A stretch of 64,000 nucleotides of DNA, from assembly GCA_015061905.1 (NCBI GenBank), contig SUVQ01000001.1:1-64000 (forward strand). The letters run 5' to 3'. Made by a program: the position numbers and the translations under genes. Origin of the DNA: Verrucomicrobiota bacterium (GTDB taxonomy: Bacteria > Verrucomicrobiota > Verrucomicrobiia > Opitutales > UBA953). Each line of letters begins with the position of its first letter. Positions within the stretch are counted from its first letter, which is position 1. The notes under the pieces were generated by a model. It saw only the letters and a program-made list of their open reading frames with translations, made no database searches and was not told the DNA's origin. Positions 1 to 64,000 of the stretch are shown here, in pieces.

Positions 1-805
1 TCCACATGGGCGTTGTCGTTTTTGTGATACGGGCGCGAACGCGTCAGAGAACAGCGCGGGAACGTTTCTTTTACGCTTCGAAAAACGAGCGAGTTTATCA
101 GCTCGGAGCCGTTGTCCGGGTGGATTTTCTAAAGGCGAAAACGGGAGCCGGAGGAGCAACTTTTTGAGCGCGCAAGCCGTGTTTTCTGCGGTTCTGTTCC
201 AACCCGGAGCGATCAGCGTGTAGCCGCTGAAAACGTCCGTCAGCGTTAGAATCCGGCAGAAAGCGCCGCTTGTGGAGCCGCCGCCGAGCGCAACCGTATC
301 GACGCCCAAATGCCCCGGCTCGGGACAGCGAGAAGCGCGCAGCGGGCGCATCGGAATCTCTTTGCGCAACGCATTGAGCGCGTTCCCGCGACGCTTTGCC
401 GGGCGATCCTGTTTCGCCGTTTTCAGCATCCGGTCAATGCTCGCAGGGCTGATTTTGAGAAGGTACTCCCGGACGCTTGCGGGAACGGCGATTCCGTCTT
501 TCTCAAAACTTTCGAACACGGCAGGAATCATCGTAGCAAGCAGTTTTCCGCAGAGAAAATCGCTTTCGCTCCAAACGCGTTTGAGCCACAGCAAGTCCTC
601 TTGCGTGTAGCGGCGTTGACGCGGTTTGGGCTTTTCTTTCAGCGGGAACGCTTTCGCGTTAAGCAGGCGAATAGCGTATTTGTTCGAGTAATCGCAGGTT
701 TGCGCAAGCTCGGCAATGATCTCGTGCTTTTGGCGCCTGTTTGCGCACAGCCGATACTCCCAGCGCTTTTTTCTTAAAAACTCTTTTTTTTGCAGATTTA
801 CTCAT
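1..805 (-). pseudogene. IS integrase-type (rve) transposase, frameshifted, truncated by window edge
   Basis: Minus strand reads ...KKRWEYRLCANRRQKHEIIAELAQTCDYSNKYAIRLLN...HLGVDTVALGGG...LTDVFSGYT... then in another frame IHPDNGSELINSLVF...RSRPYHKNDNAHV, typical of DDE integrase cores. The ATG at 805 is out of frame with KRWEY (A8 run) and a second shift lies in GAAAATCC near 130. Confidence 0.75.
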
Positions 806-832
806 CGTAGGACCTCTTTGTCGCATGACTTA

Positions 833-994
833 TTCGGTGCACTTTATGATGAGGCAACGCGACTGAGGATTTGTGATTTAAAGACATTGACAATACGTGA
901 TTTTGTCGATGGATTATTGAAATTTGCAAAAGTCGTTAATGCCAAAGATGATACCATTAATATTGTTAAGGACATTGCAAGTAAAATATTTTAA
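833..994 (+). pseudogene. Truncated C-terminal gene fragment (GALYDEATRLRICDLKTLTIRDFVDGLLKFAKVVNAKDDTINIVKDIASKIF)
   Basis: AT-rich open frame entering from the IS-end-like sequence, stop 18 nt before the next ORF; no plausible own start. Confidence 0.35.
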
Positions 995-1011
995 TTAACA
1001 TACTGAATATT

Positions 1012-1848
1012 TTGATTATGTGTGCTCTATCTATATTAGAGCAGTTGTGTTTCAGTACAACTCGAATAGAAACAGAAGACTCTGCTGGAAGAAAATTTTC
1101 TGGTACAGGATTCTTTTATAATTTAATCATTGGCGATAAAACAATTCCCCTCATTGTAACAAACAAGCATGTTGTACAAAACATGAAAAAGGGGCTGTTT
1201 CGCTTAACTAAATCAAACTCTAACGGGAATCCTGACTATACCAATCATTTTACCAGATCTTATGATACCGATTTTGAAAAGATGTGGTATTTTCATCCTG
1301 ATGCAAATGTGGATTTATGCGTATTGCCGATAAATCCGCTATTAGAGACTGCTAATAAAATGGGAAGTCCTTTGTTTTATAGATGTTTAGATAATAGTCT
1401 AATACCATCTAAAACACAAATCACAGATTTAGATGCAACAGAAGATATTATAATGATTGGATATCCTAATGGCTTATGGGATTCTGTTAATAATATGCCC
1501 ATTGTTCGTAGAGGAATAACAGCTACATCTGTAGGCATAGACTATGAAGGAAGAAAAGAGTTTTTGATTGATGCTGCATGTTTTCCTGGTTCAAGCGGTT
1601 CTCCTGTACTTATATGCGATGTAGGAGGATACACCGATAAAAAGGGGAATTTGAATTAGGGTAAATCTCGTGTTTACCTATTGGGTATATTGTATGGTGG
1701 TCCACAACTAACTGTTACTGGCGAAATTAAAGTAGTGACAATTCCCAGTGTTCAACAAAAGGCATTGTCTGTATCTCGCATACCTAGTAATCTTGGATAT
1801 ATTATAAAATCAGAAAGGCTTTTGGATTTCGTTGATATATTTGGATAA
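1012..1848 (+). pseudogene. Trypsin-like serine peptidase interrupted by in-frame TAG at 1657-1659
   Basis: H (NKHVV), D (ANVDLCVL), S (FPGSSGSPV) pattern; the same frame continues after TAG to 1848 as GKSRVYLLGILYGGPQLTVTGEIKVV... Confidence 0.65.
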
Positions 1849-1872
1849 ACAATAAATAACACTAAGTAAGAA

Positions 1873-1920
1873 AAAGTAGCCAAACTCTTTGCCCTATTAA
1901 GAAGTTTGGCTACTTTCGTA
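1873..1920 (+). terminator. Rho-independent-like hairpin after protease
   Basis: AAAGTAGCCAAACT ... AGTTTGGCTACTTT perfect 14-bp arms. Confidence 0.7.
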
Positions 1921-2044
1921 TTAGAGTTGTTTGACAAAGCAGAATGCAGAAGATTGATGCAATCTCGAAATCGCCCAATCGTTACCAACAACTTTCTACC
2001 ATAGCATTCGCTATTTGTGTATCAATCAGATTCGGAATAATTGA

Positions 2045-2248
2045 TTATCCACTCCAAAGATAATGCGCAGGATCGCCGCTCTTTGCTACAAATTTGAATG
2101 TGTAGGTTTTGTCTGTCTCAAGGATGAACCCGTCAAAACTAAACGTTGAAGCATATCCTCTATCATGATTTCCGTCGTTAGCCTCCGCCACCTTTTGGGC
2201 AGTGAGAGTCTCTTTTGACGTGCCGATTAAATTATCTTCCTTCGGTGC
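2045..2248 (-). pseudogene. C-terminal remnant of unknown protein (...SFDGFILETDKTYTFKFVAKSGDPAHYLWSG)
   Basis: Open minus frame of about 67 codons ending in TAA, with an in-frame stop just upstream and no start. Confidence 0.35.
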
Positions 2249-2430
2249 ACTTTTTTATTGAGGCATCACGGGTATTTTGCGCGAGTAAAACGCGCTCCTG
2301 TTTTCGGATAAAACCTTCGCGTTCCCGTGCTTTCACAAGCGTCCGAACCTGTATTCACAAAAATCACGACAACGCCCGAACCGAACTTTAGCGTTTGCCC
2401 ACGGGAACGCGGAAAGTTTCCCGGACACGA

Positions 2431-2463
2431 AAAAGCCCGCGAACTGTTGATTCGCGGGCTTTT
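2431..2463 (-). terminator. Terminator of tRNA-Glu
   Basis: GCCCGCGAA-CTGTTGA-TTCGCGGGC followed on minus strand by TTTTT. Confidence 0.75.
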
Positions 2464-2468
2464 GAAAG

Positions 2469-2546
2469 TGGCGCCCCTTCAGGGATTCGAACCCTGGTCG
2501 CCTCAGTGAAAGCGAGGTGTCCTAGGCCGGGCTAGACGAAAGGGGC
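2469..2546 (-). tRNA. tRNA-Glu(TTC), CCA encoded
   Basis: GCCCCTT acceptor pairs AAGGGGC; anticodon loop CTTTCAC; TTCGAAT T-loop. Confidence 0.95.
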
Positions 2547-2618
2547 GTAGAATTGACTGTTTCAAGAGCATCTCAAAAAGCGACGTTCCCGTCAAGCAGT
2601 TTTTCAAAAAATTTTAAA

Positions 2619-3266
2619 TTATTTTGCTTTTTCTTTCAAATAGGCGATTAAGTCCTGAATGGAAACGAGCGGGAACGCATATTTTTTTGCATATTCGGCA
2701 ACTTCCGGCAAGCGCGACATGGTGCCGTCGGGATTTGTCAGCTCACAAAGCACGCCGCAGGGTTTAAGCCCGGCGAGACGCATAAGATCGACGGTCGCCT
2801 CCGTGTGTCCGGGGCGCTCAAGCACGCCGCCGCTTTTTGCCACGAGCGGGAACATATGCCCCGGAGCGACAAGATTTTCGCGCGAAGCGTTATCGGCGAC
2901 AACGGCGCGCACGGCTTCAAGACGGTCTGCGGCGGAAACGCCGGTGGTTACATTTTCCTTCGCATCAATCGAAATCGTAAACGCTGTTCCGTAGCGACTG
3001 GTATTTTCCGGAACCATCATCGGAAGATTCAGCTCGCGAGCTTTCTCCGGCGTAATGCAGATGCAAATGATGCCGCTGCAGTCGCGGATTTGCATGGCGA
3101 TTTGCTCCGTCGTCAGCGTTTCCGAGGCAAAAATCAGGTCGCCTTCATTTTCGCGATCCTCGTCGTCGACAACGAGCACGCCGCGCCCGGCGCGAATTGC
3201 CGCGACGGCGTTTTCGACACGGGAACGTGCGTCGGCTCCAAAATCTTCCAAAAAGTTTTTTTCCAT
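2619..3266 (-). CDS. ribB: 3,4-dihydroxy-2-butanone-4-phosphate synthase
   Basis: [45 protein letters not shown] motifs. Confidence 0.95.
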
Positions 3267-3319
3267 AAAAAGAAATCGTTTTCGGATTTTAACGCAAAAG
3301 CGCGGGAGCGTAAAATTGA

Positions 3320-3540
3320 AATTTGCCGAGGCGTGTGCTTCGGCAAAAGTTTAAAAGCTTAAGAGCTTAGAAGTTTAGTTGTTTCACAAGCGAAACAAGG
3401 AAAAGAATCCTTTTTTTATTTTTATAAAAGTAAAGCTCTCGGCAAAGCCGATTAAACTTTTCAACTTCTTAGCTTTTAAACATTTAACGAATGCGCTGCG
3501 TTCGCTAAATTTCAATTTGCCGAGAAAAACCGTATGCGGT
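3320..3540. repeat. Dispersed fold-back repeat (family B), copy 1
   Basis: Near-identical to 48970-49180; arms TTAAAAGCTTAAGAGCTTAGAAGTTTAG / TTAAACTTTTCAACTTCTTAGCTTTTAA. Confidence 0.8.
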
Positions 3541-3577
3541 AGAAATCGGGAAGTGCGTTCCCGTCTGTTTTGTAGCC

Positions 3578-4261
3578 ATGAATACTTATTCCGCATTTGA
3601 CATTATCGGTCCGGCGATGATCGGTCCGTCCAGCTCCCACACGGCGGGCGCCGTTCGGCTCGGGTTGCTCGCTCGAGGGATTTGCGGAAGCGCCACCACG
3701 TTTTATCCGAATATTCTGATTGAGCTTCACGGCTCTTTCGCGGCAACGGGCGAAGGTCACGCCACCGATCGCGGAATCGTCGCCGGGCTTCTCGGCTTGT
3801 TGCCGGACGACGAGCGCCTCAAGGATTCCCTGAAGCTTGCCCAGGCGAACGACATCAACATCGAGTTTCGCAAAGTCGATCTCGGTGTCAACGCGCATCC
3901 CAATACCGCGCGCATCACCTATTTTTTCCCCAACGGGCAACAGCTTTCCGTTACCGGCGCAAGCATCGGCGGCGGGAACGTCCGCATTCAGGAAATTGAC
4001 GGCTTCGAAACCGATCTCAACGGAGAACTCGACGCCGTCATTTTCTGGCACATGGACCGCCCGGGCTTTCTTGCCCGCGTAACCGGGCTTCTTGCCTGCA
4101 TCGAAGTCAACATCGCCGCCATTCAAACCACGCGCCGCATGCGCAACAGCGAAGCGCTGACCATCATCAAAATTGATGCGCCCCTGCCCGCCGATTGTAT
4201 GAGCGTTTTGCGAAAAATTCCCTTCGTTCACCGCCTCCTTGCCGTTCCGAAACTTCCGTAG
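3578..4261 (+). CDS. sdaAB: L-serine dehydratase beta subunit
   Basis: GPAMIGPSSSHTAGAVRLG and C-terminal ACT-like VTGLLACIEVNIAAIQTTRR. Confidence 0.9.
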   Translation: MNTYSAFDIIGPAMIGPSSSHTAGAVRLGLLARGICGSATTFYPNILIELHGSFAATGEGHATDRGIVAGLLGLLPDDERLKDSLKLAQANDINIEFRKVDLGVNAHPNTARITYFFPNGQQLSVTGASIGGGNVRIQEIDGFETDLNGELDAVIFWHMDRPGFLARVTGLLACIEVNIAAIQTTRRMRNSEALTIIKIDAPLPADCMSVLRKIPFVHRLLAVPKLP

Positions 4262-4298
4262 AAACGTTCTTTTCATCACCTCCAAATCATTTTTCCCG

Positions 4299-5171
4299 AT
4301 GCACGATTACACAACCGCCGCCGAACTTCTCGCCATTTGCGATCGCGAAAAAATTTCAATCGGAGAACTCGCCCTCCTCCGCGAAATTGAAATATCCGGG
4401 CGTTCCCGCGACGAAATTTTCGCGAAAATGAAAACGCATTTTCAAACAATGCGCACATCCATCCGCCGCGGCCTGGAAATCCGAACGCCCTCGCCCAGCG
4501 GGCTTTCCGGCGGCGACGCCGCAAAAGTTCTCGAATACGCACAAAGCGGGAACGCACTTCTCGGGGAAGATCTGACACGACTTGTCGCCTACAGTTGTGC
4601 CGTTTTGGAAACCAACGCCCAGTTCGGGCGCATTGTCGCCACGCCCACGGCAGGCTCCGCCGGCATCGTTCCCGCCTGCCTCGTTTTACTCGAAGAAACG
4701 CGCCGTCTTAGCGAGGACAAACTCACGCACGCGCTGTTCGCGGCAAGCGGGATCGGGGTTGTCATCGCCGGCAACGCATTCCTCGCAGGCGCACAAGGCG
4801 GGTGCCAAGCGGAAGTCGGAAGCGCGTCCTGCATCGCGGCAGCGGCAATCGTCGAAGCACTCGACGGCACGCCGGAACGCGCCTGCGCGGCGGGAACGTT
4901 CGCGCTAATCAATACACTCGGGCTGGTTTGCGACCCGATAGGAGGCTACGTCGAAGTGCCCTGCGTTTCACGCAACGGCATGTTTGCCGTTCATTCCTGG
5001 CTCGCCGCCACACTCGCCCTCGCCGGCGCAAATCCGCGCGTCTCGCTCGACGATGCGATTTTCGCCATGCGCGACATCGGGCGTCGCATGCCTCGCGAAT
5101 TGCGCGAAACTTCTCTCGGCGGACTCGCTATTTGCCCGGGTGCCTGCGCTCTTCAAAAAAGCCGCCGCTAA
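4299..5171 (+). CDS. sdaAA: L-serine dehydratase alpha subunit
   Basis: PTAGSAGIVPA, GCQAEVGSASCIAAAA, CDPIGGYVEVPCVSRN motifs; start chosen at MHDYTTAAEL. Confidence 0.9.
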   Translation: MHDYTTAAELLAICDREKISIGELALLREIEISGRSRDEIFAKMKTHFQTMRTSIRRGLEIRTPSPSGLSGGDAAKVLEYAQSGNALLGEDLTRLVAYSCAVLETNAQFGRIVATPTAGSAGIVPACLVLLEETRRLSEDKLTHALFAASGIGVVIAGNAFLAGAQGGCQAEVGSASCIAAAAIVEALDGTPERACAAGTFALINTLGLVCDPIGGYVEVPCVSRNGMFAVHSWLAATLALAGANPRVSLDDAIFAMRDIGRRMPRELRETSLGGLAICPGACALQKSRR

Positions 5172-5190
5172 AAATCCTCTTTCGCACGGG

Positions 5191-5391
5191 AGCAGAATCT
5201 CGCGCAAAGACGCAAAATCGCAAAGTTTTTTGCGGTTTATTTTTCCCACGGATAAAACAGATTTTCGCAGATGTCCTGATTCTTCTTCGCGGTTGAATCA
5301 TTCGTGGAAATTCGTGTTTATTCGCGGTTCCTAAAAACATTGCGGCTTAGCGCGTAAAAAAAACGTTCCCGCAACCGAAGCCGCGGGAACG
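5191..5391. repeat. Dispersed intergenic repeat family A, copy 1
   Basis: AGAATCTCGCGCAAAGACGCAAAATCGCAAAG...CATTCGTGGAAATTCGTG... shared with 6266-6479, 59618-59837 and (inverted) 60767-60960. Confidence 0.85.
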
Positions 5392-5394
5392 CTA
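5361..5394 (-). terminator. Terminator made of an inverted GCGGGAACG pair
   Basis: AAAAACGTTCCCGC...GCGGGAACG; poly-T on minus strand after PEP-CTERM gene. Confidence 0.8.
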
Positions 5395-5426
5395 ACCATA
5401 ATCTATGAATTAATATATTACAGAAA

Positions 5427-6101
5427 TTATTTGCGGCGGCGACGCGATGCCACCAACGCAAGCGCGCCAAGCCCAGCAAGCATTCCGAACGCCGACGGCT
5501 CGGGGATCGTCGTGAAAGAACCGCCCGTGATGCCGGAATAAGTGTTGTAACTCTTCGCGCCCCCCATCGTAAGCGCAAATTCCACAGAACCTCCTGCAGA
5601 CACTTCTAAACCGCCCTCACCGAAAGAAATCGTTCCGGCACTCGTCTGACCTCCATAGCCAAGGTTAAACTCAGAGGACGAGACTGATTCTCCGTTGTAT
5701 CCGAGCGTCAGCGTTACAGGGATTGCCGCGTTCTTGTCCGAGCCTCCTCCGTTGATGCCATAGCAATCAAATGCAAACTGAGTCAATACGACATCCTCCG
5801 TTCCGTTGTTGGTAAAAGTGAACTTCATCGTCCAGGAGTCAGTAGTCCCGCTACGAAGTTGCGCATCCGGAGAAAATGTATTCTGGTAAGCGGCATTCGT
5901 GGGAGTCTGCCACGCCCCATCATTGTAATTTCCGCTTCCGTTGTATGCCCAATTTGTATAAGCCAGTTCGAAGCTTGTGGCGTCTAATTCGGAGAACGTA
6001 ATAGTATCGCCAGATCGCTCGATACCAAACTCGATTGTTTCCGCGTTAGCGAATGTTGTTCCGGCGGCGAGGAGCGCCGCGAGTGTTATGTATTTTTTCA
6101 T
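5427..6101 (-). CDS. PEP-CTERM sorting domain protein
   Basis: Signal peptide MKKYITLAALLAAGTTFANA and C-terminal IPEPSAFGMLAGLGALALVASRRRRK. Confidence 0.9.
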   Translation of the reverse strand: MKKYITLAALLAAGTTFANAETIEFGIERSGDTITFSELDATSFELAYTNWAYNGSGNYNDGAWQTPTNAAYQNTFSPDAQLRSGTTDSWTMKFTFTNNGTEDVVLTQFAFDCYGINGGGSDKNAAIPVTLTLGYNGESVSSSEFNLGYGGQTSAGTISFGEGGLEVSAGGSVEFALTMGGAKSYNTYSGITGGSFTTIPEPSAFGMLAGLGALALVASRRRRK

Positions 6102-6265
6102 AATGATTAAGTTTGATTGTGAGTGTTAAAAGTATTTGTGGATAAAAACCGAGACAAACGCGGCGTTACCGCCGATTTGTCCCAATTCTTAGCAGCGATT
6201 GTCGCAAAAAAAAACGTGCCCGTCAAGCACGTTTTGAAAAAAAATCCGTAAATTTCATCAATTAC

Positions 6266-6479
6266 ACAAAAGAATCTCGCGCAAAGACGCAAAATCGCAA
6301 AGTTTTTTGCGGTTTATTTTTCCCACAGATAAAACAGATTTTCTCAGATGTCCTGATTTCTTCTTCGCGGTTGAATCATTCGTGGAAATTCGTGTTGATT
6401 CGCGGTTCCTAAAAACTTCGCGGCTTGGCGGCTTCGCGCGAAAAAAAAAAACGTTCCCGCGACTGAAGCCGCGGGAACG
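6266..6479. repeat. Dispersed intergenic repeat family A, copy 2 (ends in inverted-motif terminator 6452-6479)
   Basis: Same sequence and orientation as copy 1. Confidence 0.85.
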
Positions 6480-6511
6480 CAAAGTTTTTATAATTTCGAG
6501 CAAAGACGTTT

Positions 6512-6991
6512 TTACGCTCCGCGGAGATTTTCGAGGAGTGTCGCCTGATCCAAAATCGGCATGTAATCCTTGTAATCAATGCCTTTTTTCAGAATGAAGC
6601 GCGTGAGAAGTTTTTTCGCCGTAGCGACGAGATCTTCCGGCTTCCACGGTTTTTCAAAATAATTATCGATGCGCGCTTCGTTGATGGCGCGGATGGTATC
6701 GGCGTGGTTTGCCTGCCCGGTCAAAAGAATTTTCTTTGTGTCGGAAAAACGGTCGTCGCGAAAAATCGCGCCAAGGAGCTCGACGCCGGTTTCTCCGGGC
6801 ATGACGTGGTCGGAAATCACGAGTCCGACGTAATCGCCGGAGCGCACGGTTTCGTCGATGATTTTTTTTGCTTCTTCGGCGCTTCCGGCTTCTTCGACGC
6901 GGAAAAATTTCTGCAACGGGCGCAAATCGCGCACGACGGCATCGAGCACTTCCGCTTGGTCGTCAACACAGAGGATGGTGATGTTTTCCAT
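6512..6991 (-). CDS. Response regulator receiver domain protein
   Basis: ILCVDDQAEVLDA, VISDHVMPGETGVELL, KKILLTGQ, YFEKPWKPEDL. Confidence 0.92.
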   Translation of the reverse strand: MENITILCVDDQAEVLDAVVRDLRPLQKFFRVEEAGSAEEAKKIIDETVRSGDYVGLVISDHVMPGETGVELLGAIFRDDRFSDTKKILLTGQANHADTIRAINEARIDNYFEKPWKPEDLVATAKKLLTRFILKKGIDYKDYMPILDQATLLENLRGA

Positions 6992-7006
6992 GAATGGTTC
7001 CTTGAT

Positions 7007-8416
7007 TTATTGGGGTTTATGAATGGGTAAGGTGATGGTAAAAGTAGTGCATCCGGAAACGCTGTCGAGCTGAATCGTTCCGCCGTAATCATCTACGATT
7101 CGACGCACGATTGCCAGCCCTAAGCCGAGCCCGAAAGAGAGACCGCTTTTCTTGGTGGAAAAATCCGGCTGGAAAATTTTTTCCTTGAGCGATTCGGGAA
7201 CGCCGGGACCGTTGTCGGTGATGGCGACGGAAACGGACTCCGCCGTTGCCGTTGTTGAAATACGCACGGTCGGGTTTTGCGTTCCCGCGAGATTCATTGC
7301 GTCGCAGGCGTTTTTGATGATGTTGACCCAAAGCTGAACAAGCTCGGTAATGTCGCCGAAAATTTTCGGGAACGTTTCGACTTCGGCGAGGTCGGCGATG
7401 AGGTTTTTTCCTCGAAGTTGCGGTTTGAGCAAAGAAACCGCTTCGGAAATGGACTCGGAAACGTCGGTGCCTTCTTCGCGACGGATATTTCCTCCGCCGA
7501 GAATTTTTACGGAGCGCACGATTCCGGCGGCGTGCTTTGCGGCGAGTTGCATGTCGCGAATATCGTGACCGATTTCCCAAAAGCGCGCGAGGTCTTCAAT
7601 TCCTGCAAGGACCTTTTTATCCAGTTTCTTGGCGGAATCCGGATTCGGGGCAATCCGCGCGAGAACTTTTGCCGCCGGCTGGGAAATTTTAAAAAGCCGC
7701 TCGTATTCGCGGGCGCGGGAACGCAAATCTTCGCTGGAATAAACGGCTTGGTTGTCGCGCCCGAGGCAAAACAATTCCGATTCGCGTTTACCGAAAGAGC
7801 GCAAAAATTCTTCGATGAACGCGGAGATAAAGTCTGTTTTTCTTGCGAGAACGCCGACGGCATTGTTCAGCTCATGCGCCAAACCGGCGGCGAGTTGTCC
7901 CAAGGTCGCCGACATTTCCGAGCGGTGCATACGGTGGATTGCCGCTTCCTTTTCCGCGGCGTGCTCGAAAACGCGGGAATTTCTCAGTGCGAGTTCGTGC
8001 ACCATCGTCGGAACAAACTGCTCAATGAGAGAACCGTATTTTTCCGGCTCAACGACTTCGACCGTTTCGTCAATGTAAGCGACTTCAATATTGGTTTCCG
8101 CAACGATTTCGCAGGAACTTTGAAAAAGCCGTGAAAAAAAACTTTGAACGCCGATATACGAGCCGGGTCCGGCGCGGAAAACTTCGTAAAGAGACTCCGG
8201 AATGCGCTCGCCTTTTTCGTCGCGCCGATGGCGATAAGCGACGACGTTCCCGCTGAGCAAAAGGTAAAGACGCTTGGACGGTTCGCCTTCCCGCACCAGC
8301 GTTTCTCCTTTTTTGAGCGCGAAAATCCGCTCCGGGAACGCGAAATAATCCGCGTTAATCCGGGAGAGCTTTTTGTGGAATGCCGCGCTCTGAATCATGG
8401 GAAGTTCGCCCGGCAA
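7007..8416 (-). CDS. Cyclic-nucleotide-binding-domain sensor histidine kinase
   Basis: N-terminal cNMP fold (GETLVREGEPSKRLYLLLSGNV), LAAGLAHELNNAVGVL H-box, NACDAMN and GLGLGLAIVRRIV. Confidence 0.9.
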   Translation of the reverse strand: MPGELPMIQSAAFHKKLSRINADYFAFPERIFALKKGETLVREGEPSKRLYLLLSGNVVAYRHRRDEKGERIPESLYEVFRAGPGSYIGVQSFFSRLFQSSCEIVAETNIEVAYIDETVEVVEPEKYGSLIEQFVPTMVHELALRNSRVFEHAAEKEAAIHRMHRSEMSATLGQLAAGLAHELNNAVGVLARKTDFISAFIEEFLRSFGKRESELFCLGRDNQAVYSSEDLRSRAREYERLFKISQPAAKVLARIAPNPDSAKKLDKKVLAGIEDLARFWEIGHDIRDMQLAAKHAAGIVRSVKILGGGNIRREEGTDVSESISEAVSLLKPQLRGKNLIADLAEVETFPKIFGDITELVQLWVNIIKNACDAMNLAGTQNPTVRISTTATAESVSVAITDNGPGVPESLKEKIFQPDFSTKKSGLSFGLGLGLAIVRRIVDDYGGTIQLDSVSGCTTFTITLPIHKPQ

Positions 8417-8440
8417 AAAACGCCGGGCGGGAACGTAAAA

Positions 8441-9994
8441 TTACTTTTGAACGGGAGTCGCAACCGTAGCGACGGGAACGGCGACGGCAGTTTCCTGCGC
8501 GGGAACGCTCGCTGTTTCTTCCGAAGTCGGAAGCGGCTTAAAAACGCCGAGCGAAGCAAGCAGAATCATCATCGCGTAGGTCAAAACCATTCCCAAAACG
8601 CCGATAATTACGCCGGTTCTTGCCATTCCCTTCGTGTCGACCAAGCCGGTCGCGTGCGCGAGCGCATTCGGCGGGGTGGAAATCGGGAGCGACATTCCGA
8701 GCGAGGACGCAAATGCCACGGAAACGAGAAGCGCAATCACGCCGCCGAGAACGTCCAACGAGGCGCCGACGTTCACGCCGACAACCGCGATAATCGGAAC
8801 CAAAAGCGAAGCCGTCGCCGTGTGCGACATAAAGTTCGCCATGAAAAGGCAAATCACGCCGGCGCCGACCATCAGCCCGAAAGCCGGCCAGGACGCGAAC
8901 GGAATCGCGCCGATGAGGTGTTCCGCCAAGCCGGTTTTCTGCAAGCCCACGCCGAGTGCAAAGCCGCCGGCAACAAGCCAAAGCACGTCCCAACTCATTC
9001 CGTTCAGGTCTTTTTTGGTGATAACCTGCGAAAGCGCAAAAACCGCCATCGGAACCATCGCAACGATATTCGAATCAATCCCGACGATGTCTTTTCCGAG
9101 CACCCAGAGCAAAACGGTAATCGCGAACGTAATGTAAACGATGATTGCCTTCGGCGTTTTCAAAAATTCGCCGCCGACATTCAATTCCATCGTTTTCTTG
9201 GAAATCGGGAACATCCAAAGCAAAAGTGCCCAAGAAAGCAAAATCAGGATAATGACATACGGAACACCAAACGCCATCCAGGTGCCGAACGAAACCGTTG
9301 CATCCATATCGGCAAGCGCCTTGAGCGCAATCGCGTTCGGCGGCGTCCCGATCGGCGTGCCCATTCCGCCGACGTTTGCGGCAATCGGAATCGCAAGCGC
9401 AAATGCCGCTCGACCTTTGTCGTTTTCGTCAAAAAGCGAAAGCACGGGAGCGAGAATCGCAAGCATCATCGCCGCCGTTGCAGTGTTGGACATAAACATC
9501 GAGAAAAGCGCCGTAATCGCCATCAATCCGAGCAAAACGAATTTCGGATTTTTCCCGAAGGGCTTCAGAAGGAAGCGCGCCAAATTCATGTCCAATTTAT
9601 ACTTCGTTGCCGCCGCCGCGAGGAAGAAGCCTCCGAGGAAGAGCATGATAATCGGATCGGCAAAAGTCGCCATCAACCCTTTAGAGCTCACCAGATTCGC
9701 GTATTTTTCACCGGAAGCCGGATCCGCCTGGAAGGAGAAAAATGTTTCTCCGCCCCACGAGAGCATCAAACCTTTATCAGACACCGTGAGCAACATCAGC
9801 ACGATGACGAACATCGAAGTCGTCCAGATCGGGAACGGTTCGAGAATCCAGAACAGCGCGGCGAGCACGAAAATCGCAATCACGCGGATCTCGACGGCGT
9901 TCAGTGCCAAGCCGAGAGATTCATACGGCAAGAAAAGGCACCCGGCAGCAAGTGCGAGGGCAATCAGGGCCTTTAGAGCTTTTACTTTTGTCAT
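8441..9994 (-). CDS. SLC13/DASS family anion transporter
   Basis: Multi-TM, ANVGGMGTPIGTPPNAIA and SLGMSLPISTPPNALAHATG motifs. Confidence 0.9.
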   Translation of the reverse strand: MTKVKALKALIALALAAGCLFLPYESLGLALNAVEIRVIAIFVLAALFWILEPFPIWTTSMFVIVLMLLTVSDKGLMLSWGGETFFSFQADPASGEKYANLVSSKGLMATFADPIIMLFLGGFFLAAAATKYKLDMNLARFLLKPFGKNPKFVLLGLMAITALFSMFMSNTATAAMMLAILAPVLSLFDENDKGRAAFALAIPIAANVGGMGTPIGTPPNAIALKALADMDATVSFGTWMAFGVPYVIILILLSWALLLWMFPISKKTMELNVGGEFLKTPKAIIVYITFAITVLLWVLGKDIVGIDSNIVAMVPMAVFALSQVITKKDLNGMSWDVLWLVAGGFALGVGLQKTGLAEHLIGAIPFASWPAFGLMVGAGVICLFMANFMSHTATASLLVPIIAVVGVNVGASLDVLGGVIALLVSVAFASSLGMSLPISTPPNALAHATGLVDTKGMARTGVIIGVLGMVLTYAMMILLASLGVFKPLPTSEETASVPAQETAVAVPVATVATPVQK

Positions 9995-10043
9995 GATTTT
10001 GGAGGATTAAGAAAAATTTGGAGAAAAAGTGAGTTTTTCGTTT

Positions 10044-10096
10044 AAAAAAAACGTTCCCCTGCGGATAAAAAATCCGATGGGGGAACGATTTTTTGA
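10044..10096. terminator. Bidirectional hairpin with a variant motif pair (CGTTCCCC...GGGGAACG)
   Basis: AAAAAAACGTTCCCCTGCGGATAAAAAATCCGATGGGGGAACGATTTTTT. Confidence 0.75.
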
Positions 10097-10102
10097 AGCG
10101 TT

Positions 10103-10273
10103 TTAGCGATTTTCGGGAACGACGGAACCCATTCCGGGCATTCCCGTTTCCCAGTCTTTGGGACCGCCGGTTCCGGAAAGCCCGGAATCTGTCGGTCTCG
10201 CCGTTTCCACACAGGAAACAAGCATCAAAGCGGCGAAAACCGCGAACGAAAACGCCTTGAGAAAACGGAGCAT
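10103..10273 (-). CDS. Small putative lipoprotein (56 aa), absent from ORF track
   Basis: MLRFLKAFSFAVFAALMLVSCVETARPTDSGLSGTGGPKDWETGMPGMGSVVPENR; lipobox LVSC. Confidence 0.6.
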   Translation of the reverse strand: MLRFLKAFSFAVFAALMLVSCVETARPTDSGLSGTGGPKDWETGMPGMGSVVPENR

Positions 10274-10275
10274 AC

Positions 10276-11178
10276 TTATTTCTTAACGACGGTCGGAATC
10301 ACCTTTACGTAGGTGCCTTCCGCAAGTTTCTGAATCTGGGCGCCGGGAAGCAAACCGAGCGTCGTGCGGCTCGGACGCGGGTCGGTAACGCGGGCTTCGC
10401 CGACACGTTCCCCGTTGACTTCGAGCACCACCGGAATGCCGTTGAGAATCGCCGGATTTTCATCACCGACACCGATAACGATTTGACCGCGAACGTGGTC
10501 AAGCGCGACAACCGTCGTCAAAACATACGGAGCTTCAAATTCAACGACCACGCCGCCCTTCGCTTCCGCGTAGAGGTCGACCGGGAATTCGGTCGGAACG
10601 GATTCGCCGCGTTGAAGCACCCAAGTGCGGAAACGCGCATAACGCTGTCCGGCGGCGACTTTCGTCTTTTGCAATTCTTCAATTTCTGCGAGCTTTTGGT
10701 CGTATTCTTCCTTGGAATACATATTGCTCTTTTCTTCCGTCAACTGAGCGACGCGTTCCTTTTCGGAGCGGAGTTGACCTTCGAGATCGCTGACTTTGCC
10801 GTTAAGATCGCTGACTTCGGACGTAAGAGCTTCCTTGTCGCGCGTAAGCTGGTTTGCTTCTTCCGTTTTTGCGTCGAGGTCGGATTTCAAACCGTCGATT
10901 TCATCATTTTTCTGATTAATCGTAGCTTTGAGAGACGCAATTTGGTTTTCGTTGCGTTCTTTCGTCTCGCGCAATTCAAAAACTTCGTCGGCAACCACCT
11001 TGGTTTTTTCCACACGCTTATCCAAAGTTTGCGTCTTCACGCCGAGGACCGTGTCAAGCGGCTGAGTTTTGAGGAAGGCATTTTCCATCTGCCCTTTTAC
11101 CATAAAATAAAGGCCGATGGCGGCGCCGGCAGCGAGGATAGCGACAATGCGCAGAACAAGAGAAACTTTTTTGTTCAT
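10276..11178 (-). CDS. Membrane-anchored coiled-coil protein, unknown function
   Basis: N-terminal TM then long heptad-rich segment. Confidence 0.75.
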   Translation of the reverse strand: MNKKVSLVLRIVAILAAGAAIGLYFMVKGQMENAFLKTQPLDTVLGVKTQTLDKRVEKTKVVADEVFELRETKERNENQIASLKATINQKNDEIDGLKSDLDAKTEEANQLTRDKEALTSEVSDLNGKVSDLEGQLRSEKERVAQLTEEKSNMYSKEEYDQKLAEIEELQKTKVAAGQRYARFRTWVLQRGESVPTEFPVDLYAEAKGGVVVEFEAPYVLTTVVALDHVRGQIVIGVGDENPAILNGIPVVLEVNGERVGEARVTDPRPSRTTLGLLPGAQIQKLAEGTYVKVIPTVVKK

Positions 11179-11189
11179 CGTAAGCGGGG

Positions 11190-12770
11190 TTAATTTTTGT
11201 AATTGAAAGTGGAGTTGCAGAACGGGGTTTCAACCTGACGTTGAATATTTTTAGAGGGACTCAACGCCAAATGTTGGCAAATTTTAAATACGAGTTCCGT
11301 GCGGTTTTCAAGCTCTAATTTTTCGGCGATAGCGTCCGCAGAGAATTTTTCGGGCGCATTTGCCTTCAAAAATTCAACGATTTGCGTTTGAAGTTTTAAA
11401 ATCCCCGCAGCGGCTTTTTTCCCGGCTTCGACGCCCGGCTGGTGGTAGGCATTGATGCCGATAAACGTCGCGTAAAAACCGACTGCGCGTTCGAAGAGCG
11501 CAATCAGCGCGCCGATGCTTTGCGGCGTCACGTCTTCGACGGTGAGCGTTACCGAGGCGCGCCCTTTTTCGGTCAGAGCTTCACGCGTGCCAAGGAGGAA
11601 GCCTTCAAGATAGTCGCCGGCGGAAATTCCCGGATCGACTTCCGTGCTTTCGCCTGCGCGATCCCGTAAAACTTCGATAAACGTCGCGAAGAAATTCGGA
11701 ACGCCTTCGCGCAATTGCTGAATGTAGGCGTGCTGGTCGGTCGAACCCTTGTTCCCGTAAACGGAAATTCCTTGGTTGACGACGTTCCCGGCGAGGTCTT
11801 TTTCCTTGCCGAGCGATTCCATAATCAGCTGCTGCAAATAGCGCGCGAAAAGCAAAAGGCGATCTTTGTAAGGCAAAATCACCATATCTTTCGTGCCTTT
11901 TCCGTCCGTCAGAAAATACCAAGCGAGCGCGAGCAAAGCCGCCGGATTTTCGAGTGCTTCGCGGGAACGCGTTTGCGCGTCCATCGCCGCCGCGCCCGCG
12001 AGCATTCCGCGAATATCCAAGCCCTGAAGAGCAGCCGGAAGCAAGCCGACCGCCGCCATTTCGCTGGTGCGACCGCCGACCCAATCCCACATCGGGAAAC
12101 GCTCGATAAAACCTTGCGCGACCGCCGTTTTATCGAGCTGGGAACCGACTCCGGTAACGGCGACTGCGTGCTTCGCAAAATCCAATCCCGCCGCTTTGTA
12201 TTGCGCGACGGTTTCAATCATCGCGTTGCGCGGTTCGGGCGTGCTTCCGGATTTCGACGTTACGATGCAGAGCGTTTCGCCGAGCTTTCCTTTGAGCTCG
12301 GCAAAAACGATGTCAAAACCGTCCGCATCCGTGTTATCGAGGAAGAAAACCTTCATTTTGTCGCGCCCGGGCATTCCGAGAGCGGAGGCGACGAACTGCG
12401 GACCGAGCGCGCTCCCGCCGATGCCGATGCAGAGAAGATTTTTGAACGTTCCCGCGCTACCGGAAATTTCGCCGGAATGAACTTTGTTTGCAAAAACTTC
12501 GATTTTTTCGAGCGTTCCCGCGATTTCGGCGGCAAGCTCGGCTGTCGGCGCGAGTTGCGGCGCGCGCAACCAATAATGCCCGACCATGCGGTTTTCGTCC
12601 GGATTGGCGATTGCGCCCTTTTCGAGTTCCGCCATTGCGTCAAACGCCTTGTCGAGCATCGGCTTTGCGTCGGCGATGTAATCCGTCGGGAACCCGACGC
12701 GGCTCAAGTCGATGGCAAAATTGAGCGCATCAAACGCGATATAATTTTTCTTAAAATTTTCCCAGCTCAT
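11190..12770 (-). CDS. pgi: Glucose-6-phosphate isomerase
   Basis: [41 protein letters not shown]. Confidence 0.93.
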
Positions 12771-12803
12771 AGCTTTGAAAAGAGGATTGCCCTAACGGCA
12801 AAA

Positions 12804-13199
12804 TTATTTGGCGGGAACGCTCTCCGGAGCGACCGGAGCCGGCGTTTCTTCGACGGGAACGATTGCCGCTGCCGGAGCGGTTTCGACCGCAACCGGAGCT
12901 TCCGTTGCCGCGGGAGCTTCTTCAAGCTTCAAACCTTCGCCTTCGCCCTTGTCCTGCGTGGCAAGAAACGCAAAATAAAGCACCGCGCACAGAATAAAAA
13001 ACGCGGAAATAAAAACGACTGTCGCCTTGGAAAGCACGCCGGCGGCTTCTCCGCCGAAAACGCTTTCGGACGCCGCGCCGCCCAACGCGGACCCCATGCC
13101 GGCGTTCGCGCTCGGTTTTTGCATCAGCACAAAGAGAACGACGAGAACGCTCACAAACGCAAGCACCGTCAACGCACCATAAATAAGAATACTGCCCAT
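12804..13199 (-). CDS. secG: Preprotein translocase subunit SecG
   Basis: VLVVLFVLMQKPSANAGMGSALGGAASESVFGG. Confidence 0.88.
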   Translation of the reverse strand: MGSILIYGALTVLAFVSVLVVLFVLMQKPSANAGMGSALGGAASESVFGGEAAGVLSKATVVFISAFFILCAVLYFAFLATQDKGEGEGLKLEEAPAATEAPVAVETAPAAAIVPVEETPAPVAPESVPAK

Positions 13200-13246
13200 A
13201 AAAAATTAAAGGGACATTAAATCGCGTTCCGCTTGTATTGAAAAGC

Positions 13247-15178
13247 TTAAATTAAAATTTGTTCGGCAAGCGATTCCCAAAGCTCATAGGCTTCGGCTAT
13301 TTCCTTTTTCACGGCTTCGTAACGCGCCATTTCGGATTTTGTGGCTTCGCCGCGCGAAAAAAATTCCGGCTCCGCCATTTTTGTTTCCCACTCGCCCTGC
13401 TCCGCTTCGAGCCGAGCGATGAGTTCTTCGGTTTCTTTGATTTTTTTGCGGAGCGGAGCAAGTTGTTTCGCCCGTTCGGCGTTGGCGCGACGGCGTTCCC
13501 GCGGATCGTTCGTCGGTGCTTTCTCTCCGGAAAGTTTTTTGGAAGAAATGCGCTCGCGTTCCCGCGCCCGCTCTTCCGCCGTCGCCGCGAGATAATCGCT
13601 GACGTTTCCGAGAAAAACGCGGATTCCGTGATTTTTGACCTCTAAAACTTTCGTCACCAGCGGATCGAGAAAATCCCGATCGTGCGAGACGATCACGAAC
13701 GTTCCCGTGTATTGCTTGAGTGCCTGCGCGAGCACCGCCTTGGAGCGCATGTCGAGGTGATTCGTCGGCTCGTCCAAAATCAGGAAATTGAACGGTCGCA
13801 AAAGCATGCGGGCAAGCGCGAGGCGGTTGCGTTCGCCGCCGGAAAGAACGCCCACGGGCTTAAAAACATCTTCTCCGCGAAACAAAAACGCGCCGAGCAA
13901 AGTGCGAAGCCGCGTCGTTCCGAGCCCGGCGGCGACATCGTTAACCGTCGTCAGCACGTCGATATTCGGATCGAGCTCTTTTGCCTGATGCTGTGCGAAA
14001 TAAGAAACGGCGACATTGAGTCCTTCCGTTCGCGTTCCCGCCGTTTGCGCTTCCGTTCCCGCGAGCATGCGGATAAGCGTCGATTTCCCGGCACCGTTCA
14101 CGCCGACGACGGCGATGCGCTCTCCGCGCTCTATTTTAAAATTTATATTTTTGAGAACATTCAGCGAGCCGTAGCTTTTGTCCAAATTTTCAAGTTCGAG
14201 CACGACCTGCCCGCTCTGCGGTGCGGGCGGGAACGCAAACGCGATTTGAGAATCGTCTTCTTCCTCAAATTCCACGCGGTCTATTTTTTCCAAAGCTTTG
14301 ATGCGCGATTGCACCTGCGCCGCCTTCGTCGCCTTAGCGCGAAAACGTTCGATAAACTCTTCGGTTTTTGCAATTTCCCGAGCCTGATTTTGAGCCGCCC
14401 GGCGGAGCGATTCCCGGCGTTCCCGCGAAGTTTTTTCAAAATAAGAATAATTTCCGTTGTAAACTTCAAGCCGCCCGGCGGTGAGCGCAAAAGTTTTTCC
14501 GCAAATCGTATCGAGAAACGCGCGGTCGTGCGAAACAATCATGACCGTCCCCGCATAGCGCAACAGCCAATTTTCGAGCCAATCCTGCGATTCGATGTCG
14601 AGATGGTTCGTCGGCTCGTCAAGAAGCAAAAGGGACGGCTCGCGCAGGAGCAATTTGGCGAGCGCGATGCGCATTTGCCACCCGCCGGAAAATTCTCCCG
14701 TATCGCGCGCCATGTCGCTTTGCGAAAAGCCGAGTCCGTGCAAAATCGTTTCTACGCGGGAACGCAATTTTTCCGCATCCGCATCTTCGAGGCGGCGTTC
14801 CCAAGCGGAAATCATTTCCAAGGTTTCGCGGTATTCGTCGGAATCCGGCTCAAGTGTTTGCAGCTGCTCGTCGGCGTCGGCGATTTTCCGGCGCAGCGAA
14901 AGAATGTCTTCAAATGCCGTCTCAACTTCCGCGTAAAGCGTTTTCCCGTGCGTTTCCAAACCGTCCTGCGGCAGGTAACCGACCGTCGCATTTTTTGCGA
15001 AAACGAGCGTTCCCGAATCGTAATCCGTTTCCCCCGCCAGAATTTTCAAAAGCGTGGATTTTCCCGCACCGTTGGAGCCGACCAAGCCGATGCGTTCCCG
15101 CTCATTAATGGTTCCGGAAATTCCGTTAAACAAAATGCGCGGTCCGTATTGCAGGCGAATGTCGTTGAGCGTGAACAT
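13247..15178 (-). CDS. ABC-F family ATPase
   Basis: Two ABC domains, LLLDEPTNHLD and LILDEPTNHLD, soluble; start at MFTLNDIRLQYG. Confidence 0.9.
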   Translation of the reverse strand: MFTLNDIRLQYGPRILFNGISGTINERERIGLVGSNGAGKSTLLKILAGETDYDSGTLVFAKNATVGYLPQDGLETHGKTLYAEVETAFEDILSLRRKIADADEQLQTLEPDSDEYRETLEMISAWERRLEDADAEKLRSRVETILHGLGFSQSDMARDTGEFSGGWQMRIALAKLLLREPSLLLLDEPTNHLDIESQDWLENWLLRYAGTVMIVSHDRAFLDTICGKTFALTAGRLEVYNGNYSYFEKTSRERRESLRRAAQNQAREIAKTEEFIERFRAKATKAAQVQSRIKALEKIDRVEFEEEDDSQIAFAFPPAPQSGQVVLELENLDKSYGSLNVLKNINFKIERGERIAVVGVNGAGKSTLIRMLAGTEAQTAGTRTEGLNVAVSYFAQHQAKELDPNIDVLTTVNDVAAGLGTTRLRTLLGAFLFRGEDVFKPVGVLSGGERNRLALARMLLRPFNFLILDEPTNHLDMRSKAVLAQALKQYTGTFVIVSHDRDFLDPLVTKVLEVKNHGIRVFLGNVSDYLAATAEERARERERISSKKLSGEKAPTNDPRERRRANAERAKQLAPLRKKIKETEELIARLEAEQGEWETKMAEPEFFSRGEATKSEMARYEAVKKEIAEAYELWESLAEQILI

Positions 15179-15343
15179 TGAAAAAACGATAAAAACCGAC
15201 AAGGGAAACGTTCCCGCCCGCGCCTTTCAACACGAAAAAAAGTAAGCCAACTCGCGCGGCACGGTGTTGGTGTGCGGAAAATTTAAGCGACGGCTCCGTT
15301 TCTTTGTTTTCCTGCCAAAAGCCATGCGCTATAATTTTGTGCC

Positions 15344-17602
15344 ATGCTGAAAACCCTTCCCCTTGTTTTTGCGGCACTGCTCGCGACGTGTGTTTCCCTT
15401 TTTGCGCAAGTCAATCCCGCGGCGGCGGCGGCACTTGCCAAGCGCATTTCTCCGGCGATTGCCGAAAACGTGGTCTTCGAAGCCCTCCCCGGCGTTCCCG
15501 CCAAGGAAAAAATCGTTTACGAGCTTGAATCTGCGCCGAACGGAAAGCTCATTGTCCGCGGGAACACAACCGTTGCGCTGACCGGCGGGTTTTATCAGTT
15601 TTTGAAAGAATTTTGCCATGTGCAAATCACTTGGGGCGCGCACAGCGTTCCCGCGCTCAAAAAAGGCGTCGCTCTCCCGAAAGTTCCGAAGAAAATCCGC
15701 GTCGAGTCTCCGCTGGTGCTTCGCTACGCCTACAATTACTGCACGCACGGCTACACGATGTCTTGGTGGGATTGGAATGACTGGGAAAAAGAAATCGATT
15801 GGCTCGCCTTGCACGGGTTCAACCTCGCCCTCGTCATACAAGGGCAGGAAGCCGTTTGGCAAAACACTTTTCCCCGATTCGGCTACACAAAAGAAGAAAT
15901 GCGCCGCTGGCTCTGCGCCCCGACACACATGCCCTGGCAGTTCATGGGCAACATGGAAGCGATGATGCCGCCGCCGCAAAGTATTATCGACAAACGCGCC
16001 AAGCTCGGAAAAGCCATCGTCGCCCGCATGCGCGAGCTCGGAATCAGCCCCGTCCTGCAAGGCTACTACGGCATGGTTCCCCACGGATTTAAGGGGAAAC
16101 ACCCCGCCGCACAAATCTGCCCGCAAGGCGGCTGGGCAGGCGGACAACGCCGCCCGGACATGCTCAATCCCGGCGACCCGCTTTTCGCCCCCATCGCAAA
16201 AACATTTTACGAAGAACAGAAAAAAATCTTCGGCAAATGCCTCTATTTCGCCGCAGACCCGTTCCACGAAGGCGGCTCCTCCGCCGGAATGGATCGCGGG
16301 ACCGTCTATCGCCAAGTGCAGGACGCGATGCTCGCCTTCGAGCCGGACGCAACACTCGTTAAACAATGTTGGCAAAACTCCAACGCCGAAATGTTCAACG
16401 CCGGGAAAAAAGACCACAGCCTCGCGCTCGATCTCTACGCCGACCGCGCACCGTTTTGGCAAAAATGCAACGGCTACAACGGCACGCCCTGGCTGTGGTG
16501 CCTGCTCCAAAACTTCGGCGGAAACACGGGAACGGAAGGCGATTTACAGGGATTGTGCAACGGCTTGAAAAAAGCGCTAACCGCGCCGGACCGGGGAAAA
16601 CTCGTCGGCATCGGAATCGTCCCCGAAGGCACGTTTAACAATCCGGTAATTTTTGAACTGCTCTCCGATATCGCCGTGCGCGGGAACGTTCCCGAAAGCC
16701 TCGACGATTGGCTCGACGGCTACTTAAAATCCCGCTACGGAAAAAGCTCCCAAGCACTCACCGACGCATGGAAAATTCTTCAAAAAACCGCCTACGGCTA
16801 CACGGCAAAAGAAGGTCCCGTCAACTCCGCCCTGCCCGCGCGTCCACGTTTCGGCAAATTCATCAAAGCGCGCTTTTGGGCTTCCAACATGGCTGTGCCT
16901 TACGAAAACGCGGAACTGCTCAAAGCGCTCCGACTTTTCGATTCGCAGAAGGAACGCTTTGCCCGAAAATCGACCTTCCGCTACGATTACGCGGATCTTC
17001 AACGCCAGGTTATAGACAATCTTTCCCACGCCGTTTACGCTAAATTAAACGAAGCATGGGAAGCCAAAGACAAAGCCGCTTTCTCCGCCGCTTCCAAAGA
17101 TTTTCTTCGCCTCTTCGCCCTCTGCGATTCCCGCTTTTCCCAATTCCCGAAATACAAAAACGACGCCGCCCTCTTTTCTCAAAGCTTAGAAAAATGGCTC
17201 GCCGACGCTCAAAGATTCGGCTCCAAAAAAGCAGAGAAAGAATACCTGTCCGCCTGCGCCCAACTCCTGCTCACGCGCTGGGTGCCCAACGCCGGAACCA
17301 ATCTCGACGACTACGCGTTCCGCGAATGGACCGGACTCACCTCCGCCTACTACGCCAAACGCTGGGAAATGTTTTTTGACGAAGCTCAAAAATCCCTCGC
17401 AACGGGAACGCCCTTCGACCAAAACGCATTTAATCAGAAACTCAACGCATTTGAAAACAACTGGCGCGCGCCCGCAAAACACCGAGGGAAAATCATTTCC
17501 GACAGCTCCGCAGAAATCGCCAAACTCGTCAAAAAATACGCGGGAACGCAAATCTCGGACAATCGCCCGGACGATTCCCCGCTCGGCGTCCAGGACCGCT
17601 AA
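15344..17602 (+). CDS. Alpha-N-acetylglucosaminidase (GH89), secreted
   Basis: RYAYNYCTHGYTMSWWDW, GFNLALVIQGQEAVW, YFAADPFHEGG, signal peptide; TATAAT 9 nt before ATG. Confidence 0.9.
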   Translation: MLKTLPLVFAALLATCVSLFAQVNPAAAAALAKRISPAIAENVVFEALPGVPAKEKIVYELESAPNGKLIVRGNTTVALTGGFYQFLKEFCHVQITWGAHSVPALKKGVALPKVPKKIRVESPLVLRYAYNYCTHGYTMSWWDWNDWEKEIDWLALHGFNLALVIQGQEAVWQNTFPRFGYTKEEMRRWLCAPTHMPWQFMGNMEAMMPPPQSIIDKRAKLGKAIVARMRELGISPVLQGYYGMVPHGFKGKHPAAQICPQGGWAGGQRRPDMLNPGDPLFAPIAKTFYEEQKKIFGKCLYFAADPFHEGGSSAGMDRGTVYRQVQDAMLAFEPDATLVKQCWQNSNAEMFNAGKKDHSLALDLYADRAPFWQKCNGYNGTPWLWCLLQNFGGNTGTEGDLQGLCNGLKKALTAPDRGKLVGIGIVPEGTFNNPVIFELLSDIAVRGNVPESLDDWLDGYLKSRYGKSSQALTDAWKILQKTAYGYTAKEGPVNSALPARPRFGKFIKARFWASNMAVPYENAELLKALRLFDSQKERFARKSTFRYDYADLQRQVIDNLSHAVYAKLNEAWEAKDKAAFSAASKDFLRLFALCDSRFSQFPKYKNDAALFSQSLEKWLADAQRFGSKKAEKEYLSACAQLLLTRWVPNAGTNLDDYAFREWTGLTSAYYAKRWEMFFDEAQKSLATGTPFDQNAFNQKLNAFENNWRAPAKHRGKIISDSSAEIAKLVKKYAGTQISDNRPDDSPLGVQDR

Positions 17603-17661
17603 AACGTCTTCCCTCGAACCCGGTCAAAAACTTCCCCGCGTTCCCGCGCAGAAACGCCGGC

Positions 17662-17943
17662 TCACGAAATCCGCTTTTTCTTTCCGGCGCGAGCCCGTTC
17701 GGCTTGCCGTCGCAGTTCGGGCAACTTTTTCCGTTTCGCCTGCGGATTCATCAAGTCCGTGCGTTGTGCTCGGCGAAACGTTCCTAATTTTTCGTCCAAG
17801 TCAAAACCGAACTCTTCATTTAATCGCCGAATGGTCGCCTCTCTCACAAACGAGGTAAAATTCTTCATGCTTTGACACGATTCATAAGCCGCAAGAATTT
17901 CCTTCGGGAACGCAATGAAAAACTGCTTGGAGCTTTTAGACAT
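17662..17943 (-). CDS. Putative ribbon-helix-helix regulator
   Basis: SSKQFFIAFPKEILAAYESCQSMKNFTSFVREATIRRLNEEFG fits beta-alpha-alpha RHH layout. Confidence 0.5.
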   Translation of the reverse strand: MSKSSKQFFIAFPKEILAAYESCQSMKNFTSFVREATIRRLNEEFGFDLDEKLGTFRRAQRTDLMNPQAKRKKLPELRRQAERARAGKKKRIS

Positions 17944-17990
17944 CCCAATATGTCTAACACAATCTCAACCCGATGCGGAAAACTCGCCAT

Positions 17991-18043
17991 TTGACATAAT
18001 ATTATGTTAAATACATAGTCTGTAGACTAAATATTATGTCAAA
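17991..18043. promoter_or_regulatory. Palindromic operator-like cluster in divergent intergenic region
   Basis: TTGACATAATATTATGTTAA, TAGTCTGTAGACTA and AATATTATGTCAAA. Confidence 0.55.
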
Positions 18044-19424
18044 CAAATCGCATTCAGTATCCGAATTTGATTTACGGGATCCGGCATTTTTTACGCAGGA
18101 AGACCCGCTTTTCCCGATTTCCGAAAATCAGCGCGCGGCGGAGAAGCAGGCACTTGCAGAGCTCGCGACTCCGTTTTTCGAAGATTTTTTCTGTGACCGG
18201 CAAAACACAGATACGCCCGTGCGCACGATTACAATCCGCCGCCCCCGCGTGGAAAATCGGCACGGAAGAGCACGACTTTCGGCTCAAATCGACGTCGACG
18301 GAGAATGCAGAGAAGTTTGGTTTGAGGTCGAAGAAAAATACGGGAAATATCTTTGTTATGAACGCTCCGACGCATTTTTAATCGGATTGCTGAACTGGGC
18401 GATGCGGGAACGTTGCGACTTCATTTGCGAAGCACCCGTGGGAGAAGAGCTCATTTACCAAATTCGCACTTACCTGATTCCGGCAGTTGTCAAGGCAAGT
18501 AAAACACTTTATGCGCCGAGAATCACGGCTGACATTGACACGGGAACGCTTCCTTGCGCGGGAGCGGTGGGCACGGGAATTTCCTGCGGCGTGGATTCCC
18601 TCCACGTTGTTGCCAACCAAGCGAGAAGCGCGTTCCCGCATCTTCGACTCACGCATTTAATTTTAAACAATGTCGGAGCGTTTTCCAAAGAGGAAGGGAA
18701 GAATCAGTTTTCCTGGCAAACGGAGCACGCCAAGCAATTCGCCGAAGAATACGGGTTTGAATTTATCCAAACGAATTCCAATTTTTCGGAGGCGTTCCCG
18801 CAAAACCATTTGCTGACGCATACCTACTCAAGCTGTTTCGGAATTTACGTTTTGCAAAAACTTTGGCGCGTATATTTTTATGCATCAAGCGGATACGATT
18901 TCACGGAATTTCGCTTGGAGAAAAACGAAGATTTCTCTTCGGATCATTATGAACTTTTATCCCTGAATGTTTTTTCGCATAGAAATTTAAAAATTTATTC
19001 GGAGGGAGGCGCCAAAACGAGATTTGAAAAAACACGTGCTCTCGTCAATTTCGTTCCCGCGCAAAAATACTTGCACGTTTGCACGAGCGACCTCGGCGAA
19101 AACTGTAATATCTGCGGAAAATGCAAGCGAACGCTTGTTACACTGGACGCGCTGGGCGCACTTGAAAAATTTCGCGCCGTCTTCGATATTGATTACTACA
19201 AAAAACATCGGCGAAGCTATCTGCGCTGGCTCGTTGCCCAACAAATTTTACCGCACGGCGATTTAATGCTGAAAGAGCCGTTCCAAATCCTTCGAAAGGA
19301 TATTTCGTTGCTTATCCGGCTCGAAGCGTTCCCGTATGCGGCAATCGGCTTTGCACGCTCCCACCTTGCCAAAATCCCTTTTCTGAAAGCGATTTACCGA
19401 AAATATTTCAAGCGAAAGAAATAG
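18036..19424 (+). CDS. Putative PP-loop/ATP-pyrophosphatase-like protein
   Basis: GISCGVDSLHVV (cf. SGGxDS) and C-terminal CNICGKCKRTLVTLDALG. Confidence 0.5.
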   Translation: MSNKSHSVSEFDLRDPAFFTQEDPLFPISENQRAAEKQALAELATPFFEDFFCDRQNTDTPVRTITIRRPRVENRHGRARLSAQIDVDGECREVWFEVEEKYGKYLCYERSDAFLIGLLNWAMRERCDFICEAPVGEELIYQIRTYLIPAVVKASKTLYAPRITADIDTGTLPCAGAVGTGISCGVDSLHVVANQARSAFPHLRLTHLILNNVGAFSKEEGKNQFSWQTEHAKQFAEEYGFEFIQTNSNFSEAFPQNHLLTHTYSSCFGIYVLQKLWRVYFYASSGYDFTEFRLEKNEDFSSDHYELLSLNVFSHRNLKIYSEGGAKTRFEKTRALVNFVPAQKYLHVCTSDLGENCNICGKCKRTLVTLDALGALEKFRAVFDIDYYKKHRRSYLRWLVAQQILPHGDLMLKEPFQILRKDISLLIRLEAFPYAAIGFARSHLAKIPFLKAIYRKYFKRKK

Positions 19425-19463
19425 TTTCGCTTCCGTTTGTAATCCGTATTCGAGATTCCGAAT

Positions 19464-20999
19464 ATGTCCGAGCACGCCGACACAAAACGCCTGATGCGAA
19501 ATACGCTGATGCTGTATTTCCGGATGCTTCTCTCCACGTGTATCGGGCTTTATACATCGCGTATCGTTTTAGAGGCGTTAGGGATTGATGATTTCGGTAT
19601 TTACAACGTTGTCGGCGGCATCGTTACCCTGCTCGCGTTTTTGAATACGTCGATGTCACGCGGCACGGAGCGTTTTCTGCTCGTCGAACTCGGAAAAAAA
19701 GATTTCGAAGAATTAAAAAAGACCTTTGCGCTAACCGTAACCATTCACTGCGGCTTGGCTCTTGTCATTTTAATTTTCGCGGAAACGCTCGGGCTCTGGT
19801 TCATAAACGCGCACTTGAACGTTCCCGCAGAGCGTATATGCGCCGTCAATTGGGTTTACCAATGTTCTGTGTTTTCGTTTATTGTCGGGGTTTTGCAAGT
19901 TCCGTATATGGCAAGTATTGTCGCCCGCGAACGCATGAGCATATACGCCTATGTAAGCCTCGGCGAAGCCGCGCTGAAACTTCTTCTTGTTTTTTTGCTA
20001 ACGCATCTCGGCGGAGACAAACTCATTATTTACGCCCTGCTCTGCGCGGGAACGTCTTTCTCCGTCGCAATGACTTATCGGTTTTTTTGCCGGATTCTTT
20101 TTGAGGAATGCCGCTTTCGGTTTTATTTCGATGCAAAAAAAGCTCGCGAAATTGTTTCCTTTACGGGCTGGAGTCTCGTTTCTCATTTTACGGGCGCGCT
20201 TTCCGGACAGGGAACGAACATTTTGTTGAATCAATTCTTCGGACCTGCAGTCAACGCCGCACGCGGGATCGCATTTCAGGTTTCCGGAACAATTCAAAAT
20301 TTTGTTTCGAATTTTCAAACCGCCGCCGGTCCGCAAATCGTGAAAACACACGTCGCCGGAGAAATCGCGCAGGAACGGGCCCTGATTTTAAAAACCTGCC
20401 GATTATCGTTTTTCCTGCTGATGATTTTTGCTATTCCGGTGATTTTGGAATGCGGATTCATTTTGAAAATTTGGTTAGTCAGCGTTCCCGCGCAGACGGA
20501 AATATTTTTGCAAATCATCATCATCCAGGGGCTTGTAACCACGTCCGCCCTGCCGATGTTTCAAGCTCTGATGGCGACAGGAAATATTCGCGCGCACCAA
20601 ATCGGGTTTGCCGCTCTTCACGCACTTTATTTTGCAGGAAGCTACGCCGCGCTTTGTTTCGGCGCAACCGCGACAAGTGTTTTCCTCCTTGGCGTTATCA
20701 TGGAAGCTCTCATGATGTGCTGGAGAGTTCTGCTTTTGAAAAAACAAATTCAATTCTCCGTGCGGATTTATTTTCGGCAAGTCGTCGTTCCCGCCGGGGT
20801 TGTTTTCATATTGGCGGGAACGCTTCCGCTTTTTATTCATCTTTCTCTCGGAGAAGGTTGGCTTCGCCTGCTTGCGGTTGGAATCTCCTCGCTTGTTTGT
20901 TGCGCCATCTCCATTTTTTTCTTCGGAGTAACACTGTCCGAGCGCAAATTTCTGCTCGAAAAAAGCGTTTTAAAATTTCGCAACCTTTGGCGGGCTTAG
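19464..20999 (+). CDS. Polysaccharide flippase/MATE-like membrane protein
   Basis: About 12 TM; RNTLMLYFRMLLSTCIGLYTSRIVLEALGIDDFGIYNVVGGIV typical of Wzx-like proteins. Confidence 0.8.
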   Translation: MSEHADTKRLMRNTLMLYFRMLLSTCIGLYTSRIVLEALGIDDFGIYNVVGGIVTLLAFLNTSMSRGTERFLLVELGKKDFEELKKTFALTVTIHCGLALVILIFAETLGLWFINAHLNVPAERICAVNWVYQCSVFSFIVGVLQVPYMASIVARERMSIYAYVSLGEAALKLLLVFLLTHLGGDKLIIYALLCAGTSFSVAMTYRFFCRILFEECRFRFYFDAKKAREIVSFTGWSLVSHFTGALSGQGTNILLNQFFGPAVNAARGIAFQVSGTIQNFVSNFQTAAGPQIVKTHVAGEIAQERALILKTCRLSFFLLMIFAIPVILECGFILKIWLVSVPAQTEIFLQIIIIQGLVTTSALPMFQALMATGNIRAHQIGFAALHALYFAGSYAALCFGATATSVFLLGVIMEALMMCWRVLLLKKQIQFSVRIYFRQVVVPAGVVFILAGTLPLFIHLSLGEGWLRLLAVGISSLVCCAISIFFFGVTLSERKFLLEKSVLKFRNLWRA

Positions 21000-21241
21000 C
21001 GCGAGGAATCCGTCAAAACAAATCGCGCTCGTCCTCAACAGCCAGAATGCCTATTCCGGATTTCCGGGAAACAGCAGGCGCGAACGACGAGGTCATAAAC
21101 GTCTTCGCGCCCGAAAAGCCCTATCCATACAAATCGTTCGTAAAATAAAAAAAAACGGCATCGGCAGGGGAAAATCCCCTTGCGGGAACGGGCGGACGGA
21201 AACAGAATCTGAGGCATTCGTTCCCGTTTCCTTTTCTTCTT

Positions 21242-22402
21242 ATGAAAAAAAGTTTCTCCCTGTTGTTCTCTTCCTTGGCGGCGTTGTGCGTTCCCGCGTT
21301 TGCGGGGTGCGCAGCGGAAAGCCTGACTGTGTCGGACGTTGCGCCCGGCGTGGAAATTTCCGTCAAAAAACTGCCTCCGCTCGTTGTTGAAGGAACGAAT
21401 CCCGCGCAGGGCGTTGCGGGCGCGTTCGTGCGGATTAGTGAAACGCCCTACGTTGCCGGCGGCGCGCTTTTCCCGGAAAAAGGTCCCGCGGACGGAGGAA
21501 AGAAAAAGTTTTACGACACTGTTTGGAAGCTGGACTTCGAGAAAAACGCGTGGGTCGTTTGCGGCGAAAAACTTCCCGTTCCCGCCGGCTACGGCGTTTC
21601 GCGCGGGCGAATGTGGCTCGGCGGCGAAAATGCTGACGGCAAGCTTGATTCGCAGTGGGATTTTTCCGGCGCGACGGAAGAAAAAATCCGCGCGTGGAAA
21701 AAAATGCCCGTAACGCTCGACAACGCGGCAGGCGCGGCGATGTTTGTCGGCGGCGGCAACGCGAACGGCGTTCCCGCGAACAAGGCTTTTGAGTATTGGA
21801 TTAATTCTTTTCCGGGAAAAGAGTGCGAATGGAAAGTGCTTCCGGATTTTCCGGGAACTCCGCGTGTTCAGCCCGTTGCCGGGCTTTTGCAAACGCCGCG
21901 CGGGAACGCGTTTGTGCTCGTCGGCGGATTTTATTTTGACAAGGAAACGAAAAAAGCGACCGTCGATCGCGCGGGCGTGATTTATTACCCGCGTGAGAAA
22001 AAATGGGAAATGCTTCCGCCGCTTCCGGAGGAAATTTCCAAAGCCGGACTTGTCGGTTCCTGTGCCGTTGCGGACAGTCGCGGCGGAATGCTGATTTTCG
22101 GCGGCGTGAACGCGAAGATTTTCAAGGAAGCTCTCGAAAATCCCGCGCCGGATTACCTGCGCCACGATCCCGCGTGGTATAGATTTAACGCGGATGTTTT
22201 GCGCCTTTATTTTGACAAAGACGGGAACGCGAAATGGGAAAAGCTCGCGACCGTTCCCGCGACTGCGCGTGCCGGCGCGTCCGCCGTTTCTCCGATTTCA
22301 ATCAAAGCCGATCGCGAAAAAATTTATTTCATCTGCGGCGAACTCAAACCCGGCTTCCGTTCCCCGGATTGCTGCTTGATTGAAATAAAGCTTAAAGATT
22401 AA
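21242..22402 (+). CDS. Kelch-like cyclically permuted mutarotase family protein (NanM-like)
   Basis: Signal peptide plus repeated kelch-type blades; next to MFS transporter. Confidence 0.65.
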   Translation: MKKSFSLLFSSLAALCVPAFAGCAAESLTVSDVAPGVEISVKKLPPLVVEGTNPAQGVAGAFVRISETPYVAGGALFPEKGPADGGKKKFYDTVWKLDFEKNAWVVCGEKLPVPAGYGVSRGRMWLGGENADGKLDSQWDFSGATEEKIRAWKKMPVTLDNAAGAAMFVGGGNANGVPANKAFEYWINSFPGKECEWKVLPDFPGTPRVQPVAGLLQTPRGNAFVLVGGFYFDKETKKATVDRAGVIYYPREKKWEMLPPLPEEISKAGLVGSCAVADSRGGMLIFGGVNAKIFKEALENPAPDYLRHDPAWYRFNADVLRLYFDKDGNAKWEKLATVPATARAGASAVSPISIKADREKIYFICGELKPGFRSPDCCLIEIKLKD

Positions 22403-22492
22403 TGCTCAGAGCTTAAAGAAAGGTGGGCTCATCCATCACCTATCACCTGTCTTTAAGCATTAAGCTTTAAGCTCTAATCTTTTTTTTAAACT

Positions 22493-24013
22493 ATGAATGC
22501 TATCGTAAACTACATTAAAGGACTTGAGGATCCGGCGACGGGAACGTCTCCGACCTTCGACGCATTGGTCATTGTGCTGATGCTCGTCGTTATCGCGATT
22601 GTCGCGATTCAGGCGTGGCGCAAAGGCGTGCGCAACGTCGCGAACCTCGCCGATGCGAGCACCGCGCCGGGAAAATGGGCGTGGATTGCCGTCGGCTTGC
22701 TCTGGATCGTCGTGATGCTCAATTATTTCGACCGACAGTTGCTCTCGGTCGTGCGCGCGCCGATTGTCGAAGATATTCCGATGACGGATGCGCAGTTCGG
22801 CTTAATCACTTCGGCGTTTCTCGTTATTTACGCGGTGCTTAGCCCCGTCGGCGGTTTCCTCGCCGACCGCTATTCCCGCCGCTTGGTCATCCTTTGCTCG
22901 CTCGTCGTTTGGTCCACGGTAACGTGGTGGACGGGGCATGCGGAAGATTACACGACGCTCTTCATCGCGCGTGCCGCGATGGGCGTTTCCGAAGCATTTT
23001 ACATTCCTGCCGCACTCGCGCTTATCACCGACTACCACCGCGGGAGCACGCGCTCGCTCGCAACCGGGATCCACATGAGCGGGATTTACGCCGGGATGGC
23101 ACTCGCAGGCTACGGCGCAACAATGTCCGACGCCATCGGCTGGCGTATGACTTTTGCCGTCTTCGGTCTCGTCGGCGTGCTTTACGGATTTGTTCTTATC
23201 GTTTTCCTGCGCGATCCGAGCAAGGCTCCCGCAGACAACGCGCGTGAGCAACTTCGCGCAGAAGCCGACGTTCCCGCCGCTACGGAAGAAAAAGCCGTTC
23301 CCGCCGCCGATTTTGAAAAAATGTCCGGCGCGCAGGTTTTCAAAAGCCTGCTCAGCTCCCGCCCGATGTGGATTTTGCTGACCGTCGTCGCCTTCGCGGG
23401 CGCAGGCAACTGGTTCCTGCTCACGTGGTATCCGACGCTTTTGACTGACACCTTTAAGGTAATCCAAGACGTTTCCGTCCCGCTTGCCGAAGCGAAGGGC
23501 ATGGGCGACGTCATCAGCCTCACGACGGGTGAAGCCGGACCGGCGGCAACGCTGTGGAGCTCCATTGCGAAATACATTGCCGTCATCGTCGCCGCGATTA
23601 TCGCCGACCGTTGGGTGCAGAAAAATCTCAAGGCGCGCGCGCTCGTTCCCGGGATTTCGTTCGTGCTCGCGGGACCGTGCGTCATTCTCGCCGTCGTGCT
23701 CGCGGGAATGTTCGGCGGTGTCGCTTGGCTGTTTTACACGATGCTCGCGCTCGTTGCGACACAGGGAATTGCGCAGGGCTCGCTCGACGCGACGCTCATG
23801 CCCGTCATGCGCTCGCATATCGACGAACGCTACTCCGCGACCGGCTACGGCTTGCTGAATTTGACCTCGGCGGGCGTCGGCGCGCTGATTTCCTTCTTCG
23901 GCGGCTGGTTCAAAGACCAGGGCGTGCCGCTGACCACGACGCTTGCCGTCGCCGGCGGCTTGATGTTCATCTGCGGTATTCTCTTCTTCGCGCTCCCGAA
24001 ACCGCAGAAGTAA
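22493..24013 (+). CDS. MFS transporter (sialate/hexuronate-type)
   Basis: 12-TM MFS; NYFDRQLLSVVRAPIVEDIPMTDAQFGLITSAF. Confidence 0.85.
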   Translation: MNAIVNYIKGLEDPATGTSPTFDALVIVLMLVVIAIVAIQAWRKGVRNVANLADASTAPGKWAWIAVGLLWIVVMLNYFDRQLLSVVRAPIVEDIPMTDAQFGLITSAFLVIYAVLSPVGGFLADRYSRRLVILCSLVVWSTVTWWTGHAEDYTTLFIARAAMGVSEAFYIPAALALITDYHRGSTRSLATGIHMSGIYAGMALAGYGATMSDAIGWRMTFAVFGLVGVLYGFVLIVFLRDPSKAPADNAREQLRAEADVPAATEEKAVPAADFEKMSGAQVFKSLLSSRPMWILLTVVAFAGAGNWFLLTWYPTLLTDTFKVIQDVSVPLAEAKGMGDVISLTTGEAGPAATLWSSIAKYIAVIVAAIIADRWVQKNLKARALVPGISFVLAGPCVILAVVLAGMFGGVAWLFYTMLALVATQGIAQGSLDATLMPVMRSHIDERYSATGYGLLNLTSAGVGALISFFGGWFKDQGVPLTTTLAVAGGLMFICGILFFALPKPQK

Positions 24014-24046
24014 GGAGAACGAGATTAAAGAAACTCGAGCTCAGTC

Positions 24047-24903
24047 AGACATAGGTAACACTTTAGAGTCAGAGATAGGTTACACTTCTAAGGTTACAGA
24101 GAGACTACAAGGTTGGGGATTGGAAGCAAGACTTTGAGTTGTCGAAGAAGAATCCTCCCCTATGACGCCCCCTAGGGGGGGGGGGCGCCGGCCTCGGGAT
24201 GAAGCGCCAGCTCTTCGTCCGAGATAAACTTGGCAATGTCCGAGTGATACTCTCCGAGGAAGACCTCGTAGAGATAAACACTGAAAGCGTCTCCGCTGTC
24301 CCGAGGTAACAATCCGACTGTGTGCTCCCGCAAGGAAGTGCTCAGGAAGACCTGGCGCTTTTGGTCGAGGCAAACACTTCCCACCTTTGTGACTTTACGC
24401 TCCAACATCCCGCGATACTTAAAACGAAGGTTGCAGGAATATTTACGTTCGCTTTTTCTGTAAACATCTGCGGGGACGGCATTGGCTAAAGCCGCATGCG
24501 GACGTTCGCAGTTAAAGCTCTCACGCCACGCGTCCGGCTCTGCTTGGGACGAACAACGATTCGCCTCAAGCAGAAGCATGTCGCGGTGCATGCGTTCGTG
24601 AGTGCTAAGCGTAACTTGATGAGCCGGCTTGCTACCTCTTCGTTCCAGAGAAGATCTGTCTTATCCGGACGCCGAGACCGTTCGTGCAACCCCGGGTCGC
24701 CTTCTTGCTCGTAACGACGCTTCCACTTATAGAGCGTTTTTCGTGATATTGAATAGCGTAAGGCAATCGAACTGACGCTCTCTTGCCCCTGCGCTAATGC
24801 AGCCATTATTTCTTTTTTCATATCGATAACACTTTTGTTTTCCCACGGCATCGCACCGTAGCTTTTAACACAAACCCCCAAAAAGTGTTACCTATCTGTG
24901 AAT
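24047..24903 (-). mobile_element. Degenerate IS481-like element with internal deletion of catalytic core
   Basis: HTH part MPWENKSVIDMKKEIMAAL..ISRKTLYKWKRRYEQEGDPGLHERSRRP and C-terminal WRESFNCERPHAALANAVPADVYRKSERKY; terminal repeats ATAGGTAACACTTT / AAAAAGTGTTACCTAT. Confidence 0.8.
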
Positions 24904-25340
24904 TTCCGCCCAAAAAGGGATAACGGATAGGGTTCTTTATGAAAAAGATTAAAGATGCCGCAGGCACTTTCGGCATCCGCGTTCCACTGCGCCGCAAAAA
25001 CGGCAGGGGCGCAGACACGCCTCCGAGCGGCGCATGACGGTAGAGCCGCTTGCCTGCGGGTTTCGGCTGCGCCACACCCGCGGTTATCCTATGTCGTGCA
25101 CCTCCGGAGCACAGCCTCGAAGAGGCAATTACAAATAGCAAATCCTAAATGCTTATCGCGAAAGTGATAACTGATAGTTGATAACGGATAAGTGAAGACG
25201 CCTGCGGCGAGAGATAAAGCACTAAGCATTGAGTATCAAGGTTACCGATCTCTGGCTTCTTAAGCTTTAAGCTCTTTCTTTAATCTTTGACCTCTCTTAT
25301 CGGACGAATCAAGCAACACACTCCTCCACCGCACGCGGTC

Positions 25341-25375
25341 CACCTCCCCTAACTTAGGGGAGGTGCTTTTTTTAT
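25341..25375 (+). terminator. Rho-independent terminator
   Basis: CACCTCCCCTAA-C-TTAGGGGAGGTG then CTTTTTTTATTT. Confidence 0.75.
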
Positions 25376-25433
25376 TTCCCGATTCGATGCGCCCAAGAGT
25401 TTCCGCGGGACGCGTGCGCTCCCGCGGGTGTCT

Positions 25434-26699
25434 TTACGCGAGGCGGACTTGACCGGAGCCTTCGATCAGATATTTGTAAGTCGTTAAGGCGTCCAAGCCC
25501 ATCGGTCCTCGGGCGTGGAGTTTTTGCGTAGAGATGCCGATTTCGGCACCGAAGCCGAATTGCCCGCCGTCGGTAAAGGCTGTGGACGCATTCGCATAAA
25601 CGCAGGCGGCATCAACGCGTTTCAGAAATTCGGAAACGGCAGCTTCGTTTTCGGCGACAATGGCTTCGCTGTGGTGCGAGCCGTGGCGTGCAATGTGTGC
25701 CAGTGCGTCTTCCAGAGCGGGGACGCAACGGACGCTCATTTTATAATCCAAAAATTCCGTCCCGAAGCTTTCCGGTTTCGCGCGGTGCAACAGTCTTTCG
25801 GGGTAATTTCCCGACAAGGCGTCAAAAGCGCAGTCGTCGGCAAAGATTTCGACATCTTTTTCGGCGAGTTTTCCGCAAATTTCGGGTAAGTCGGCGAGAC
25901 GGGCGGCATGAACGAGCAGACAATCCAACGCGTTACAAACGCTGACCCGGCGTGTCTTGGCGTTGAAAACGATTTCCCGGGCTTTTCCGATATCGGCGGA
26001 AGCATCCGCGTAAACGTGGCAAATGCCGGCTCCGGTTTCGATGACGGGAATACGCGCATTATCACGGACAAAATCAATCAGTGCACGCGAACCGCGCGGG
26101 ATGGCGAGATCGACTTCGCCGACGGCATTCAGAAGCGCCGTTGTTGCTTCGCGCGGCGACGGCAGGAGCGAGCAAACGGCGGGAGGCAATTCTCGGGCGG
26201 CAAGCGCTTTTCTGACGTTTCGGACAAGTGCGTCGTTGGAGGCTTCCGCGTCATGCGATCCTTTCAGGATGCAGGCGTTTCCGCTTTTCAGGCAAAGAGA
26301 AAAAACATCGAGTGTCACGTTGGGGCGTGCTTCGTAAATCACGCCGACAACTCCGATCGGGACGGAAACTTTGCAAATGCGCAAGCCGTTCGGACGGATG
26401 TTTTCCGCAATAATTTTTCCGAGCGGCGACGGCAATTCCGCGACGCTGCGCATGTCCGCCGTGATTGCGGCGAGGCGTTCGCGTGTGATCAGAAGACGAT
26501 CGTATTTCGGATTATCTTTCGCCATACGCGAGCAGTCTTCGCGGTTGGCGGCAAGGATCGCTTCCGCTTCGCGGTCCACGGCATCGGCAACGGCGCAAAG
26601 CGTTTGCGCAATGGCGGAGTCGCTCAGATTGGCGGTTACGAGAGCGGCTTCGCGCGCTTCGGCAAAAATTCGTTTACACGTTTCGGGTACGGATTCCAT
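25434..26699 (-). CDS. proA: Gamma-glutamyl phosphate reductase
   Basis: [35 protein letters not shown]; start at [10 protein letters not shown]. Confidence 0.95.
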
Positions 26700-26781
26700 G
26701 AAACTACTTCGATTGATTCGGGATTGAGAGAAAAGCAGTCGGCAGAAACCGGTTCTGAATTCCGGTCTCGTCGAAAAAAAA

Positions 26782-27843
26782 TTAATCCAGGAAAAGATAA
26801 TCGTAATGAACGACCGGATGCATTTCCTCCGGAGCATTTTCGAGCCAGGAGCTTAATTCCGCCGCCGAGCAAAGGATTTTCCCGCAGCCGATATTTTCGC
26901 CCTGCCCGTTGACGATTCGGACGAGTTCGTCCCGGAAAAATTCGCCGGAGCAACGCAAAACGTCGGCAGCATTCAAACTGCGCGGATGTCCGGAGCGGAG
27001 TTCGTTTTCCGCCGATTCCGTAATTACAATTTCCCGCCGCGCAAAAACACGTTTCCCGGAATCCGGTTTTTCCTCCGGAATAAAACGCGTGCAGAGCGTT
27101 TCCGCCGGATTATCGATTAAATGAAGCAAGATATCTTCCCGCTTTCCGTTGGCAATAACCACGGGAATTCCGCCGGATGCGATGCGCCGCGCAATATTGC
27201 ATTTTGTAATCATGCCGCCGCGTCCGAATTGCGATTTCCCGCGCGTCACGCACATCGAAAAATCATTGTCTTCGGGTTTAATTTCGCGAATGACCCGTGC
27301 GCCGGGCTTGGCGGGATCGCCGTCAAAAATGCCGTCCACATTCGAAAGAATAATCAGCATGTCCGCGTCCATCATTTCGGCGACGAGACCGGAAAGCTCG
27401 TCGTTGTCCGTAAACATCAATTCGGTAATCGAAATGGTGTCGTTTTCGTTGACGATCGGCACGACTCCGTTGGCGAGCATAACGTCCATGCAACGTTTCT
27501 GATTGCGGTAATGCGAGCGTGTCGTAAAAAACTCTTTCGTCGTCAACACTTGTCCGCAAGCGCTTCCGTTGCTCCGGAAAAAATCGAAGTAGCGATTCAT
27601 CAGTTTGGCCTGTCCGACGGCAGAAAAGAGTTGGCGGGCGGAGACGGAATCGAGTCGGTCGGCGGGAATGCGCAACTCACTGCGTCCGGAGGCAACGGCA
27701 CCGGACGAAACCAGCACGACTTCGATGCCGCGTCGGTTAAGTGCGACGACCTGATCGACGATTGCCGACATGCGCGTGACATCGAGTGTACCGTCTTCCC
27801 GTGCCAGGACGTTGGAACCGACTTTTACAGTAATGCGTTTCAT
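26782..27843 (-). CDS. proB: Glutamate 5-kinase with PUA domain
   Basis: [34 protein letters not shown]. Confidence 0.95.
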
Positions 27844-27863
27844 GGGTTTCCGAAGGTAGAAAA

Positions 27864-28649
27864 TTAAAGAGCGGAAGCTTTGAGTCCCGCGATGACGGCG
27901 GGCGTGAATCCGGCGGCTTCCATAGCGTTGAGACCGCGGATCGTTATGCCGCCCGGCGTGGTCACGCGGTCAATCGCCGCTTCGGGATGTTCGCCGCTTT
28001 CTTCGAGCAATTCGACGGCGCCGCGCAAGGTTTGCAAAACAAATTCCCGGGATGCTTCGGGATAGAAGCCGAGTTCAACGCCGCCTTCGCATGCCGCACG
28101 GATGTAGCGCATGGCGAAAGCGATTCCGCAGGAAGCGAGTGCCGTCGCGGCAGCCATTTGTTTTTCTTCGATAAATGCCGTTTTCCCGAGAGCGTTTAAA
28201 ATCGTCTGCACGTATTCGATTTGGGGCTCGGAAGCATTTTTTGCGGCAAAGAACGTCATGCTTTCCCCGCAAGCGGCGGCGGTGTTCGGCATAACGCGGA
28301 AAAGCGTACGCGTTCCCGAATTGCCGAAAAAGGTCTCCAGTTGTTCGAGCGAAATTCCGGCGGCGACGCTTGCGACAATTGTGTTTCCGGAAACGTGTCC
28401 TCGAATTTCTTCGATGATTTTTTCAAGCAGCCACGGTTTGACGCAAAGCAGGATCAAATCCGCGCCTTCTGCGGCGGCTGCGTTGTCGCACGAAACACCA
28501 AGTCCGGGAAAATTCACCGCCAACGCGCTCAGGGTTTCGACGGATTTTGCGGTGCAAACGATTTCTCCGGCGAAGCAAACCCGTTTTGCCAACAATCCGC
28601 GCACGATTGCGCCGCCCATATTTCCGCTTCCGAGTACAGCAATTTTCAT
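27864..28649 (-). CDS. proC: Pyrroline-5-carboxylate reductase
   Basis: MKIAVLGSGNMGGAIVRGLL, RVMPNTAAACGESM, TPGGITIRGL. Confidence 0.95.
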   Translation of the reverse strand: MKIAVLGSGNMGGAIVRGLLAKRVCFAGEIVCTAKSVETLSALAVNFPGLGVSCDNAAAAEGADLILLCVKPWLLEKIIEEIRGHVSGNTIVASVAAGISLEQLETFFGNSGTRTLFRVMPNTAAACGESMTFFAAKNASEPQIEYVQTILNALGKTAFIEEKQMAAATALASCGIAFAMRYIRAACEGGVELGFYPEASREFVLQTLRGAVELLEESGEHPEAAIDRVTTPGGITIRGLNAMEAAGFTPAVIAGLKASAL

Positions 28650-28714
28650 ACGCGTGTTTTTTATCACTTTGCAAAGCTTCCCGCAAGCGGGCGATAGAGG
28701 GGAAAGATCTTAAA

Positions 28715-28800
28715 GATTAGAGTTTAAAGATTAAAGAAACTCAGAAGAAGCGTTCCCGTGGTGCATTTCGCGGGAACGCTTTTTTGTGCGAGAAGGAATC
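28715..28800 (+). repeat. Direct repeat copy 1 flanking PEP-CTERM metalloprotease gene
   Basis: AAGCGTTCCCGTGGTGCATTTCGCGGGAACGCTTTTT..AAGGAAT, identical hairpin to 30183-30230. Confidence 0.8.
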
Positions 28801-28929
28801 ACTTTATAAAAGTTTGTTCCTGACCACTCCACGCAGGATAAAACCTGCGTTCCTGTGCGACGAGTTGCAATATTCTTGATTCTCCGTGTCGGCTTTGTTC
28901 TTCTTTCGTTACCTCCCCTTATTTACCCT

Positions 28930-30159
28930 ATGTCTTATTTCAAAAAAAAATTGTCGTTAGGCGTATTGTCTGCAATTTGCGTTGTTGCTTCCCCAATTGC
29001 ACATGCGGTTGAAATTGATACGAGTTCCAATGCCGTGTTTGACCTTTATTTTTTCGGCAACGGAGAAGTCGCTCAACTCGGCGAAAATCTTTCCGGATTT
29101 AAGGATTACAACACCGGATTGGATTCCCAACAGATTACCGGATGGACGGATTGGACGGGAACGCCTTCAGTCGCCAACGAAAATTCTTGGACACAGGCGC
29201 AGAAACAGGCGATGACGGAAGCCGTTGCAGCATGGACTGACGCAATCCGAAACGTCTACGATACTCAAGGCGGGACACGTCGGAAAATGCGTATCGGCTT
29301 TTTTCTTGATGACGCGACGCGAAGCGAGTCGCTTATGGAAACATCAATGACCGGCTACGCTTCTTACGCAACGACGACTTCTGACTTTGCAAACGGAAGT
29401 CCCGTAAATCTGTATTCGGTTCCGGAATGGCTGTGGCGAGACGGGAAGTCAGCGACAGTCTCTCCGCCGAGCTCTTCAACATCGGGCTCGTTTTGGAATT
29501 ACAATTTGCTCCCTAATGCGGAAAATTGCATTGAAGTCGCGATTGTCATTAATCCGGAACAGCTTGTTTATTCGAATGGTCTGGCAACGCGAGTGGAGCG
29601 GTCTGCGGAAGACCTCAAAAAAGTCGCAATGCACGAACTCGGACATGCCATGGGAATGGACAGCAAAATGTATACCGCAAGCGAAGCGTATCCGAAATCT
29701 AATTTGGTAACCACGTGGGACTCGCTGATGATGATTGGAGAAAACCAACGTGTTATTACGCTCGGTCCAGACGGAAAATTAGATTATGCCTATGAAAATT
29801 TTCGCCTGCTTTGCGCTGAAGGCTGGTCGCTTTACGAGGCTTGGTTTAATTCAGGCGAAGGCGAAGAAAAATTAATCCGCCTACAAAATGCCGACGGCGA
29901 AGTTGTGAATCTTTTGGTTACGGCGGGAACGAACGTGGAAGGAAATTCGCTGGTTCACCTTTTAGGTGAACTCGGAAAGCAAAACGATGTTCTCGGTCCC
30001 GGCGGACTACAAGGCGCAGAATTTACGGAGCTTGATTTAACTGCGTTGCGTATGCTCGGTTGGCAGGTTGCCATTCCCGAGCCGTCCGTTTTCGGATTGC
30101 TTGCGAGTCTGGGCGCATTCGTGCTCGTCGGTGTCCGCCGCAGGAAAAGGAACATTTAA
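28930..30159 (+). CDS. PEP-CTERM protein with HExxHxxGxxx zinc-metalloprotease motif
   Basis: AMHELGHAMGMDS; IPEPSVFGLLASLGAFVLVGVRRRKRN; signal peptide from MSYFKKKLS. Confidence 0.85.
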   Translation: MSYFKKKLSLGVLSAICVVASPIAHAVEIDTSSNAVFDLYFFGNGEVAQLGENLSGFKDYNTGLDSQQITGWTDWTGTPSVANENSWTQAQKQAMTEAVAAWTDAIRNVYDTQGGTRRKMRIGFFLDDATRSESLMETSMTGYASYATTTSDFANGSPVNLYSVPEWLWRDGKSATVSPPSSSTSGSFWNYNLLPNAENCIEVAIVINPEQLVYSNGLATRVERSAEDLKKVAMHELGHAMGMDSKMYTASEAYPKSNLVTTWDSLMMIGENQRVITLGPDGKLDYAYENFRLLCAEGWSLYEAWFNSGEGEEKLIRLQNADGEVVNLLVTAGTNVEGNSLVHLLGELGKQNDVLGPGGLQGAEFTELDLTALRMLGWQVAIPEPSVFGLLASLGAFVLVGVRRRKRNI

Positions 30160-30232
30160 AGATTAAAAGAGCTCGAAAGAAAAGCGTTCCCGTGGTGCAT
30201 TTCGCGGGAACGCTTTTTCTGTAAGAAGGAAT
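30155..30232 (+). repeat. Direct repeat copy 2 flanking PEP-CTERM metalloprotease gene
   Basis: AAGCGTTCCCGTGGTGCATTTCGCGGGAACGCTTTTTCTGTAAGAAGGAAT. Confidence 0.8.
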
Positions 30233-30264
30233 AATGACTTTTCTTTAATAAAAATGAATACTAA

Positions 30265-30270
30265 TATAAT
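30265..30270 (+). promoter_or_regulatory. Consensus -10 box TATAAT upstream of structured small-peptide unit
   Basis: CTAATATAATAGAC; no strong -35. Confidence 0.45.
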
Positions 30271-30341
30271 AGACTTTATTGCTCGCGGTTACGTCCTCGC
30301 GGGCAAGTAAAACAGACACACGGACCGAAACAAAAAAGAAA

Positions 30342-30391
30342 CCGTGAGAGTCGCCACTCTCACGGTCTTATTTGGAAAGGAGCTTCCAAAT
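30342..30391 (+). promoter_or_regulatory. Tandem leader hairpins; second holds the SD in its loop
   Basis: CCGTGAGAGT-CGCC-ACTCTCACGG and ATTTGGAA-AGGAGC-TTCCAAAT. Confidence 0.8.
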
Positions 30392-30452
30392 GGAATCATT
30401 AATCCTGATTCTCATTTTGATTCTACTTATTTTGGAGTCAATAAAGAAATGA
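30390..30452 (+). CDS. 20-aa hydrophobic peptide, candidate type I toxin-like
   Basis: ATG..TGA = MESLILILILILLILESIKK with AGGAG 7 nt upstream of ATG; below ORF-track size cutoff. Confidence 0.6.
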   Translation: MESLILILILILLILESIKK

Positions 30453-30453
30453 G

Positions 30454-30494
30454 GTAAAAAGCCCTCGCCGTTTTTTTTTCGGCGGGGGCTTTCC
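30454..30494 (+). terminator. Rho-independent terminator of small-peptide unit
   Basis: AAAAAGCCCTCGCCGTTTTTTTTTCGGCGGGGGCTTTCC. Confidence 0.7.
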
Positions 30495-30644
30495 CAAAAC
30501 GGGAATCCGTGTGTTTTCTTGCTTTTTTAAATTCGCAACTTTGCGACTTACGTGAAATAAGCCCGTTGCATCGGCGTAAAATTATTTGCATATTTAGAAA
30601 TGCGTTCTGACGCTTTTAAACTCTGTTTCCCGCGAATTTAAACG

Positions 30645-31853
30645 ATGAACTTTGTATCCAAAATTTACTGTCGCGCTTTCCAGACGGCGTTCCGCTTGGC
30701 TTTACCCGTTTTGCCGTATCGGGAGCCGCAAATCGTCAATTCCTGTGCCGGGCTCAAAAGCATTTTCGAAAAAGAACACGTGAAATCGGTGCTCGTCGTT
30801 ACGGACAAGGGTATCGTGGCAAACGGCTTGTTGGCGCCGCTCGAAAAAGTTCTGACGGAAAGCGGCGTAAAATTTACCGTTTACGCGGGAACGCAACCGA
30901 ACCCGACGGTTGAAAATGTGGAGACGGCGCTTGAGTTGTATCGCGGGAACGCCTGCAATTGCCTAATCGCCGTCGGCGGCGGGTCTTCCATGGACTGCGC
31001 GAAAGCCGTCGGCGCGCGTGTCGCTTATCCAAAGAAAACCATCGGGCAAATGAAAGGCGTTTTGCGTATCCTGCGTCGCTTGCCGACATTGATCGCAGTG
31101 CCGACAACGGCGGGAACGGGGAGCGAAGTTACGCTCGCCGCAATTATTACCGATAGCGAAAAACAGCACAAATACGCGTTAATGAGTTTCCCGCTCATTC
31201 CGCATTACGCCGTATTGGACGCTTCGCTGACGTATTCTTTGCCGCCGCATCTGACTGCGACAACCGGCATGGACGCACTCACGCACGCAGTCGAAGCCTA
31301 CATCGGGCGTTCCACCACCAAGGAAACCCGCCGCCTCGCTCTCGAAGCCGTGAAACTGGTTTTTGACAACATCGAACCCGCCTGCGGGAACGGCAAAAAT
31401 CACGCTGCGAGAGAAAATATGCTTCACGCCGCCTACAAAGCAGGCGTGGCGTTTTCAAAATCCTACGTCGGCTACATTCACGCGGTCGCGCACTCTTTGG
31501 GCGGGCAATACGGCACACCTCACGGACTCGCGAACGCCGTTATTATGCCTTACGTTTTGGAAGCTTACGGAAAATCCGTATATAAAAAACTACATACACT
31601 CGGCACCGTCGCCGGCGTATGCGACGGAAACGACACCGACAAGATCGGTGCCGAAAAATTCATCGCGGCAATCAAAACGTTGAACAAAAAAATCGGCATT
31701 CCCGCCAAGCTCGCCGGAATCCGCCGGGAAGATGTTCCCGTCATGGCGAAACACGCCGCGAAGGAGGCGAACCCGCTTTATCCCGTTCCGAAACTGATGA
31801 CGCAAAACGAACTTGCCGAATTTTACGCGCAGTGCGCAGATTGGAGTAATTAA
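30645..31853 (+). CDS. Iron-containing alcohol dehydrogenase
   Basis: GGGSSMDCAKAVG, PTTAGTGSEVT, AVAHSLGGQYGTPHGLANAV. Confidence 0.93.
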   Translation: MNFVSKIYCRAFQTAFRLALPVLPYREPQIVNSCAGLKSIFEKEHVKSVLVVTDKGIVANGLLAPLEKVLTESGVKFTVYAGTQPNPTVENVETALELYRGNACNCLIAVGGGSSMDCAKAVGARVAYPKKTIGQMKGVLRILRRLPTLIAVPTTAGTGSEVTLAAIITDSEKQHKYALMSFPLIPHYAVLDASLTYSLPPHLTATTGMDALTHAVEAYIGRSTTKETRRLALEAVKLVFDNIEPACGNGKNHAARENMLHAAYKAGVAFSKSYVGYIHAVAHSLGGQYGTPHGLANAVIMPYVLEAYGKSVYKKLHTLGTVAGVCDGNDTDKIGAEKFIAAIKTLNKKIGIPAKLAGIRREDVPVMAKHAAKEANPLYPVPKLMTQNELAEFYAQCADWSN

Positions 31854-31854
31854 A

Positions 31855-33237
31855 ATGACTGAAGAACAAATCCGTAGTTTACTTGAAAAACAGCGAAACT
31901 TTTTCAAAAGCGGGACAAGCGTTCCCGTGGCGTTTCGCATAGAGCAACTCAAAAAACTCTACGCCGCCGTAAAAAAATACGAAGCTGAAATTTGCGCCGC
32001 GCTGACTGCCGACCTCGGGAAAAGCGCTTACGAAGGCTTCATGTGTGAAGTCGGCTTAGTGCTTTCCGAAATTTCGTATATGCTCCGGCATGTTAAACGC
32101 TTCGCGAAAAAAACACCGGTGCGCACGCCGCTTGCGCAGTTTGCTTCCCGTAGCTTCAAGCAGCCTGTGCCTTACGGGAACGTGCTGATTATGAGTCCGT
32201 GGAATTACCCGTTTCTTCTGACGTTGGGACCGCTCGTCGATGCGATCGCCGCCGGGAACACCGCGATCGTAAAGCCCGGCGCGTATTCTGCGGCAACGTG
32301 CAAAATCATCGAAAAGCTCGTCACGGAAACGTTCCCGCCCGAATACGTTGCCGTCGTTACCGGAGGTAGAGCCGAAAACGCCGCGCTCCTTGAGCAGAAA
32401 TTCGATTTCGTTTTCTTCACGGGAAGCCAAGCCGTCGGCAAAGAAGTTTTGCGTCGCACTGCGGAGCATTTGACTCCCGCTGTTTTGGAGCTCGGAGGGA
32501 AAAGCCCCTGCATCGTTGACGCGACGGCAAATCTCAAACTCGCCGCCAAGCGCATCGTTTTCGGCAAATATCTCAACTGCGGGCAAACCTGCGTCGCGCC
32601 CGACTACATTCTTTGCGAGCGTTCCGTGAAAGACGCGTTCGTCTCGGCGGTCGTCGAGGAAATCAAAACGCAATACGGCGAAAACCCGCTTGAGAACAAA
32701 GATTACGGCAAAATCATCAATCGTAGGCACTTCGACAGGCTCGTCGGCTTAATCGACAAAGAAAAAGTCGTCGCGGGCGGGAACGCCGATCCCGCGACCT
32801 GCCGCATTGCGCCGACGGTGATGGACAACGTGACGGAAGCCGACGCCGTCATGGGCGAAGAAATTTTCGGCCCGATTATGCCCGTGTTGAGCTTTGAGAA
32901 TTTCGACGCGCTTGTCGACGGGCTGAAAAACAAGGATAAGCCGCTCGCGCTGTATATTTTTTCAAACGACAAAAAGCGCATCGATCGCGTGTTGACGGAG
33001 CTGAGCTACGGCGGCGGTTGCATCAACGACGTCGTCATTCATCTCGCGACGAGCGAAATGGGCTTCGGCGGTGTCGGCGAAAGCGGCATGGGCGCTTATC
33101 ACGGAAAAACCGGCTTTGATGCGTTTACGCACTACAAATCCGTCGTGGATAAAAAAACGTGGCTCGACTTGCCGATGCGCTATCAGCCTTACAAAAGCAA
33201 GCTCTACGAAAAGCTTTTGCATTTTTTCCTGAAATAA
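31855..33237 (+). CDS. Aldehyde dehydrogenase
   Basis: SPWNYPFLLTLGPLVDAIAAGNT, ELGGKSPCIV, NCGQTCVAPDY. Confidence 0.95.
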   Translation: MTEEQIRSLLEKQRNFFKSGTSVPVAFRIEQLKKLYAAVKKYEAEICAALTADLGKSAYEGFMCEVGLVLSEISYMLRHVKRFAKKTPVRTPLAQFASRSFKQPVPYGNVLIMSPWNYPFLLTLGPLVDAIAAGNTAIVKPGAYSAATCKIIEKLVTETFPPEYVAVVTGGRAENAALLEQKFDFVFFTGSQAVGKEVLRRTAEHLTPAVLELGGKSPCIVDATANLKLAAKRIVFGKYLNCGQTCVAPDYILCERSVKDAFVSAVVEEIKTQYGENPLENKDYGKIINRRHFDRLVGLIDKEKVVAGGNADPATCRIAPTVMDNVTEADAVMGEEIFGPIMPVLSFENFDALVDGLKNKDKPLALYIFSNDKKRIDRVLTELSYGGGCINDVVIHLATSEMGFGGVGESGMGAYHGKTGFDAFTHYKSVVDKKTWLDLPMRYQPYKSKLYEKLLHFFLK

Positions 33238-33431
33238 CTTCCGCTTTGCGGGCGTTCCCGCGCGAAGCAAAATCGCCCGTCGCCAAAAGCATAAAAATTT
33301 TTCCGAGGAACAAGGCGTTCCCGCGCGCCAAAGCTTCGGCGAAAGCGACTGATGGCGCATTCCGGCACGCCGTTTTTCTTGTTTTTTGCCGCGAGTCGCG
33401 TATCATCTCGAATTTTCCTTAACACAAAAAA

Positions 33432-35360
33432 ATGAAAGCTTTTTTTAAACAAGTCGTTGCGAGTTTTTTCGGTTCCTGCTTCTCCGTTCTCGCACTCGGA
33501 ATTTTTATCGTTATCGGGTTTTTCGGTGCTGTCGGCGCGATGGTGATGTCGTTTCAAGCGACAATTGACGGAGAAAAGCCCGCCGATTTCCCGCGCGAAG
33601 GCTCCGTTCTCGTCATTGATCTCTCGCGCGGTTTTTCCGACGCTCCCACATTTTCTCCCGCCAATAATTTCGGGATTTTCTCAAACGAAAAAGGTGCTTA
33701 CGGACTTCTCGACACGCTCCGCGCGTTGGAAGCGGCACGCTTCGACGAATCCGTCAGCGGGATTTTGCTACTCGGCGGGAACGTTTCCGGCGCGCACGGC
33801 TTCGCCTCGGTGATGGAGCTTCGCGATGCGCTTATGCATTTTCGCAGCGAAAGCCAAAAACCCGTTTTCGCCTATTTGCCGACGCCCGGCTACAAGGATT
33901 ATTTGCTCGCAACGGCGGCAGACGAGATTTGGATTCACCCGCTCGCGGAACTTCCGCTTACCGGCTTGAGCTCCACCGGGCTTTATTTCAAAAACGCGCT
34001 CGAAAATTTCGGCGTCGGCGTTCAAATCACGCGCGTCGGGACGCACAAATCCGCCGTCGAGCCGCTGATTTCGGACAAAATGAGCCCGGAAGACCGCGAA
34101 CAGCGTTCCCGCATCACGGGCGATCTTTGGAAGCTGACTTTGCTGAATATTTTCTCCGCGCGTAGCGAAAAAGCGGAATCCGACGAAGCGAAAAACCTGC
34201 TCGCACAACACCTCTCCGTTGCCGTCGAAACCGAAGGCTACGTTCCCGCGCAAGCCGCTTTGGAGAAAAAATTTGTCGATGCCGTTTATTATGAAGACGA
34301 AATGCTGGAACGCCTGAAAACGCTCACCGGCGCGAACGAGCAAACCCATTCGTTTCACCAAATCGCGCTTGATGATTACTTGCGCGCGAGCGGGCTTTCG
34401 GTGGAGCCGCCGCTGATGACCGCCGCGTTCCCGCCTGCGACGGCTGATGCTGCCGCAGAGTTTCCATCGAGCCTCGCCGTCGTTTACGCGGAAGGAGAAA
34501 TTGTGGACGGCTACGGCGCGGTCAACGAAGTCGGCGGCGCATGGTTTTCGCGAGCGTTGCGCGAACTGCGCAACGACGATTCCGTAAAAGCCGTTGTTTT
34601 GCGCATCAACAGCCCGGGCGGTTCGGTTTTTGCAAGCGAGCAAATCCGTCGGGAAGCGGAGTTGCTGGCGAAGAAAAAAACGCTCGTCGTTTCGATGGGC
34701 GATGTTGCGGCAAGCGGCGGCTACTGGATTTCCACTCCGGCGAAAAGAGTTTTTGCCGATCCCGCAACGATTACCGGCTCCATCGGCGTTTTCGGCGTGC
34801 TTTTCAATTTTGAAAATCTCGGAAAAAAAATCGGCGTTACGTCCGAAGCGGTGCTGACGGCTCCTTTTGCGGAATTAAACTCGGCGCGACGCCCGAAAAC
34901 CCCGGCGGAAATGGCGGTTTTCCAAAAATCAACGGATAAAATTTACGCCGATTTTCTCAATCTCGTTGCGAAAGCTCGCGGAATTTCCGTGCAGGAAGCG
35001 GACGCGCTCGGGCAAGGGCAAGTCTGGAGCGGCATTTCCGCGACGGAAACCAAGCTGGTCGACGAGCTCGGAGGACTTGCCGCCGCAATCGCATTCGCTA
35101 AAAAAGATTCGGAGCTTGGCGACGACATCGAAATCATTTCCGTTCCCGGCGAAGTTCACCGCTTTCAGGAACTGTTTGACCGCTTCAGCGACGCGCCGGT
35201 TCCCGTCGCAACTGCGGGAACGCAACACGCGCTTGTCGGCAAGCATCCCGCGCTCCGCTCCGTTTTGAAAAATCTGGAGCGCGTCGCACAACGCCTGCGC
35301 GCATTTAACGATCCCAACGGGCTTTACGCAAGAATGCCTTTCGACGTCGAGGCGAAATAA
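33432..35360 (+). CDS. sppA: Signal peptide peptidase SppA, 67K type
   Basis: Tandem S49 domains, INSPGGSVFASEQIRRE, GDVAASGGYWIS. Confidence 0.9.
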   Translation: MKAFFKQVVASFFGSCFSVLALGIFIVIGFFGAVGAMVMSFQATIDGEKPADFPREGSVLVIDLSRGFSDAPTFSPANNFGIFSNEKGAYGLLDTLRALEAARFDESVSGILLLGGNVSGAHGFASVMELRDALMHFRSESQKPVFAYLPTPGYKDYLLATAADEIWIHPLAELPLTGLSSTGLYFKNALENFGVGVQITRVGTHKSAVEPLISDKMSPEDREQRSRITGDLWKLTLLNIFSARSEKAESDEAKNLLAQHLSVAVETEGYVPAQAALEKKFVDAVYYEDEMLERLKTLTGANEQTHSFHQIALDDYLRASGLSVEPPLMTAAFPPATADAAAEFPSSLAVVYAEGEIVDGYGAVNEVGGAWFSRALRELRNDDSVKAVVLRINSPGGSVFASEQIRREAELLAKKKTLVVSMGDVAASGGYWISTPAKRVFADPATITGSIGVFGVLFNFENLGKKIGVTSEAVLTAPFAELNSARRPKTPAEMAVFQKSTDKIYADFLNLVAKARGISVQEADALGQGQVWSGISATETKLVDELGGLAAAIAFAKKDSELGDDIEIISVPGEVHRFQELFDRFSDAPVPVATAGTQHALVGKHPALRSVLKNLERVAQRLRAFNDPNGLYARMPFDVEAK

Positions 35361-35399
35361 AGAAGATTAAAACCTGCGAATTAGAAATCAGAAAAAAAA

Positions 35400-36128
35400 A
35401 TGAATCGAGCCCGACAACTGATTGCCGCGACGCGGGAACTTTCCGCCGCCGTCGGTTCGCTGAAATTTTCCGATCCCGTTGCCTACGTTTACAATCCGTT
35501 AGATTACGCACGCGAAATGCACGAGCTTTTTCTGAGCCGCTACGGGAACGGACGCAAGCGCGTCGTTTTTCTCGGAATGAATCCGGGACCGTTCGGAATG
35601 GCGCAGACCGGAATTCCCTTCGGAGAAATCGATGCCGTGCAAAACTGGTTGGAAATTTTCGGCTTTGTCGGGAAGCCGCCTAAGGAACATCCCGCCAAGC
35701 CCGTGGACGGCTTCGGTTGCCCGCGTTCGGAAGTCAGCGGACGCCGGCTCTGGGGGCTTTTTCGGGAACGCTTCGGCGCGCCGGAAAACTTTTTTGAAAA
35801 CCATTTTGTAACCAATTTTTGTCCGCTTCTTTTTGTTGCCGGGAACGAACGCGGAAAAAACCTGACACCGGAAGATCTCGTTCCCGCCGAGCGAGACGCC
35901 GTGAACGCGCCCTGCGATCTTTTTCTGAAAAGGCTGGCGGAAATTCTGGAGCCGGAATGGCTCGTCGGTGTCGGCAATTTTGCGGAAACGGCGGCAAAGC
36001 GTGCGCTCGCGGGAACGCCCGTCAAATTTACGCGCATCATTCACCCCTCGCCCGCAAGCCCCGCCGCGAACAAAGATTGGGCGGGAAAAGCGACATCCAA
36101 GCTTGTCGCGGAAGGCATTTGGAAATAG
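35400..36128 (+). CDS. SMUG1-like single-strand-selective uracil-DNA glycosylase
   Basis: FLGMNPGPFGMAQTGIPFGE and HPSPASPAANKDW. Confidence 0.85.
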   Translation: MNRARQLIAATRELSAAVGSLKFSDPVAYVYNPLDYAREMHELFLSRYGNGRKRVVFLGMNPGPFGMAQTGIPFGEIDAVQNWLEIFGFVGKPPKEHPAKPVDGFGCPRSEVSGRRLWGLFRERFGAPENFFENHFVTNFCPLLFVAGNERGKNLTPEDLVPAERDAVNAPCDLFLKRLAEILEPEWLVGVGNFAETAAKRALAGTPVKFTRIIHPSPASPAANKDWAGKATSKLVAEGIWK

Positions 36129-36178
36129 ATTTTTCCCGCAGTTACACTTTTTTTCTAACTATTCATAAAAATATCGCT

Positions 36179-36724
36179 ATGGAAAAAACCAAACAAAACC
36201 TTATCGCCGGCATCATCGGCGAATCCACAGCCGGAGCCACCTACGCCGCATTTGCCGCGCAAGCCGCACGCGAAGGTTATCCGGAAATCCAAAAAATGTT
36301 TGAAGCCACCTCGAAAGCTGAAAGCATCCACGCCGCCAACCACGCGCGCGTGCTCAAAAAGCTCGGCGGAGAACTCCCGAAGTTCAAAATCGAAATCGAA
36401 GTCGGCACCACGCTCGAAAACCTCGCGCACGCGAAAGCCGGCGAAGTTTACGAGTTTTCCGAAATGTATCCGGCGTTTTTGAAAGACGCGGAAGAAGAAG
36501 ATGCGAAGGCGGCGATTGTTACATTCGCGCAAGCACTCGAAGTGGAAAAAGTTCACGCCAAGCTCTATCAGGCGGCAATTGATGCCGTCAACGCGGGAAC
36601 GGTTTCTTCGCTTCCGAAAAAATACCTCGTTTGCCCGGTTTGCGGCGACACCGTCGCGGAAGCCGATCTTCCCGCGAAATGCCCGTATTGCGGCGTTCCC
36701 GGCGCAAAGTATTTGGCGCTCTAA
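36179..36724 (+). CDS. Rubrerythrin
   Basis: GESTAGATYAAFA..E..H helix bundle, C-terminal CPVCGDTV..CPYCG rubredoxin-like. Confidence 0.93.
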   Translation: MEKTKQNLIAGIIGESTAGATYAAFAAQAAREGYPEIQKMFEATSKAESIHAANHARVLKKLGGELPKFKIEIEVGTTLENLAHAKAGEVYEFSEMYPAFLKDAEEEDAKAAIVTFAQALEVEKVHAKLYQAAIDAVNAGTVSSLPKKYLVCPVCGDTVAEADLPAKCPYCGVPGAKYLAL

Positions 36725-36741
36725 AGATTTCGGCTTTTAAC

Positions 36742-36797
36742 AAAAAAAATTAAGGACTTTGAGTTCGCCGAAGAGCTCAAAGTCCTTAATTTTTTTT
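36742..36797. terminator. Bidirectional terminator, 22-bp perfect stem
   Basis: AAAAAAAATTAAGGACTTTGAG / CTCAAAGTCCTTAATTTTTTTT between convergent rubrerythrin and metK. Confidence 0.9.
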
Positions 36798-36818
36798 GCG
36801 GGAACGCAAAGTGAAAAA

Positions 36819-37994
36819 TCAGCGAATCGCCGCCTTAAGTTCGGCAACTTTGTTCACCTGCTCCCAAGGCAAGTCCGCCTTGGTAAAATGCCCGTATTGC
36901 ACGGTGCGCGCATAAATCGGACGCAACAAACCGAGCCGGCTCACAATTTCCGCCGGTTTGAACGAAAATACTTTTTTGACGGCGGAAATAATTTTTTCGT
37001 CCGACACCGTTCCCGTCCCGAAAGTGTCAACGTGAATGCTCGTCGGCTCCGGTTCGCCGATGGCGTAAGCGACCTGGAGCTCGCAACGTTTTGCCAAGCC
37101 CGCCGCCACAATATTTTTCGCGACCCAGCGGCACATGTAGGCACCGGAACGGTCCACCTTCGACGGATCTTTTCCGGAAAACGCGCCGCCGCCGTGGCGA
37201 CCGACTCCACCGTAAGTATCCACGATGATTTTGCGCCCTGTCAGCCCGGCATCGCCGTTCGGTCCGCCGATGACGAATTTTCCCGTCGGATTGATGAAAA
37301 ATTTTGTTTCGGAGGAAATAAATTCCGGCGGCAAAACCGAGCGTATCAACGCTTCGCCGAATTTTACGATTTCCGCGTGTTCGACGTCTTCCGTGTGTTG
37401 CGTCGAGAGCACCACGTTTTCGATGGCGGCGGGAACGCCGTTTTCGTAGCGCACGGCAACTTGCGATTTGCAATCCGGGCGCAACCAACGCGCGGCAGGC
37501 TCTGCGGGGTTTTTGCGGATTTCTTCCAATTTTTTCAAAATACGATGCGCGAACATAATCGGAGCCGGCATAAATTCCGGAGTTTCGTCCGTCGCATAGC
37601 CGAACATAATTCCCTGGTCTCCCGCGCCCTGCTCTGCCGTGCTTTTTCCGGCGGCGGCGGCGGCATCCACGCCCTGCGCAATATCGGGCGACTGCCGACC
37701 GAGCAAATTCAGAATTTTCACCGTTCCCGCATGGAAAACGGCATCGTCGCGTTCATCTACATAGCCGATTTCGCGAATAGCGTCGCGCACGATTTTTTCC
37801 GCATCAAAATTCGCGGCTGTCGTTATTTCTCCGGCGAGCACAACGTTCCCGTCCTTCACAAGCGTTTCGCAAGCGACACGCGATTGCGGATCCTGAGCCA
37901 AGCAGGCATCGAGGATGCAATCCGAAATGAAGTCCGCAACTTTGTCGGGATGCCCCGCGCCGACGGATTCCGAAGAAAATGTGAACGTTTCCAT
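36819..37994 (-). CDS. metK: S-adenosylmethionine synthetase
   Basis: [45 protein letters not shown]. Confidence 0.96.
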
Positions 37995-38088
37995 AAATCG
38001 AAAAATCGAAAAAAGAGGAACGGAGATTTTCTAAAAACCGCTCCTCTTTGGCAAGGGGGAACTTTTTAGAGAAAAAACGAAATCACGC

Positions 38089-38904
38089 TCACTCCGCCGA
38101 TTTTCCGGAATGCTCCTTAAGACGCGGAACGCAGGCGAGAAGCGCTTTCGTGTAAGCGTGCTGCGGATTTTTTATAAGCTCCGCGGCGATGCCTTCCTCC
38201 ACTTTTTCTCCGCGAAAAAGCACGACTGCACGATCAGCGATTTGAGCGACAATCCCAAAGTTGTGCGTAATCAGCAGAACGCTCATTTTGAAGCATTCCC
38301 GTAAAGCAACGAGCAAGTCCGTAATTTGTTTTTGGATTGTAACATCGAGCGCGGTTGTCGGTTCGTCCGCCACCAAAATTTTCGGTTCGCAGGCGAGAGC
38401 CATCGCGATCATCGCGCGCTGTTGCATCCCGCCGGAAAACTGATGCGGGAACGCATCCGCCAAATCCGGCTTAATGCCGACAGCCGCCAAAACTTCCCGC
38501 ACGCGTTCCCGCCGCGCGCGCGCCGTTTTCAGCGCGGGAACGTGGAAGCGCAAGGCCTCCTCTATTTGCCAACCGATGGTGTAAACCGGATTGAGCGAGC
38601 TCATAGGATCCTGAAAAATGTAAGCGATTTCCCTCCCGCGAATTTTTCTCAATTCCCGCTCCGGCAATCCGAGAATTTCGCGCCCTTCGAGCTTCACGCT
38701 CCCGCGCACCCGGCAAAGCGGTTCTCCCGGCAACAAGCCGACTAAGGACTGCGAAGTTACGGATTTCCCGCTACCGCTTTCGCCGACGACAGCGAGAATT
38801 TCTCCCCGATTTAAATCAAAAGAAACGTTTTTGACCGCCTGCAATACGTTCCCGCGAGAACAAAAATCAACGCATAAATCTCTGACTTCCAAAATCGGGT
38901 TCAT
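38089..38904 (-). CDS. Oligopeptide/dipeptide ABC transporter ATP-binding protein
   Basis: GESGSGKSVTSQSLVGLLP, QFSGGMQQRAMIAMALACEPKILVADEPTTALDVTIQ. Confidence 0.92.
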   Translation of the reverse strand: MNPILEVRDLCVDFCSRGNVLQAVKNVSFDLNRGEILAVVGESGSGKSVTSQSLVGLLPGEPLCRVRGSVKLEGREILGLPERELRKIRGREIAYIFQDPMSSLNPVYTIGWQIEEALRFHVPALKTARARRERVREVLAAVGIKPDLADAFPHQFSGGMQQRAMIAMALACEPKILVADEPTTALDVTIQKQITDLLVALRECFKMSVLLITHNFGIVAQIADRAVVLFRGEKVEEGIAAELIKNPQHAYTKALLACVPRLKEHSGKSAE

Positions 38905-39017
38905 CGCGGAAATCTTTATGCTTTTTTCCGCGAAATTCAAATTCGAAAAAAATTTAAACTTCGCGCGGAACGCCAACCGCCGCAAGAAAAAAGCCGAAAG
39001 GTTTTTACGAAAAAAAA

Positions 39018-40319
39018 TCAGCCTTCCGCCGTTGCAAGTTTTTCCAATTCGGCAAAGTCTATTTCCGGCGGCCTTTTCAGCGGAACACGTTCCAGCGACG
39101 TTCGCGTAGACACGTTCCCGTCGAAGAATCCGCAATTTGCCAACACGAAAACGCGGTTTTCGGCAGCGACGCCGCCCGCGTAGTCAATGCGCACACCGGC
39201 ATTCCCGGTCGCGTCGCAGGAAAACACGGCGTGATTGAGTTCGTGCCAGTTCCCGCTCGTGTCGCGAAGCCATTGGTTTGAATATCCGCAGCAGCGCGTC
39301 AGCCAGCCCATTTCGGGTTTAAAATTTTCCAAAAACGAGTTCGGAGCTTTGAGCCAGGTTTGTGTTTTGGGGCGACGGAACGTGGCAATCAGCGTCCATT
39401 TTTTTTCTTCCGGTGCAAAGAAAAATCCCGAGTATTCGGACGTTCCGTCGTCGCAGGGGCGCACGCGCACGAGGAACTTGTAGGGCGTTCCCGCGCGCCA
39501 CGGGAAAACGAGAAAGCTTTGCCCGCCGTTTCCTTCCGCGCCGAAAGTTCCCACATGCACCTTTTCGCCTTTTTTCTTCAGGAGCACGCGGTCTTCCTCG
39601 GGAACATCTCCCGGGTGGTCGGAATCATACGGGCTCCACACGGAAAAAAGCACGCGCCGCTCTTTTTCGGAATTTACCTGCGCGCCGAAATACCCTTCTC
39701 CGAATCCGCAAACCATATAAAACGAACCGATCGGGTCCATTCCTTCCGGCACATACATTTCGTTGTAAAAATACTCTGCGGTAACGCCTTTCGGCTGCCA
39801 GTAGCTGAGATGCACCGAAGGACCGCGCCGCCCCCAATACGGGGAAAAATCGTGCACGAAGTTCATCTCGCTTACTTCCACGCCGTCGAGCTCAAGCGCG
39901 GAAATTTCGCCGAAATTATCTCCTTCTTCCGAAACGGCGCGAATGTCCGCACGCTGATAGCCGGATTTGTCAAAGCTCACCGTCCCGACGGGAACGCGTT
40001 CAAAATCCTCGGAGTTGACCGCAACGTTGAATTTTTTCCCGCCGACGGAGACTTCATACTCGGCGGTCCCGCGTGCTTTCAAAAAGAGCTTTACGCCTTC
40101 TTTCGGCTTCTTCAGCGAGAAAAATACGCTGACAACGGCATCTGCATTTTTCCATTCGTGAACCCCGGTTTTCCCGATTTTTGCTCCGTCAAATCCGTCA
40201 GTAATATACGCGTTCCCGTCCAATCCGACCTCTGCGGATGCGCCTTGCGAGACCGCCGCACCAAGACAAAACGCGCCCATCGCGGATAAAACGAGATTCC
40301 GAAAAATTTTGTTCTTCAT
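39018..40319 (-). CDS. Secreted DUF3472-like protein
   Basis: HLSYWQPKGVTAEYFYNEMYVPEG..FYMVCGFGEGYFGAQVNSEKERRVLFSVWSP. Confidence 0.75.
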   Translation of the reverse strand: MKNKIFRNLVLSAMGAFCLGAAVSQGASAEVGLDGNAYITDGFDGAKIGKTGVHEWKNADAVVSVFFSLKKPKEGVKLFLKARGTAEYEVSVGGKKFNVAVNSEDFERVPVGTVSFDKSGYQRADIRAVSEEGDNFGEISALELDGVEVSEMNFVHDFSPYWGRRGPSVHLSYWQPKGVTAEYFYNEMYVPEGMDPIGSFYMVCGFGEGYFGAQVNSEKERRVLFSVWSPYDSDHPGDVPEEDRVLLKKKGEKVHVGTFGAEGNGGQSFLVFPWRAGTPYKFLVRVRPCDDGTSEYSGFFFAPEEKKWTLIATFRRPKTQTWLKAPNSFLENFKPEMGWLTRCCGYSNQWLRDTSGNWHELNHAVFSCDATGNAGVRIDYAGGVAAENRVFVLANCGFFDGNVSTRTSLERVPLKRPPEIDFAELEKLATAEG

Positions 40320-40440
40320 AAGACGTAAACGGGGTTGGGGGTATTCCGGAAGAAGAAACGCGTCCGGCGCGCAAATGTTTCAAAAAAAAACAGCGGGGAG
40401 AAAAATGCGCGTTCCGCCGCCTCGTGGCAAAACAAAATTA

Positions 40441-40466
40441 AAGGAAGCCCTACAAATGTAGAGCTT
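40441..40466 (-). terminator. Terminator after porin gene
   Basis: GGAAGCTCTAC-ATTT-GTAGGGCTTCC then TTTAATTTT on minus. Confidence 0.65.
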
Positions 40467-40535
40467 CCGAAAGAAAGATACGAGAAATCCGCGAGCCGGG
40501 AAGCCGGAAACCCGACGCCACTCAGCCCCGGTCGT

Positions 40536-41702
40536 TTAGAACGAAATCTGGAGCATGGAGCGGAACGCGCCGGAATCGTCTGCGTGCGCGCCTTTGCCGA
40601 AGTAATGCCCGTATTCGTAGCCGGCGGCGAGCTTTACGTGTTTGTTGAAATAATAATTTGCGCCGAGAAAATACGTTGTCGCGTTGTTGTGCCCGTCCGT
40701 GGCGGGAACGCGATTCTGCGTGCTTGCGCTCACGATTCCGGAATCCGTGTTCAGATAAGTAAAGCGCACGGCAGGCTCCAACCCGCATTCAAAGCGATAC
40801 GCCGCCGTAAGATTGATGCCGTAAACGGAATGAACTTTCGACGCGCTGTCGCCGTTGACATAGAAAAAGTCCGCAATTCCCGTAAAACCGCCGCAGGTAT
40901 ATTGAACATAAGGCTCAATTCCGTAGACCGTTCCCGCGTTGGTCAATTCGTCTTTGGAAACGCCGGGAAGAGCCCCGTCGTCGCCGAAATTCACGACGCC
41001 GTTCACGCCGAAATACAGCGCGGAATCCTTCGCAAGTTTCAGGTTGTAGCCCGCGTAGCCGGTTACGGCGAGGTCGTTGGATTTCGCGTCGTAATCTTTC
41101 GCCACGGCATTGGTCAAAGACGCGCCGTAATCAAAATTTTTACCGGTTTTCCCTTCCCAAAACACGCCGATGTGGTAGCTGGAAAGCCCGCGCACGTAGT
41201 TATTTCCGGTTACGAAATTGGAATTTAGGGAACGCTCGATGCAAAGGAACTTCGAAGAAGGCGAATATTCTTCGAGCAAAAAATGCGTTTTCTTGTGCCC
41301 GACGAGTAACGTTCCCGCGTCAAACTTCCGGGAAATCGTCGCCGTATCGATGTAGTCGGAATAACCGTCGCCGCCGTTTGCGCCGCTGTCGATTTCGTAA
41401 ACAAGCCTTGCGCTCCAGTTTTCACCGACATCCGCCGTAACGCCGATATTAGAGCGGCGAATCGAAAATCCGTTTTGGTCGGACGCGCTCCCGCTCGCCT
41501 GCGAAGCAACAAACTGCGCCTGAACGAGCCCGGTAATTTTGATTTTCACGTCCTCCGTCGTCGGAATTTCCGGAAGCTCGATAACAATTTTTTTGCCGCC
41601 GGAGCCCGTCGTCGCGGCGGGAACGTTTTCCTGAGCAAATGCGCCAAGCGGAACCAAAGCGAGCGCTCCGAGAGAGAGAAATGTATTTTTCGAAATAATC
41701 AT
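40536..41702 (-). CDS. Porin (phosphate-selective O/P-like beta-barrel)
   Basis: Signal peptide, alternating beta-strand pattern, terminal aromatic (SMLQISF). Confidence 0.75.
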   Translation of the reverse strand: MIISKNTFLSLGALALVPLGAFAQENVPAATTGSGGKKIVIELPEIPTTEDVKIKITGLVQAQFVASQASGSASDQNGFSIRRSNIGVTADVGENWSARLVYEIDSGANGGDGYSDYIDTATISRKFDAGTLLVGHKKTHFLLEEYSPSSKFLCIERSLNSNFVTGNNYVRGLSSYHIGVFWEGKTGKNFDYGASLTNAVAKDYDAKSNDLAVTGYAGYNLKLAKDSALYFGVNGVVNFGDDGALPGVSKDELTNAGTVYGIEPYVQYTCGGFTGIADFFYVNGDSASKVHSVYGINLTAAYRFECGLEPAVRFTYLNTDSGIVSASTQNRVPATDGHNNATTYFLGANYYFNKHVKLAAGYEYGHYFGKGAHADDSGAFRSMLQISF

Positions 41703-41959
41703 AAAAAAGTAAGCAAAAGTTTAAAATCGAGTGGCTTTCATTTTAGCGAACAAAAATAAAAACGCACGGGAAAAACGTTGTTGCACAGGGCGGGAACGCA
41801 GCGCGAAAACTGCGGAACGCGTCGTTTCTTACAACGGGAACGCAATGCGGAACCGGAAAATCCGGGTCGCCGACGGAGCATATTTTTACGGATACTTTCA
41901 TTTGTTTTGTGCGGATTGTGTTTTTGAATTTCGTGAAAAAAAAGAAATTTGCGGACAAA

Positions 41960-41992
41960 AAAAAGAGGCACGCTGTTCTCGTGCCTCTAAAA
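41960..41992 (-). terminator. Terminator of small ORF unit
   Basis: AGAGGCACG-agaacag-CGTGCCTCT then TTTTTTTT on minus. Confidence 0.75.
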
Positions 41993-42012
41993 AAATCGAA
42001 TCGTTTTTATTT

Positions 42013-42111
42013 TCATACGCAACAAAGCGTTGCCGAGGCGAGAATCTTTACGTCACGCATCGGCATCATCATTTTCGCAGCCGCGAATAAAATGGCTTTG
42101 TTTTTGTTCAT
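42013..42111 (-). CDS. Candidate 32-aa small protein (MNKNKAILFAAAKMMMPMRDVKILASATLCCV)
   Basis: TTGACG-N16-TAATTT upstream, own terminator downstream; not in ORF track. Confidence 0.35.
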   Translation of the reverse strand: MNKNKAILFAAAKMMMPMRDVKILASATLCCV

Positions 42112-42211
42112 AAAAAAAATAATTTCGCCTAAATTAGTAGTTTTAAATTTTTCGTCAACAAAAAACCGCGAATAAAATACCCGCGATTTTTCGACCGACC
42201 GGTTGGCTTGG

Positions 42212-42592
42212 CTACTCGTCGGAATGCGTTCCGTAGCGGGCGTCGCGCGCCGCGTCTTCGGCGGCGATTTCGTCGAGGCGGTTGAGCAACGAAACGCCCT
42301 GCTCCGCGCCGAGATCTTCGATGAAGCGATACGCCGGCGTGTATTTTAAAATCACGCGTTTGGAAACTTCCATGCGCAGGGTTTTGGTCACGCGCTCGAG
42401 CAAACGGCGCGCGGCGGCTTTTTCCTCGTGTCCGCCGAGCACGGCATAATAAATACGCGCATCGCGCAAATCCGGAGAAATATCCACGGCGGTAATCGTG
42501 ATGCGCACGCTTTCGCTGCGCCAGCGATTGTGAAGTTGGTCGCTGATTTCGTGGCGGAGCAATTCGTTGATGCGTGTCGTTCGCTGAGACAT
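42212..42592 (-). CDS. rbfA: Ribosome-binding factor A
   Basis: RINELLRHEISDQLHN..VRITITAVDISPDLRDARIYYAVLG. Confidence 0.9.
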   Translation of the reverse strand: MSQRTTRINELLRHEISDQLHNRWRSESVRITITAVDISPDLRDARIYYAVLGGHEEKAAARRLLERVTKTLRMEVSKRVILKYTPAYRFIEDLGAEQGVSLLNRLDEIAAEDAARDARYGTHSDE

Positions 42593-42703
42593 TTTCGTTT
42601 TCTATATAAAAAATTTAAGAATAAAAAAAACCGGAAATCGGGAAGCGAAAACCGGAGCAATTCGCCCGGCGCATTTTTAACTTTCGATTTCCGGCGCAGC
42701 TTT

Positions 42704-43813
42704 TCAGTTTTCCTTCACGCCGAAGCATTCGAGCAGGCGCGCAAGCTCATCGTTCCCGCGATATTCAATCAAAATTTTTCCGGATTTTTTTCCGTGTTTG
42801 ACCAAAACTTTCGTGTGGAAAAATGAGCACAACGTTTTTTCAATACGGAAAATTTCCTCGGAAATCTGGCGGATTACCGGTTCGGCAGTCGTCGGCGTTC
42901 CCGTGAATTTGCCTTCCTTCATGCGTTTTGCCAAATCTTCCGCCACGCGCACGCTACACTGCGTTTCGACAAAACGGCGCGCAAGCACAAGCTGTTGCGC
43001 TTTATCTTCAATCCCGAGCAAAACTTTCGCATGCCCGACGGAAAGCATTCCCGTCGCGATAAAGCCTTGGATTTCCGGCTCCAGCGAAAGCAGGCGCAAC
43101 ATATTGGCGATGGACGAGCGGGCCTTACCGACGCGCTCGGAAACCGCTTCCTGCGTAAGATTGAAATCCCGCATCAGGCTTCCGAGCCCGAGTGCTTCTT
43201 CAATGGGATTCAAATCGGCACGTTGCAAATTTTCGATGAGTGTCATCGCCGCACTCGAAGCATCGCTCGCTTTCACGACGCGCGCCGGAATCATTTTCAG
43301 CTTCAAAATTTGGAACGCACGCCAACGGCGCTCTCCGGCGATCAGCTCAAACTGCCCGTCGGCAATTTCGCGCACAACAATCGGTTGCAAAAGCCCTTCC
43401 GCGCGAATGGAATCCGCGAGCTCACGCAATGCCGCATCATCAAAGGTTTTGCGCGACTGATGCGGCGCGGGAACGATTGCCGTAACGGAAATCTCGCGAA
43501 ACGGGAGCGGGCTCGGCGCGGTAACGGGGGGCGGAGGCGGCGTCTGCTGCGGAGCCGGCGCGGGAACGTTTTCCGGCGGTTTTTTCTCCGATGCCGGTTG
43601 TTGCACCGAAGTTTTTACCGTCGGCTTCGTCGGCGTTTTAATCGGCACGGCTGTCGCTTTTTTCTCGATCGGAGTTACCGGCTTTTTCGCCTGCGCGGGA
43701 ACGTTTTTTCCCTTGCGGTTAAACGAGGCAGTTTTCGCCTGCGCCACCATCGAATTAGAAATCAAAGAACCGAGCCCGCGCCCCAGTCCGCTGTTTTTTT
43801 TCTGCTGTGCCAT
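42704..43813 (-). CDS. parB: ParB/Spo0J chromosome partitioning protein
   Basis: GLGRGLGSLI N-terminus, LIAGERRWRAFQ, GKARSSIANMLRLLSLE. Confidence 0.95.
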   Translation of the reverse strand: MAQQKKNSGLGRGLGSLISNSMVAQAKTASFNRKGKNVPAQAKKPVTPIEKKATAVPIKTPTKPTVKTSVQQPASEKKPPENVPAPAPQQTPPPPPVTAPSPLPFREISVTAIVPAPHQSRKTFDDAALRELADSIRAEGLLQPIVVREIADGQFELIAGERRWRAFQILKLKMIPARVVKASDASSAAMTLIENLQRADLNPIEEALGLGSLMRDFNLTQEAVSERVGKARSSIANMLRLLSLEPEIQGFIATGMLSVGHAKVLLGIEDKAQQLVLARRFVETQCSVRVAEDLAKRMKEGKFTGTPTTAEPVIRQISEEIFRIEKTLCSFFHTKVLVKHGKKSGKILIEYRGNDELARLLECFGVKEN

Positions 43814-43832
43814 CTTCTTAAATTAAAGGAAA

Positions 43833-44426
43833 TCAATTTTTTTGCGGAACAAAAAGAACCTGCCCCGGGAAAATTTTGTTCGGGTCCAAGCCCGGGTTCG
43901 CGTAGAGAATCCAGCTTTGCTTCGACCTGTTTTTGGAAATAATTTTTCCGAGCGTGTCTCCGGCTTTTACTGTGTATTCGATTCCGCTTTCCGGAAAATC
44001 CTTCGGCTTGGCAATCGGCTCTGCGCCCGACGTTCCCGCCGAGACCGCGTTTACGCTACGCGATAAATCCGCCAATGCACGGTTCACTTCCTTGCCGAGC
44101 GTCTTAATTTTTTCGTCCGTTTCCGCCGTAATTTCACGGCGTTGAACAGCGCTTGCTTCACGCATTTCCGCACGCAACGAAGCGACTTTTGCCGAAACAT
44201 CGTCCGCCGGATTTACTTTTTTTTCCGCAAGTTGCAAAAGCCGAGCATTTTCCGCTCGCAATTCCTCCAGCTCCGTCCGCAGGCGCGCAACTTCGCTTCG
44301 GAGAGCCGCAACGTCTTCGAGCAAGCCGGCAAGCTTTGCTTGAGAAATCTGCTGGGAATACGCGGGAACGGAAAAAACGGCAAAAATTAACGCCGCAAGA
44401 AAGAAAAATTTTGTCTTAAAAATCAT
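43833..44426 (-). CDS. LysM-domain secreted protein
   Basis: YTVKAGDTLGKIISKNRSKQSWILYANPGLDPNKIFPGQVLFVPQK. Confidence 0.85.
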   Translation of the reverse strand: MIFKTKFFFLAALIFAVFSVPAYSQQISQAKLAGLLEDVAALRSEVARLRTELEELRAENARLLQLAEKKVNPADDVSAKVASLRAEMREASAVQRREITAETDEKIKTLGKEVNRALADLSRSVNAVSAGTSGAEPIAKPKDFPESGIEYTVKAGDTLGKIISKNRSKQSWILYANPGLDPNKIFPGQVLFVPQKN

Positions 44427-44585
44427 CGCTTTTCCCGATGATTCTCCGAAAAACTCGGCATATTGTCAAAAAGGAAGAATCAGAAATTTATAATTAAGAG
44501 CGGAAAATCGGAGGCAAGGCGCGACTCTGCCGACTCGCGCCCCGTTTCCGTTTTTTTTCACTCCCCGATCCCGAATGCCGTCGCC

Positions 44586-45314
44586 TTATTCCAAACCGAG
44601 GACGGCATCCATGCCGTAAATCGCCGGAGCTTTGCCGACAACCCAGCTCGCCGCGTGAACGGCTCCGTTGGCAAAAATCGCACGCGATTCCGCCTTGTGC
44701 GTGAGTTCCACGCGCTCGCCCTCGCCCGCAAAAATCACCGTGTGATCGCCGACAACGCTCCCGCCGCGCAATGCATGCACTCCGATTTCGCTGCGGGAAC
44801 GCTCCCCGACCAAGCCGGAACGCCCGTGACGCTCCGCCGATTTGTCCGCGCCGCGCGCCGCTTCAACCACCGCAAGCAACTTTTCCGCCGTTCCCGAAGG
44901 CGCGTCTTTTTTGTGACGGTGATGCATTTCGACAACTTCAATTTCAAACGACGAATCAAGGAGCTTTGCCGCCTTGCCGACAAGCCAATTGAGCACATTT
45001 ACGCCGACGGAATAATTTCCCGCCCAGACGATCGGGATTTTTTTCGCTGCCGCTTCAATGCGGGAACGCTCTTCCGCCGTATGCCCGGTGGTGCCGATAA
45101 CGAGAGGCTTTCCGGCATCCGCACAAGCCTCCGCCAACGCCGGAGTTACTTCGTGAAAAGAAAAATCAACGGCAACATCACACGCGGCAACAGCCGCCGG
45201 CGTGAACACTTCACCGATATCACACTTCGAGACAATCTCCGCTCCCGCACTCTGCGCGGCGGCGATAATCGCCTGCCCCATGCGCCCCTTGTATCCGTTC
45301 AATAAAATTTTCAT
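44586..45314 (-). CDS. dapB: 4-hydroxy-tetrahydrodipicolinate reductase
   Basis: GYKGRMGQAI, IGTTGHTAEE, EVVEMHHRHKKDAPSGTAEKL. Confidence 0.95.
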   Translation of the reverse strand: MKILLNGYKGRMGQAIIAAAQSAGAEIVSKCDIGEVFTPAAVAACDVAVDFSFHEVTPALAEACADAGKPLVIGTTGHTAEERSRIEAAAKKIPIVWAGNYSVGVNVLNWLVGKAAKLLDSSFEIEVVEMHHRHKKDAPSGTAEKLLAVVEAARGADKSAERHGRSGLVGERSRSEIGVHALRGGSVVGDHTVIFAGEGERVELTHKAESRAIFANGAVHAASWVVGKAPAIYGMDAVLGLE

Positions 45315-45539
45315 GCGTCTTTTTAATCACGAAACGAAAAGAAAGAAAAATAAAAAGAGAAACACACTCAAAAAACGAACCGGAAAGCTAACTATTAGCT
45401 AATAGCTGAAAACGGATAACTGATAAGTAAAAGAAGCCTACAACAGCGCGGGTTTTAAGCGGTCTAGCGAAAGTCTAAAACCATATGGCTAAAAACGCCC
45501 CTTTTTGCCTATTTATTCACAATTTGTAATATATACAAA

Positions 45540-45582
45540 AAAAAGCCCGCAAACCCTTTATTTATCAGGTTTGCAGGCAATT
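45540..45582 (-). terminator. Terminator of tRNA cluster
   Basis: GCCTGCAAACC...GGTTTGCGGGC then TTTTTTTT on minus strand. Confidence 0.75.
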
Positions 45583-45588
45583 TTATAG

Positions 45589-45680
45589 TGGCGGAGAGAG
45601 GGGGATTCGAACCCCCGGTAGGTTGTGACACCTACGACGATTTAGCAAACCGCTGCCTTCAGCCACTCAGCCATCTCTCC
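45589..45680 (-). tRNA. tRNA-Ser(GCT)
   Basis: GGAGAGA acceptor, anticodon loop TTGCTAA, long variable arm, CCA. Confidence 0.95.
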
Positions 45681-45691
45681 TATAAAAAAAT

Positions 45692-45765
45692 TGGTGCGGC
45701 TAACCAGATTCGAACTGGTGTCACCACTTTGGAAGAGTGGGGTCCTACCACTGAACGATAGCCGC
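45692..45765 (-). tRNA. tRNA-Gly(TCC)
   Basis: GCGGCTA/TAGCCGC acceptor; anticodon loop CTTCCAA. Confidence 0.95.
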
Positions 45766-45776
45766 ACAAAAAGGAA

Positions 45777-45853
45777 TGGTGGGAGTAGCAGAAGTCGAAT
45801 CTGCGACCTTTTGCGTGTCATGCAAACGCTCTAACCAACTGAGCTATACCCCC
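45777..45853 (-). tRNA. tRNA-Val(GAC)
   Basis: TTTGC-ATGACAC-GCAAA anticodon arm; CCA encoded. Confidence 0.93.
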
Positions 45854-45927
45854 GTAAAAGAAGTAAGAGCAAGTATCTTACTTTTTTCCGACATTGGCAA
45901 GTCTTTTTTTTTTAATTCTTTTTTTCT

Positions 45928-47268
45928 TTATTTCAAAAGCCAAACCTGATTTCCCTGCGAAACGAGTTCGGCATCCTTGAAGCGCACCCAGTGTTCTTTC
46001 GCAAAATCTCCCCACGAATTAGACACGCACAATTCTTTTGTTTTCATGTTGTAGCCGATAATCAGGCACACATGAGCCGATTTTCGAGCCTCCTCCGGAG
46101 AAAATTCCAAATCCTCCATTGCGTTTAAGTGCTTTGCCCAGGCGGGAACGCCGGCGGCAGCCGCCCTTTCCGAGGTCTGCGCGGTCATCCGGTCCTCGTA
46201 TTCCGGCGTGCTATACATCGCCCAAATCAGCGGCACGCCTCGATCCACGGATTGGCGCACCTTCGACAAACTTAATTTCTGAGAAGAAAACGCCAGCTTA
46301 TTCTTTTTCACAACAGGCGCCAAACCTCGCACCGTAGACGAAAGCGAAGTTCCGCCGCCGACACCCGTTCCCGCGAGCTCTGCGATTTTATGCATATCCA
46401 AATCGTCGATACCGTAATAACGCAACACGCGCTCCACGGTCGCGGGAACGCAGTAGCCTTTCTGCCCCTGGTTCACCATGGGAATGTTGGAGATGAGCAC
46501 ATCTCCGTTTTTCCGTTTTTCCAAATTCAGGGAAAGTTTCCCGCCGGATTTTGCGCGCTCTGCGACCGAAGTTGTCAATTCTCCGAATCGCGAAACGGGC
46601 ACGACAAAAACACGGACAAATTCATTCCTCTGCGCATCTAAAACAAAAACCGTTTCACCGCGCTTCCACGCCTCCGCCCTACGGCGCAATTTTCCCGCGC
46701 CGATTGAACATCTCCGCTTTTCTCCTAACGACTCAAGCGCAACCATTACCCGTTCCAGGCAATCCCGCCACGCGCTTTCGGAAAACTCCACTTTTTGCGA
46801 AGCCTGCGCTTCACTTCCGTATCCCATCCCCGCCCGTGAAGTAGAATCCCCTTTGTTGAAAAACATTATTTCGACACGCACGGGAACGCCTTTTTCGGAC
46901 TCAACCTTAACCTGCTCCGCGCCGACACCGAAAATTTTTCTTCCCGCCCAATAAGCCGACGCCACCGTGCGCCCGCCGGAAGCCGTCGCCTCCGCAAGCT
47001 CCCAACGCGCCTGCCACGCGGAAAGCAATTTGCGCACAGGTGCTCCCCACAAAGAGCCGACAGAATCCGCAAACGCTTCCGCCGAGCTCACGCTTACCGT
47101 TCCCGCCGTCCCGTCCTCACCGGAAACAGCCTTTTCCTGCGCCCGCGCACCCGAAAATCCGACGCCCCAAAATCCGGCGGCAAGCACGAATACAAGTAAG
47201 TAAACGATTTTTCTAACTTTGTTTATCATCAAAAAACCCTCACTTGCGCCCGTTTTCCGGCAAAGCAA
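45928..47268 (-). CDS. C39-like cysteine peptidase domain protein
   Basis: MVNQGQKGYCVPATVERVLRYYG ... AHVCLIIGYN ... VSNSWGDF. Confidence 0.75.
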   Translation of the reverse strand: MLCRKTGASEGFLMINKVRKIVYLLVFVLAAGFWGVGFSGARAQEKAVSGEDGTAGTVSVSSAEAFADSVGSLWGAPVRKLLSAWQARWELAEATASGGRTVASAYWAGRKIFGVGAEQVKVESEKGVPVRVEIMFFNKGDSTSRAGMGYGSEAQASQKVEFSESAWRDCLERVMVALESLGEKRRCSIGAGKLRRRAEAWKRGETVFVLDAQRNEFVRVFVVPVSRFGELTTSVAERAKSGGKLSLNLEKRKNGDVLISNIPMVNQGQKGYCVPATVERVLRYYGIDDLDMHKIAELAGTGVGGGTSLSSTVRGLAPVVKKNKLAFSSQKLSLSKVRQSVDRGVPLIWAMYSTPEYEDRMTAQTSERAAAAGVPAWAKHLNAMEDLEFSPEEARKSAHVCLIIGYNMKTKELCVSNSWGDFAKEHWVRFKDAELVSQGNQVWLLK

Positions 47269-47536
47269 AACCGAACACAGCCTCCGCGCGCGTCCGCGAA
47301 CAGCCCTCCACCCGCAAAATTTTGTCGCGGGAAGTTTCTCCGGAAACCACAGAAACCGCCCGCTTGGGAAGCGATAGCGTTCCCGCCAAAAAAGCCGCGA
47401 GCTCCGCGTTTGCCCGCCCGCCCTCCGGCACCGCCTGAACCTTGATTTTTACGGCATCACCGAGCGTTCCCGCGAATTGCGTTTTTTTCGCATTCGGAAC
47501 CGCCCGCACACGCAACAGAAAAAAATCGTCCGCCAT
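47240..47536 (-). CDS. DUF167 (YggU) family protein
   Basis: VRAVPNAKKTQFAG...VQAVPEGGRANAELAAFLA..VSGETSRDKILRV. Confidence 0.88.
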   Translation of the reverse strand: MADDFFLLRVRAVPNAKKTQFAGTLGDAVKIKVQAVPEGGRANAELAAFLAGTLSLPKRAVSVVSGETSRDKILRVEGCSRTRAEAVFGFALPENGRK

Positions 47537-47542
47537 AAAAAG

Positions 47543-47845
47543 TCAGACTCCGTCAGGACGAATCACCACTTCTCCCTCGACTGCGCCACCCGTAATTTCC
47601 CGCGCCTCGGCACCGACGAAATCCGGATCCTTAATCATCCTGTCCGTATATTCGCGCAACTCTTCCGCCCGGCGCTCAAACTGCGCGCGCTCCTCCGCCT
47701 TCACGCGTTCCTGCTCCACCAAACGATCCCGTTCCTCCTGCGCACGATCTAAACTCTCGTAAAAAAATATAATCTCCACCCCCCAAAGAACGGCGAGAAC
47801 GGCAAAAACAACAACGGAAACTGTATTATTTTTCTTCGGAGGCAT
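47543..47845 (-). CDS. Small membrane-anchored coiled-coil protein
   Basis: N-terminal TM plus charged helix. Confidence 0.55.
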   Translation of the reverse strand: MPPKKNNTVSVVVFAVLAVLWGVEIIFFYESLDRAQEERDRLVEQERVKAEERAQFERRAEELREYTDRMIKDPDFVGAEAREITGGAVEGEVVIRPDGV

Positions 47846-47850
47846 AGCAA

Positions 47851-47883
47851 AAAAAGCGTTCCCGAATTTACCCCCGGGAACGC
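47851..47883 (-). terminator. Inverted-motif terminator
   Basis: AAAAAGCGTTCCCG...CGGGAACGC. Confidence 0.7.
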
Positions 47884-47941
47884 AACGCGAAAAGAAAAAA
47901 AGTGTGCGGCATAGATACGGGTGTTTTATGGGCGGGAAAAG

Positions 47942-48934
47942 CTACGCCTTAAACAACACTTTGCCGTTACGCCCGCCTTCGAGCGCGCGCGCGATCGCGG
48001 ATTTGTATTCATCGAGTGAATACACGGCATCGACGGCCATGTTGAGCTTTCCGTCACGCATCATGGCGAAAATTTTGTCCGCCATTTCCGCTTTCGCTTC
48101 GGCGGAAGCCGCGCGATTCCAGCGGTCCATCCAAAATCCGCGCAGGCGCAAATCGTTGAAAATAAATTCGCGCGTGGGGAAGCGAATCAAATCGCCGGTC
48201 ATTCCGCCAAACGTAACTATCGTTCCCGCAAAGCCGACCATGCGCGTGAGGCGCGCCGCGCTTTCGCCGCCGATGGAATTGAGCGCGAGCTTCGGCAAAT
48301 TCGCCTTCCCGCCGACGATTTCCGCGATTTTTTTAATCGAATCTTTTTCTTCCGGCAAAACGGCATCGGCGCCGAGATTTTTCAAAACCGGTTCCCATTT
48401 TTCAACATTGCGCACCATCGAAACGGTTTTCAAACCGAGCGCGTGCGCCATTTGCACAAGGCATTGCCCGAGCGCGGAACTTCCCGCGTTCTGCAACACC
48501 CAATCGCCGGGCTTGAGTTCGACAAAATCGTGAAGAATGCGCCAAACCGTCATCGGGTTGATAAACGCCATCGACGCGAGTTCGGCGGGAACGTCCGCCG
48601 GCACTTTTTCGACTTCGTCGGCGGGAACGGTAATCGCTTCGCGCCAAACGCCGGCGTCCTCCGGCATGCGCACGCGGTCGCCCACGGCGAGATTTTTAAC
48701 ATTTTCGCCGACGGCGGAAATGCGCCCTACGCCCTCGCGCCCGGCGACGGCGGGAAGTTCGCGCAAGCGACCGTAAGTTCCGCCGATCATTCCCATGTCG
48801 GACGGATGAACGACTGCCATTTCGAGCGCGATTGTAACTTCGTCGGCGCGCGGCGCGGGAACGTCGATTTCCTGCAGAGTTAAAACTTCGAGCGGTTTTC
48901 CGGTTTCGTTATAAACAAGGGCTTTTGCTTTCAT
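47942..48934 (-). CDS. Zinc-type/quinone oxidoreductase, MDR superfamily (enoyl reductase-like)
   Basis: AGREGVGRISAVGENVKNLAVGDRV, NAGSSALGQCLVQMAHALGLK. Confidence 0.88.
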   Translation of the reverse strand: MKAKALVYNETGKPLEVLTLQEIDVPAPRADEVTIALEMAVVHPSDMGMIGGTYGRLRELPAVAGREGVGRISAVGENVKNLAVGDRVRMPEDAGVWREAITVPADEVEKVPADVPAELASMAFINPMTVWRILHDFVELKPGDWVLQNAGSSALGQCLVQMAHALGLKTVSMVRNVEKWEPVLKNLGADAVLPEEKDSIKKIAEIVGGKANLPKLALNSIGGESAARLTRMVGFAGTIVTFGGMTGDLIRFPTREFIFNDLRLRGFWMDRWNRAASAEAKAEMADKIFAMMRDGKLNMAVDAVYSLDEYKSAIARALEGGRNGKVLFKA

Positions 48935-48969
48935 ACGATTTTATATGAAACAGCGTTCCCGCGCGTCCC

Positions 48970-49180
48970 GCAAATTGAAATTTGTTGCTCGTTTCGAGCA
49001 ACAAATGCTGAAAAGCTTAAGAGCTTAGAAGTTTAGTTGTTTCGCAAGCAAAACAAAGAAAAGAATCCTTTTTATTTTATAAAAGTAAAACTCTCGGCGA
49101 AGCCGATTAAACTTTTCAGCTTCTCTGCTTTTAAACATTTAGCGACCGCGTCGCGTTCGCTAAATTTCTATTTGCGGGAA
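48970..49180. repeat. Dispersed fold-back repeat (family B), copy 2
   Basis: Matches 3320-3540, including the spurious ORF NKEKNPF..FIKVKLSAKPIKLF. Confidence 0.8.
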
Positions 49181-49206
49181 CGCATTTTTTTTCGGAAAAT
49201 TGCGGC

Positions 49207-50502
49207 ATGCCCAACCCTTTCTTACTCGAAGAACTCCCCATCACGGAACTCGGCTGGACGTTGCTCGCAACAGCGTGCCTCGGGGGCTTGGTCGGCATCG
49301 TTCGCCAACGCCGCGGAACAACGACGGCGGGAATGCGCACATTCGCGCTTTGGGCGGTGCTCGGATTTGTCGCCATTCAATTTGAAAAACTCGGCATCAA
49401 AAATTTTGTCGTCGCCACGCTTTGCCTTTTGGGAATTTTTTCCACCGCTTTTTTGGTGCGCGGGAAAAAGCGTATTCGAGAATCGGATCAGTCTTCCTAC
49501 GAAGCGAGCTTCGGGCTGACGACGGCGGCGGCTTCTCTCGCCATGTTTTCCGTCGGGATTCTGATGGGGCTGAAACAGGCACAATACGCCGTCATGCTCG
49601 CAATCGTTATCGCCGTAACCATCGGTTCGCGAACCTGGACGGACAAATGGAGCGCGTCCGTCACGGGAACGGACATTCGCGCCGGGCTTCAGTTTGCCTG
49701 CCTTACGGGAATTTTGCTTCCGCTCGTTCCCGACCAAACGCTTTGGGGCGTTATCAATCCGTATTCTACCTGGCTGATGGTCGTGCTGATAACGGGCGTC
49801 AATTTTGTCGGCTACATCGCGATGCGCTGGCTTGGCGCAAACGCCGGAGCCGCCGTCACGGGGCTCATCGGCGGGCTTGCTTCGAGCACGGCGGTTACGC
49901 TTTCCTTTAGCCGCCGAAGCGTTAAGGAGCCGGAAGACGGCGGCTCTTTTGCCGTGGCGATTATGCTGGCACAGCTTTCCATGGTGGTGCGCTTAGTCGT
50001 GCTGATGTTTGTGCTGAATGTCGCTCTCGGCTATTTTATGCTGATTCCGTGGTTTGTGCTGATGCTCGCCGGGCTTGGCGCCTGTGCCGTGGTCGCGTTC
50101 AGGCACAGCGCAAAAGCGGAGGGGCGCGTTCCCGTCATCAAAAATCCGCTCGACCTTGCGTCCGCGTTAAAATTCGGGTTGCTTTACGCCGCAATCGTTT
50201 TTCTTATCGAAAAAACCGGAGACGTGGCGGGAACGGGATTTTTTGCCGTAAGCTTCATTTCCGGGATTCCGGACACGGCGGCGGTCGTCATGTCGCTTTC
50301 CAATCAGGCGGCAGGAACGGGACTTGCGTTCCCGCTTGCAACGCTCGGCGTGCTCGTCGGGGTGCTTTCCAATACGCTTGTAAAGCTCGGCATCGCGTTT
50401 TTCATCGGGCGCGGGGCGTTCCGCAAATACGTCGGACTCGGCTTCGGTTCGATGATTCTTGCAAACGCCGCGCTCATCATTTGGTTTTCCTTGCGCATTT
50501 AA
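49207..50502 (+). CDS. MgtC/DUF4010 family membrane protein
   Basis: GGLVGIVRQRRGTTTAGMRTFALWAVLG, then multi-TM DUF4010-like region. Confidence 0.82.
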   Translation: MPNPFLLEELPITELGWTLLATACLGGLVGIVRQRRGTTTAGMRTFALWAVLGFVAIQFEKLGIKNFVVATLCLLGIFSTAFLVRGKKRIRESDQSSYEASFGLTTAAASLAMFSVGILMGLKQAQYAVMLAIVIAVTIGSRTWTDKWSASVTGTDIRAGLQFACLTGILLPLVPDQTLWGVINPYSTWLMVVLITGVNFVGYIAMRWLGANAGAAVTGLIGGLASSTAVTLSFSRRSVKEPEDGGSFAVAIMLAQLSMVVRLVVLMFVLNVALGYFMLIPWFVLMLAGLGACAVVAFRHSAKAEGRVPVIKNPLDLASALKFGLLYAAIVFLIEKTGDVAGTGFFAVSFISGIPDTAAVVMSLSNQAAGTGLAFPLATLGVLVGVLSNTLVKLGIAFFIGRGAFRKYVGLGFGSMILANAALIIWFSLRI

Positions 50503-50571
50503 TACCGTTTCCCGGGAAAAAATTTCGCTTCACTCTTTTGAGTTCGCCCCTCACACTTGCGGGAAAGTCTT

Positions 50572-51165
50572 ATGATTAGTCAGTCTAATGATAGAATTTT
50601 GAAGCGCGACGTCGATGCGACCGTTATCCCTTCCGGAGACCCCGCCCTCCTGCCTGCGGGAACGCAAGTTAATATCACGCATCGCTTAGGCGGAAATTTC
50701 ACCGTCGTCTGCGATGTCGGCATGTTTCGTATTTTAGGAAAAGACCACGATGCTCTCGACGAGCCTGCCCCCGAAACCGCCGCACTCGCCAAAGGCGAAA
50801 CAAACGCTTACGGCTCTTTCGGCACGGCGGAGCATCCGGGGCATGTCGGCAAACCCGATTCTGAAGAAATTTGGACTCAGCTCCACAATGTTTACGACCC
50901 GGAAATCCCCGTCGATGTCGTAAATCTCGGACTTATTTACAAGCTTGAAGTGCTTCCGCTCGGCGACGACCGCTGGTGTGCGCAAATCGCCATGTCGCTG
51001 ACGGCACCCGGTTGCGGCATGGGTCCCGTCATTGCCGAAGACGTGCGCAACCGCGCGCTTGCCGTCCCCGGCGTCCACGAAGCCCGAGTCGAAATCGTTT
51101 GGGAACCGCCGTGGACGCAGGACATGATTTCCGAAGAAGGAAAAATGGAACTCGGGCTTATTTAA
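50572..51165 (+). CDS. sufT: SufT-like Fe-S assembly protein (DUF59 domain)
   Basis: WTQLHNVYDPEIPVDVVNLGLIYKLEV...MSLTAPGCGMG..EIVWEPPWTQDMISEEGK. Confidence 0.85.
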   Translation: MISQSNDRILKRDVDATVIPSGDPALLPAGTQVNITHRLGGNFTVVCDVGMFRILGKDHDALDEPAPETAALAKGETNAYGSFGTAEHPGHVGKPDSEEIWTQLHNVYDPEIPVDVVNLGLIYKLEVLPLGDDRWCAQIAMSLTAPGCGMGPVIAEDVRNRALAVPGVHEARVEIVWEPPWTQDMISEEGKMELGLI

Positions 51166-51192
51166 AAAAAGCCCGCCGCATCGACTTTGCTT

Positions 51193-52008
51193 ATGAGTTT
51201 CCCGGGAAAAATCGACGCGGGAACGCTCGCCGATTTCCAGAAAAAAATCGGCTCAAAGCTCCGCATTTTCTGCATCGAAGAAACGCAAAGCACGAACGCG
51301 GATGCCGCGAAAATGCTCGCTTCGGGAACGCCGCCGCACGACTTTGCAATTTGCGCCAACTCGCAAACCGCCGGGCGCGGACGCCTTCCCGGACGCCGCT
51401 GGGAAAGCCGCCCCGGAAACATTTTGCTCTCGCTCGCCTTTCGCCCGGAAAAACTTTCGCCGGAAAAACTCACGAATTTCACGCTTTGGCTCGGCGTCGC
51501 CGTCGCCCGAATGCTACGAAAAAACTTCGACGTTCCCGCACTGGTAAAATGGCCCAACGACATTTTTTGCCGAGGAAAAAAAATGGCGGGAATGCTCACC
51601 GAAGCGCATATAACGACCGCGCACGTGCACGGCATCATTTTCGGAATCGGGCTCAATGTAAACCTCCGCGAAAGCGAACTTCCGCACGAACTGAAAAACA
51701 GCACGACCTCGCTTTCCCGGGAACTCGGCGGGAACGCGCTCGACGTAAACGCCGTTTGCGCAGCTCTTTTACTCACACTCGAAACCGCTTACACGGAATT
51801 TCTCTCGGGAACGCACCAAAAAATTCTCGCCGAAGCTTGGAAAGAATACGACTGCCTCTTCGGGCAACGCGTCGTCGCAACTTTCGCCGATGAAGAAATC
51901 TGCGGCATCGCCGACGGAATCGACGAGCAAGGCAGAATCAAAATTCTGGGCGACGACGGCACGACACACGCATTTTCCGCCGGAGATGTCGTCATGAAAA
52001 AAAATTAG
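51193..52008 (+). CDS. birA: Biotin-[acetyl-CoA-carboxylase] ligase
   Basis: ETQSTNADAAKML, ANSQTAGRGRLPGRRWES, VKWPNDIF. Confidence 0.9.
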   Translation: MSFPGKIDAGTLADFQKKIGSKLRIFCIEETQSTNADAAKMLASGTPPHDFAICANSQTAGRGRLPGRRWESRPGNILLSLAFRPEKLSPEKLTNFTLWLGVAVARMLRKNFDVPALVKWPNDIFCRGKKMAGMLTEAHITTAHVHGIIFGIGLNVNLRESELPHELKNSTTSLSRELGGNALDVNAVCAALLLTLETAYTEFLSGTHQKILAEAWKEYDCLFGQRVVATFADEEICGIADGIDEQGRIKILGDDGTTHAFSAGDVVMKKN

Positions 52009-52163
52009 AAATCAAAAAGCGCAAACAACGCTCACGGGAACGCAAAAACAGTAGCCCACTTCCGCACTCTTTTTCAAATACCTTGAGACATTTCCTTTTC
52101 TTGAAAAAAAACAAAGCCCGGACACCAAGCAGAAACGCCGCGAGCGGGAACGTTTTTTGGGTA

Positions 52164-52192
52164 TTGACAACTCGAATGCAAAAAAGTTTAAT
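52164..52192 (+). promoter_or_regulatory. Sigma70-type promoter of rpsP operon
   Basis: TTGACA-N17-TTTAAT. Confidence 0.7.
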
Positions 52193-52231
52193 GCGTCATT
52201 CCAATTTCAAATTTAACAAAGACAGACAAAA

Positions 52232-52498
52232 ATGCTTCGTATCAGACTGCAACGCCACGGTTCAATCCACGCTCCGATTTATCGTATCGCCGTTTGCGAA
52301 AACACGGCTCGCCGCGACGGACGTTTCGTTGAAATCCTCGGCACCTACAATCCTTCGCCGAAAGGCAAGGCTATCGGCCTGACGCTCGACCTCGCTCGCG
52401 CTGACTACTGGATCAAGTGCGGTGCTCAGCCGTCCGACACGGCTCGCTCGCTGATTAAGCGCGCCCGCAAGGAAGCAGCCGCCGCTCCGGCAGCGTAA
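52232..52498 (+). CDS. rpsP: 30S ribosomal protein S16
   Basis: MLRIRLQRHGSIHAPIYRIAV..ARRDGRFVEILGTYNP. Confidence 0.95.
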   Translation: MLRIRLQRHGSIHAPIYRIAVCENTARRDGRFVEILGTYNPSPKGKAIGLTLDLARADYWIKCGAQPSDTARSLIKRARKEAAAAPAA

Positions 52499-52580
52499 TT
52501 TCCCTACGAGCCTTTGAAAAAACGGCGTTCCCGTGTAAGGAAGCGCCGTTTTTCTTTTCCTCTTTTTCGCTCTTTCGCCC

Positions 52581-53285
52581 GTGCAAATCGATATTCTCAC
52601 CCTCTTTCCGGAAATGGTTTCGGGATTTTTCTCCGAAAGCATCCTCGGGCGCGCCGTAAAAAACGGCATTTTGGACATTCGCCTGCACAACATTCGCGAT
52701 TGGTCGACAGACAAACACAAGCGAGTGGACGACCGTCCGTTCGGCGGCGGAGCAGGAATGCTGATGACCCCGCAACCCGTTTTCGATGCAATTGAAAGCC
52801 TGCGCGGGAACGCTCCGGAAGACGCGGGAACGCCCGTCATTTACCTCTGTCCGGACGGAGAACCGCTCACGAACGATATCGCGCGCGAACTTTCCGCACA
52901 AAAACGCTTGATTCTGCTTAGCGGGCACTACGAAGGAATCGACCAACGCATACGCGACGCGCTCGTTACGCGCGAAATTTCCATCGGAGACTACGTGTTG
53001 ACCAACGGCACGATTGCCGCCGCCGTCCTTGTCGACTGCCTCGCTCGCCAGATTCCCGGCGTTTTAGGTGAAGAAAATTCCTTGACGAGCGACAGCTTCA
53101 ATGACAAGCTGTTGTCCTTTCCGCAGTTTACGCGCCCGGAAGTCTTTCGCGAGATGCCCGTTCCGCCCGTTCTCCTCTCGGGGAACCACGCTGAAATTCA
53201 ACGTTGGCGGCGGGAACAGCAGATTCTTAAGACGAAGGCACGTCGCCCGGATTTATTAATTTCAAAAGAAAACAACCAGTTATGA
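52581..53285 (+). CDS. trmD: tRNA (guanine-N1)-methyltransferase
   Basis: MQIDILTLFPEM, RPFGGGAGMLMTPQPVFDAI, LLSGHYEGIDQRI. Confidence 0.96.
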   Translation: MQIDILTLFPEMVSGFFSESILGRAVKNGILDIRLHNIRDWSTDKHKRVDDRPFGGGAGMLMTPQPVFDAIESLRGNAPEDAGTPVIYLCPDGEPLTNDIARELSAQKRLILLSGHYEGIDQRIRDALVTREISIGDYVLTNGTIAAAVLVDCLARQIPGVLGEENSLTSDSFNDKLLSFPQFTRPEVFREMPVPPVLLSGNHAEIQRWRREQQILKTKARRPDLLISKENNQL

Positions 53286-53641
53286 GCCAGCAATTAATCA
53301 ATTCGCTTACACAAGCCCAGATTAAGACCGACCGCACGAATTTCCGCGTCGGCGACGGTGTTCGCGTTCACACGAAAGTTCGCGAAGGCGACAAAGAACG
53401 TATCCAGATCTTCTCCGGCATCGTAATCAGCCACAAGGGTTCGGGAATCCAGGAAGCTTTCACGGTTCGCCGCATTTCCTACGGCGAAGGCGTTGAGCGC
53501 GTTTTCCCGGTGAACAGCCCGAACGTGGTCAAAATCGAAGTCGAACGCAAGTCCGTTCCGATGAAAGCCCGTTTGTTCTACCTCCGTAGCCGCCTCGGTA
53601 AAAGCGCGACCAAGGTTAAAGAACAAGCTCGCGAAGCGTAA
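53282..53641 (+). CDS. rplS: 50S ribosomal protein L19
   Basis: FRVGDGVRVHTKVREGDKERIQIFSGIVI..RLFYLRSRLGKSA. Confidence 0.95.
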   Translation: MSQQLINSLTQAQIKTDRTNFRVGDGVRVHTKVREGDKERIQIFSGIVISHKGSGIQEAFTVRRISYGEGVERVFPVNSPNVVKIEVERKSVPMKARLFYLRSRLGKSATKVKEQAREA

Positions 53642-53659
53642 TTCTCCGTTAGCTTTTGC

Positions 53660-53708
53660 AAAAAGCGTTCCCGCACGGCAAATGCCGGCTCTGCGGGAAC
53701 GCTTTTTT
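53660..53708 (+). terminator. Inverted-motif terminator after rplS
   Basis: AAAAGCGTTCCCGC..CGGC/GCCGG..GCGGGAACGCTTTTTT. Confidence 0.85.
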
Positions 53709-53750
53709 GTTTGGAAAAATCGGCATATTCCAGTTTGTTTTTAGCCGCAG

Positions 53751-54863
53751 ATGAATATTTTTCAAAAAATACTTTTGTTGCTCGCCCTTTTCGCAACGGG
53801 AACGCTTGCAACAATTCCGGCAAACGCCGCGCCGAAAAGCAAAAAAACAAACACAAAAGTCATCGTCGCCGACGACACGGAAAACGAACTCTACGACGGC
53901 AAGGAAAACCTGCCCGGCGAAAATTTTTCGGCGGCGTGGCCGACGCTCACCCGCATTCCCGACATGCTCCCGGCGCGCACGGTTCAGGACGGTCCGGACA
54001 CATGGATTTACGAGACGCAACATTTCCGTTTCACATCCAACGCACCGATTGCGCTTGGTGCAATCAAAGAAATTGCGCGCATTTTTGAAGGCACTTACGC
54101 CGCCAACCTCGCTCTCCCGATTAATTCTCCCTGCAATCATTTCCAAGTTTGCGAAAAAGGAAAGTTCAACGCGTTTCTTTTCAGAACTTACGAAGATTAT
54201 CTCGCGGCGGGAGCGCTCGAAGGCTCCGCCGGCGTCTTCATCGGCACCAACGCCGGGCTTGCCTCGGGGCGCGTTTTGGTGCCGTTCGCCTCGCTCGGGC
54301 TGGAAAAGCGCGGAAACCGCTACGTTAAAGGCGGCAAGCGCGTCAACGGACACACGCTCGCGCACGAAATCACGCACCACATGTCGATCGGCTCCTACAC
54401 GTATCCGACTTGGTTTGTCGAAGGGCTCGCCGAATACGTCGGACTTTCTTACGACGGGAACGGGCAGGTGCGTTTCAGCGGAAATAAAACTCCGATTTCA
54501 AAATTTGTTGCCGGATACGGCGAAAAAGGCGGCGGCGGACGCGCCATCGGAAAACAGCCGCAAGTCGGCATGTCGCTCCAAGAATTTCTCAACTACAAAG
54601 GACTTTTCGTGGGAAGCGATTCCGTTCAAATCGGCTACGGCGTTTCCGCGCTTCTCGTCTATTATTTCTTTCATCTCGACGGCAAGCGCGACGCCGCCCG
54701 CATCAAAAAATATCTCGCCGTGCTTCAAAACGGCGGTAGTTTCGAACAGGCGAACGAAGAACTTCTCGGCGGGCGCACCTGGGCGCAACTCGAAAAAGAC
54801 ATTTGCCGCCGCCTAAAGTCCGTAATGAAAGTGGAGCCGAAATTCGCTTCCGGCGAACGCTAA
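53751..54863 (+). CDS. Secreted protein with HExxH motif (putative metallopeptidase)
   Basis: Signal peptide; HTLAHEITHHMSIGSYTYPTWFVEGLAEYVG. Confidence 0.75.
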   Translation: MNIFQKILLLLALFATGTLATIPANAAPKSKKTNTKVIVADDTENELYDGKENLPGENFSAAWPTLTRIPDMLPARTVQDGPDTWIYETQHFRFTSNAPIALGAIKEIARIFEGTYAANLALPINSPCNHFQVCEKGKFNAFLFRTYEDYLAAGALEGSAGVFIGTNAGLASGRVLVPFASLGLEKRGNRYVKGGKRVNGHTLAHEITHHMSIGSYTYPTWFVEGLAEYVGLSYDGNGQVRFSGNKTPISKFVAGYGEKGGGGRAIGKQPQVGMSLQEFLNYKGLFVGSDSVQIGYGVSALLVYYFFHLDGKRDAARIKKYLAVLQNGGSFEQANEELLGGRTWAQLEKDICRRLKSVMKVEPKFASGER

Positions 54864-54870
54864 ATCCGCG

Positions 54871-55440
54871 TTAATGCGCCGGCAGATAAACGACGTTCAC
54901 GTCCGCAAGCCCGCATTTTTTCAGCATCTCAAGCGCGACGGACAAATCGGCGGCGAGAACATCCGCCTTCACGGAAATTTTAATCTCGGCACGTTGCGAA
55001 GGCGGAAGTTTCGCATTGTTTTCCGCCAAGCTCCGCAACGCGGCTTCATCTGCGGGAACGCCGTTTCGAGTCAAAGCGTTCCCGCTCAGCACAAGCTCGA
55101 TTGGCGGCAGAGGAGATTTCCGTAAAGATTTCGCCAAATTTTTCAACGATTCCGGCGCGTCCGCAGGCGGAATGATATTTGCGACCCAAATTTCTCCGTC
55201 GTGCATTTCTGTCTCGTAAAAAAGGAAACCGTCCGCAAGCTGCACGGATTTTGTATTCGGCATCGGCAAAATCCGGGAAATCGTGTCCAAGCGTTCAAGC
55301 CAAACCTCCTCAAAAACCCCGCCGTCATAAAGCCTTAGAGCCTCTTCTCTGGAAACTTCCGAAGACAAACCCGGACCGATGCATCCGAAATTAAAAACCG
55401 ATAAAAGAGAAAAAGCCCAAAAATATTTTTTCATGAGCAA
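54871..55440 (-). CDS. Putative lipoprotein, ExbD-like C-terminal pattern
   Basis: SLLSVFNFGC lipobox; PPIELVLSGNALTRNGVPAD..IKISVKADV. Confidence 0.45.
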   Translation of the reverse strand: MLMKKYFWAFSLLSVFNFGCIGPGLSSEVSREEALRLYDGGVFEEVWLERLDTISRILPMPNTKSVQLADGFLFYETEMHDGEIWVANIIPPADAPESLKNLAKSLRKSPLPPIELVLSGNALTRNGVPADEAALRSLAENNAKLPPSQRAEIKISVKADVLAADLSVALEMLKKCGLADVNVVYLPAH

Positions 55441-55597
55441 AATATTTTCGCCTCATTCAACTCTTGCAACTCTTATTTTGTGCGTTCCCGCAAAAATCAC
55501 TTTGCGGCAAACCTGTTTTCTGCTATCTTCGAAGCCGCTTCGGAAAGCAATTTCATTTGTTTTTCGAACCTGAACCCTCCAACATACATATCTTCCA

Positions 55598-55918
55598 ATG
55601 AAAAAATACATTACGCTTACGATTGCCGCTCTCGTCGCCGCCATCGCTTCCGGTTGCGCCAGCTATACGCCCAAAGGAGCTCTCCTCACGGATATCTCCC
55701 TCCCGATCGCGCTCGCCGACGCCAATGCGAAAGTCGACGCTCTCAAAGTCGGCAAATCCCAATGCAAAGACGTTCTCGCTCTTATCGCACAGGGTGACGC
55801 TTCTATCGCCGCCGCGATGAAAAACGGCAACATCACGAAAGTTCACTTCGTGGACTGGAAGGCGAATAACATTCTCGGTCTCGTCGGGACCTACGAATGC
55901 ACCGTTTACGGCGAATAA
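55598..55918 (+). CDS. TRL-like family lipoprotein
   Basis: IASGCASYTPKGALLTDI..SQCKDVLALIAQGDASIAAAMKNGNITKVHFVDWKANNILGLVG. Confidence 0.75.
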   Translation: MKKYITLTIAALVAAIASGCASYTPKGALLTDISLPIALADANAKVDALKVGKSQCKDVLALIAQGDASIAAAMKNGNITKVHFVDWKANNILGLVGTYECTVYGE

Positions 55919-56012
55919 TTTTTAAGTAAACAGCTTTCAATCACGGCGGTTGCAAAATGCAGCCGCCTTTTTTTTGTCGTGAAAAATCCCGTTTCCCGTA
56001 AAAATTTTCGTT

Positions 56013-56861
56013 ATGAATTCCCTTCTCGAACTGCTCAAAAAAAGCACCGATTTTTTAGCGAAAAAAGGAATCGATAATGCGCGCCTTCAAAGCGAGCTGA
56101 TTTTCGCGGGAACGCTACATTGCCGGCGCCTTGATTTGTATTTGCAATTCGAACGCCCGCTCACGCAAGCGCAGGTCGACACTTTGCGGGAACGCATTCT
56201 ACGCCGTGCGCGACGCGAGCCCGTGCAATACATTGTGGGCGATACGGACTTCCGCACGCTCACGCTCAAATGCGACCCGCGCGCGCTCATTCCGCGCCCG
56301 GAAACGGAAGAACTCGTCGGATTCGTTCTCGAAAAACTAAACACCTTGCGCCCTGCGGGAACGCCCGCCCGCGTTCTCGACCTCGGCACGGGAACGGGCG
56401 CCATCGCGCTTTCCGTCGCCGCCGAGCGCCCGGAAACCGAAGTCGTCGCCGTCGACAAATCCGCCGACGCGCTCGCACTCGCCGGGGAAAACGCTTCCGC
56501 GCTCGGAATTTCCTCCGTCCGCTTTCTCCGAAGCGACTGGTTTGAAAACGTAACGGGAACGTTTGACGCCATCGTTTCCAACCCGCCCTACCTCACCCAA
56601 GACGAATGGGAATGCGCCCAACCGGAAGTCCGCGACCACGAACCGCTTTTCGCACTCGTCGCCGACAATGCCGGGCTCGCCGACCTCGAAAAAATTCTTC
56701 GCGGCGCGCGGGAACGCCTTTCTTCCGGCGGCTTCGTCGCGTTCGAAACCGGAATCGCGCAACACGACGCACTCGCGCGCATCGCCGCCGAATGCGGTTT
56801 TTCAAAAACGGAATCGAGAACGGATCTTTCCGAGCGTCCGCGCTTTTTTTTCGCCGAGTAA
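56013..56861 (+). CDS. prmC: Peptide chain release factor glutamine methyltransferase
   Basis: RREPVQYIVGDTDFRTL, DLGTGTGAIALSVA, VSNPPYL. Confidence 0.94.
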   Translation: MNSLLELLKKSTDFLAKKGIDNARLQSELIFAGTLHCRRLDLYLQFERPLTQAQVDTLRERILRRARREPVQYIVGDTDFRTLTLKCDPRALIPRPETEELVGFVLEKLNTLRPAGTPARVLDLGTGTGAIALSVAAERPETEVVAVDKSADALALAGENASALGISSVRFLRSDWFENVTGTFDAIVSNPPYLTQDEWECAQPEVRDHEPLFALVADNAGLADLEKILRGARERLSSGGFVAFETGIAQHDALARIAAECGFSKTESRTDLSERPRFFFAE

Positions 56862-56907
56862 TTTCAATTTGAGGAAAAACTCACAAACGCGCATACTTCC
56901 CGCCATT

Positions 56908-57480
56908 ATGAACTCTGAAATCCAAAACGAAGTCCTCAATATTTTCAAAGAAAGCAAAGCACTCCTTTCCGGGCATTTTATCCTGCGTAGCGGCTTACAC
57001 AGCGCAAACTATTTTCAATGCGCGCAGGTTTGCCAATACATGGACAAAGTTTCCCGCCTCGTCGAACTCCTTTTGCCGAAACTGAAAAACCTCGGCATCG
57101 AGACCGTGCTCGCCCCCGCGATGGGCGGCTTGGTCGTCGGACAGGAAATCGCCCGCCAGCTCGGCGTGCGCTTCATTTTTGCGGAAAAAGAAGACAACAA
57201 ACTCGTTTTGCGCCGCAATTTTAAAATCGCGCCGGGCGAAAAAATCCTCGTCGCGGAAGACGTCGTAACTCGCGGCGGGCGCGTCATTGAATGCGCAGAC
57301 ATCATCAAAGCGTGGGGCGGCGTTCCCGTTGCCTGCGCGATGCTCGTGGATCGCTCCGCCGGAAATGCCACGCTTCCCATGCCGGCAGTTTCGTTGCTCG
57401 AACTTTCGTTCCCGACGTATCAGCCGGACGCGCTCCCGCCGGAACTTGCCGCCATTCCCGCCACGCATCCGGGCTCCTAA
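56908..57480 (+). CDS. pyrE: Orotate phosphoribosyltransferase
   Basis: FILRSGLHSANYFQ, APAMGGLVVGQEIAR, VLVAEDVVTRGG-like PRPP motif. Confidence 0.92.
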   Translation: MNSEIQNEVLNIFKESKALLSGHFILRSGLHSANYFQCAQVCQYMDKVSRLVELLLPKLKNLGIETVLAPAMGGLVVGQEIARQLGVRFIFAEKEDNKLVLRRNFKIAPGEKILVAEDVVTRGGRVIECADIIKAWGGVPVACAMLVDRSAGNATLPMPAVSLLELSFPTYQPDALPPELAAIPATHPGS

Positions 57481-57513
57481 GCCGGGTAACAACTGAAAGT
57501 TTTCAAAACTTTC

Positions 57514-58770
57514 ATGAAAACGGATTTTCAAAATAAAGCCGCGCGCGTTCCCGCGAAATTTAAGCCGGAACCGTTCGCCTATCATCAGGAATTGGAGCTC
57601 GAAATCGCGACGCTGACCAACCTCGGCGAAGGCGTCGCGCGGCATGGCGGCTGGGTCATTTTCGTTCCCGGCGCGCTTCCGGGCGAACGCATTCGCGCGC
57701 GCATCTGGCACAACGCGAAAAATTTTTCCCGCGCGGATTTGGTTGAAGTTCTCGTTCCCGCGAGAGAACGCGTCGAGCCGCGTTGCCCGCTTTTCGGCAC
57801 CTGCGGCGGATGCCAGTATCAAAATTTTAATTACGAAGGACAACTTGCCTGGAAAACGCAACAGGTTTCGGATTTGCTCGAACGTCTCGGAAAAATTTCG
57901 TTTCCGGTCAATCCCTGCCGCGGCTCGCCGAAGCAATACGGCTACCGCTCGAAAATCACGCCGCACTTCGAACGTCCGCGCCAAGGCGAAAAGGATTTTC
58001 CCATCGGCTTTCTCGCCGCGGGAACGTCGCGCCGCATCGTCGATGTGCCCGCCTGCCCGATCGCGACCGACGCCGTCAACGCCGCGCTCCCGCGCCTGCG
58101 CGAGCAAATGCGTTCCCGCGCCGCCCGAGGGGAATTTCGTCGCGGCGTAACAATGCTCATTCGCGAAACGCTCGAAGGAATCGCGACCGACCACAAAGCG
58201 CCTGTTTCCGAGCGCGTCGGCGATTTGGTTTTAAAATTCGTTGCCGGAGATTTTTTCCAAAACAATCCGTTTATTCTTCCGGAATTTGTCGACTTCGGCG
58301 TGCGCGCCGCGCGCGGGAACGGCGAGTGTAAATATCTTGTAGATACATATTGCGGGAGCGGTCTTTTCGCGCTTTCCGCCGCGAAGTATTTTGAAAAAGT
58401 GCTCGGCGTGGAAGTCAGCGAAGACGCCGTTGTTAAAGCACGCGAGAACGCAAAATCCAACGGGCTGAGCAACTGCGAATTTACGGCGGGCTCCTCGGAA
58501 ATTATTTTCGCGAAAGTGCCGTTTTCGCCGGACGAAACCGCGCTCATCATCGACCCGCCGCGCAAAGGTTGCGACGAAGCGTTTATCTCGCAGCTGCTCG
58601 CGTTCGCGCCGCGCCGCGTCGTTTACGTTTCCTGCGGTCCGGACACGCAGGCGCGCGACCTGCAGATGATTCTCGCAAGCGGGAAATACGCGCTTGAGGA
58701 AGTCCAGCCCTTCGACTTGTTCCCGCAAACGCGCCACATCGAAAACATCGCCGTTCTCGTGCGAAAATGA
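57514..58770 (+). CDS. Class I SAM-dependent RNA methyltransferase (TrmA/RlmD-like)
   Basis: CPLFGTCGGCQYQNF, VDTYCGSGLFALSAA, IIDPPRKGCDEAF, VYVSCGPDTQARDL. Confidence 0.9.
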   Translation: MKTDFQNKAARVPAKFKPEPFAYHQELELEIATLTNLGEGVARHGGWVIFVPGALPGERIRARIWHNAKNFSRADLVEVLVPARERVEPRCPLFGTCGGCQYQNFNYEGQLAWKTQQVSDLLERLGKISFPVNPCRGSPKQYGYRSKITPHFERPRQGEKDFPIGFLAAGTSRRIVDVPACPIATDAVNAALPRLREQMRSRAARGEFRRGVTMLIRETLEGIATDHKAPVSERVGDLVLKFVAGDFFQNNPFILPEFVDFGVRAARGNGECKYLVDTYCGSGLFALSAAKYFEKVLGVEVSEDAVVKARENAKSNGLSNCEFTAGSSEIIFAKVPFSPDETALIIDPPRKGCDEAFISQLLAFAPRRVVYVSCGPDTQARDLQMILASGKYALEEVQPFDLFPQTRHIENIAVLVRK

Positions 58771-59537
58771 GCGTTCCCGCAAACAGAGAAATCGACGTTC
58801 CCGGCGTAAAAAATTTTCGCGACCTCGGCGGACTTATCGGCGAAAACGGAAAACGCGTGCGCCGGGGACTCGTTTTTCGAAGCGCGAAACTTGATAAAAT
58901 CACACCGGAAGGCGAAGCCGTATTGGACAGGCTCGGCATACGCACCATCGTCGATTTCCGCTCTCCCGGCGAACAGCGCAGAAACCCGACGCGTTACGAA
59001 CGCGGGAACGTCCGGCAAATTCGCCTGCCTGTTTTCAAAGACACACCGGAAGGCTATTTCGAAGAACGGCTCACGCCCGGGCTCACGCCGCAAGGCGCGC
59101 TTGCGCTGATGGAGGCGGCAAACCGCTCGTTCGCGCGGGAACGCTGTGAAGCTTTTCGGGATTTTTTTGAACTTTTTAATGATGAGAAGAATTTCCCGCT
59201 CGTCTTCCATTGCACCGGCGGGAAAGACCGCACCGGCTTTGCCGCCGCGATGATTTACTCCGCGCTCGGCGTTTCCGACGCTGATATTCGGGCGGATTTT
59301 TTGCTCTCTCAAAAAAATACGATTCCGCGCACCGAGCGTTCCGTGCACCGCTTTCTCGAAATCGTTCCCGCAGAAACCTTGGACGTGTTGCTGACCGTTT
59401 TCCCTCAGTTTTTAGACGCCGCCTTAAATGAAATAAACAACGACTGGGGAACGCGGGAACGCTTTTTGAGAGACGCGCTCGGTCTTACGCCGGAACGCGC
59501 GGAAAGACTGCGCCGGTTCCTCCTCGCCGAAAAATAA
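58767..59537 (+). CDS. Tyrosine-protein phosphatase
   Basis: NFRDLGGL, RRGLVFRSAKLDK, FHCTGGKDRTGFAAAMI. Confidence 0.9.
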   Translation: MSVPANREIDVPGVKNFRDLGGLIGENGKRVRRGLVFRSAKLDKITPEGEAVLDRLGIRTIVDFRSPGEQRRNPTRYERGNVRQIRLPVFKDTPEGYFEERLTPGLTPQGALALMEAANRSFARERCEAFRDFFELFNDEKNFPLVFHCTGGKDRTGFAAAMIYSALGVSDADIRADFLLSQKNTIPRTERSVHRFLEIVPAETLDVLLTVFPQFLDAALNEINNDWGTRERFLRDALGLTPERAERLRRFLLAEK

Positions 59538-59617
59538 AAAACCACGAATAGACGCGAATTTTCACGAAGTATTTTCGTGTAAAGCCATCGCCTTCCGTGG
59601 CTCTTTATTTTCTTATT

Positions 59618-59837
59618 TCGCGCAAAGACGCTGAGACGCGAAGTTTTTTTTGCGGTTTATTTTTCCCACGGATGAAACAGATACTCACAGATGTCCTGAT
59701 TTCATCTTCGCGTTAAAAAGCATTCGTGAAAATTCGTGGTTATTCGCGGTTTCTTTTTTTTCCTATTTTTTAAAAACTTCGCGGCTTTGCGGCTTAGCGC
59801 GAAAAAAAACGTTCCCGCGACCGAAGCCGCGGGAACG
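59618..59837. repeat. Dispersed repeat family A, copy 3 (ends in inverted-motif terminator 59810-59837)
   Basis: CGCGCAAAGACG..GCGGTTTATTTTTCCCACGGATGAAACAG..AAATTCGTGGTTATTCGCGG. Confidence 0.85.
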
Positions 59838-59872
59838 CTAACCATAATCTATGAATTAATATATTACAGAAA

Positions 59873-60592
59873 TTATTTGCGGCGGCGACGCGATGCCACC
59901 AACGCCAACGCGCCCAAGCCCGCAAGCATTCCGAACGCCGACGGCTCCGGAACAACGCTTACTTCTTGCTTAATAGTTTTTAAGCCGACAAAGGTTCCAT
60001 TATCAAGGGTTTCCGTTAGAGCTAACTTCATCGTAAAAGAATCTGTAGAGCTAAGATCAACGGCAGACGCACTGCTCAAGCTGACTGTAAAGGGGGTTGA
60101 ACCCTGACCTTGTTTCGGAATCAACGAACCCCCAAACGAGCCAAGTTCAAGGTCGTTTTCATCAAGAATCGTCGCTGTAAAGGTAATGGATCCTTCCCAT
60201 ACAGCAGCCCACTGCCCCCCTTGTTGATAAGCTCCGGAGGAGTTAAACAAGACGACATCAAGCCCGATGCTTTGCAAGCTTTTCACTTCTACCGTGCCGC
60301 CCAGCGTATACTTAAATTCTGCCGTCCAAGGCGCCCCGGTTCCGACATTCGTATCGGGAGAAAAAATCGCGGCGTCCGTTCCAGCCGTGCCGGCGGTCTT
60401 AATAGACACGTTCCCAGCACTATTTACCAAAGAAACCACATCGGCAGTTACACCTTCCAATCCTTCAACAGATAACTCGACATCAGCCACGGACGATTGA
60501 TTAGCGGTACCGAACGTTGTCGTAAGAGTTTCCGCGTTAGCGAATGTTGTTCCGGCGGCGAGGAGTGCCGCGAGTGTTATGTATTTTTTCAT
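59873..60592 (-). CDS. PEP-CTERM sorting domain protein, paralogous ends to 5427-6101
   Basis: Identical MKKYITLAALLAAGTTFANAET and PEPSAFGMLAGLGALALVASRRRRK; unrelated middle. Confidence 0.9.
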   Translation of the reverse strand: MKKYITLAALLAAGTTFANAETLTTTFGTANQSSVADVELSVEGLEGVTADVVSLVNSAGNVSIKTAGTAGTDAAIFSPDTNVGTGAPWTAEFKYTLGGTVEVKSLQSIGLDVVLFNSSGAYQQGGQWAAVWEGSITFTATILDENDLELGSFGGSLIPKQGQGSTPFTVSLSSASAVDLSSTDSFTMKLALTETLDNGTFVGLKTIKQEVSVVPEPSAFGMLAGLGALALVASRRRRK

Positions 60593-60766
60593 AATGATTA
60601 AGTTTGATTGTGAGTGTTAAAAGTATTTTGTGGGTAAAAACCGAGACAAACGCGGCGTTCCCGCCGATTTGTCTCAATTCTTAGTGCGGATTGTCGCAAA
60701 AAAAAAAACGTGCCCGTCAAGCACGTTTTGAAAAAAAAAATCCGCAAATTTCACCAGTTACACAAA

Positions 60767-60960
60767 AGAATCTCGCGCAAAGCCGCGAAGACGCGAAGTT
60801 TTAAAAGAGGTAAGAAACCACGAATAACCACGAATTTTCACGAATGCTTTTTAACGCAAAGAAGAAATCAGGACATCTGTGAGTATCTGTTTCATCCGTG
60901 GGAAAAATAAACCGCAAAAAAACTTTGCGGCTTTGCGCGAAAAAAAACGTTCCCGCGACT
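60767..60960. repeat. Dispersed repeat family A, copy 4 (inverted relative to copy 3)
   Basis: AACCACGAATAACCACGAATTTTCACG..CATCCGTGGGAAAAATAAACCGC..GCGCGAAAAAAAACGTTCCCGCG. Confidence 0.8.
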
Positions 60961-61046
60961 TTCGTCACAAGAACGCGTTTTCTCCTAAATCTTTCAAAAT
61001 TTCATCTTTCAACCCTACGCGGGAACGCGTTATACTACGCGGCGTT

Positions 61047-62042
61047 ATGCACGATATCTCGCAAGGAAAAATCCTCGTTACCGGCGGCTCCGGGCTTATC
61101 GGAAGCGCCATCATCGCCCGCCTAAACGCCCTCGGGCACACAAACATTCTCGTAACCGACAAGCTCGGCACGGATTTGCGCTACAAAAACCTCGTTCCGC
61201 TCAAATTCGCCGAATACATGGAATACGAGGATTTCGACCGCGCGCTTGAAAGCGATCCCGCGCAGTTTGCCGACATTAAAACGATTTTCCACCTCGGAGC
61301 CTGCTCCGCAACGACGGAAAAAGACTGCACTTACCTCATTCACAACAATTACGAATACACGAAAAAGCTCGCCGTGTTCGCGCTCGGAAACGGCGCGCGC
61401 TTCGTTTACGCCTCCTCCGCCGCGACTTACGGGAACGGCGAAAACGGCATGGACGACGAAGGCGACATCCTTCCGCTCAAGCCGCTCAATATGTATGGCT
61501 ATTCGAAACATCTTTTCGACCTGCACGCGTTGCGCAACGGCTACCTGAACAAAATCACGGGCATCAAATATTTCAACGTTTTCGGTCCGAACGAAAACCA
61601 CAAGGCGCACATGGTCAGCATGGTTTTCCGCGCGTTTAACCAAATCAGGGAAACCGGCGGCGTGAAGCTTTTCAAAAGCTACAAGCCGGAATACGCGGAC
61701 GGCTGCCAGATGCGCGATTTTCTCGGCGCGAAAGAAGCGGCAGCGATTACCGTGCATCTTGCGCAAAACGAGGAAGCGACGGGCTTGGTCAATGTCGGTG
61801 CGGGCAAGGCGCGCACTTGGCTCGAACTCGTGCGCCCGATTTTCGCGGCGATGGGCGTTCCCGAAAAAATCGAATTTATCGACATGCCGGAATCGCTTCG
61901 CGCGCAGTATCAGTATTTTACGCAGGCGAAAATCGACAAGCTGACACGCTTGGGCGGCGCACAATATCTCGTCCCGCTCGAAGAATCCGTTACCGACTAC
62001 GTCAAAAACTACCTTATTCCCGACAAGCATCTCGGCGAATAA
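61047..62042 (+). CDS. hldD: ADP-L-glycero-D-manno-heptose 6-epimerase
   Basis: ILVTGGSGLIGSAII, HLGACSATTEKDCTYLIHNNYEYTK, FNVFGPNENHK. Confidence 0.93.
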   Translation: MHDISQGKILVTGGSGLIGSAIIARLNALGHTNILVTDKLGTDLRYKNLVPLKFAEYMEYEDFDRALESDPAQFADIKTIFHLGACSATTEKDCTYLIHNNYEYTKKLAVFALGNGARFVYASSAATYGNGENGMDDEGDILPLKPLNMYGYSKHLFDLHALRNGYLNKITGIKYFNVFGPNENHKAHMVSMVFRAFNQIRETGGVKLFKSYKPEYADGCQMRDFLGAKEAAAITVHLAQNEEATGLVNVGAGKARTWLELVRPIFAAMGVPEKIEFIDMPESLRAQYQYFTQAKIDKLTRLGGAQYLVPLEESVTDYVKNYLIPDKHLGE

Positions 62043-62136
62043 GAAAGTTACGGGAGAGGCGCGTTTTCGCGGCTTAAGCCCGAAGCGTTTCTCCCGTAAA
62101 ACCGAACCTCATTTTTATAAAAAAACAGACAAAAAC

Positions 62137-63120
62137 ATGAAAATCATCACAGCAATCGCCCTACTCGCGCTCGTTCCGTTTGCCGCGTTCGCGCAAGAAA
62201 AAACCGGCGTTCCCGCCGAAAGCGCACGCACCGAAATCGCACCGAAGAAAACTTCCACGCCGCAAGGCTGGACGGATAATTTTGAAGCCGCAAAAAAGCA
62301 GGCGGGAACGGAAGGCAAAGACCTGCTTGTCGCGTTCTCCGGCTCGGACTGGTGCGGCTGGTGCGTGCGACTCGAAAAAGAAGTTTTTTCTGAAGGAGAT
62401 TTCACCGAAAAAGTTTCAGAGCATTTCGTTCCCGTTTATATCGATAACCCGAACGATTTATCGCTTCTCTCCGAGCACGCACAAAAGCAAAATCGCGCAC
62501 TTACGGATCACTACCGCATCGAGGGCTTCCCCACGGTTCTGCTTATGGACGCTTCCGGGTGCATCTTTGCGCAAACCGGCTACGCGTCAGGCGGACCGGA
62601 AAAATATCTCGAAATGCTGAAAAAACTGCGCGACGACGGAAAAAACGCGCCGGAATATAAAACACAAAAGGCTCTGAACGTCGTCCCGAAAGGTCCCGAT
62701 CGCGTTCGGAAGCTTGACGAGCTTCTTGCTCCGCTCCCGCTTCCGCTTCAGATTGCCAACGAAAATTATATCGATGAAATTCTCGCGGCAGATGCCGACG
62801 GCTCCTTAGGTTTGCGCTCCAAGTATCCGTATTTCACGGTCGTTCGTCCCTTAAAACAAGATTTGCAGGCGGAAATTATCCGGCTTTCACAACTCACGGA
62901 CGAAGCGCTCAAGGCACAAGGCTCGCCCGCGGACAAAGCAAAGCGCATGAAAATCGCAACGGAAGTTCTTCGAAAAAATGCCGACACCTTGCGCAAGCTT
63001 CGCCAACGCGCCGACGAAGCACGGAAAATGTTTGCCGAAAACACGCACGCAGCAAGACGCGTGGGAGCCATTCATCAGCAACTCCACTACCTGTTTTCCA
63101 ATTACATCGACAAAGAGTAA
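62137..63120 (+). CDS. Thioredoxin-fold protein
   Basis: Signal peptide; LVAFSGSDWCGWCVRLEKEVFSEGDF, EGFPTVLLMD. Confidence 0.85.
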   Translation: MKIITAIALLALVPFAAFAQEKTGVPAESARTEIAPKKTSTPQGWTDNFEAAKKQAGTEGKDLLVAFSGSDWCGWCVRLEKEVFSEGDFTEKVSEHFVPVYIDNPNDLSLLSEHAQKQNRALTDHYRIEGFPTVLLMDASGCIFAQTGYASGGPEKYLEMLKKLRDDGKNAPEYKTQKALNVVPKGPDRVRKLDELLAPLPLPLQIANENYIDEILAADADGSLGLRSKYPYFTVVRPLKQDLQAEIIRLSQLTDEALKAQGSPADKAKRMKIATEVLRKNADTLRKLRQRADEARKMFAENTHAARRVGAIHQQLHYLFSNYIDKE

Positions 63121-63150
63121 GCGCGGTCGCAGGCATTCGCTAATTTTGTG

Positions 63151-63186
63151 CGTTCCCGCGAAAAAAAAATCCGCGGGAACGCCGTT
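63151..63186 (+). terminator. Inverted-motif terminator
   Basis: CGTTCCCGCG-AAAAAAAAATC-CGCGGGAACG. Confidence 0.75.
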
Positions 63187-63205
63187 TTAATTTTTGATTC
63201 CATTC

Positions 63206-64000
63206 ATGTTTGACTCCTTTTACAACAAAACGATTTTCCTTGCTCCGCTTCTGCTCGGGCTAAGCGCGTGCATGTCTCCGGAAAAAGAAACGGAAGAAAA
63301 TTTACCCGCCGCCACACCGGAAAACGTCGAAATCCGGGAACGCGTCGAGAATGCCGAAGTTTTTGAAGCCAAACTGAAGAAAGCCCTTGCCGACGGGGAC
63401 TCCGCCCTCGCCTCGTATTTTGCCGAATACGTGCTTTCCGTAGAAGAACTTCTCGAGTTCGTCGAAAAATATTACTCGGAAAAAACCTGGCTTCCCGGCG
63501 ACCCCAACTCCATCGACTCCGCGACGGAAACCGCACGGGAAATTCGCTACACGCTCGCGCGGAGGCTCTTGCGCGAAGGCAGATGGGCAAAAGCACGGCA
63601 ATATTTTCCGGAGGATCTTCTCCCGACGTTTAATGCCTACGTTGCCGCCATCCAGCGCGGCTACAACGCTAAACTTTCCGACACCGAGCGCGCACGCGGC
63701 TTCTGGGACGCCGCGCTAATCGTGCGCACCGACGGAGACGCGCTCTTTCTCGCCGCCGCCGGCCCCACTTATGTTTCCGGCGGAGAGTGGGAAGAAAACC
63801 CCATTCTCAAACTGCGTTTTTCGGAAAATATCGCTTCCGAAGAAGAGCGTTCCCGCGCGGAATCTCGCGACATTTCCCGCTTCGTCAACGATCGCCGTTT
63901 TCGCGCCGCGATGCTCGTGCAAAACGCCGCAAGCCTCCTGCCGAACAACGACGACCGCACCGCCCGCCTGCTTTGCACCGCCGGCGTTTGGCTTCGCTAC
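63206..64000 (+). CDS. Putative lipoprotein, truncated by window edge
   Basis: MFDSFYNKTIFLAPLLLGLSACMSPEKETEENLP... open to the end; lipobox LSAC. Confidence 0.7.
   Translation, partial: MFDSFYNKTIFLAPLLLGLSACMSPEKETEENLPAATPENVEIRERVENAEVFEAKLKKALADGDSALASYFAEYVLSVEELLEFVEKYYSEKTWLPGDPNSIDSATETAREIRYTLARRLLREGRWAKARQYFPEDLLPTFNAYVAAIQRGYNAKLSDTERARGFWDAALIVRTDGDALFLAAAGPTYVSGGEWEENPILKLRFSENIASEEERSRAESRDISRFVNDRRFRAAMLVQNAASLLPNNDDRTARLLCTAGVWLRY

Follow-up and report, generated by a model that had tools for sequence, protein, structure and literature searches.

A multi-copy family of 20-codon peptide genes in gut Opitutales looks like a new RNA-controlled toxin family

In the window, as we call the whole stretch of 64,000 nucleotides from a genome of the verrucomicrobial order Opitutales, a compact locus on the + strand has a Fe-alcohol dehydrogenase gene as its 3' neighbor. 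It begins with a −10 element (TATAAT, 30265-30270, + strand) that, judging by its sequence, would belong to the promoter of a peptide mRNA; the start is predicted at about 30276-30278, that is, at the base of a GC-rich hairpin (hairpin 1, 30276-30308). The sense −35 is weak in this copy, and full promoters occupy the same place in paralogues (TTGACA-16-TATGAT in L013, TTGACA-16-TATACT in L016). The loop of hairpin 1 contains GTCC (30293-30296), which can pair with GGAC (30322-30325) in the linker that follows, and an A-rich stretch (30327-30340), read on the − strand as the U-run of a predicted antisense RNA terminator, leads to a perfect hairpin with a CGCC loop (hairpin 2, 30341-30366) lying directly 5' of the Shine-Dalgarno region. 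The Shine-Dalgarno sequence (AAGGAG, 30377-30382, 7 nt 5' of the ATG) is located in the loop of a further hairpin, ATTTGGAA-AGGAGC-TTCCAAAT (30370-30391), with the AUG at its base, and precedes an ORF (30390-30452, + strand) that encodes the 20-residue hydrophobic peptide MESLILILILILLILESIKK and ends with a TGA stop. A GC-rich hairpin lies 3' of the stop codon (30458-30492), as it does at the same place in other copies. The −10 element, the four hairpins and the ORF had been listed by the initial annotation, which described a structured mini-locus for a type I toxin-like peptide; all were found in the sequence, and the fold of 30285-30500 (−72.6 kcal/mol, z = −5.3) was matched by none of 200 shuffles, in agreement with the structured character proposed. 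The last hairpin had been called a strong terminator: it is GC-rich, but its sense side is followed by CTTTCCC only, TTTTT being on the − strand, and it is probably a (bidirectional) terminator.

This first reading holds but under-calls the locus, which is confirmed to be a member of a multi-copy family. DNA searches returned a second copy on the same contig, 292 kb from the window locus, a third one on another contig of the same genome, and further copies in genomes of the same genus. The covariance-model search for homologues that had been proposed was run with a model (R1) built from ten copies and recovered 13 places in 6 of the 8 genomes of one Opitutales genus, whereas it matched no other genus in a set of 79 genomes of the family, and nothing beyond the genus in 377 genomes of the order. 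Weak model matches in G001 and G007 (E 0.04-4) were discarded as chance, no such ORF being present where they were inspected. A degenerate ORF pattern gave 8 matches in 373 genomes of the order, all within the genus, its reversed control gave 0 in the same set, and a stricter SIKK-type pattern searched across 85,462 species found five places, again all in this genus. The strict pattern matched records of Opitutales/Opitutia MAGs, three of which originate from the colon of a water buffalo, the rectum of a water deer and the rectum of a sheep; viral contigs had no match to the ORF pattern. Overall, a genome contains one to four copies, at unrelated sites.

Comparison of the 12 intact copies shows an ORF of invariably 20 codons. 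Two C-terminal types exist, ...ESIKK (or LSIRK) and ...LVSR, the second being the same frame moved by two codons, so that 12 core codons align. When seven ORFs of the ESIKK type are compared in pairs, the differences at codon positions 1, 2 and 3 sum to 102, 6 and 158, respectively, and the codon changes comprise 126 synonymous ones, 68 exchanges within L/I/V/M/F and 12 others; the +1 frame has many stops. Judging by this comparison, the ORF appears to be translated, and the copies share what is expected of a type I toxin, namely a short hydrophobic peptide from a conserved ORF. No Pfam or NCBIfam model matched the peptide above cut-off, one copy matching the model of Ecr, a small membrane regulator, very weakly (E 0.06, far below cut-off). 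Regarding the RNA, six loci had no Rfam match at the gathering threshold, and no relevant family was returned for the window region up to E 1.

The 5' part of the module is likewise maintained, in this case through base pairing. Across 11 copies, 94% of the cells are paired when hairpins 1 and 2 are taken together with a short helix in the ORF, against 33-45% in a slid pairing control, and double changes affect 17 pairs and 60 cells, compared with 20.7 cells in shuffles (0 of 500 as high). Both sides have changed in 7 of the 11 pairs of hairpin 1 (93% of cells paired) and in 9 of the 11 pairs of hairpin 2. The ORF helix (TTGATTC/GAGTCAA) is not claimed as a conserved structure, as coding and the antisense −35 described below could explain its conservation. 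Conservation of hairpin plus ORF in relatives, whose absence would have told against the initial annotation, is seen for hairpins 1 and 2. Moreover, four bases in the 10-nt loop of hairpin 1 are complementary to the linker, GCCC facing GGGC in seven copies, GCUC facing GAGC in two and GUCC facing GGAC in two, the linker having changed in compensation with the loop. Loop and linker match in 11 of 11 cases within a copy and in 0 of 64 combinations across classes, and the best of 2000 trials with shuffled linkers reached 6 of 11. This pairing is predicted to close the 5' end of the mRNA into a pseudoknot; the divergent G006 copies, in which hairpin 1 has another form, lie outside this test.

The Shine-Dalgarno hairpin, presented earlier as a key element, does not belong to this conserved part. 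It is perfect only in the window copy and in an orthologue 97% identical to it, shorter (GGAA/TTCC) in two copies and absent from the remaining paralogues. With this hairpin, folding predicts an unpaired probability of 0.05-0.35 for the AUG of the window copy, and folding without pseudoknots predicts that the AUG or the Shine-Dalgarno sequence is partly paired in most copies, by helices that differ. As the start site is predicted to be partly buried, by different local helices from copy to copy, the hairpin of the window is best regarded as one local solution and not as a defining feature. Pairing between the start region and the 3' end is predicted in c3 and G005d only, and with two sequence types concerned, the idea of a long-distance 5'-3' pairing as a universal control was dropped; a kissing interaction between the loops of hairpins 1 and 2, sought by eye, was inconsistent. 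In the LVSR-type c3 (L004, L016), the start-codon stretch CAGACGATGTCCACCTCC has its complement, GGAGGTGGATNTCGTCTG, at the 3' end of the module, possibly forming a long-distance lock on the start codon. Most copies also have a short palindrome at or just 3' of the Shine-Dalgarno sequence (window 30377-30386, L012, L010, L011, L024, L033 and L034), varying from copy to copy (AGCT, GGATCC, GGAATTCC, GGTACC, AGATCT, GTGCAC).

A putative antisense promoter within the ORF and the loop-linker pseudoknot are the two features that the earlier reading missed. Inside the ORF, the − strand carries TTGAC[T/A]-N16-CANNAT-N7-A in 11 of 11 tabulated copies, and the ORF of the 12th intact copy is identical to that of c3. 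In the window, the antisense −35 (TTGACT, 30436-30441, − strand) overlaps codons 16-18, GTCAA being kept in all intact copies, and the −10 (CAAAAT, 30414-30419, − strand) overlaps codons 9-10, with the 16-nt spacer and CANNAT invariant in the tabulated set. From this promoter, a conserved CA initiator and a terminator, we predict an antisense RNA of about 76 nt (30331-30406, − strand, +1 A at 30406) as putative antitoxin. An independent scan of 30150-30660 returned the antisense promoter as its sole promoter-like site and, as its strongest terminator, hairpin 2 read on the − strand (30368-30339, tail CTTTTTTGTT). In 11 copies, the 14 nt past hairpin 2 contain 6-12 U when read antisense and 1-5 when read in the sense direction, the U-run being weak in both G006 copies. 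The −10 agrees with the consensus at only 4 of 6 positions (3 of 6 in G006), and a shuffled region contains one such promoter on average. Codon usage provides a further angle on this promoter. Among the genes of the window, Ser is encoded by TCA in 3.8% of cases and Glu by GAG in 22.5%; in the family, every intact copy nevertheless has TCA as codon 17, codon 16 always ends with G and codon 2 is mostly GAA. Under synonymous sampling, the antisense promoter would arise by chance with a probability of 0.0002-0.005 per copy, values that overstate the significance because the null is genome codon usage and the ORFs are A+T-rich with rare codons elsewhere. Moreover, 4 of the 12 aligned wobble bases are invariant (codons 6, 10, 16 and 17) and all fall in the predicted +1, −10 and −35 (Fisher 0.01), it being understood that the conserved codons are not independent, as the copies are related, and that the −10 and +1 elements were defined partly after the alignment was seen. 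The conserved − strand promoter and the hairpin 2 terminator are likely to constitute an antitoxin RNA gene, with a predicted product of 70-80 nt whose 5' part would lie over codons 1-6 and the Shine-Dalgarno sequence and whose 3' end would be hairpin 2.

The distribution of the copies reveals both absence and decay, damaged copies being common. The same Fe-alcohol dehydrogenase gene is found with the module in G000 and G003 and without it in G002 and G005, and at each of the two module-free sites the upstream gene also adjoins the module in a module-bearing genome; where loci are orthologous, the flanks have been vertically inherited. Copy 2 of G003 has lost start and stop and has a Pro in its core, as does G005a, and G006 contains a cluster of one intact and three damaged copies, with a further remnant on another contig. 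By eye, TTGAC on the − strand is kept in most damaged copies. Presence/absence and decay fit a dispensable module whose peptide would be costly when unchecked. Within the G006 cluster (L034:5300-6320, on G006:C174), the intact ORF reads MITLIVVLMLLLLLILSIRK, and the other copies, in which the frame has shifted or the hydrophobic core is lost, still have hairpin 2 and the − strand TTGAC; the remnant (G006:C33, L061 at about 1550-1700) retains hairpin 2, the ribosome site, a degraded ORF MELITEIPMVLIRFYIVNT and GTCAA. Besides the dehydrogenase gene of the window, the 3' neighbors include a gene for a thioredoxin-like protein at copy 2, and RbsD/FucU is also among the neighbors.

Altogether, comparison of sequences makes it probable that the family is a type I toxin-antitoxin-like module, controlled at the ribosome site by antisense pairing. 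The type I label of the initial annotation is thereby retained as a working model well supported by the peptide, the copies and the predicted antisense RNA, without its emphasis on the Shine-Dalgarno hairpin. The + strand would give an mRNA of about 220 nt in which hairpin 1, forming a pseudoknot with the linker, is followed by hairpin 2 beside the ribosome site, and the 20-residue hydrophobic peptide translated from it would be expected to insert into the inner membrane. From the promoter in codons 9-18, a − strand RNA of about 75 nt ending at hairpin 2 would pair with the start codon, the Shine-Dalgarno sequence and hairpin 2 and block translation, with RNase III probably gaining access to the duplex. 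Loss of the antisense RNA would allow the peptide to be made and to depolarise or arrest the cell. We infer the transcription of either RNA, the silencing and the membrane toxicity from this arrangement.

Three other readings deserve consideration. The peptide might be a small membrane protein without toxicity, for instance one that regulates a membrane complex, with a cis-antisense RNA adjusting how much of it is made; the same coding and antisense signals would then be expected, and the faint Ecr match points in this direction. We nonetheless judge it rather unlikely, as the copy number of one to four per genome, the unrelated sites, the presence/absence pattern and the broken copies fit a membrane-disrupting peptide better, and a core of only I, L and V with interchangeable residues suits membrane disruption better than binding to a specific partner. 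The frame held at exactly 20 codons with second positions nearly unchanged, together with flanks that are vertically inherited where orthologous, makes it very improbable that the locus is a structured non-coding or mobile repeat (a sense/antisense small RNA or a MITE-like element) with an incidental ORF, despite its strong structure, its multiple intergenic copies and the partial G006 copies in which TTGAC is kept and the ORF broken.

With its short ORF rich in Ile and Leu and the GC-rich hairpin behind it, the locus also recalls an amino-acid attenuation leader, in which an Ile/Leu/Val-rich peptide and a hairpin would regulate the next gene. However, the neighbors are Fe-alcohol dehydrogenase, RbsD/FucU and thioredoxin-like genes, without branched-chain amino-acid genes downstream, G002 and G005 have the dehydrogenase in place but lack the module, and neither the antisense promoter nor the pseudoknot would be explained; this reading is extremely improbable.

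Among known systems, the nearest described layout to the type I-like module is that of aapA/IsoA from Helicobacter pylori, in which an essential 80-nt antisense RNA is transcribed from a promoter inside the ORF and masks the Shine-Dalgarno sequence (PMC6733600). Both have a small hydrophobic peptide, several loci per genome, an mRNA of about 225 nt with a structured 5' end and a cis-antisense RNA of about 80 nt with its −10 within the ORF and lying over the Shine-Dalgarno sequence, both RNAs being here predicted from sequence (PMC6733600); in two relatives of the window copy, c3 and G005d, the start region is in addition predicted to pair with the 3' end. In contrast, the present peptide has 20 residues instead of 30 and comes from another phylum, the conserved hairpin 1 and the loop-linker pseudoknot are particular to it, and the 5'-3' long-distance pairing does not extend to all copies. 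Pfam, NCBIfam, Rfam and the ORF pattern revealed no relation of peptide or RNA to aapA/IsoA. The "Ibs-like" qualification of the initial annotation is apt for the size and hydrophobicity of the peptide: IbsC of Escherichia coli (19 aa) is toxic, as is a derivative of 15 aa, at least 10 of them hydrophobic, and it is controlled by an antisense RNA, as is predicted here (PMC8309996). It does not extend to a sequence family, since no Ibs/Sib covariance model of Rfam matched the six loci at the gathering threshold, and the antisense layout is closer to aapA/IsoA; the peptide is a different one with a C-terminal Lys or Arg, and the predicted antisense RNA begins in the ORF, its 3' end being a hairpin that the mRNA also contains. 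As no sequence relation to aapA/IsoA or Ibs/Sib was detected, we file the family as working alike and not as a member. MsoT1/MsoA1 from Microcystis (Cyanobacteria) is also type I-like and outside the three classical phyla (PMC12390103), but it has been tested by experiment and belongs to an unrelated lineage.

According to a 2025 paper, type I systems have been known from Proteobacteria, Firmicutes and Tenericutes only, Cyanobacteria being newly added, and this narrow range is partly a search bias, as the methods seek resemblance to known loci (PMC12390103). The open-access papers searched yielded nothing relevant on type I systems in Verrucomicrobia, T1TAdb and subscription journals lying beyond this search. 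A Verrucomicrobiota family would thus add a phylum, and its recovery in Opitutales from raw sequence supports the search-bias view (PMC12390103). Whether it is the first type I family of this phylum, with a 60-nt ORF that doubles as antitoxin promoter, a hairpin 2 that is both 5'-UTR element and antisense terminator, and a pseudoknot acting as a new control of toxin-mRNA translation or stability, is a claim for which we find our confidence evenly divided. A route to further systems is to look for hydrophobic mini-ORFs in which the invariant wobble bases spell out an antisense promoter; the covarying pseudoknot is a concrete RNA element, and the peptide, essentially L/I/V with a short charged tail, represents a minimal model for membrane-acting toxins.

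Finally, some observations concern single copies and their surroundings. The G004 copy (L037, L024) differs from the others in its Shine-Dalgarno sequence, GGAGG, which has a distance of 10 nt to the ATG, and adjoins another terminator-like hairpin, of GCGTTCCCG type. In the window, 28855-30159 encodes a weakly matrixin-like protein (Peptidase_M10, below the gathering cut-off) whose C-terminal EPSVFGLLASLGAFVLVGVRRRKR tail resembles a PEP-CTERM sorting signal; a matrixin-like gene lies 5' of the dehydrogenase gene in G000 and G002, and an MFS-like transporter gene takes its place in G003 and G005.

Follow-up and report, generated by a model that had tools for sequence, protein, structure and literature searches.

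Replacement in place of the mature domains of PEP-CTERM genes between sister species of an Opitutales genus

PEP-CTERM genes at the same chromosomal site in sister species of one Opitutales genus were found to have had their centres replaced in place, with the joints lying in or beside the codons of the sorting signals. We consider it very probable that the mature domain is exchanged in place by homologous recombination through the shared ends of these genes, at times with rearrangement of the chromosome. According to this proposal, the PEP-CTERM genes would be fixed expression-and-sorting frames, each keeping its chromosomal site, promoter-like leader, signal-peptide codons, PEP-CTERM codons and terminator, and the mature domain would be swapped as a unit, with the shared ends acting as recombination arms. 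A double crossover or gene conversion would leave both flanks in place; a single ectopic crossover would change one flank and rearrange the chromosome as well. The agent would presumably be RecA-type homologous recombination, and the benefit a rapid change of exported proteins that face gut glycans, phages or the host.

The window is the stretch of 64,000 nucleotides analysed here, bases 1-64000 of contig C10 of the source genome (G000), a 2.08-Mb draft in 17 contigs that is 98% complete. The G000 sequence examined consisted of the stretches around PEP-CTERM loci, and L-numbers denote the loci holding the fetched genes. Comparisons were made with G004 and G007, two sister species of the same genus represented by one draft MAG each. 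Flanks that are nearly unique in the genome were used to decide site orthology independently of the gene; such flanks are approximately 92-97% identical between G000 and G007.

The gene around which the analysis was built, L106, and its partner in the window, L136, are described in the table. The L106 protein scored above the cut-offs of both TIGR02595 (18.2 bits against 16) and PF07589 (23.9 against 20.7). Its N-terminus has the MKK, hydrophobic stretch and ANA of a signal peptide, as judged by inspection and a simple hydrophobicity score, and its C-terminus carries the PEP motif, a hydrophobic stretch and a basic cluster. A single exosortase, a 373-aa ORF at L309:6512-7633 on the minus strand, was found in G000; it scored 59.8 bits with TIGR04178 (cut-off 23) and 67.2 bits with TIGR02602, below the cut-off of 105.55. 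With tail, signal peptide and an exosortase in the genome, the L106 product is a predicted exosortase substrate. Upstream of the gene, consensus resemblance points to a promoter-like element consisting of TTGACG (60715-60720), a 19-nt spacer with a run of 11 T, and TGCGACAAT, an extended -10-like sequence with the -10 at 60690-60695. Downstream, the terminator hairpin is an inverted GTTCCCGC pair (59811-59818 and 59829-59836) followed by a T run. The GTTCCCGC sequence occurs 150 times in the window, against 5 copies expected (for example, 5365-5390 and 59811-59836).

Table. Features of the L106 and L136 loci (window coordinates)
Feature	Position	Strand	Remark
L106 PEP-CTERM protein gene, 239 aa	59873..60592	-	ORF; PF07589 and TIGR02595 above cut-off
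L106 signal-peptide codons MKKYITLAALLAAGTTFANA, putative 5' arm	60533..60592	-	kept in ~17 G000 genes
L106 mature centre, putatively exchangeable part	59954..60532	-	
L106 PEP-CTERM sorting-signal codons VPEPSAFGMLAGLGALALVASRRRRK and stop, putative 3' arm	59873..59953	-	
L106 3' UTR and terminator hairpin	59810..59872	-	conserved in ~40 genome copies
L106 leader and promoter-like module	60593..60772	-	consensus resemblance
Repeat A copy 3, downstream side of L106	59613..59802	.	
Repeat A copy 4	60773..60945	.	inverted relative to copy 3
Partner PEP-CTERM gene L136, 224 aa	5427..6101	-	ends as in L106
L136 3' block	5364..5504	-	
L136 5' block	6037..6306	-	
Repeat A copy 1	5194..5395	.	
Repeat A copy 2	6271..6483	.	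direct relative to copy 1

A sequence-only reading of the window had proposed that L106 and L136 share both ends at the nucleotide level around unrelated centres. The shared ends were confirmed, and the block coordinates it gave for both loci were correct to within a few bases. The 3' blocks (59810-59950 and 5364-5504) are 96% identical over 141 nt, and a longer run (59615-59950 and 5197-5504) is 84% identical because it includes repeat A. The 5' blocks (60528-60766 and 6037-6270) are 93% identical, and the run reaches 60802 and 6306 with 92% identity over 275 nt (E value of ~1e-109 against the whole window). G000 holds 15 strong copies of the 5' block and about 40 of the 3' block; therefore, the sharing of ends is far beyond chance. 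Between the two centres no nucleotide HSP was detected, and their global identity of 65.8% compares with 64.6 ± 1.8% for shuffled sequence. The centres are unrelated at the level of DNA and BLASTP, but the claim is less certain for an ancient fold: a weak resemblance of the two centre profiles in hhalign (probability 43%, E value 2e-4, 114 columns) suggests that L106 and L136 may be remote homologues. Divergence along the locus is not uniform, identity being high at one end, low in the centre and high again at the other end. Repeat A flanks both loci, as had been noted.

Across the family, TIGR02595 matched 66 open frames in G000, 65 of them above the cut-off and nearly all complete ORFs, compared with 49 matches in G004 and 35 in G007. 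MKKYI-headed genes, about 17 in G000, have a leader common to all, each gene carrying its own promoter-like copy, and other head groups (MKNTLL..., MKTSK...) have shared leaders of their own. In an all-against-all comparison of G000, the upstream regions of 35 genes formed one cluster and the downstream regions of 49 genes another, and the centres fell into many small families and singletons.

The replacement of centres was most evident when the same site was compared between species. At seven G000 sites (L090, L091, L100, L102, L130, L136 and L145) the upstream flank is kept in G007 (88-95%), and homology enters the signal-peptide codons, stops, and restarts at the (V/I)PEP codons. The centres at these sites are unrelated to those in G007, except at L090 and L145, where 38-42% protein identity was found. 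An eighth site, L112, shows a similar pattern with long flanks of 95-96% identity to G007. At orthologous sites, flank, leader and signal peptide are 92-98% identical, the centre is no more similar than background or paralogues, and the PEP-CTERM codons are again at 85-100%. Both flanks are kept at L130, L090 and L145 in G007 and at L119 in G004; these both-flank cases, to which L112 may be added on its long flanks, are few and mutually independent. In the L130 comparison (G007_C11_367797), HSPs gave 94% identity from -983 to +47, no match in the centre, and 93.5% from 79 nt before the stop, followed by flank at 94%; in the L090 comparison (G007_C4_66849), identity was 93.5% up to +66 and 95.4% from 76 nt before the stop. 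The long flanks at these two sites cover 4547 nt at 93% plus 2400 nt at 95% (L130) and 5692 nt at 95.7% (L090). Successive identities along the locus were 94, 96 and 98%, then 51, 43 and 64%, then 98, 100 and 97% for L145 and G007, and 96, 96 and 97%, then 77, 63 and 57%, then 100, 99 and 98% for L119 and G004.

At L100, L102, L091, L136 and L106 the same HSP pattern was seen on one side in G007. L106 has its downstream flank (a phosphatase-like gene, 58767-59537) and both end blocks in common with G007_C9_204851, and the centre is unrelated. At L102 and L091 the 3' flank differs as well, which is a crossover with rearrangement and not a clean replacement. The L130 site holds three mutually unrelated centres in three species, and the centres of swapped pairs are unrelated both by BLASTP and by hhalign. 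Control loci behaved as ordinary orthologues: the centres of L132, L088 and L092 in G007 and of L136 in G004 are 91-97% identical in nucleotide sequence and in the same frames. L136 has an orthologue in G004 (92% aa identity in the centre) and is replaced in G007. Among MKKYI sites with a recognisable flank in G007, six are replaced and three retained, a tally that excludes L095, which is not MKKYI. The phrase "cassette-style diversification of exported proteins", used in the sequence-only reading, is a fair description supported by these same-site comparisons, with the amendment that the ends are mostly inherited with the chromosomal site and the moving part is the centre.

In 11 comparisons, homology at the 5' end was lost between +47 and +72, counted from the start codon, and reappeared on the 3' side 76 to 87 nt before the stop, or 115 nt in one case; the joints coincide with the end of the signal peptide and with the (V/I)PEP codons. 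All paralogues conserve the end codons, and the ends of the arms therefore cannot by themselves show where the crossovers lie. In their leaders, however, L130, L100 and L091 are as similar as expected for the same site (94-96%, the 100th percentile of 127 non-site pairs, with the centres at the 24th-55th percentile), arguing that exchange took place downstream of the leader. Mosaic breakpoints were also found, at the junction of signal peptide and mature part and at the start of the PEP-CTERM region, and one gene, G007_C1_46854, has crossovers inside those codons. Its leader and the first half of its signal peptide resemble same-site L102 of G000 up to approximately +30, and the second half and the centre resemble G004_C20_172800, at another site, from approximately +35; diagnostic bases place the 5' switch within +24 to +44. 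On the 3' side the switch falls at the PEP-CTERM codons; type-specific PEP-CTERM codons and 3' UTR follow, and beyond them the downstream flank matches a third locus, G004_C20_216283.

PEP-CTERM loci are synteny breakpoints as well. In G007 a single PEP-CTERM gene has on one side the trmA-like and phosphatase-like genes that make up the left flank of the 60-kb locus, and on the other the response regulator and kinase from the right flank of the 5.4-kb locus. G007_C9_77194 combines the upstream flank of L091 with the downstream flank of L116, and G007_C8_60403 combines the upstream flank of L127 with the downstream flank of L111. The heptose-epimerase gene (61047-62042) is preceded in G007 by repeat A and, before that, by sequence from the L091 downstream flank. 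Ectopic crossovers between shared ends or copies of repeat A would be expected to produce junctions of this kind, but single junctions could be assembly errors (mis-joins at repeats) instead. Repeat A marks several rearrangement junctions, but it is not specific to PEP-CTERM genes, since many but not all of its 57 matches in G000 adjoin them, and it is at best a helper. L116 (C14:88-1907) and L099 (C14:114877-116642) are headless tails, with sorting-signal codons and terminator and no gene start; they are likely crossover scars. Such tails are few among the 66 PEP-CTERM matches of G000, and the downstream flank of L116 is that of a complete gene in G007. A second interspersed repeat, unrelated to repeat A, occurs at 3344-3520 and 49002-49175 (88% over 177 nt) and also upstream of the heptose-epimerase gene in G007.

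Orthologous centres of the MKKYI-type genes of G000 were found for 3 of 18 in G007 and for 1 of 18 in G004. No orthologue of the L106 centre was detected in the whole G004 or G007 genome; its distant paralogues are in contig C13 of G000 (42%) and in G002 (39%), and it is absent from other genus members. As to the direction and source of transfer, no near-identical centre pair occurs within any one genome, and no pair in G000 is a recent copy (best 63% aa); we therefore infer that the donors lie outside the genome, presumably in other strains or species. LamG (PF13385) was identified in the centres of L130, L102 and G007_C5_194949, and most other centres have no Pfam family. The family itself changes at some sites, L130 and L102 having LamG and their G007 partners none, and L100 lacking the LamG of its G007 counterpart. 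Models of the L106 and L136 centres were all-beta at low confidence (mean pLDDT 56.5 and 61.9). A fold could not be assigned to them by Foldseek, in which CBM61, CBM6 and other beta-sandwiches reached query-normalised TM scores of only ~0.2-0.4. The proteins concerned would be largely beta-sheet and in part lectin-like (LamG), and a glycan-binding role is plausible.

We weighed other explanations of these patterns. In tandem duplication with differential loss, deletion between direct repeats would leave a different gene in each lineage, and deletion between shared heads would likewise yield a head-to-centre mosaic. PEP-CTERM genes are indeed found in tandem clusters (G000 C10:311-316 kb, with a counterpart in G004), and this course was inferred for Nostoc and Anabaena by Haft et al. 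2006 (PMC1569441). However, tandem copies are absent from every swapped MKKYI site in all three genomes, and at L130, L090, L145 and L119, four independent sites that keep both flanks, the genes would have had to be tandem in an ancestor and then be lost reciprocally. Recombination between shared ends would still be required, and we regard this course as unlikely. Simple duplication in which the centre drifts fast and the ends are held by strong purifying selection, without any recombination, is hardly credible. Selection on sorting signals and promoter is to be expected, and the same-site centres of L090 and L145 do retain some similarity; yet at six sites no protein similarity between the centres can be detected, while identity in the non-coding leader, 3' UTR and flanks is 92-98%. 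Drift is contradicted further by the L090 centre, which has a 69% aa relative at another G007 site against 38% at its own, and by the G007 gene at the L102 site, whose centre is 86% identical to that at a different G004 site.

An assembly artefact, in which short metagenomic reads led to the joining of different PEP-CTERM genes through their common ends, is very unlikely. The exact shared stretches reach tens of bases, the sister genomes are MAGs, and one-sided flank changes resemble single mis-joins, but two mis-joins would be needed for each both-flank replacement, and shuffled G000 centres should recur in G007 or G004, whereas the L106 centre is absent from both and most MKKYI centres have no orthologue in either. 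The tight clustering of joints at two sorting signals might suggest a dedicated site-specific or programmed system, such as a recombinase or a diversity-generating retroelement. We consider this highly improbable, given that no recombinase or reverse transcriptase was found beside the loci read, that the joints vary by tens of bases inside ordinary codons, and that the exchanged parts are whole unrelated domains of different length and not point changes.

Homologous recombination through the shared ends can be set beside what is known of PEP-CTERM genes. Haft et al. 2006 (PMC1569441) described PEP-CTERM sets with scarce homologues and rapid turnover, explained by duplication and loss: 65 copies occur in the Verrucomicrobium spinosum genome, and Nostoc and Anabaena have 27 orthologous pairs and 29 proteins unique to one species. 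The loci studied here resemble those sets in signal peptide, diverse centre, PEP-TM-basic tail, copy number and exosortase, and in being single genes with long upstream regions, many of them without orthologues in close relatives; unlike that protein-level study, they show separate histories of ends and centres in the DNA of the same site. Conserved ends around a variable centre are also known from the MASP family of Trypanosoma cruzi, a eukaryotic parasite (PMC5636173); its centres are described as short motifs in varying combination, whereas at our loci the exchanged parts are whole unrelated domains. In Anaplasma msp2 and Borrelia vlsE (PMC4534519), a centre between conserved 5' and 3' ends is likewise replaced by homologous recombination or gene conversion, but from related silent donors into one expression site, whereas our loci are dozens of complete genes with their own leaders, their centres often belong to unrelated families, and the comparison is between species. 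No single expression site with silent donor copies was found in G000.

In the literature searched, which did not extend to subscription papers, we found no report of PEP-CTERM genes whose centres are replaced in place, nor any treatment of PEP-CTERM together with gene conversion; PEP-CTERM papers that mention recombination appear, in the portions available, to concern other matters. Rapid PEP-CTERM turnover is known, and in-place replacement of the centre seems to be new within that literature. Several S-layer sapA homologues of Campylobacter fetus have upstream sequence and the 5' end of the coding region in common and recombine within these parts; however, only the 5' end is shared and inversion changes expression, whereas the PEP-CTERM loci share both ends. 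Recombination through shared ends offers a concrete mechanism for the fast change of PEP-CTERM proteins and the near-absence of homologues beyond the tail. If it is general, PEP-CTERM orthology calls would be misleading, as site, leader and tail disagree with the centre, and the exported glycan-binding domains of gut bacteria would be exchangeable as modules. It predicts that, within one species, different strains carry different centres between constant ends.

The possibility that the leader is a structured cis-regulatory RNA was rejected, as two-sided changes were found in none of 7 predicted pairs and there was no covariation; Rfam gave no match in the window besides tRNAs. A run of 9-12 T lies in the -35/-10-like spacer of every aligned MKKYI copy and varies in length among paralogues and species, which is no more than suggestive of a phase-variable putative promoter acting by T-run slippage. 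Species-wide concerted evolution of the ends was likewise rejected: the within-species excess is just 2-3 points, in leader and PEP-CTERM codons only, and among 35 MKKYI genes of three species the nearest neighbours are no more often from the same species than expected. One hint of it, the PEP-CTERM codons of L136 and its G004 orthologue (85% identical, against 94-99% between paralogues), is kept only as a local conversion.

In G000 the 10-mer GCGTTCCCGC is present in 2235 copies, evenly on the two strands (1119/1116), whereas the reversed control has 17. Five other genus members have 1591-2455 copies and two more only 334 and 138, and no other genus tried exceeds background. The 10-mer lies in all reading frames of 19 genes at a density equal to that of the window as a whole, and inverted pairs of it form terminators. 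It may be a DNA-uptake-sequence-like or HIP1-like element; a literature search on it found no paper. ComEC, common in bacteria, is present. That natural transformation, directed by GCGTTCCCGC, supplies these frames with ligand-binding domains from neighbouring strains, leaving expression and sorting unchanged, is a doubtful extension of our proposal, and uptake of foreign DNA as the driver of exchange, suggested by GCGTTCCCGC and ComEC, is a lead and not a result.

Some other differences between the species were noted. Window positions 24032-28697 (24.0-28.7 kb; proline-biosynthesis-like genes and a transposase-like region) are absent from G004, as judged against L232 (G004:C20:275376-278096), where the flanks are joined directly upstream of a PEP-CTERM metalloprotease-like gene (28855-30159); an 86% direct repeat (28723-28799 and 30155-30232) brackets this gene. 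L123 (G000:C3:59107-63410) and G007_C11_156633 are 98% identical over the coding sequence only (-32 to stop+6), and G007_C5_219394 and G004_C22_52172 are 90% identical, again over the coding sequence only (-11 to stop-7). The leaders and flanks of both pairs are unrelated, whole coding sequences having been relocated under other leaders.
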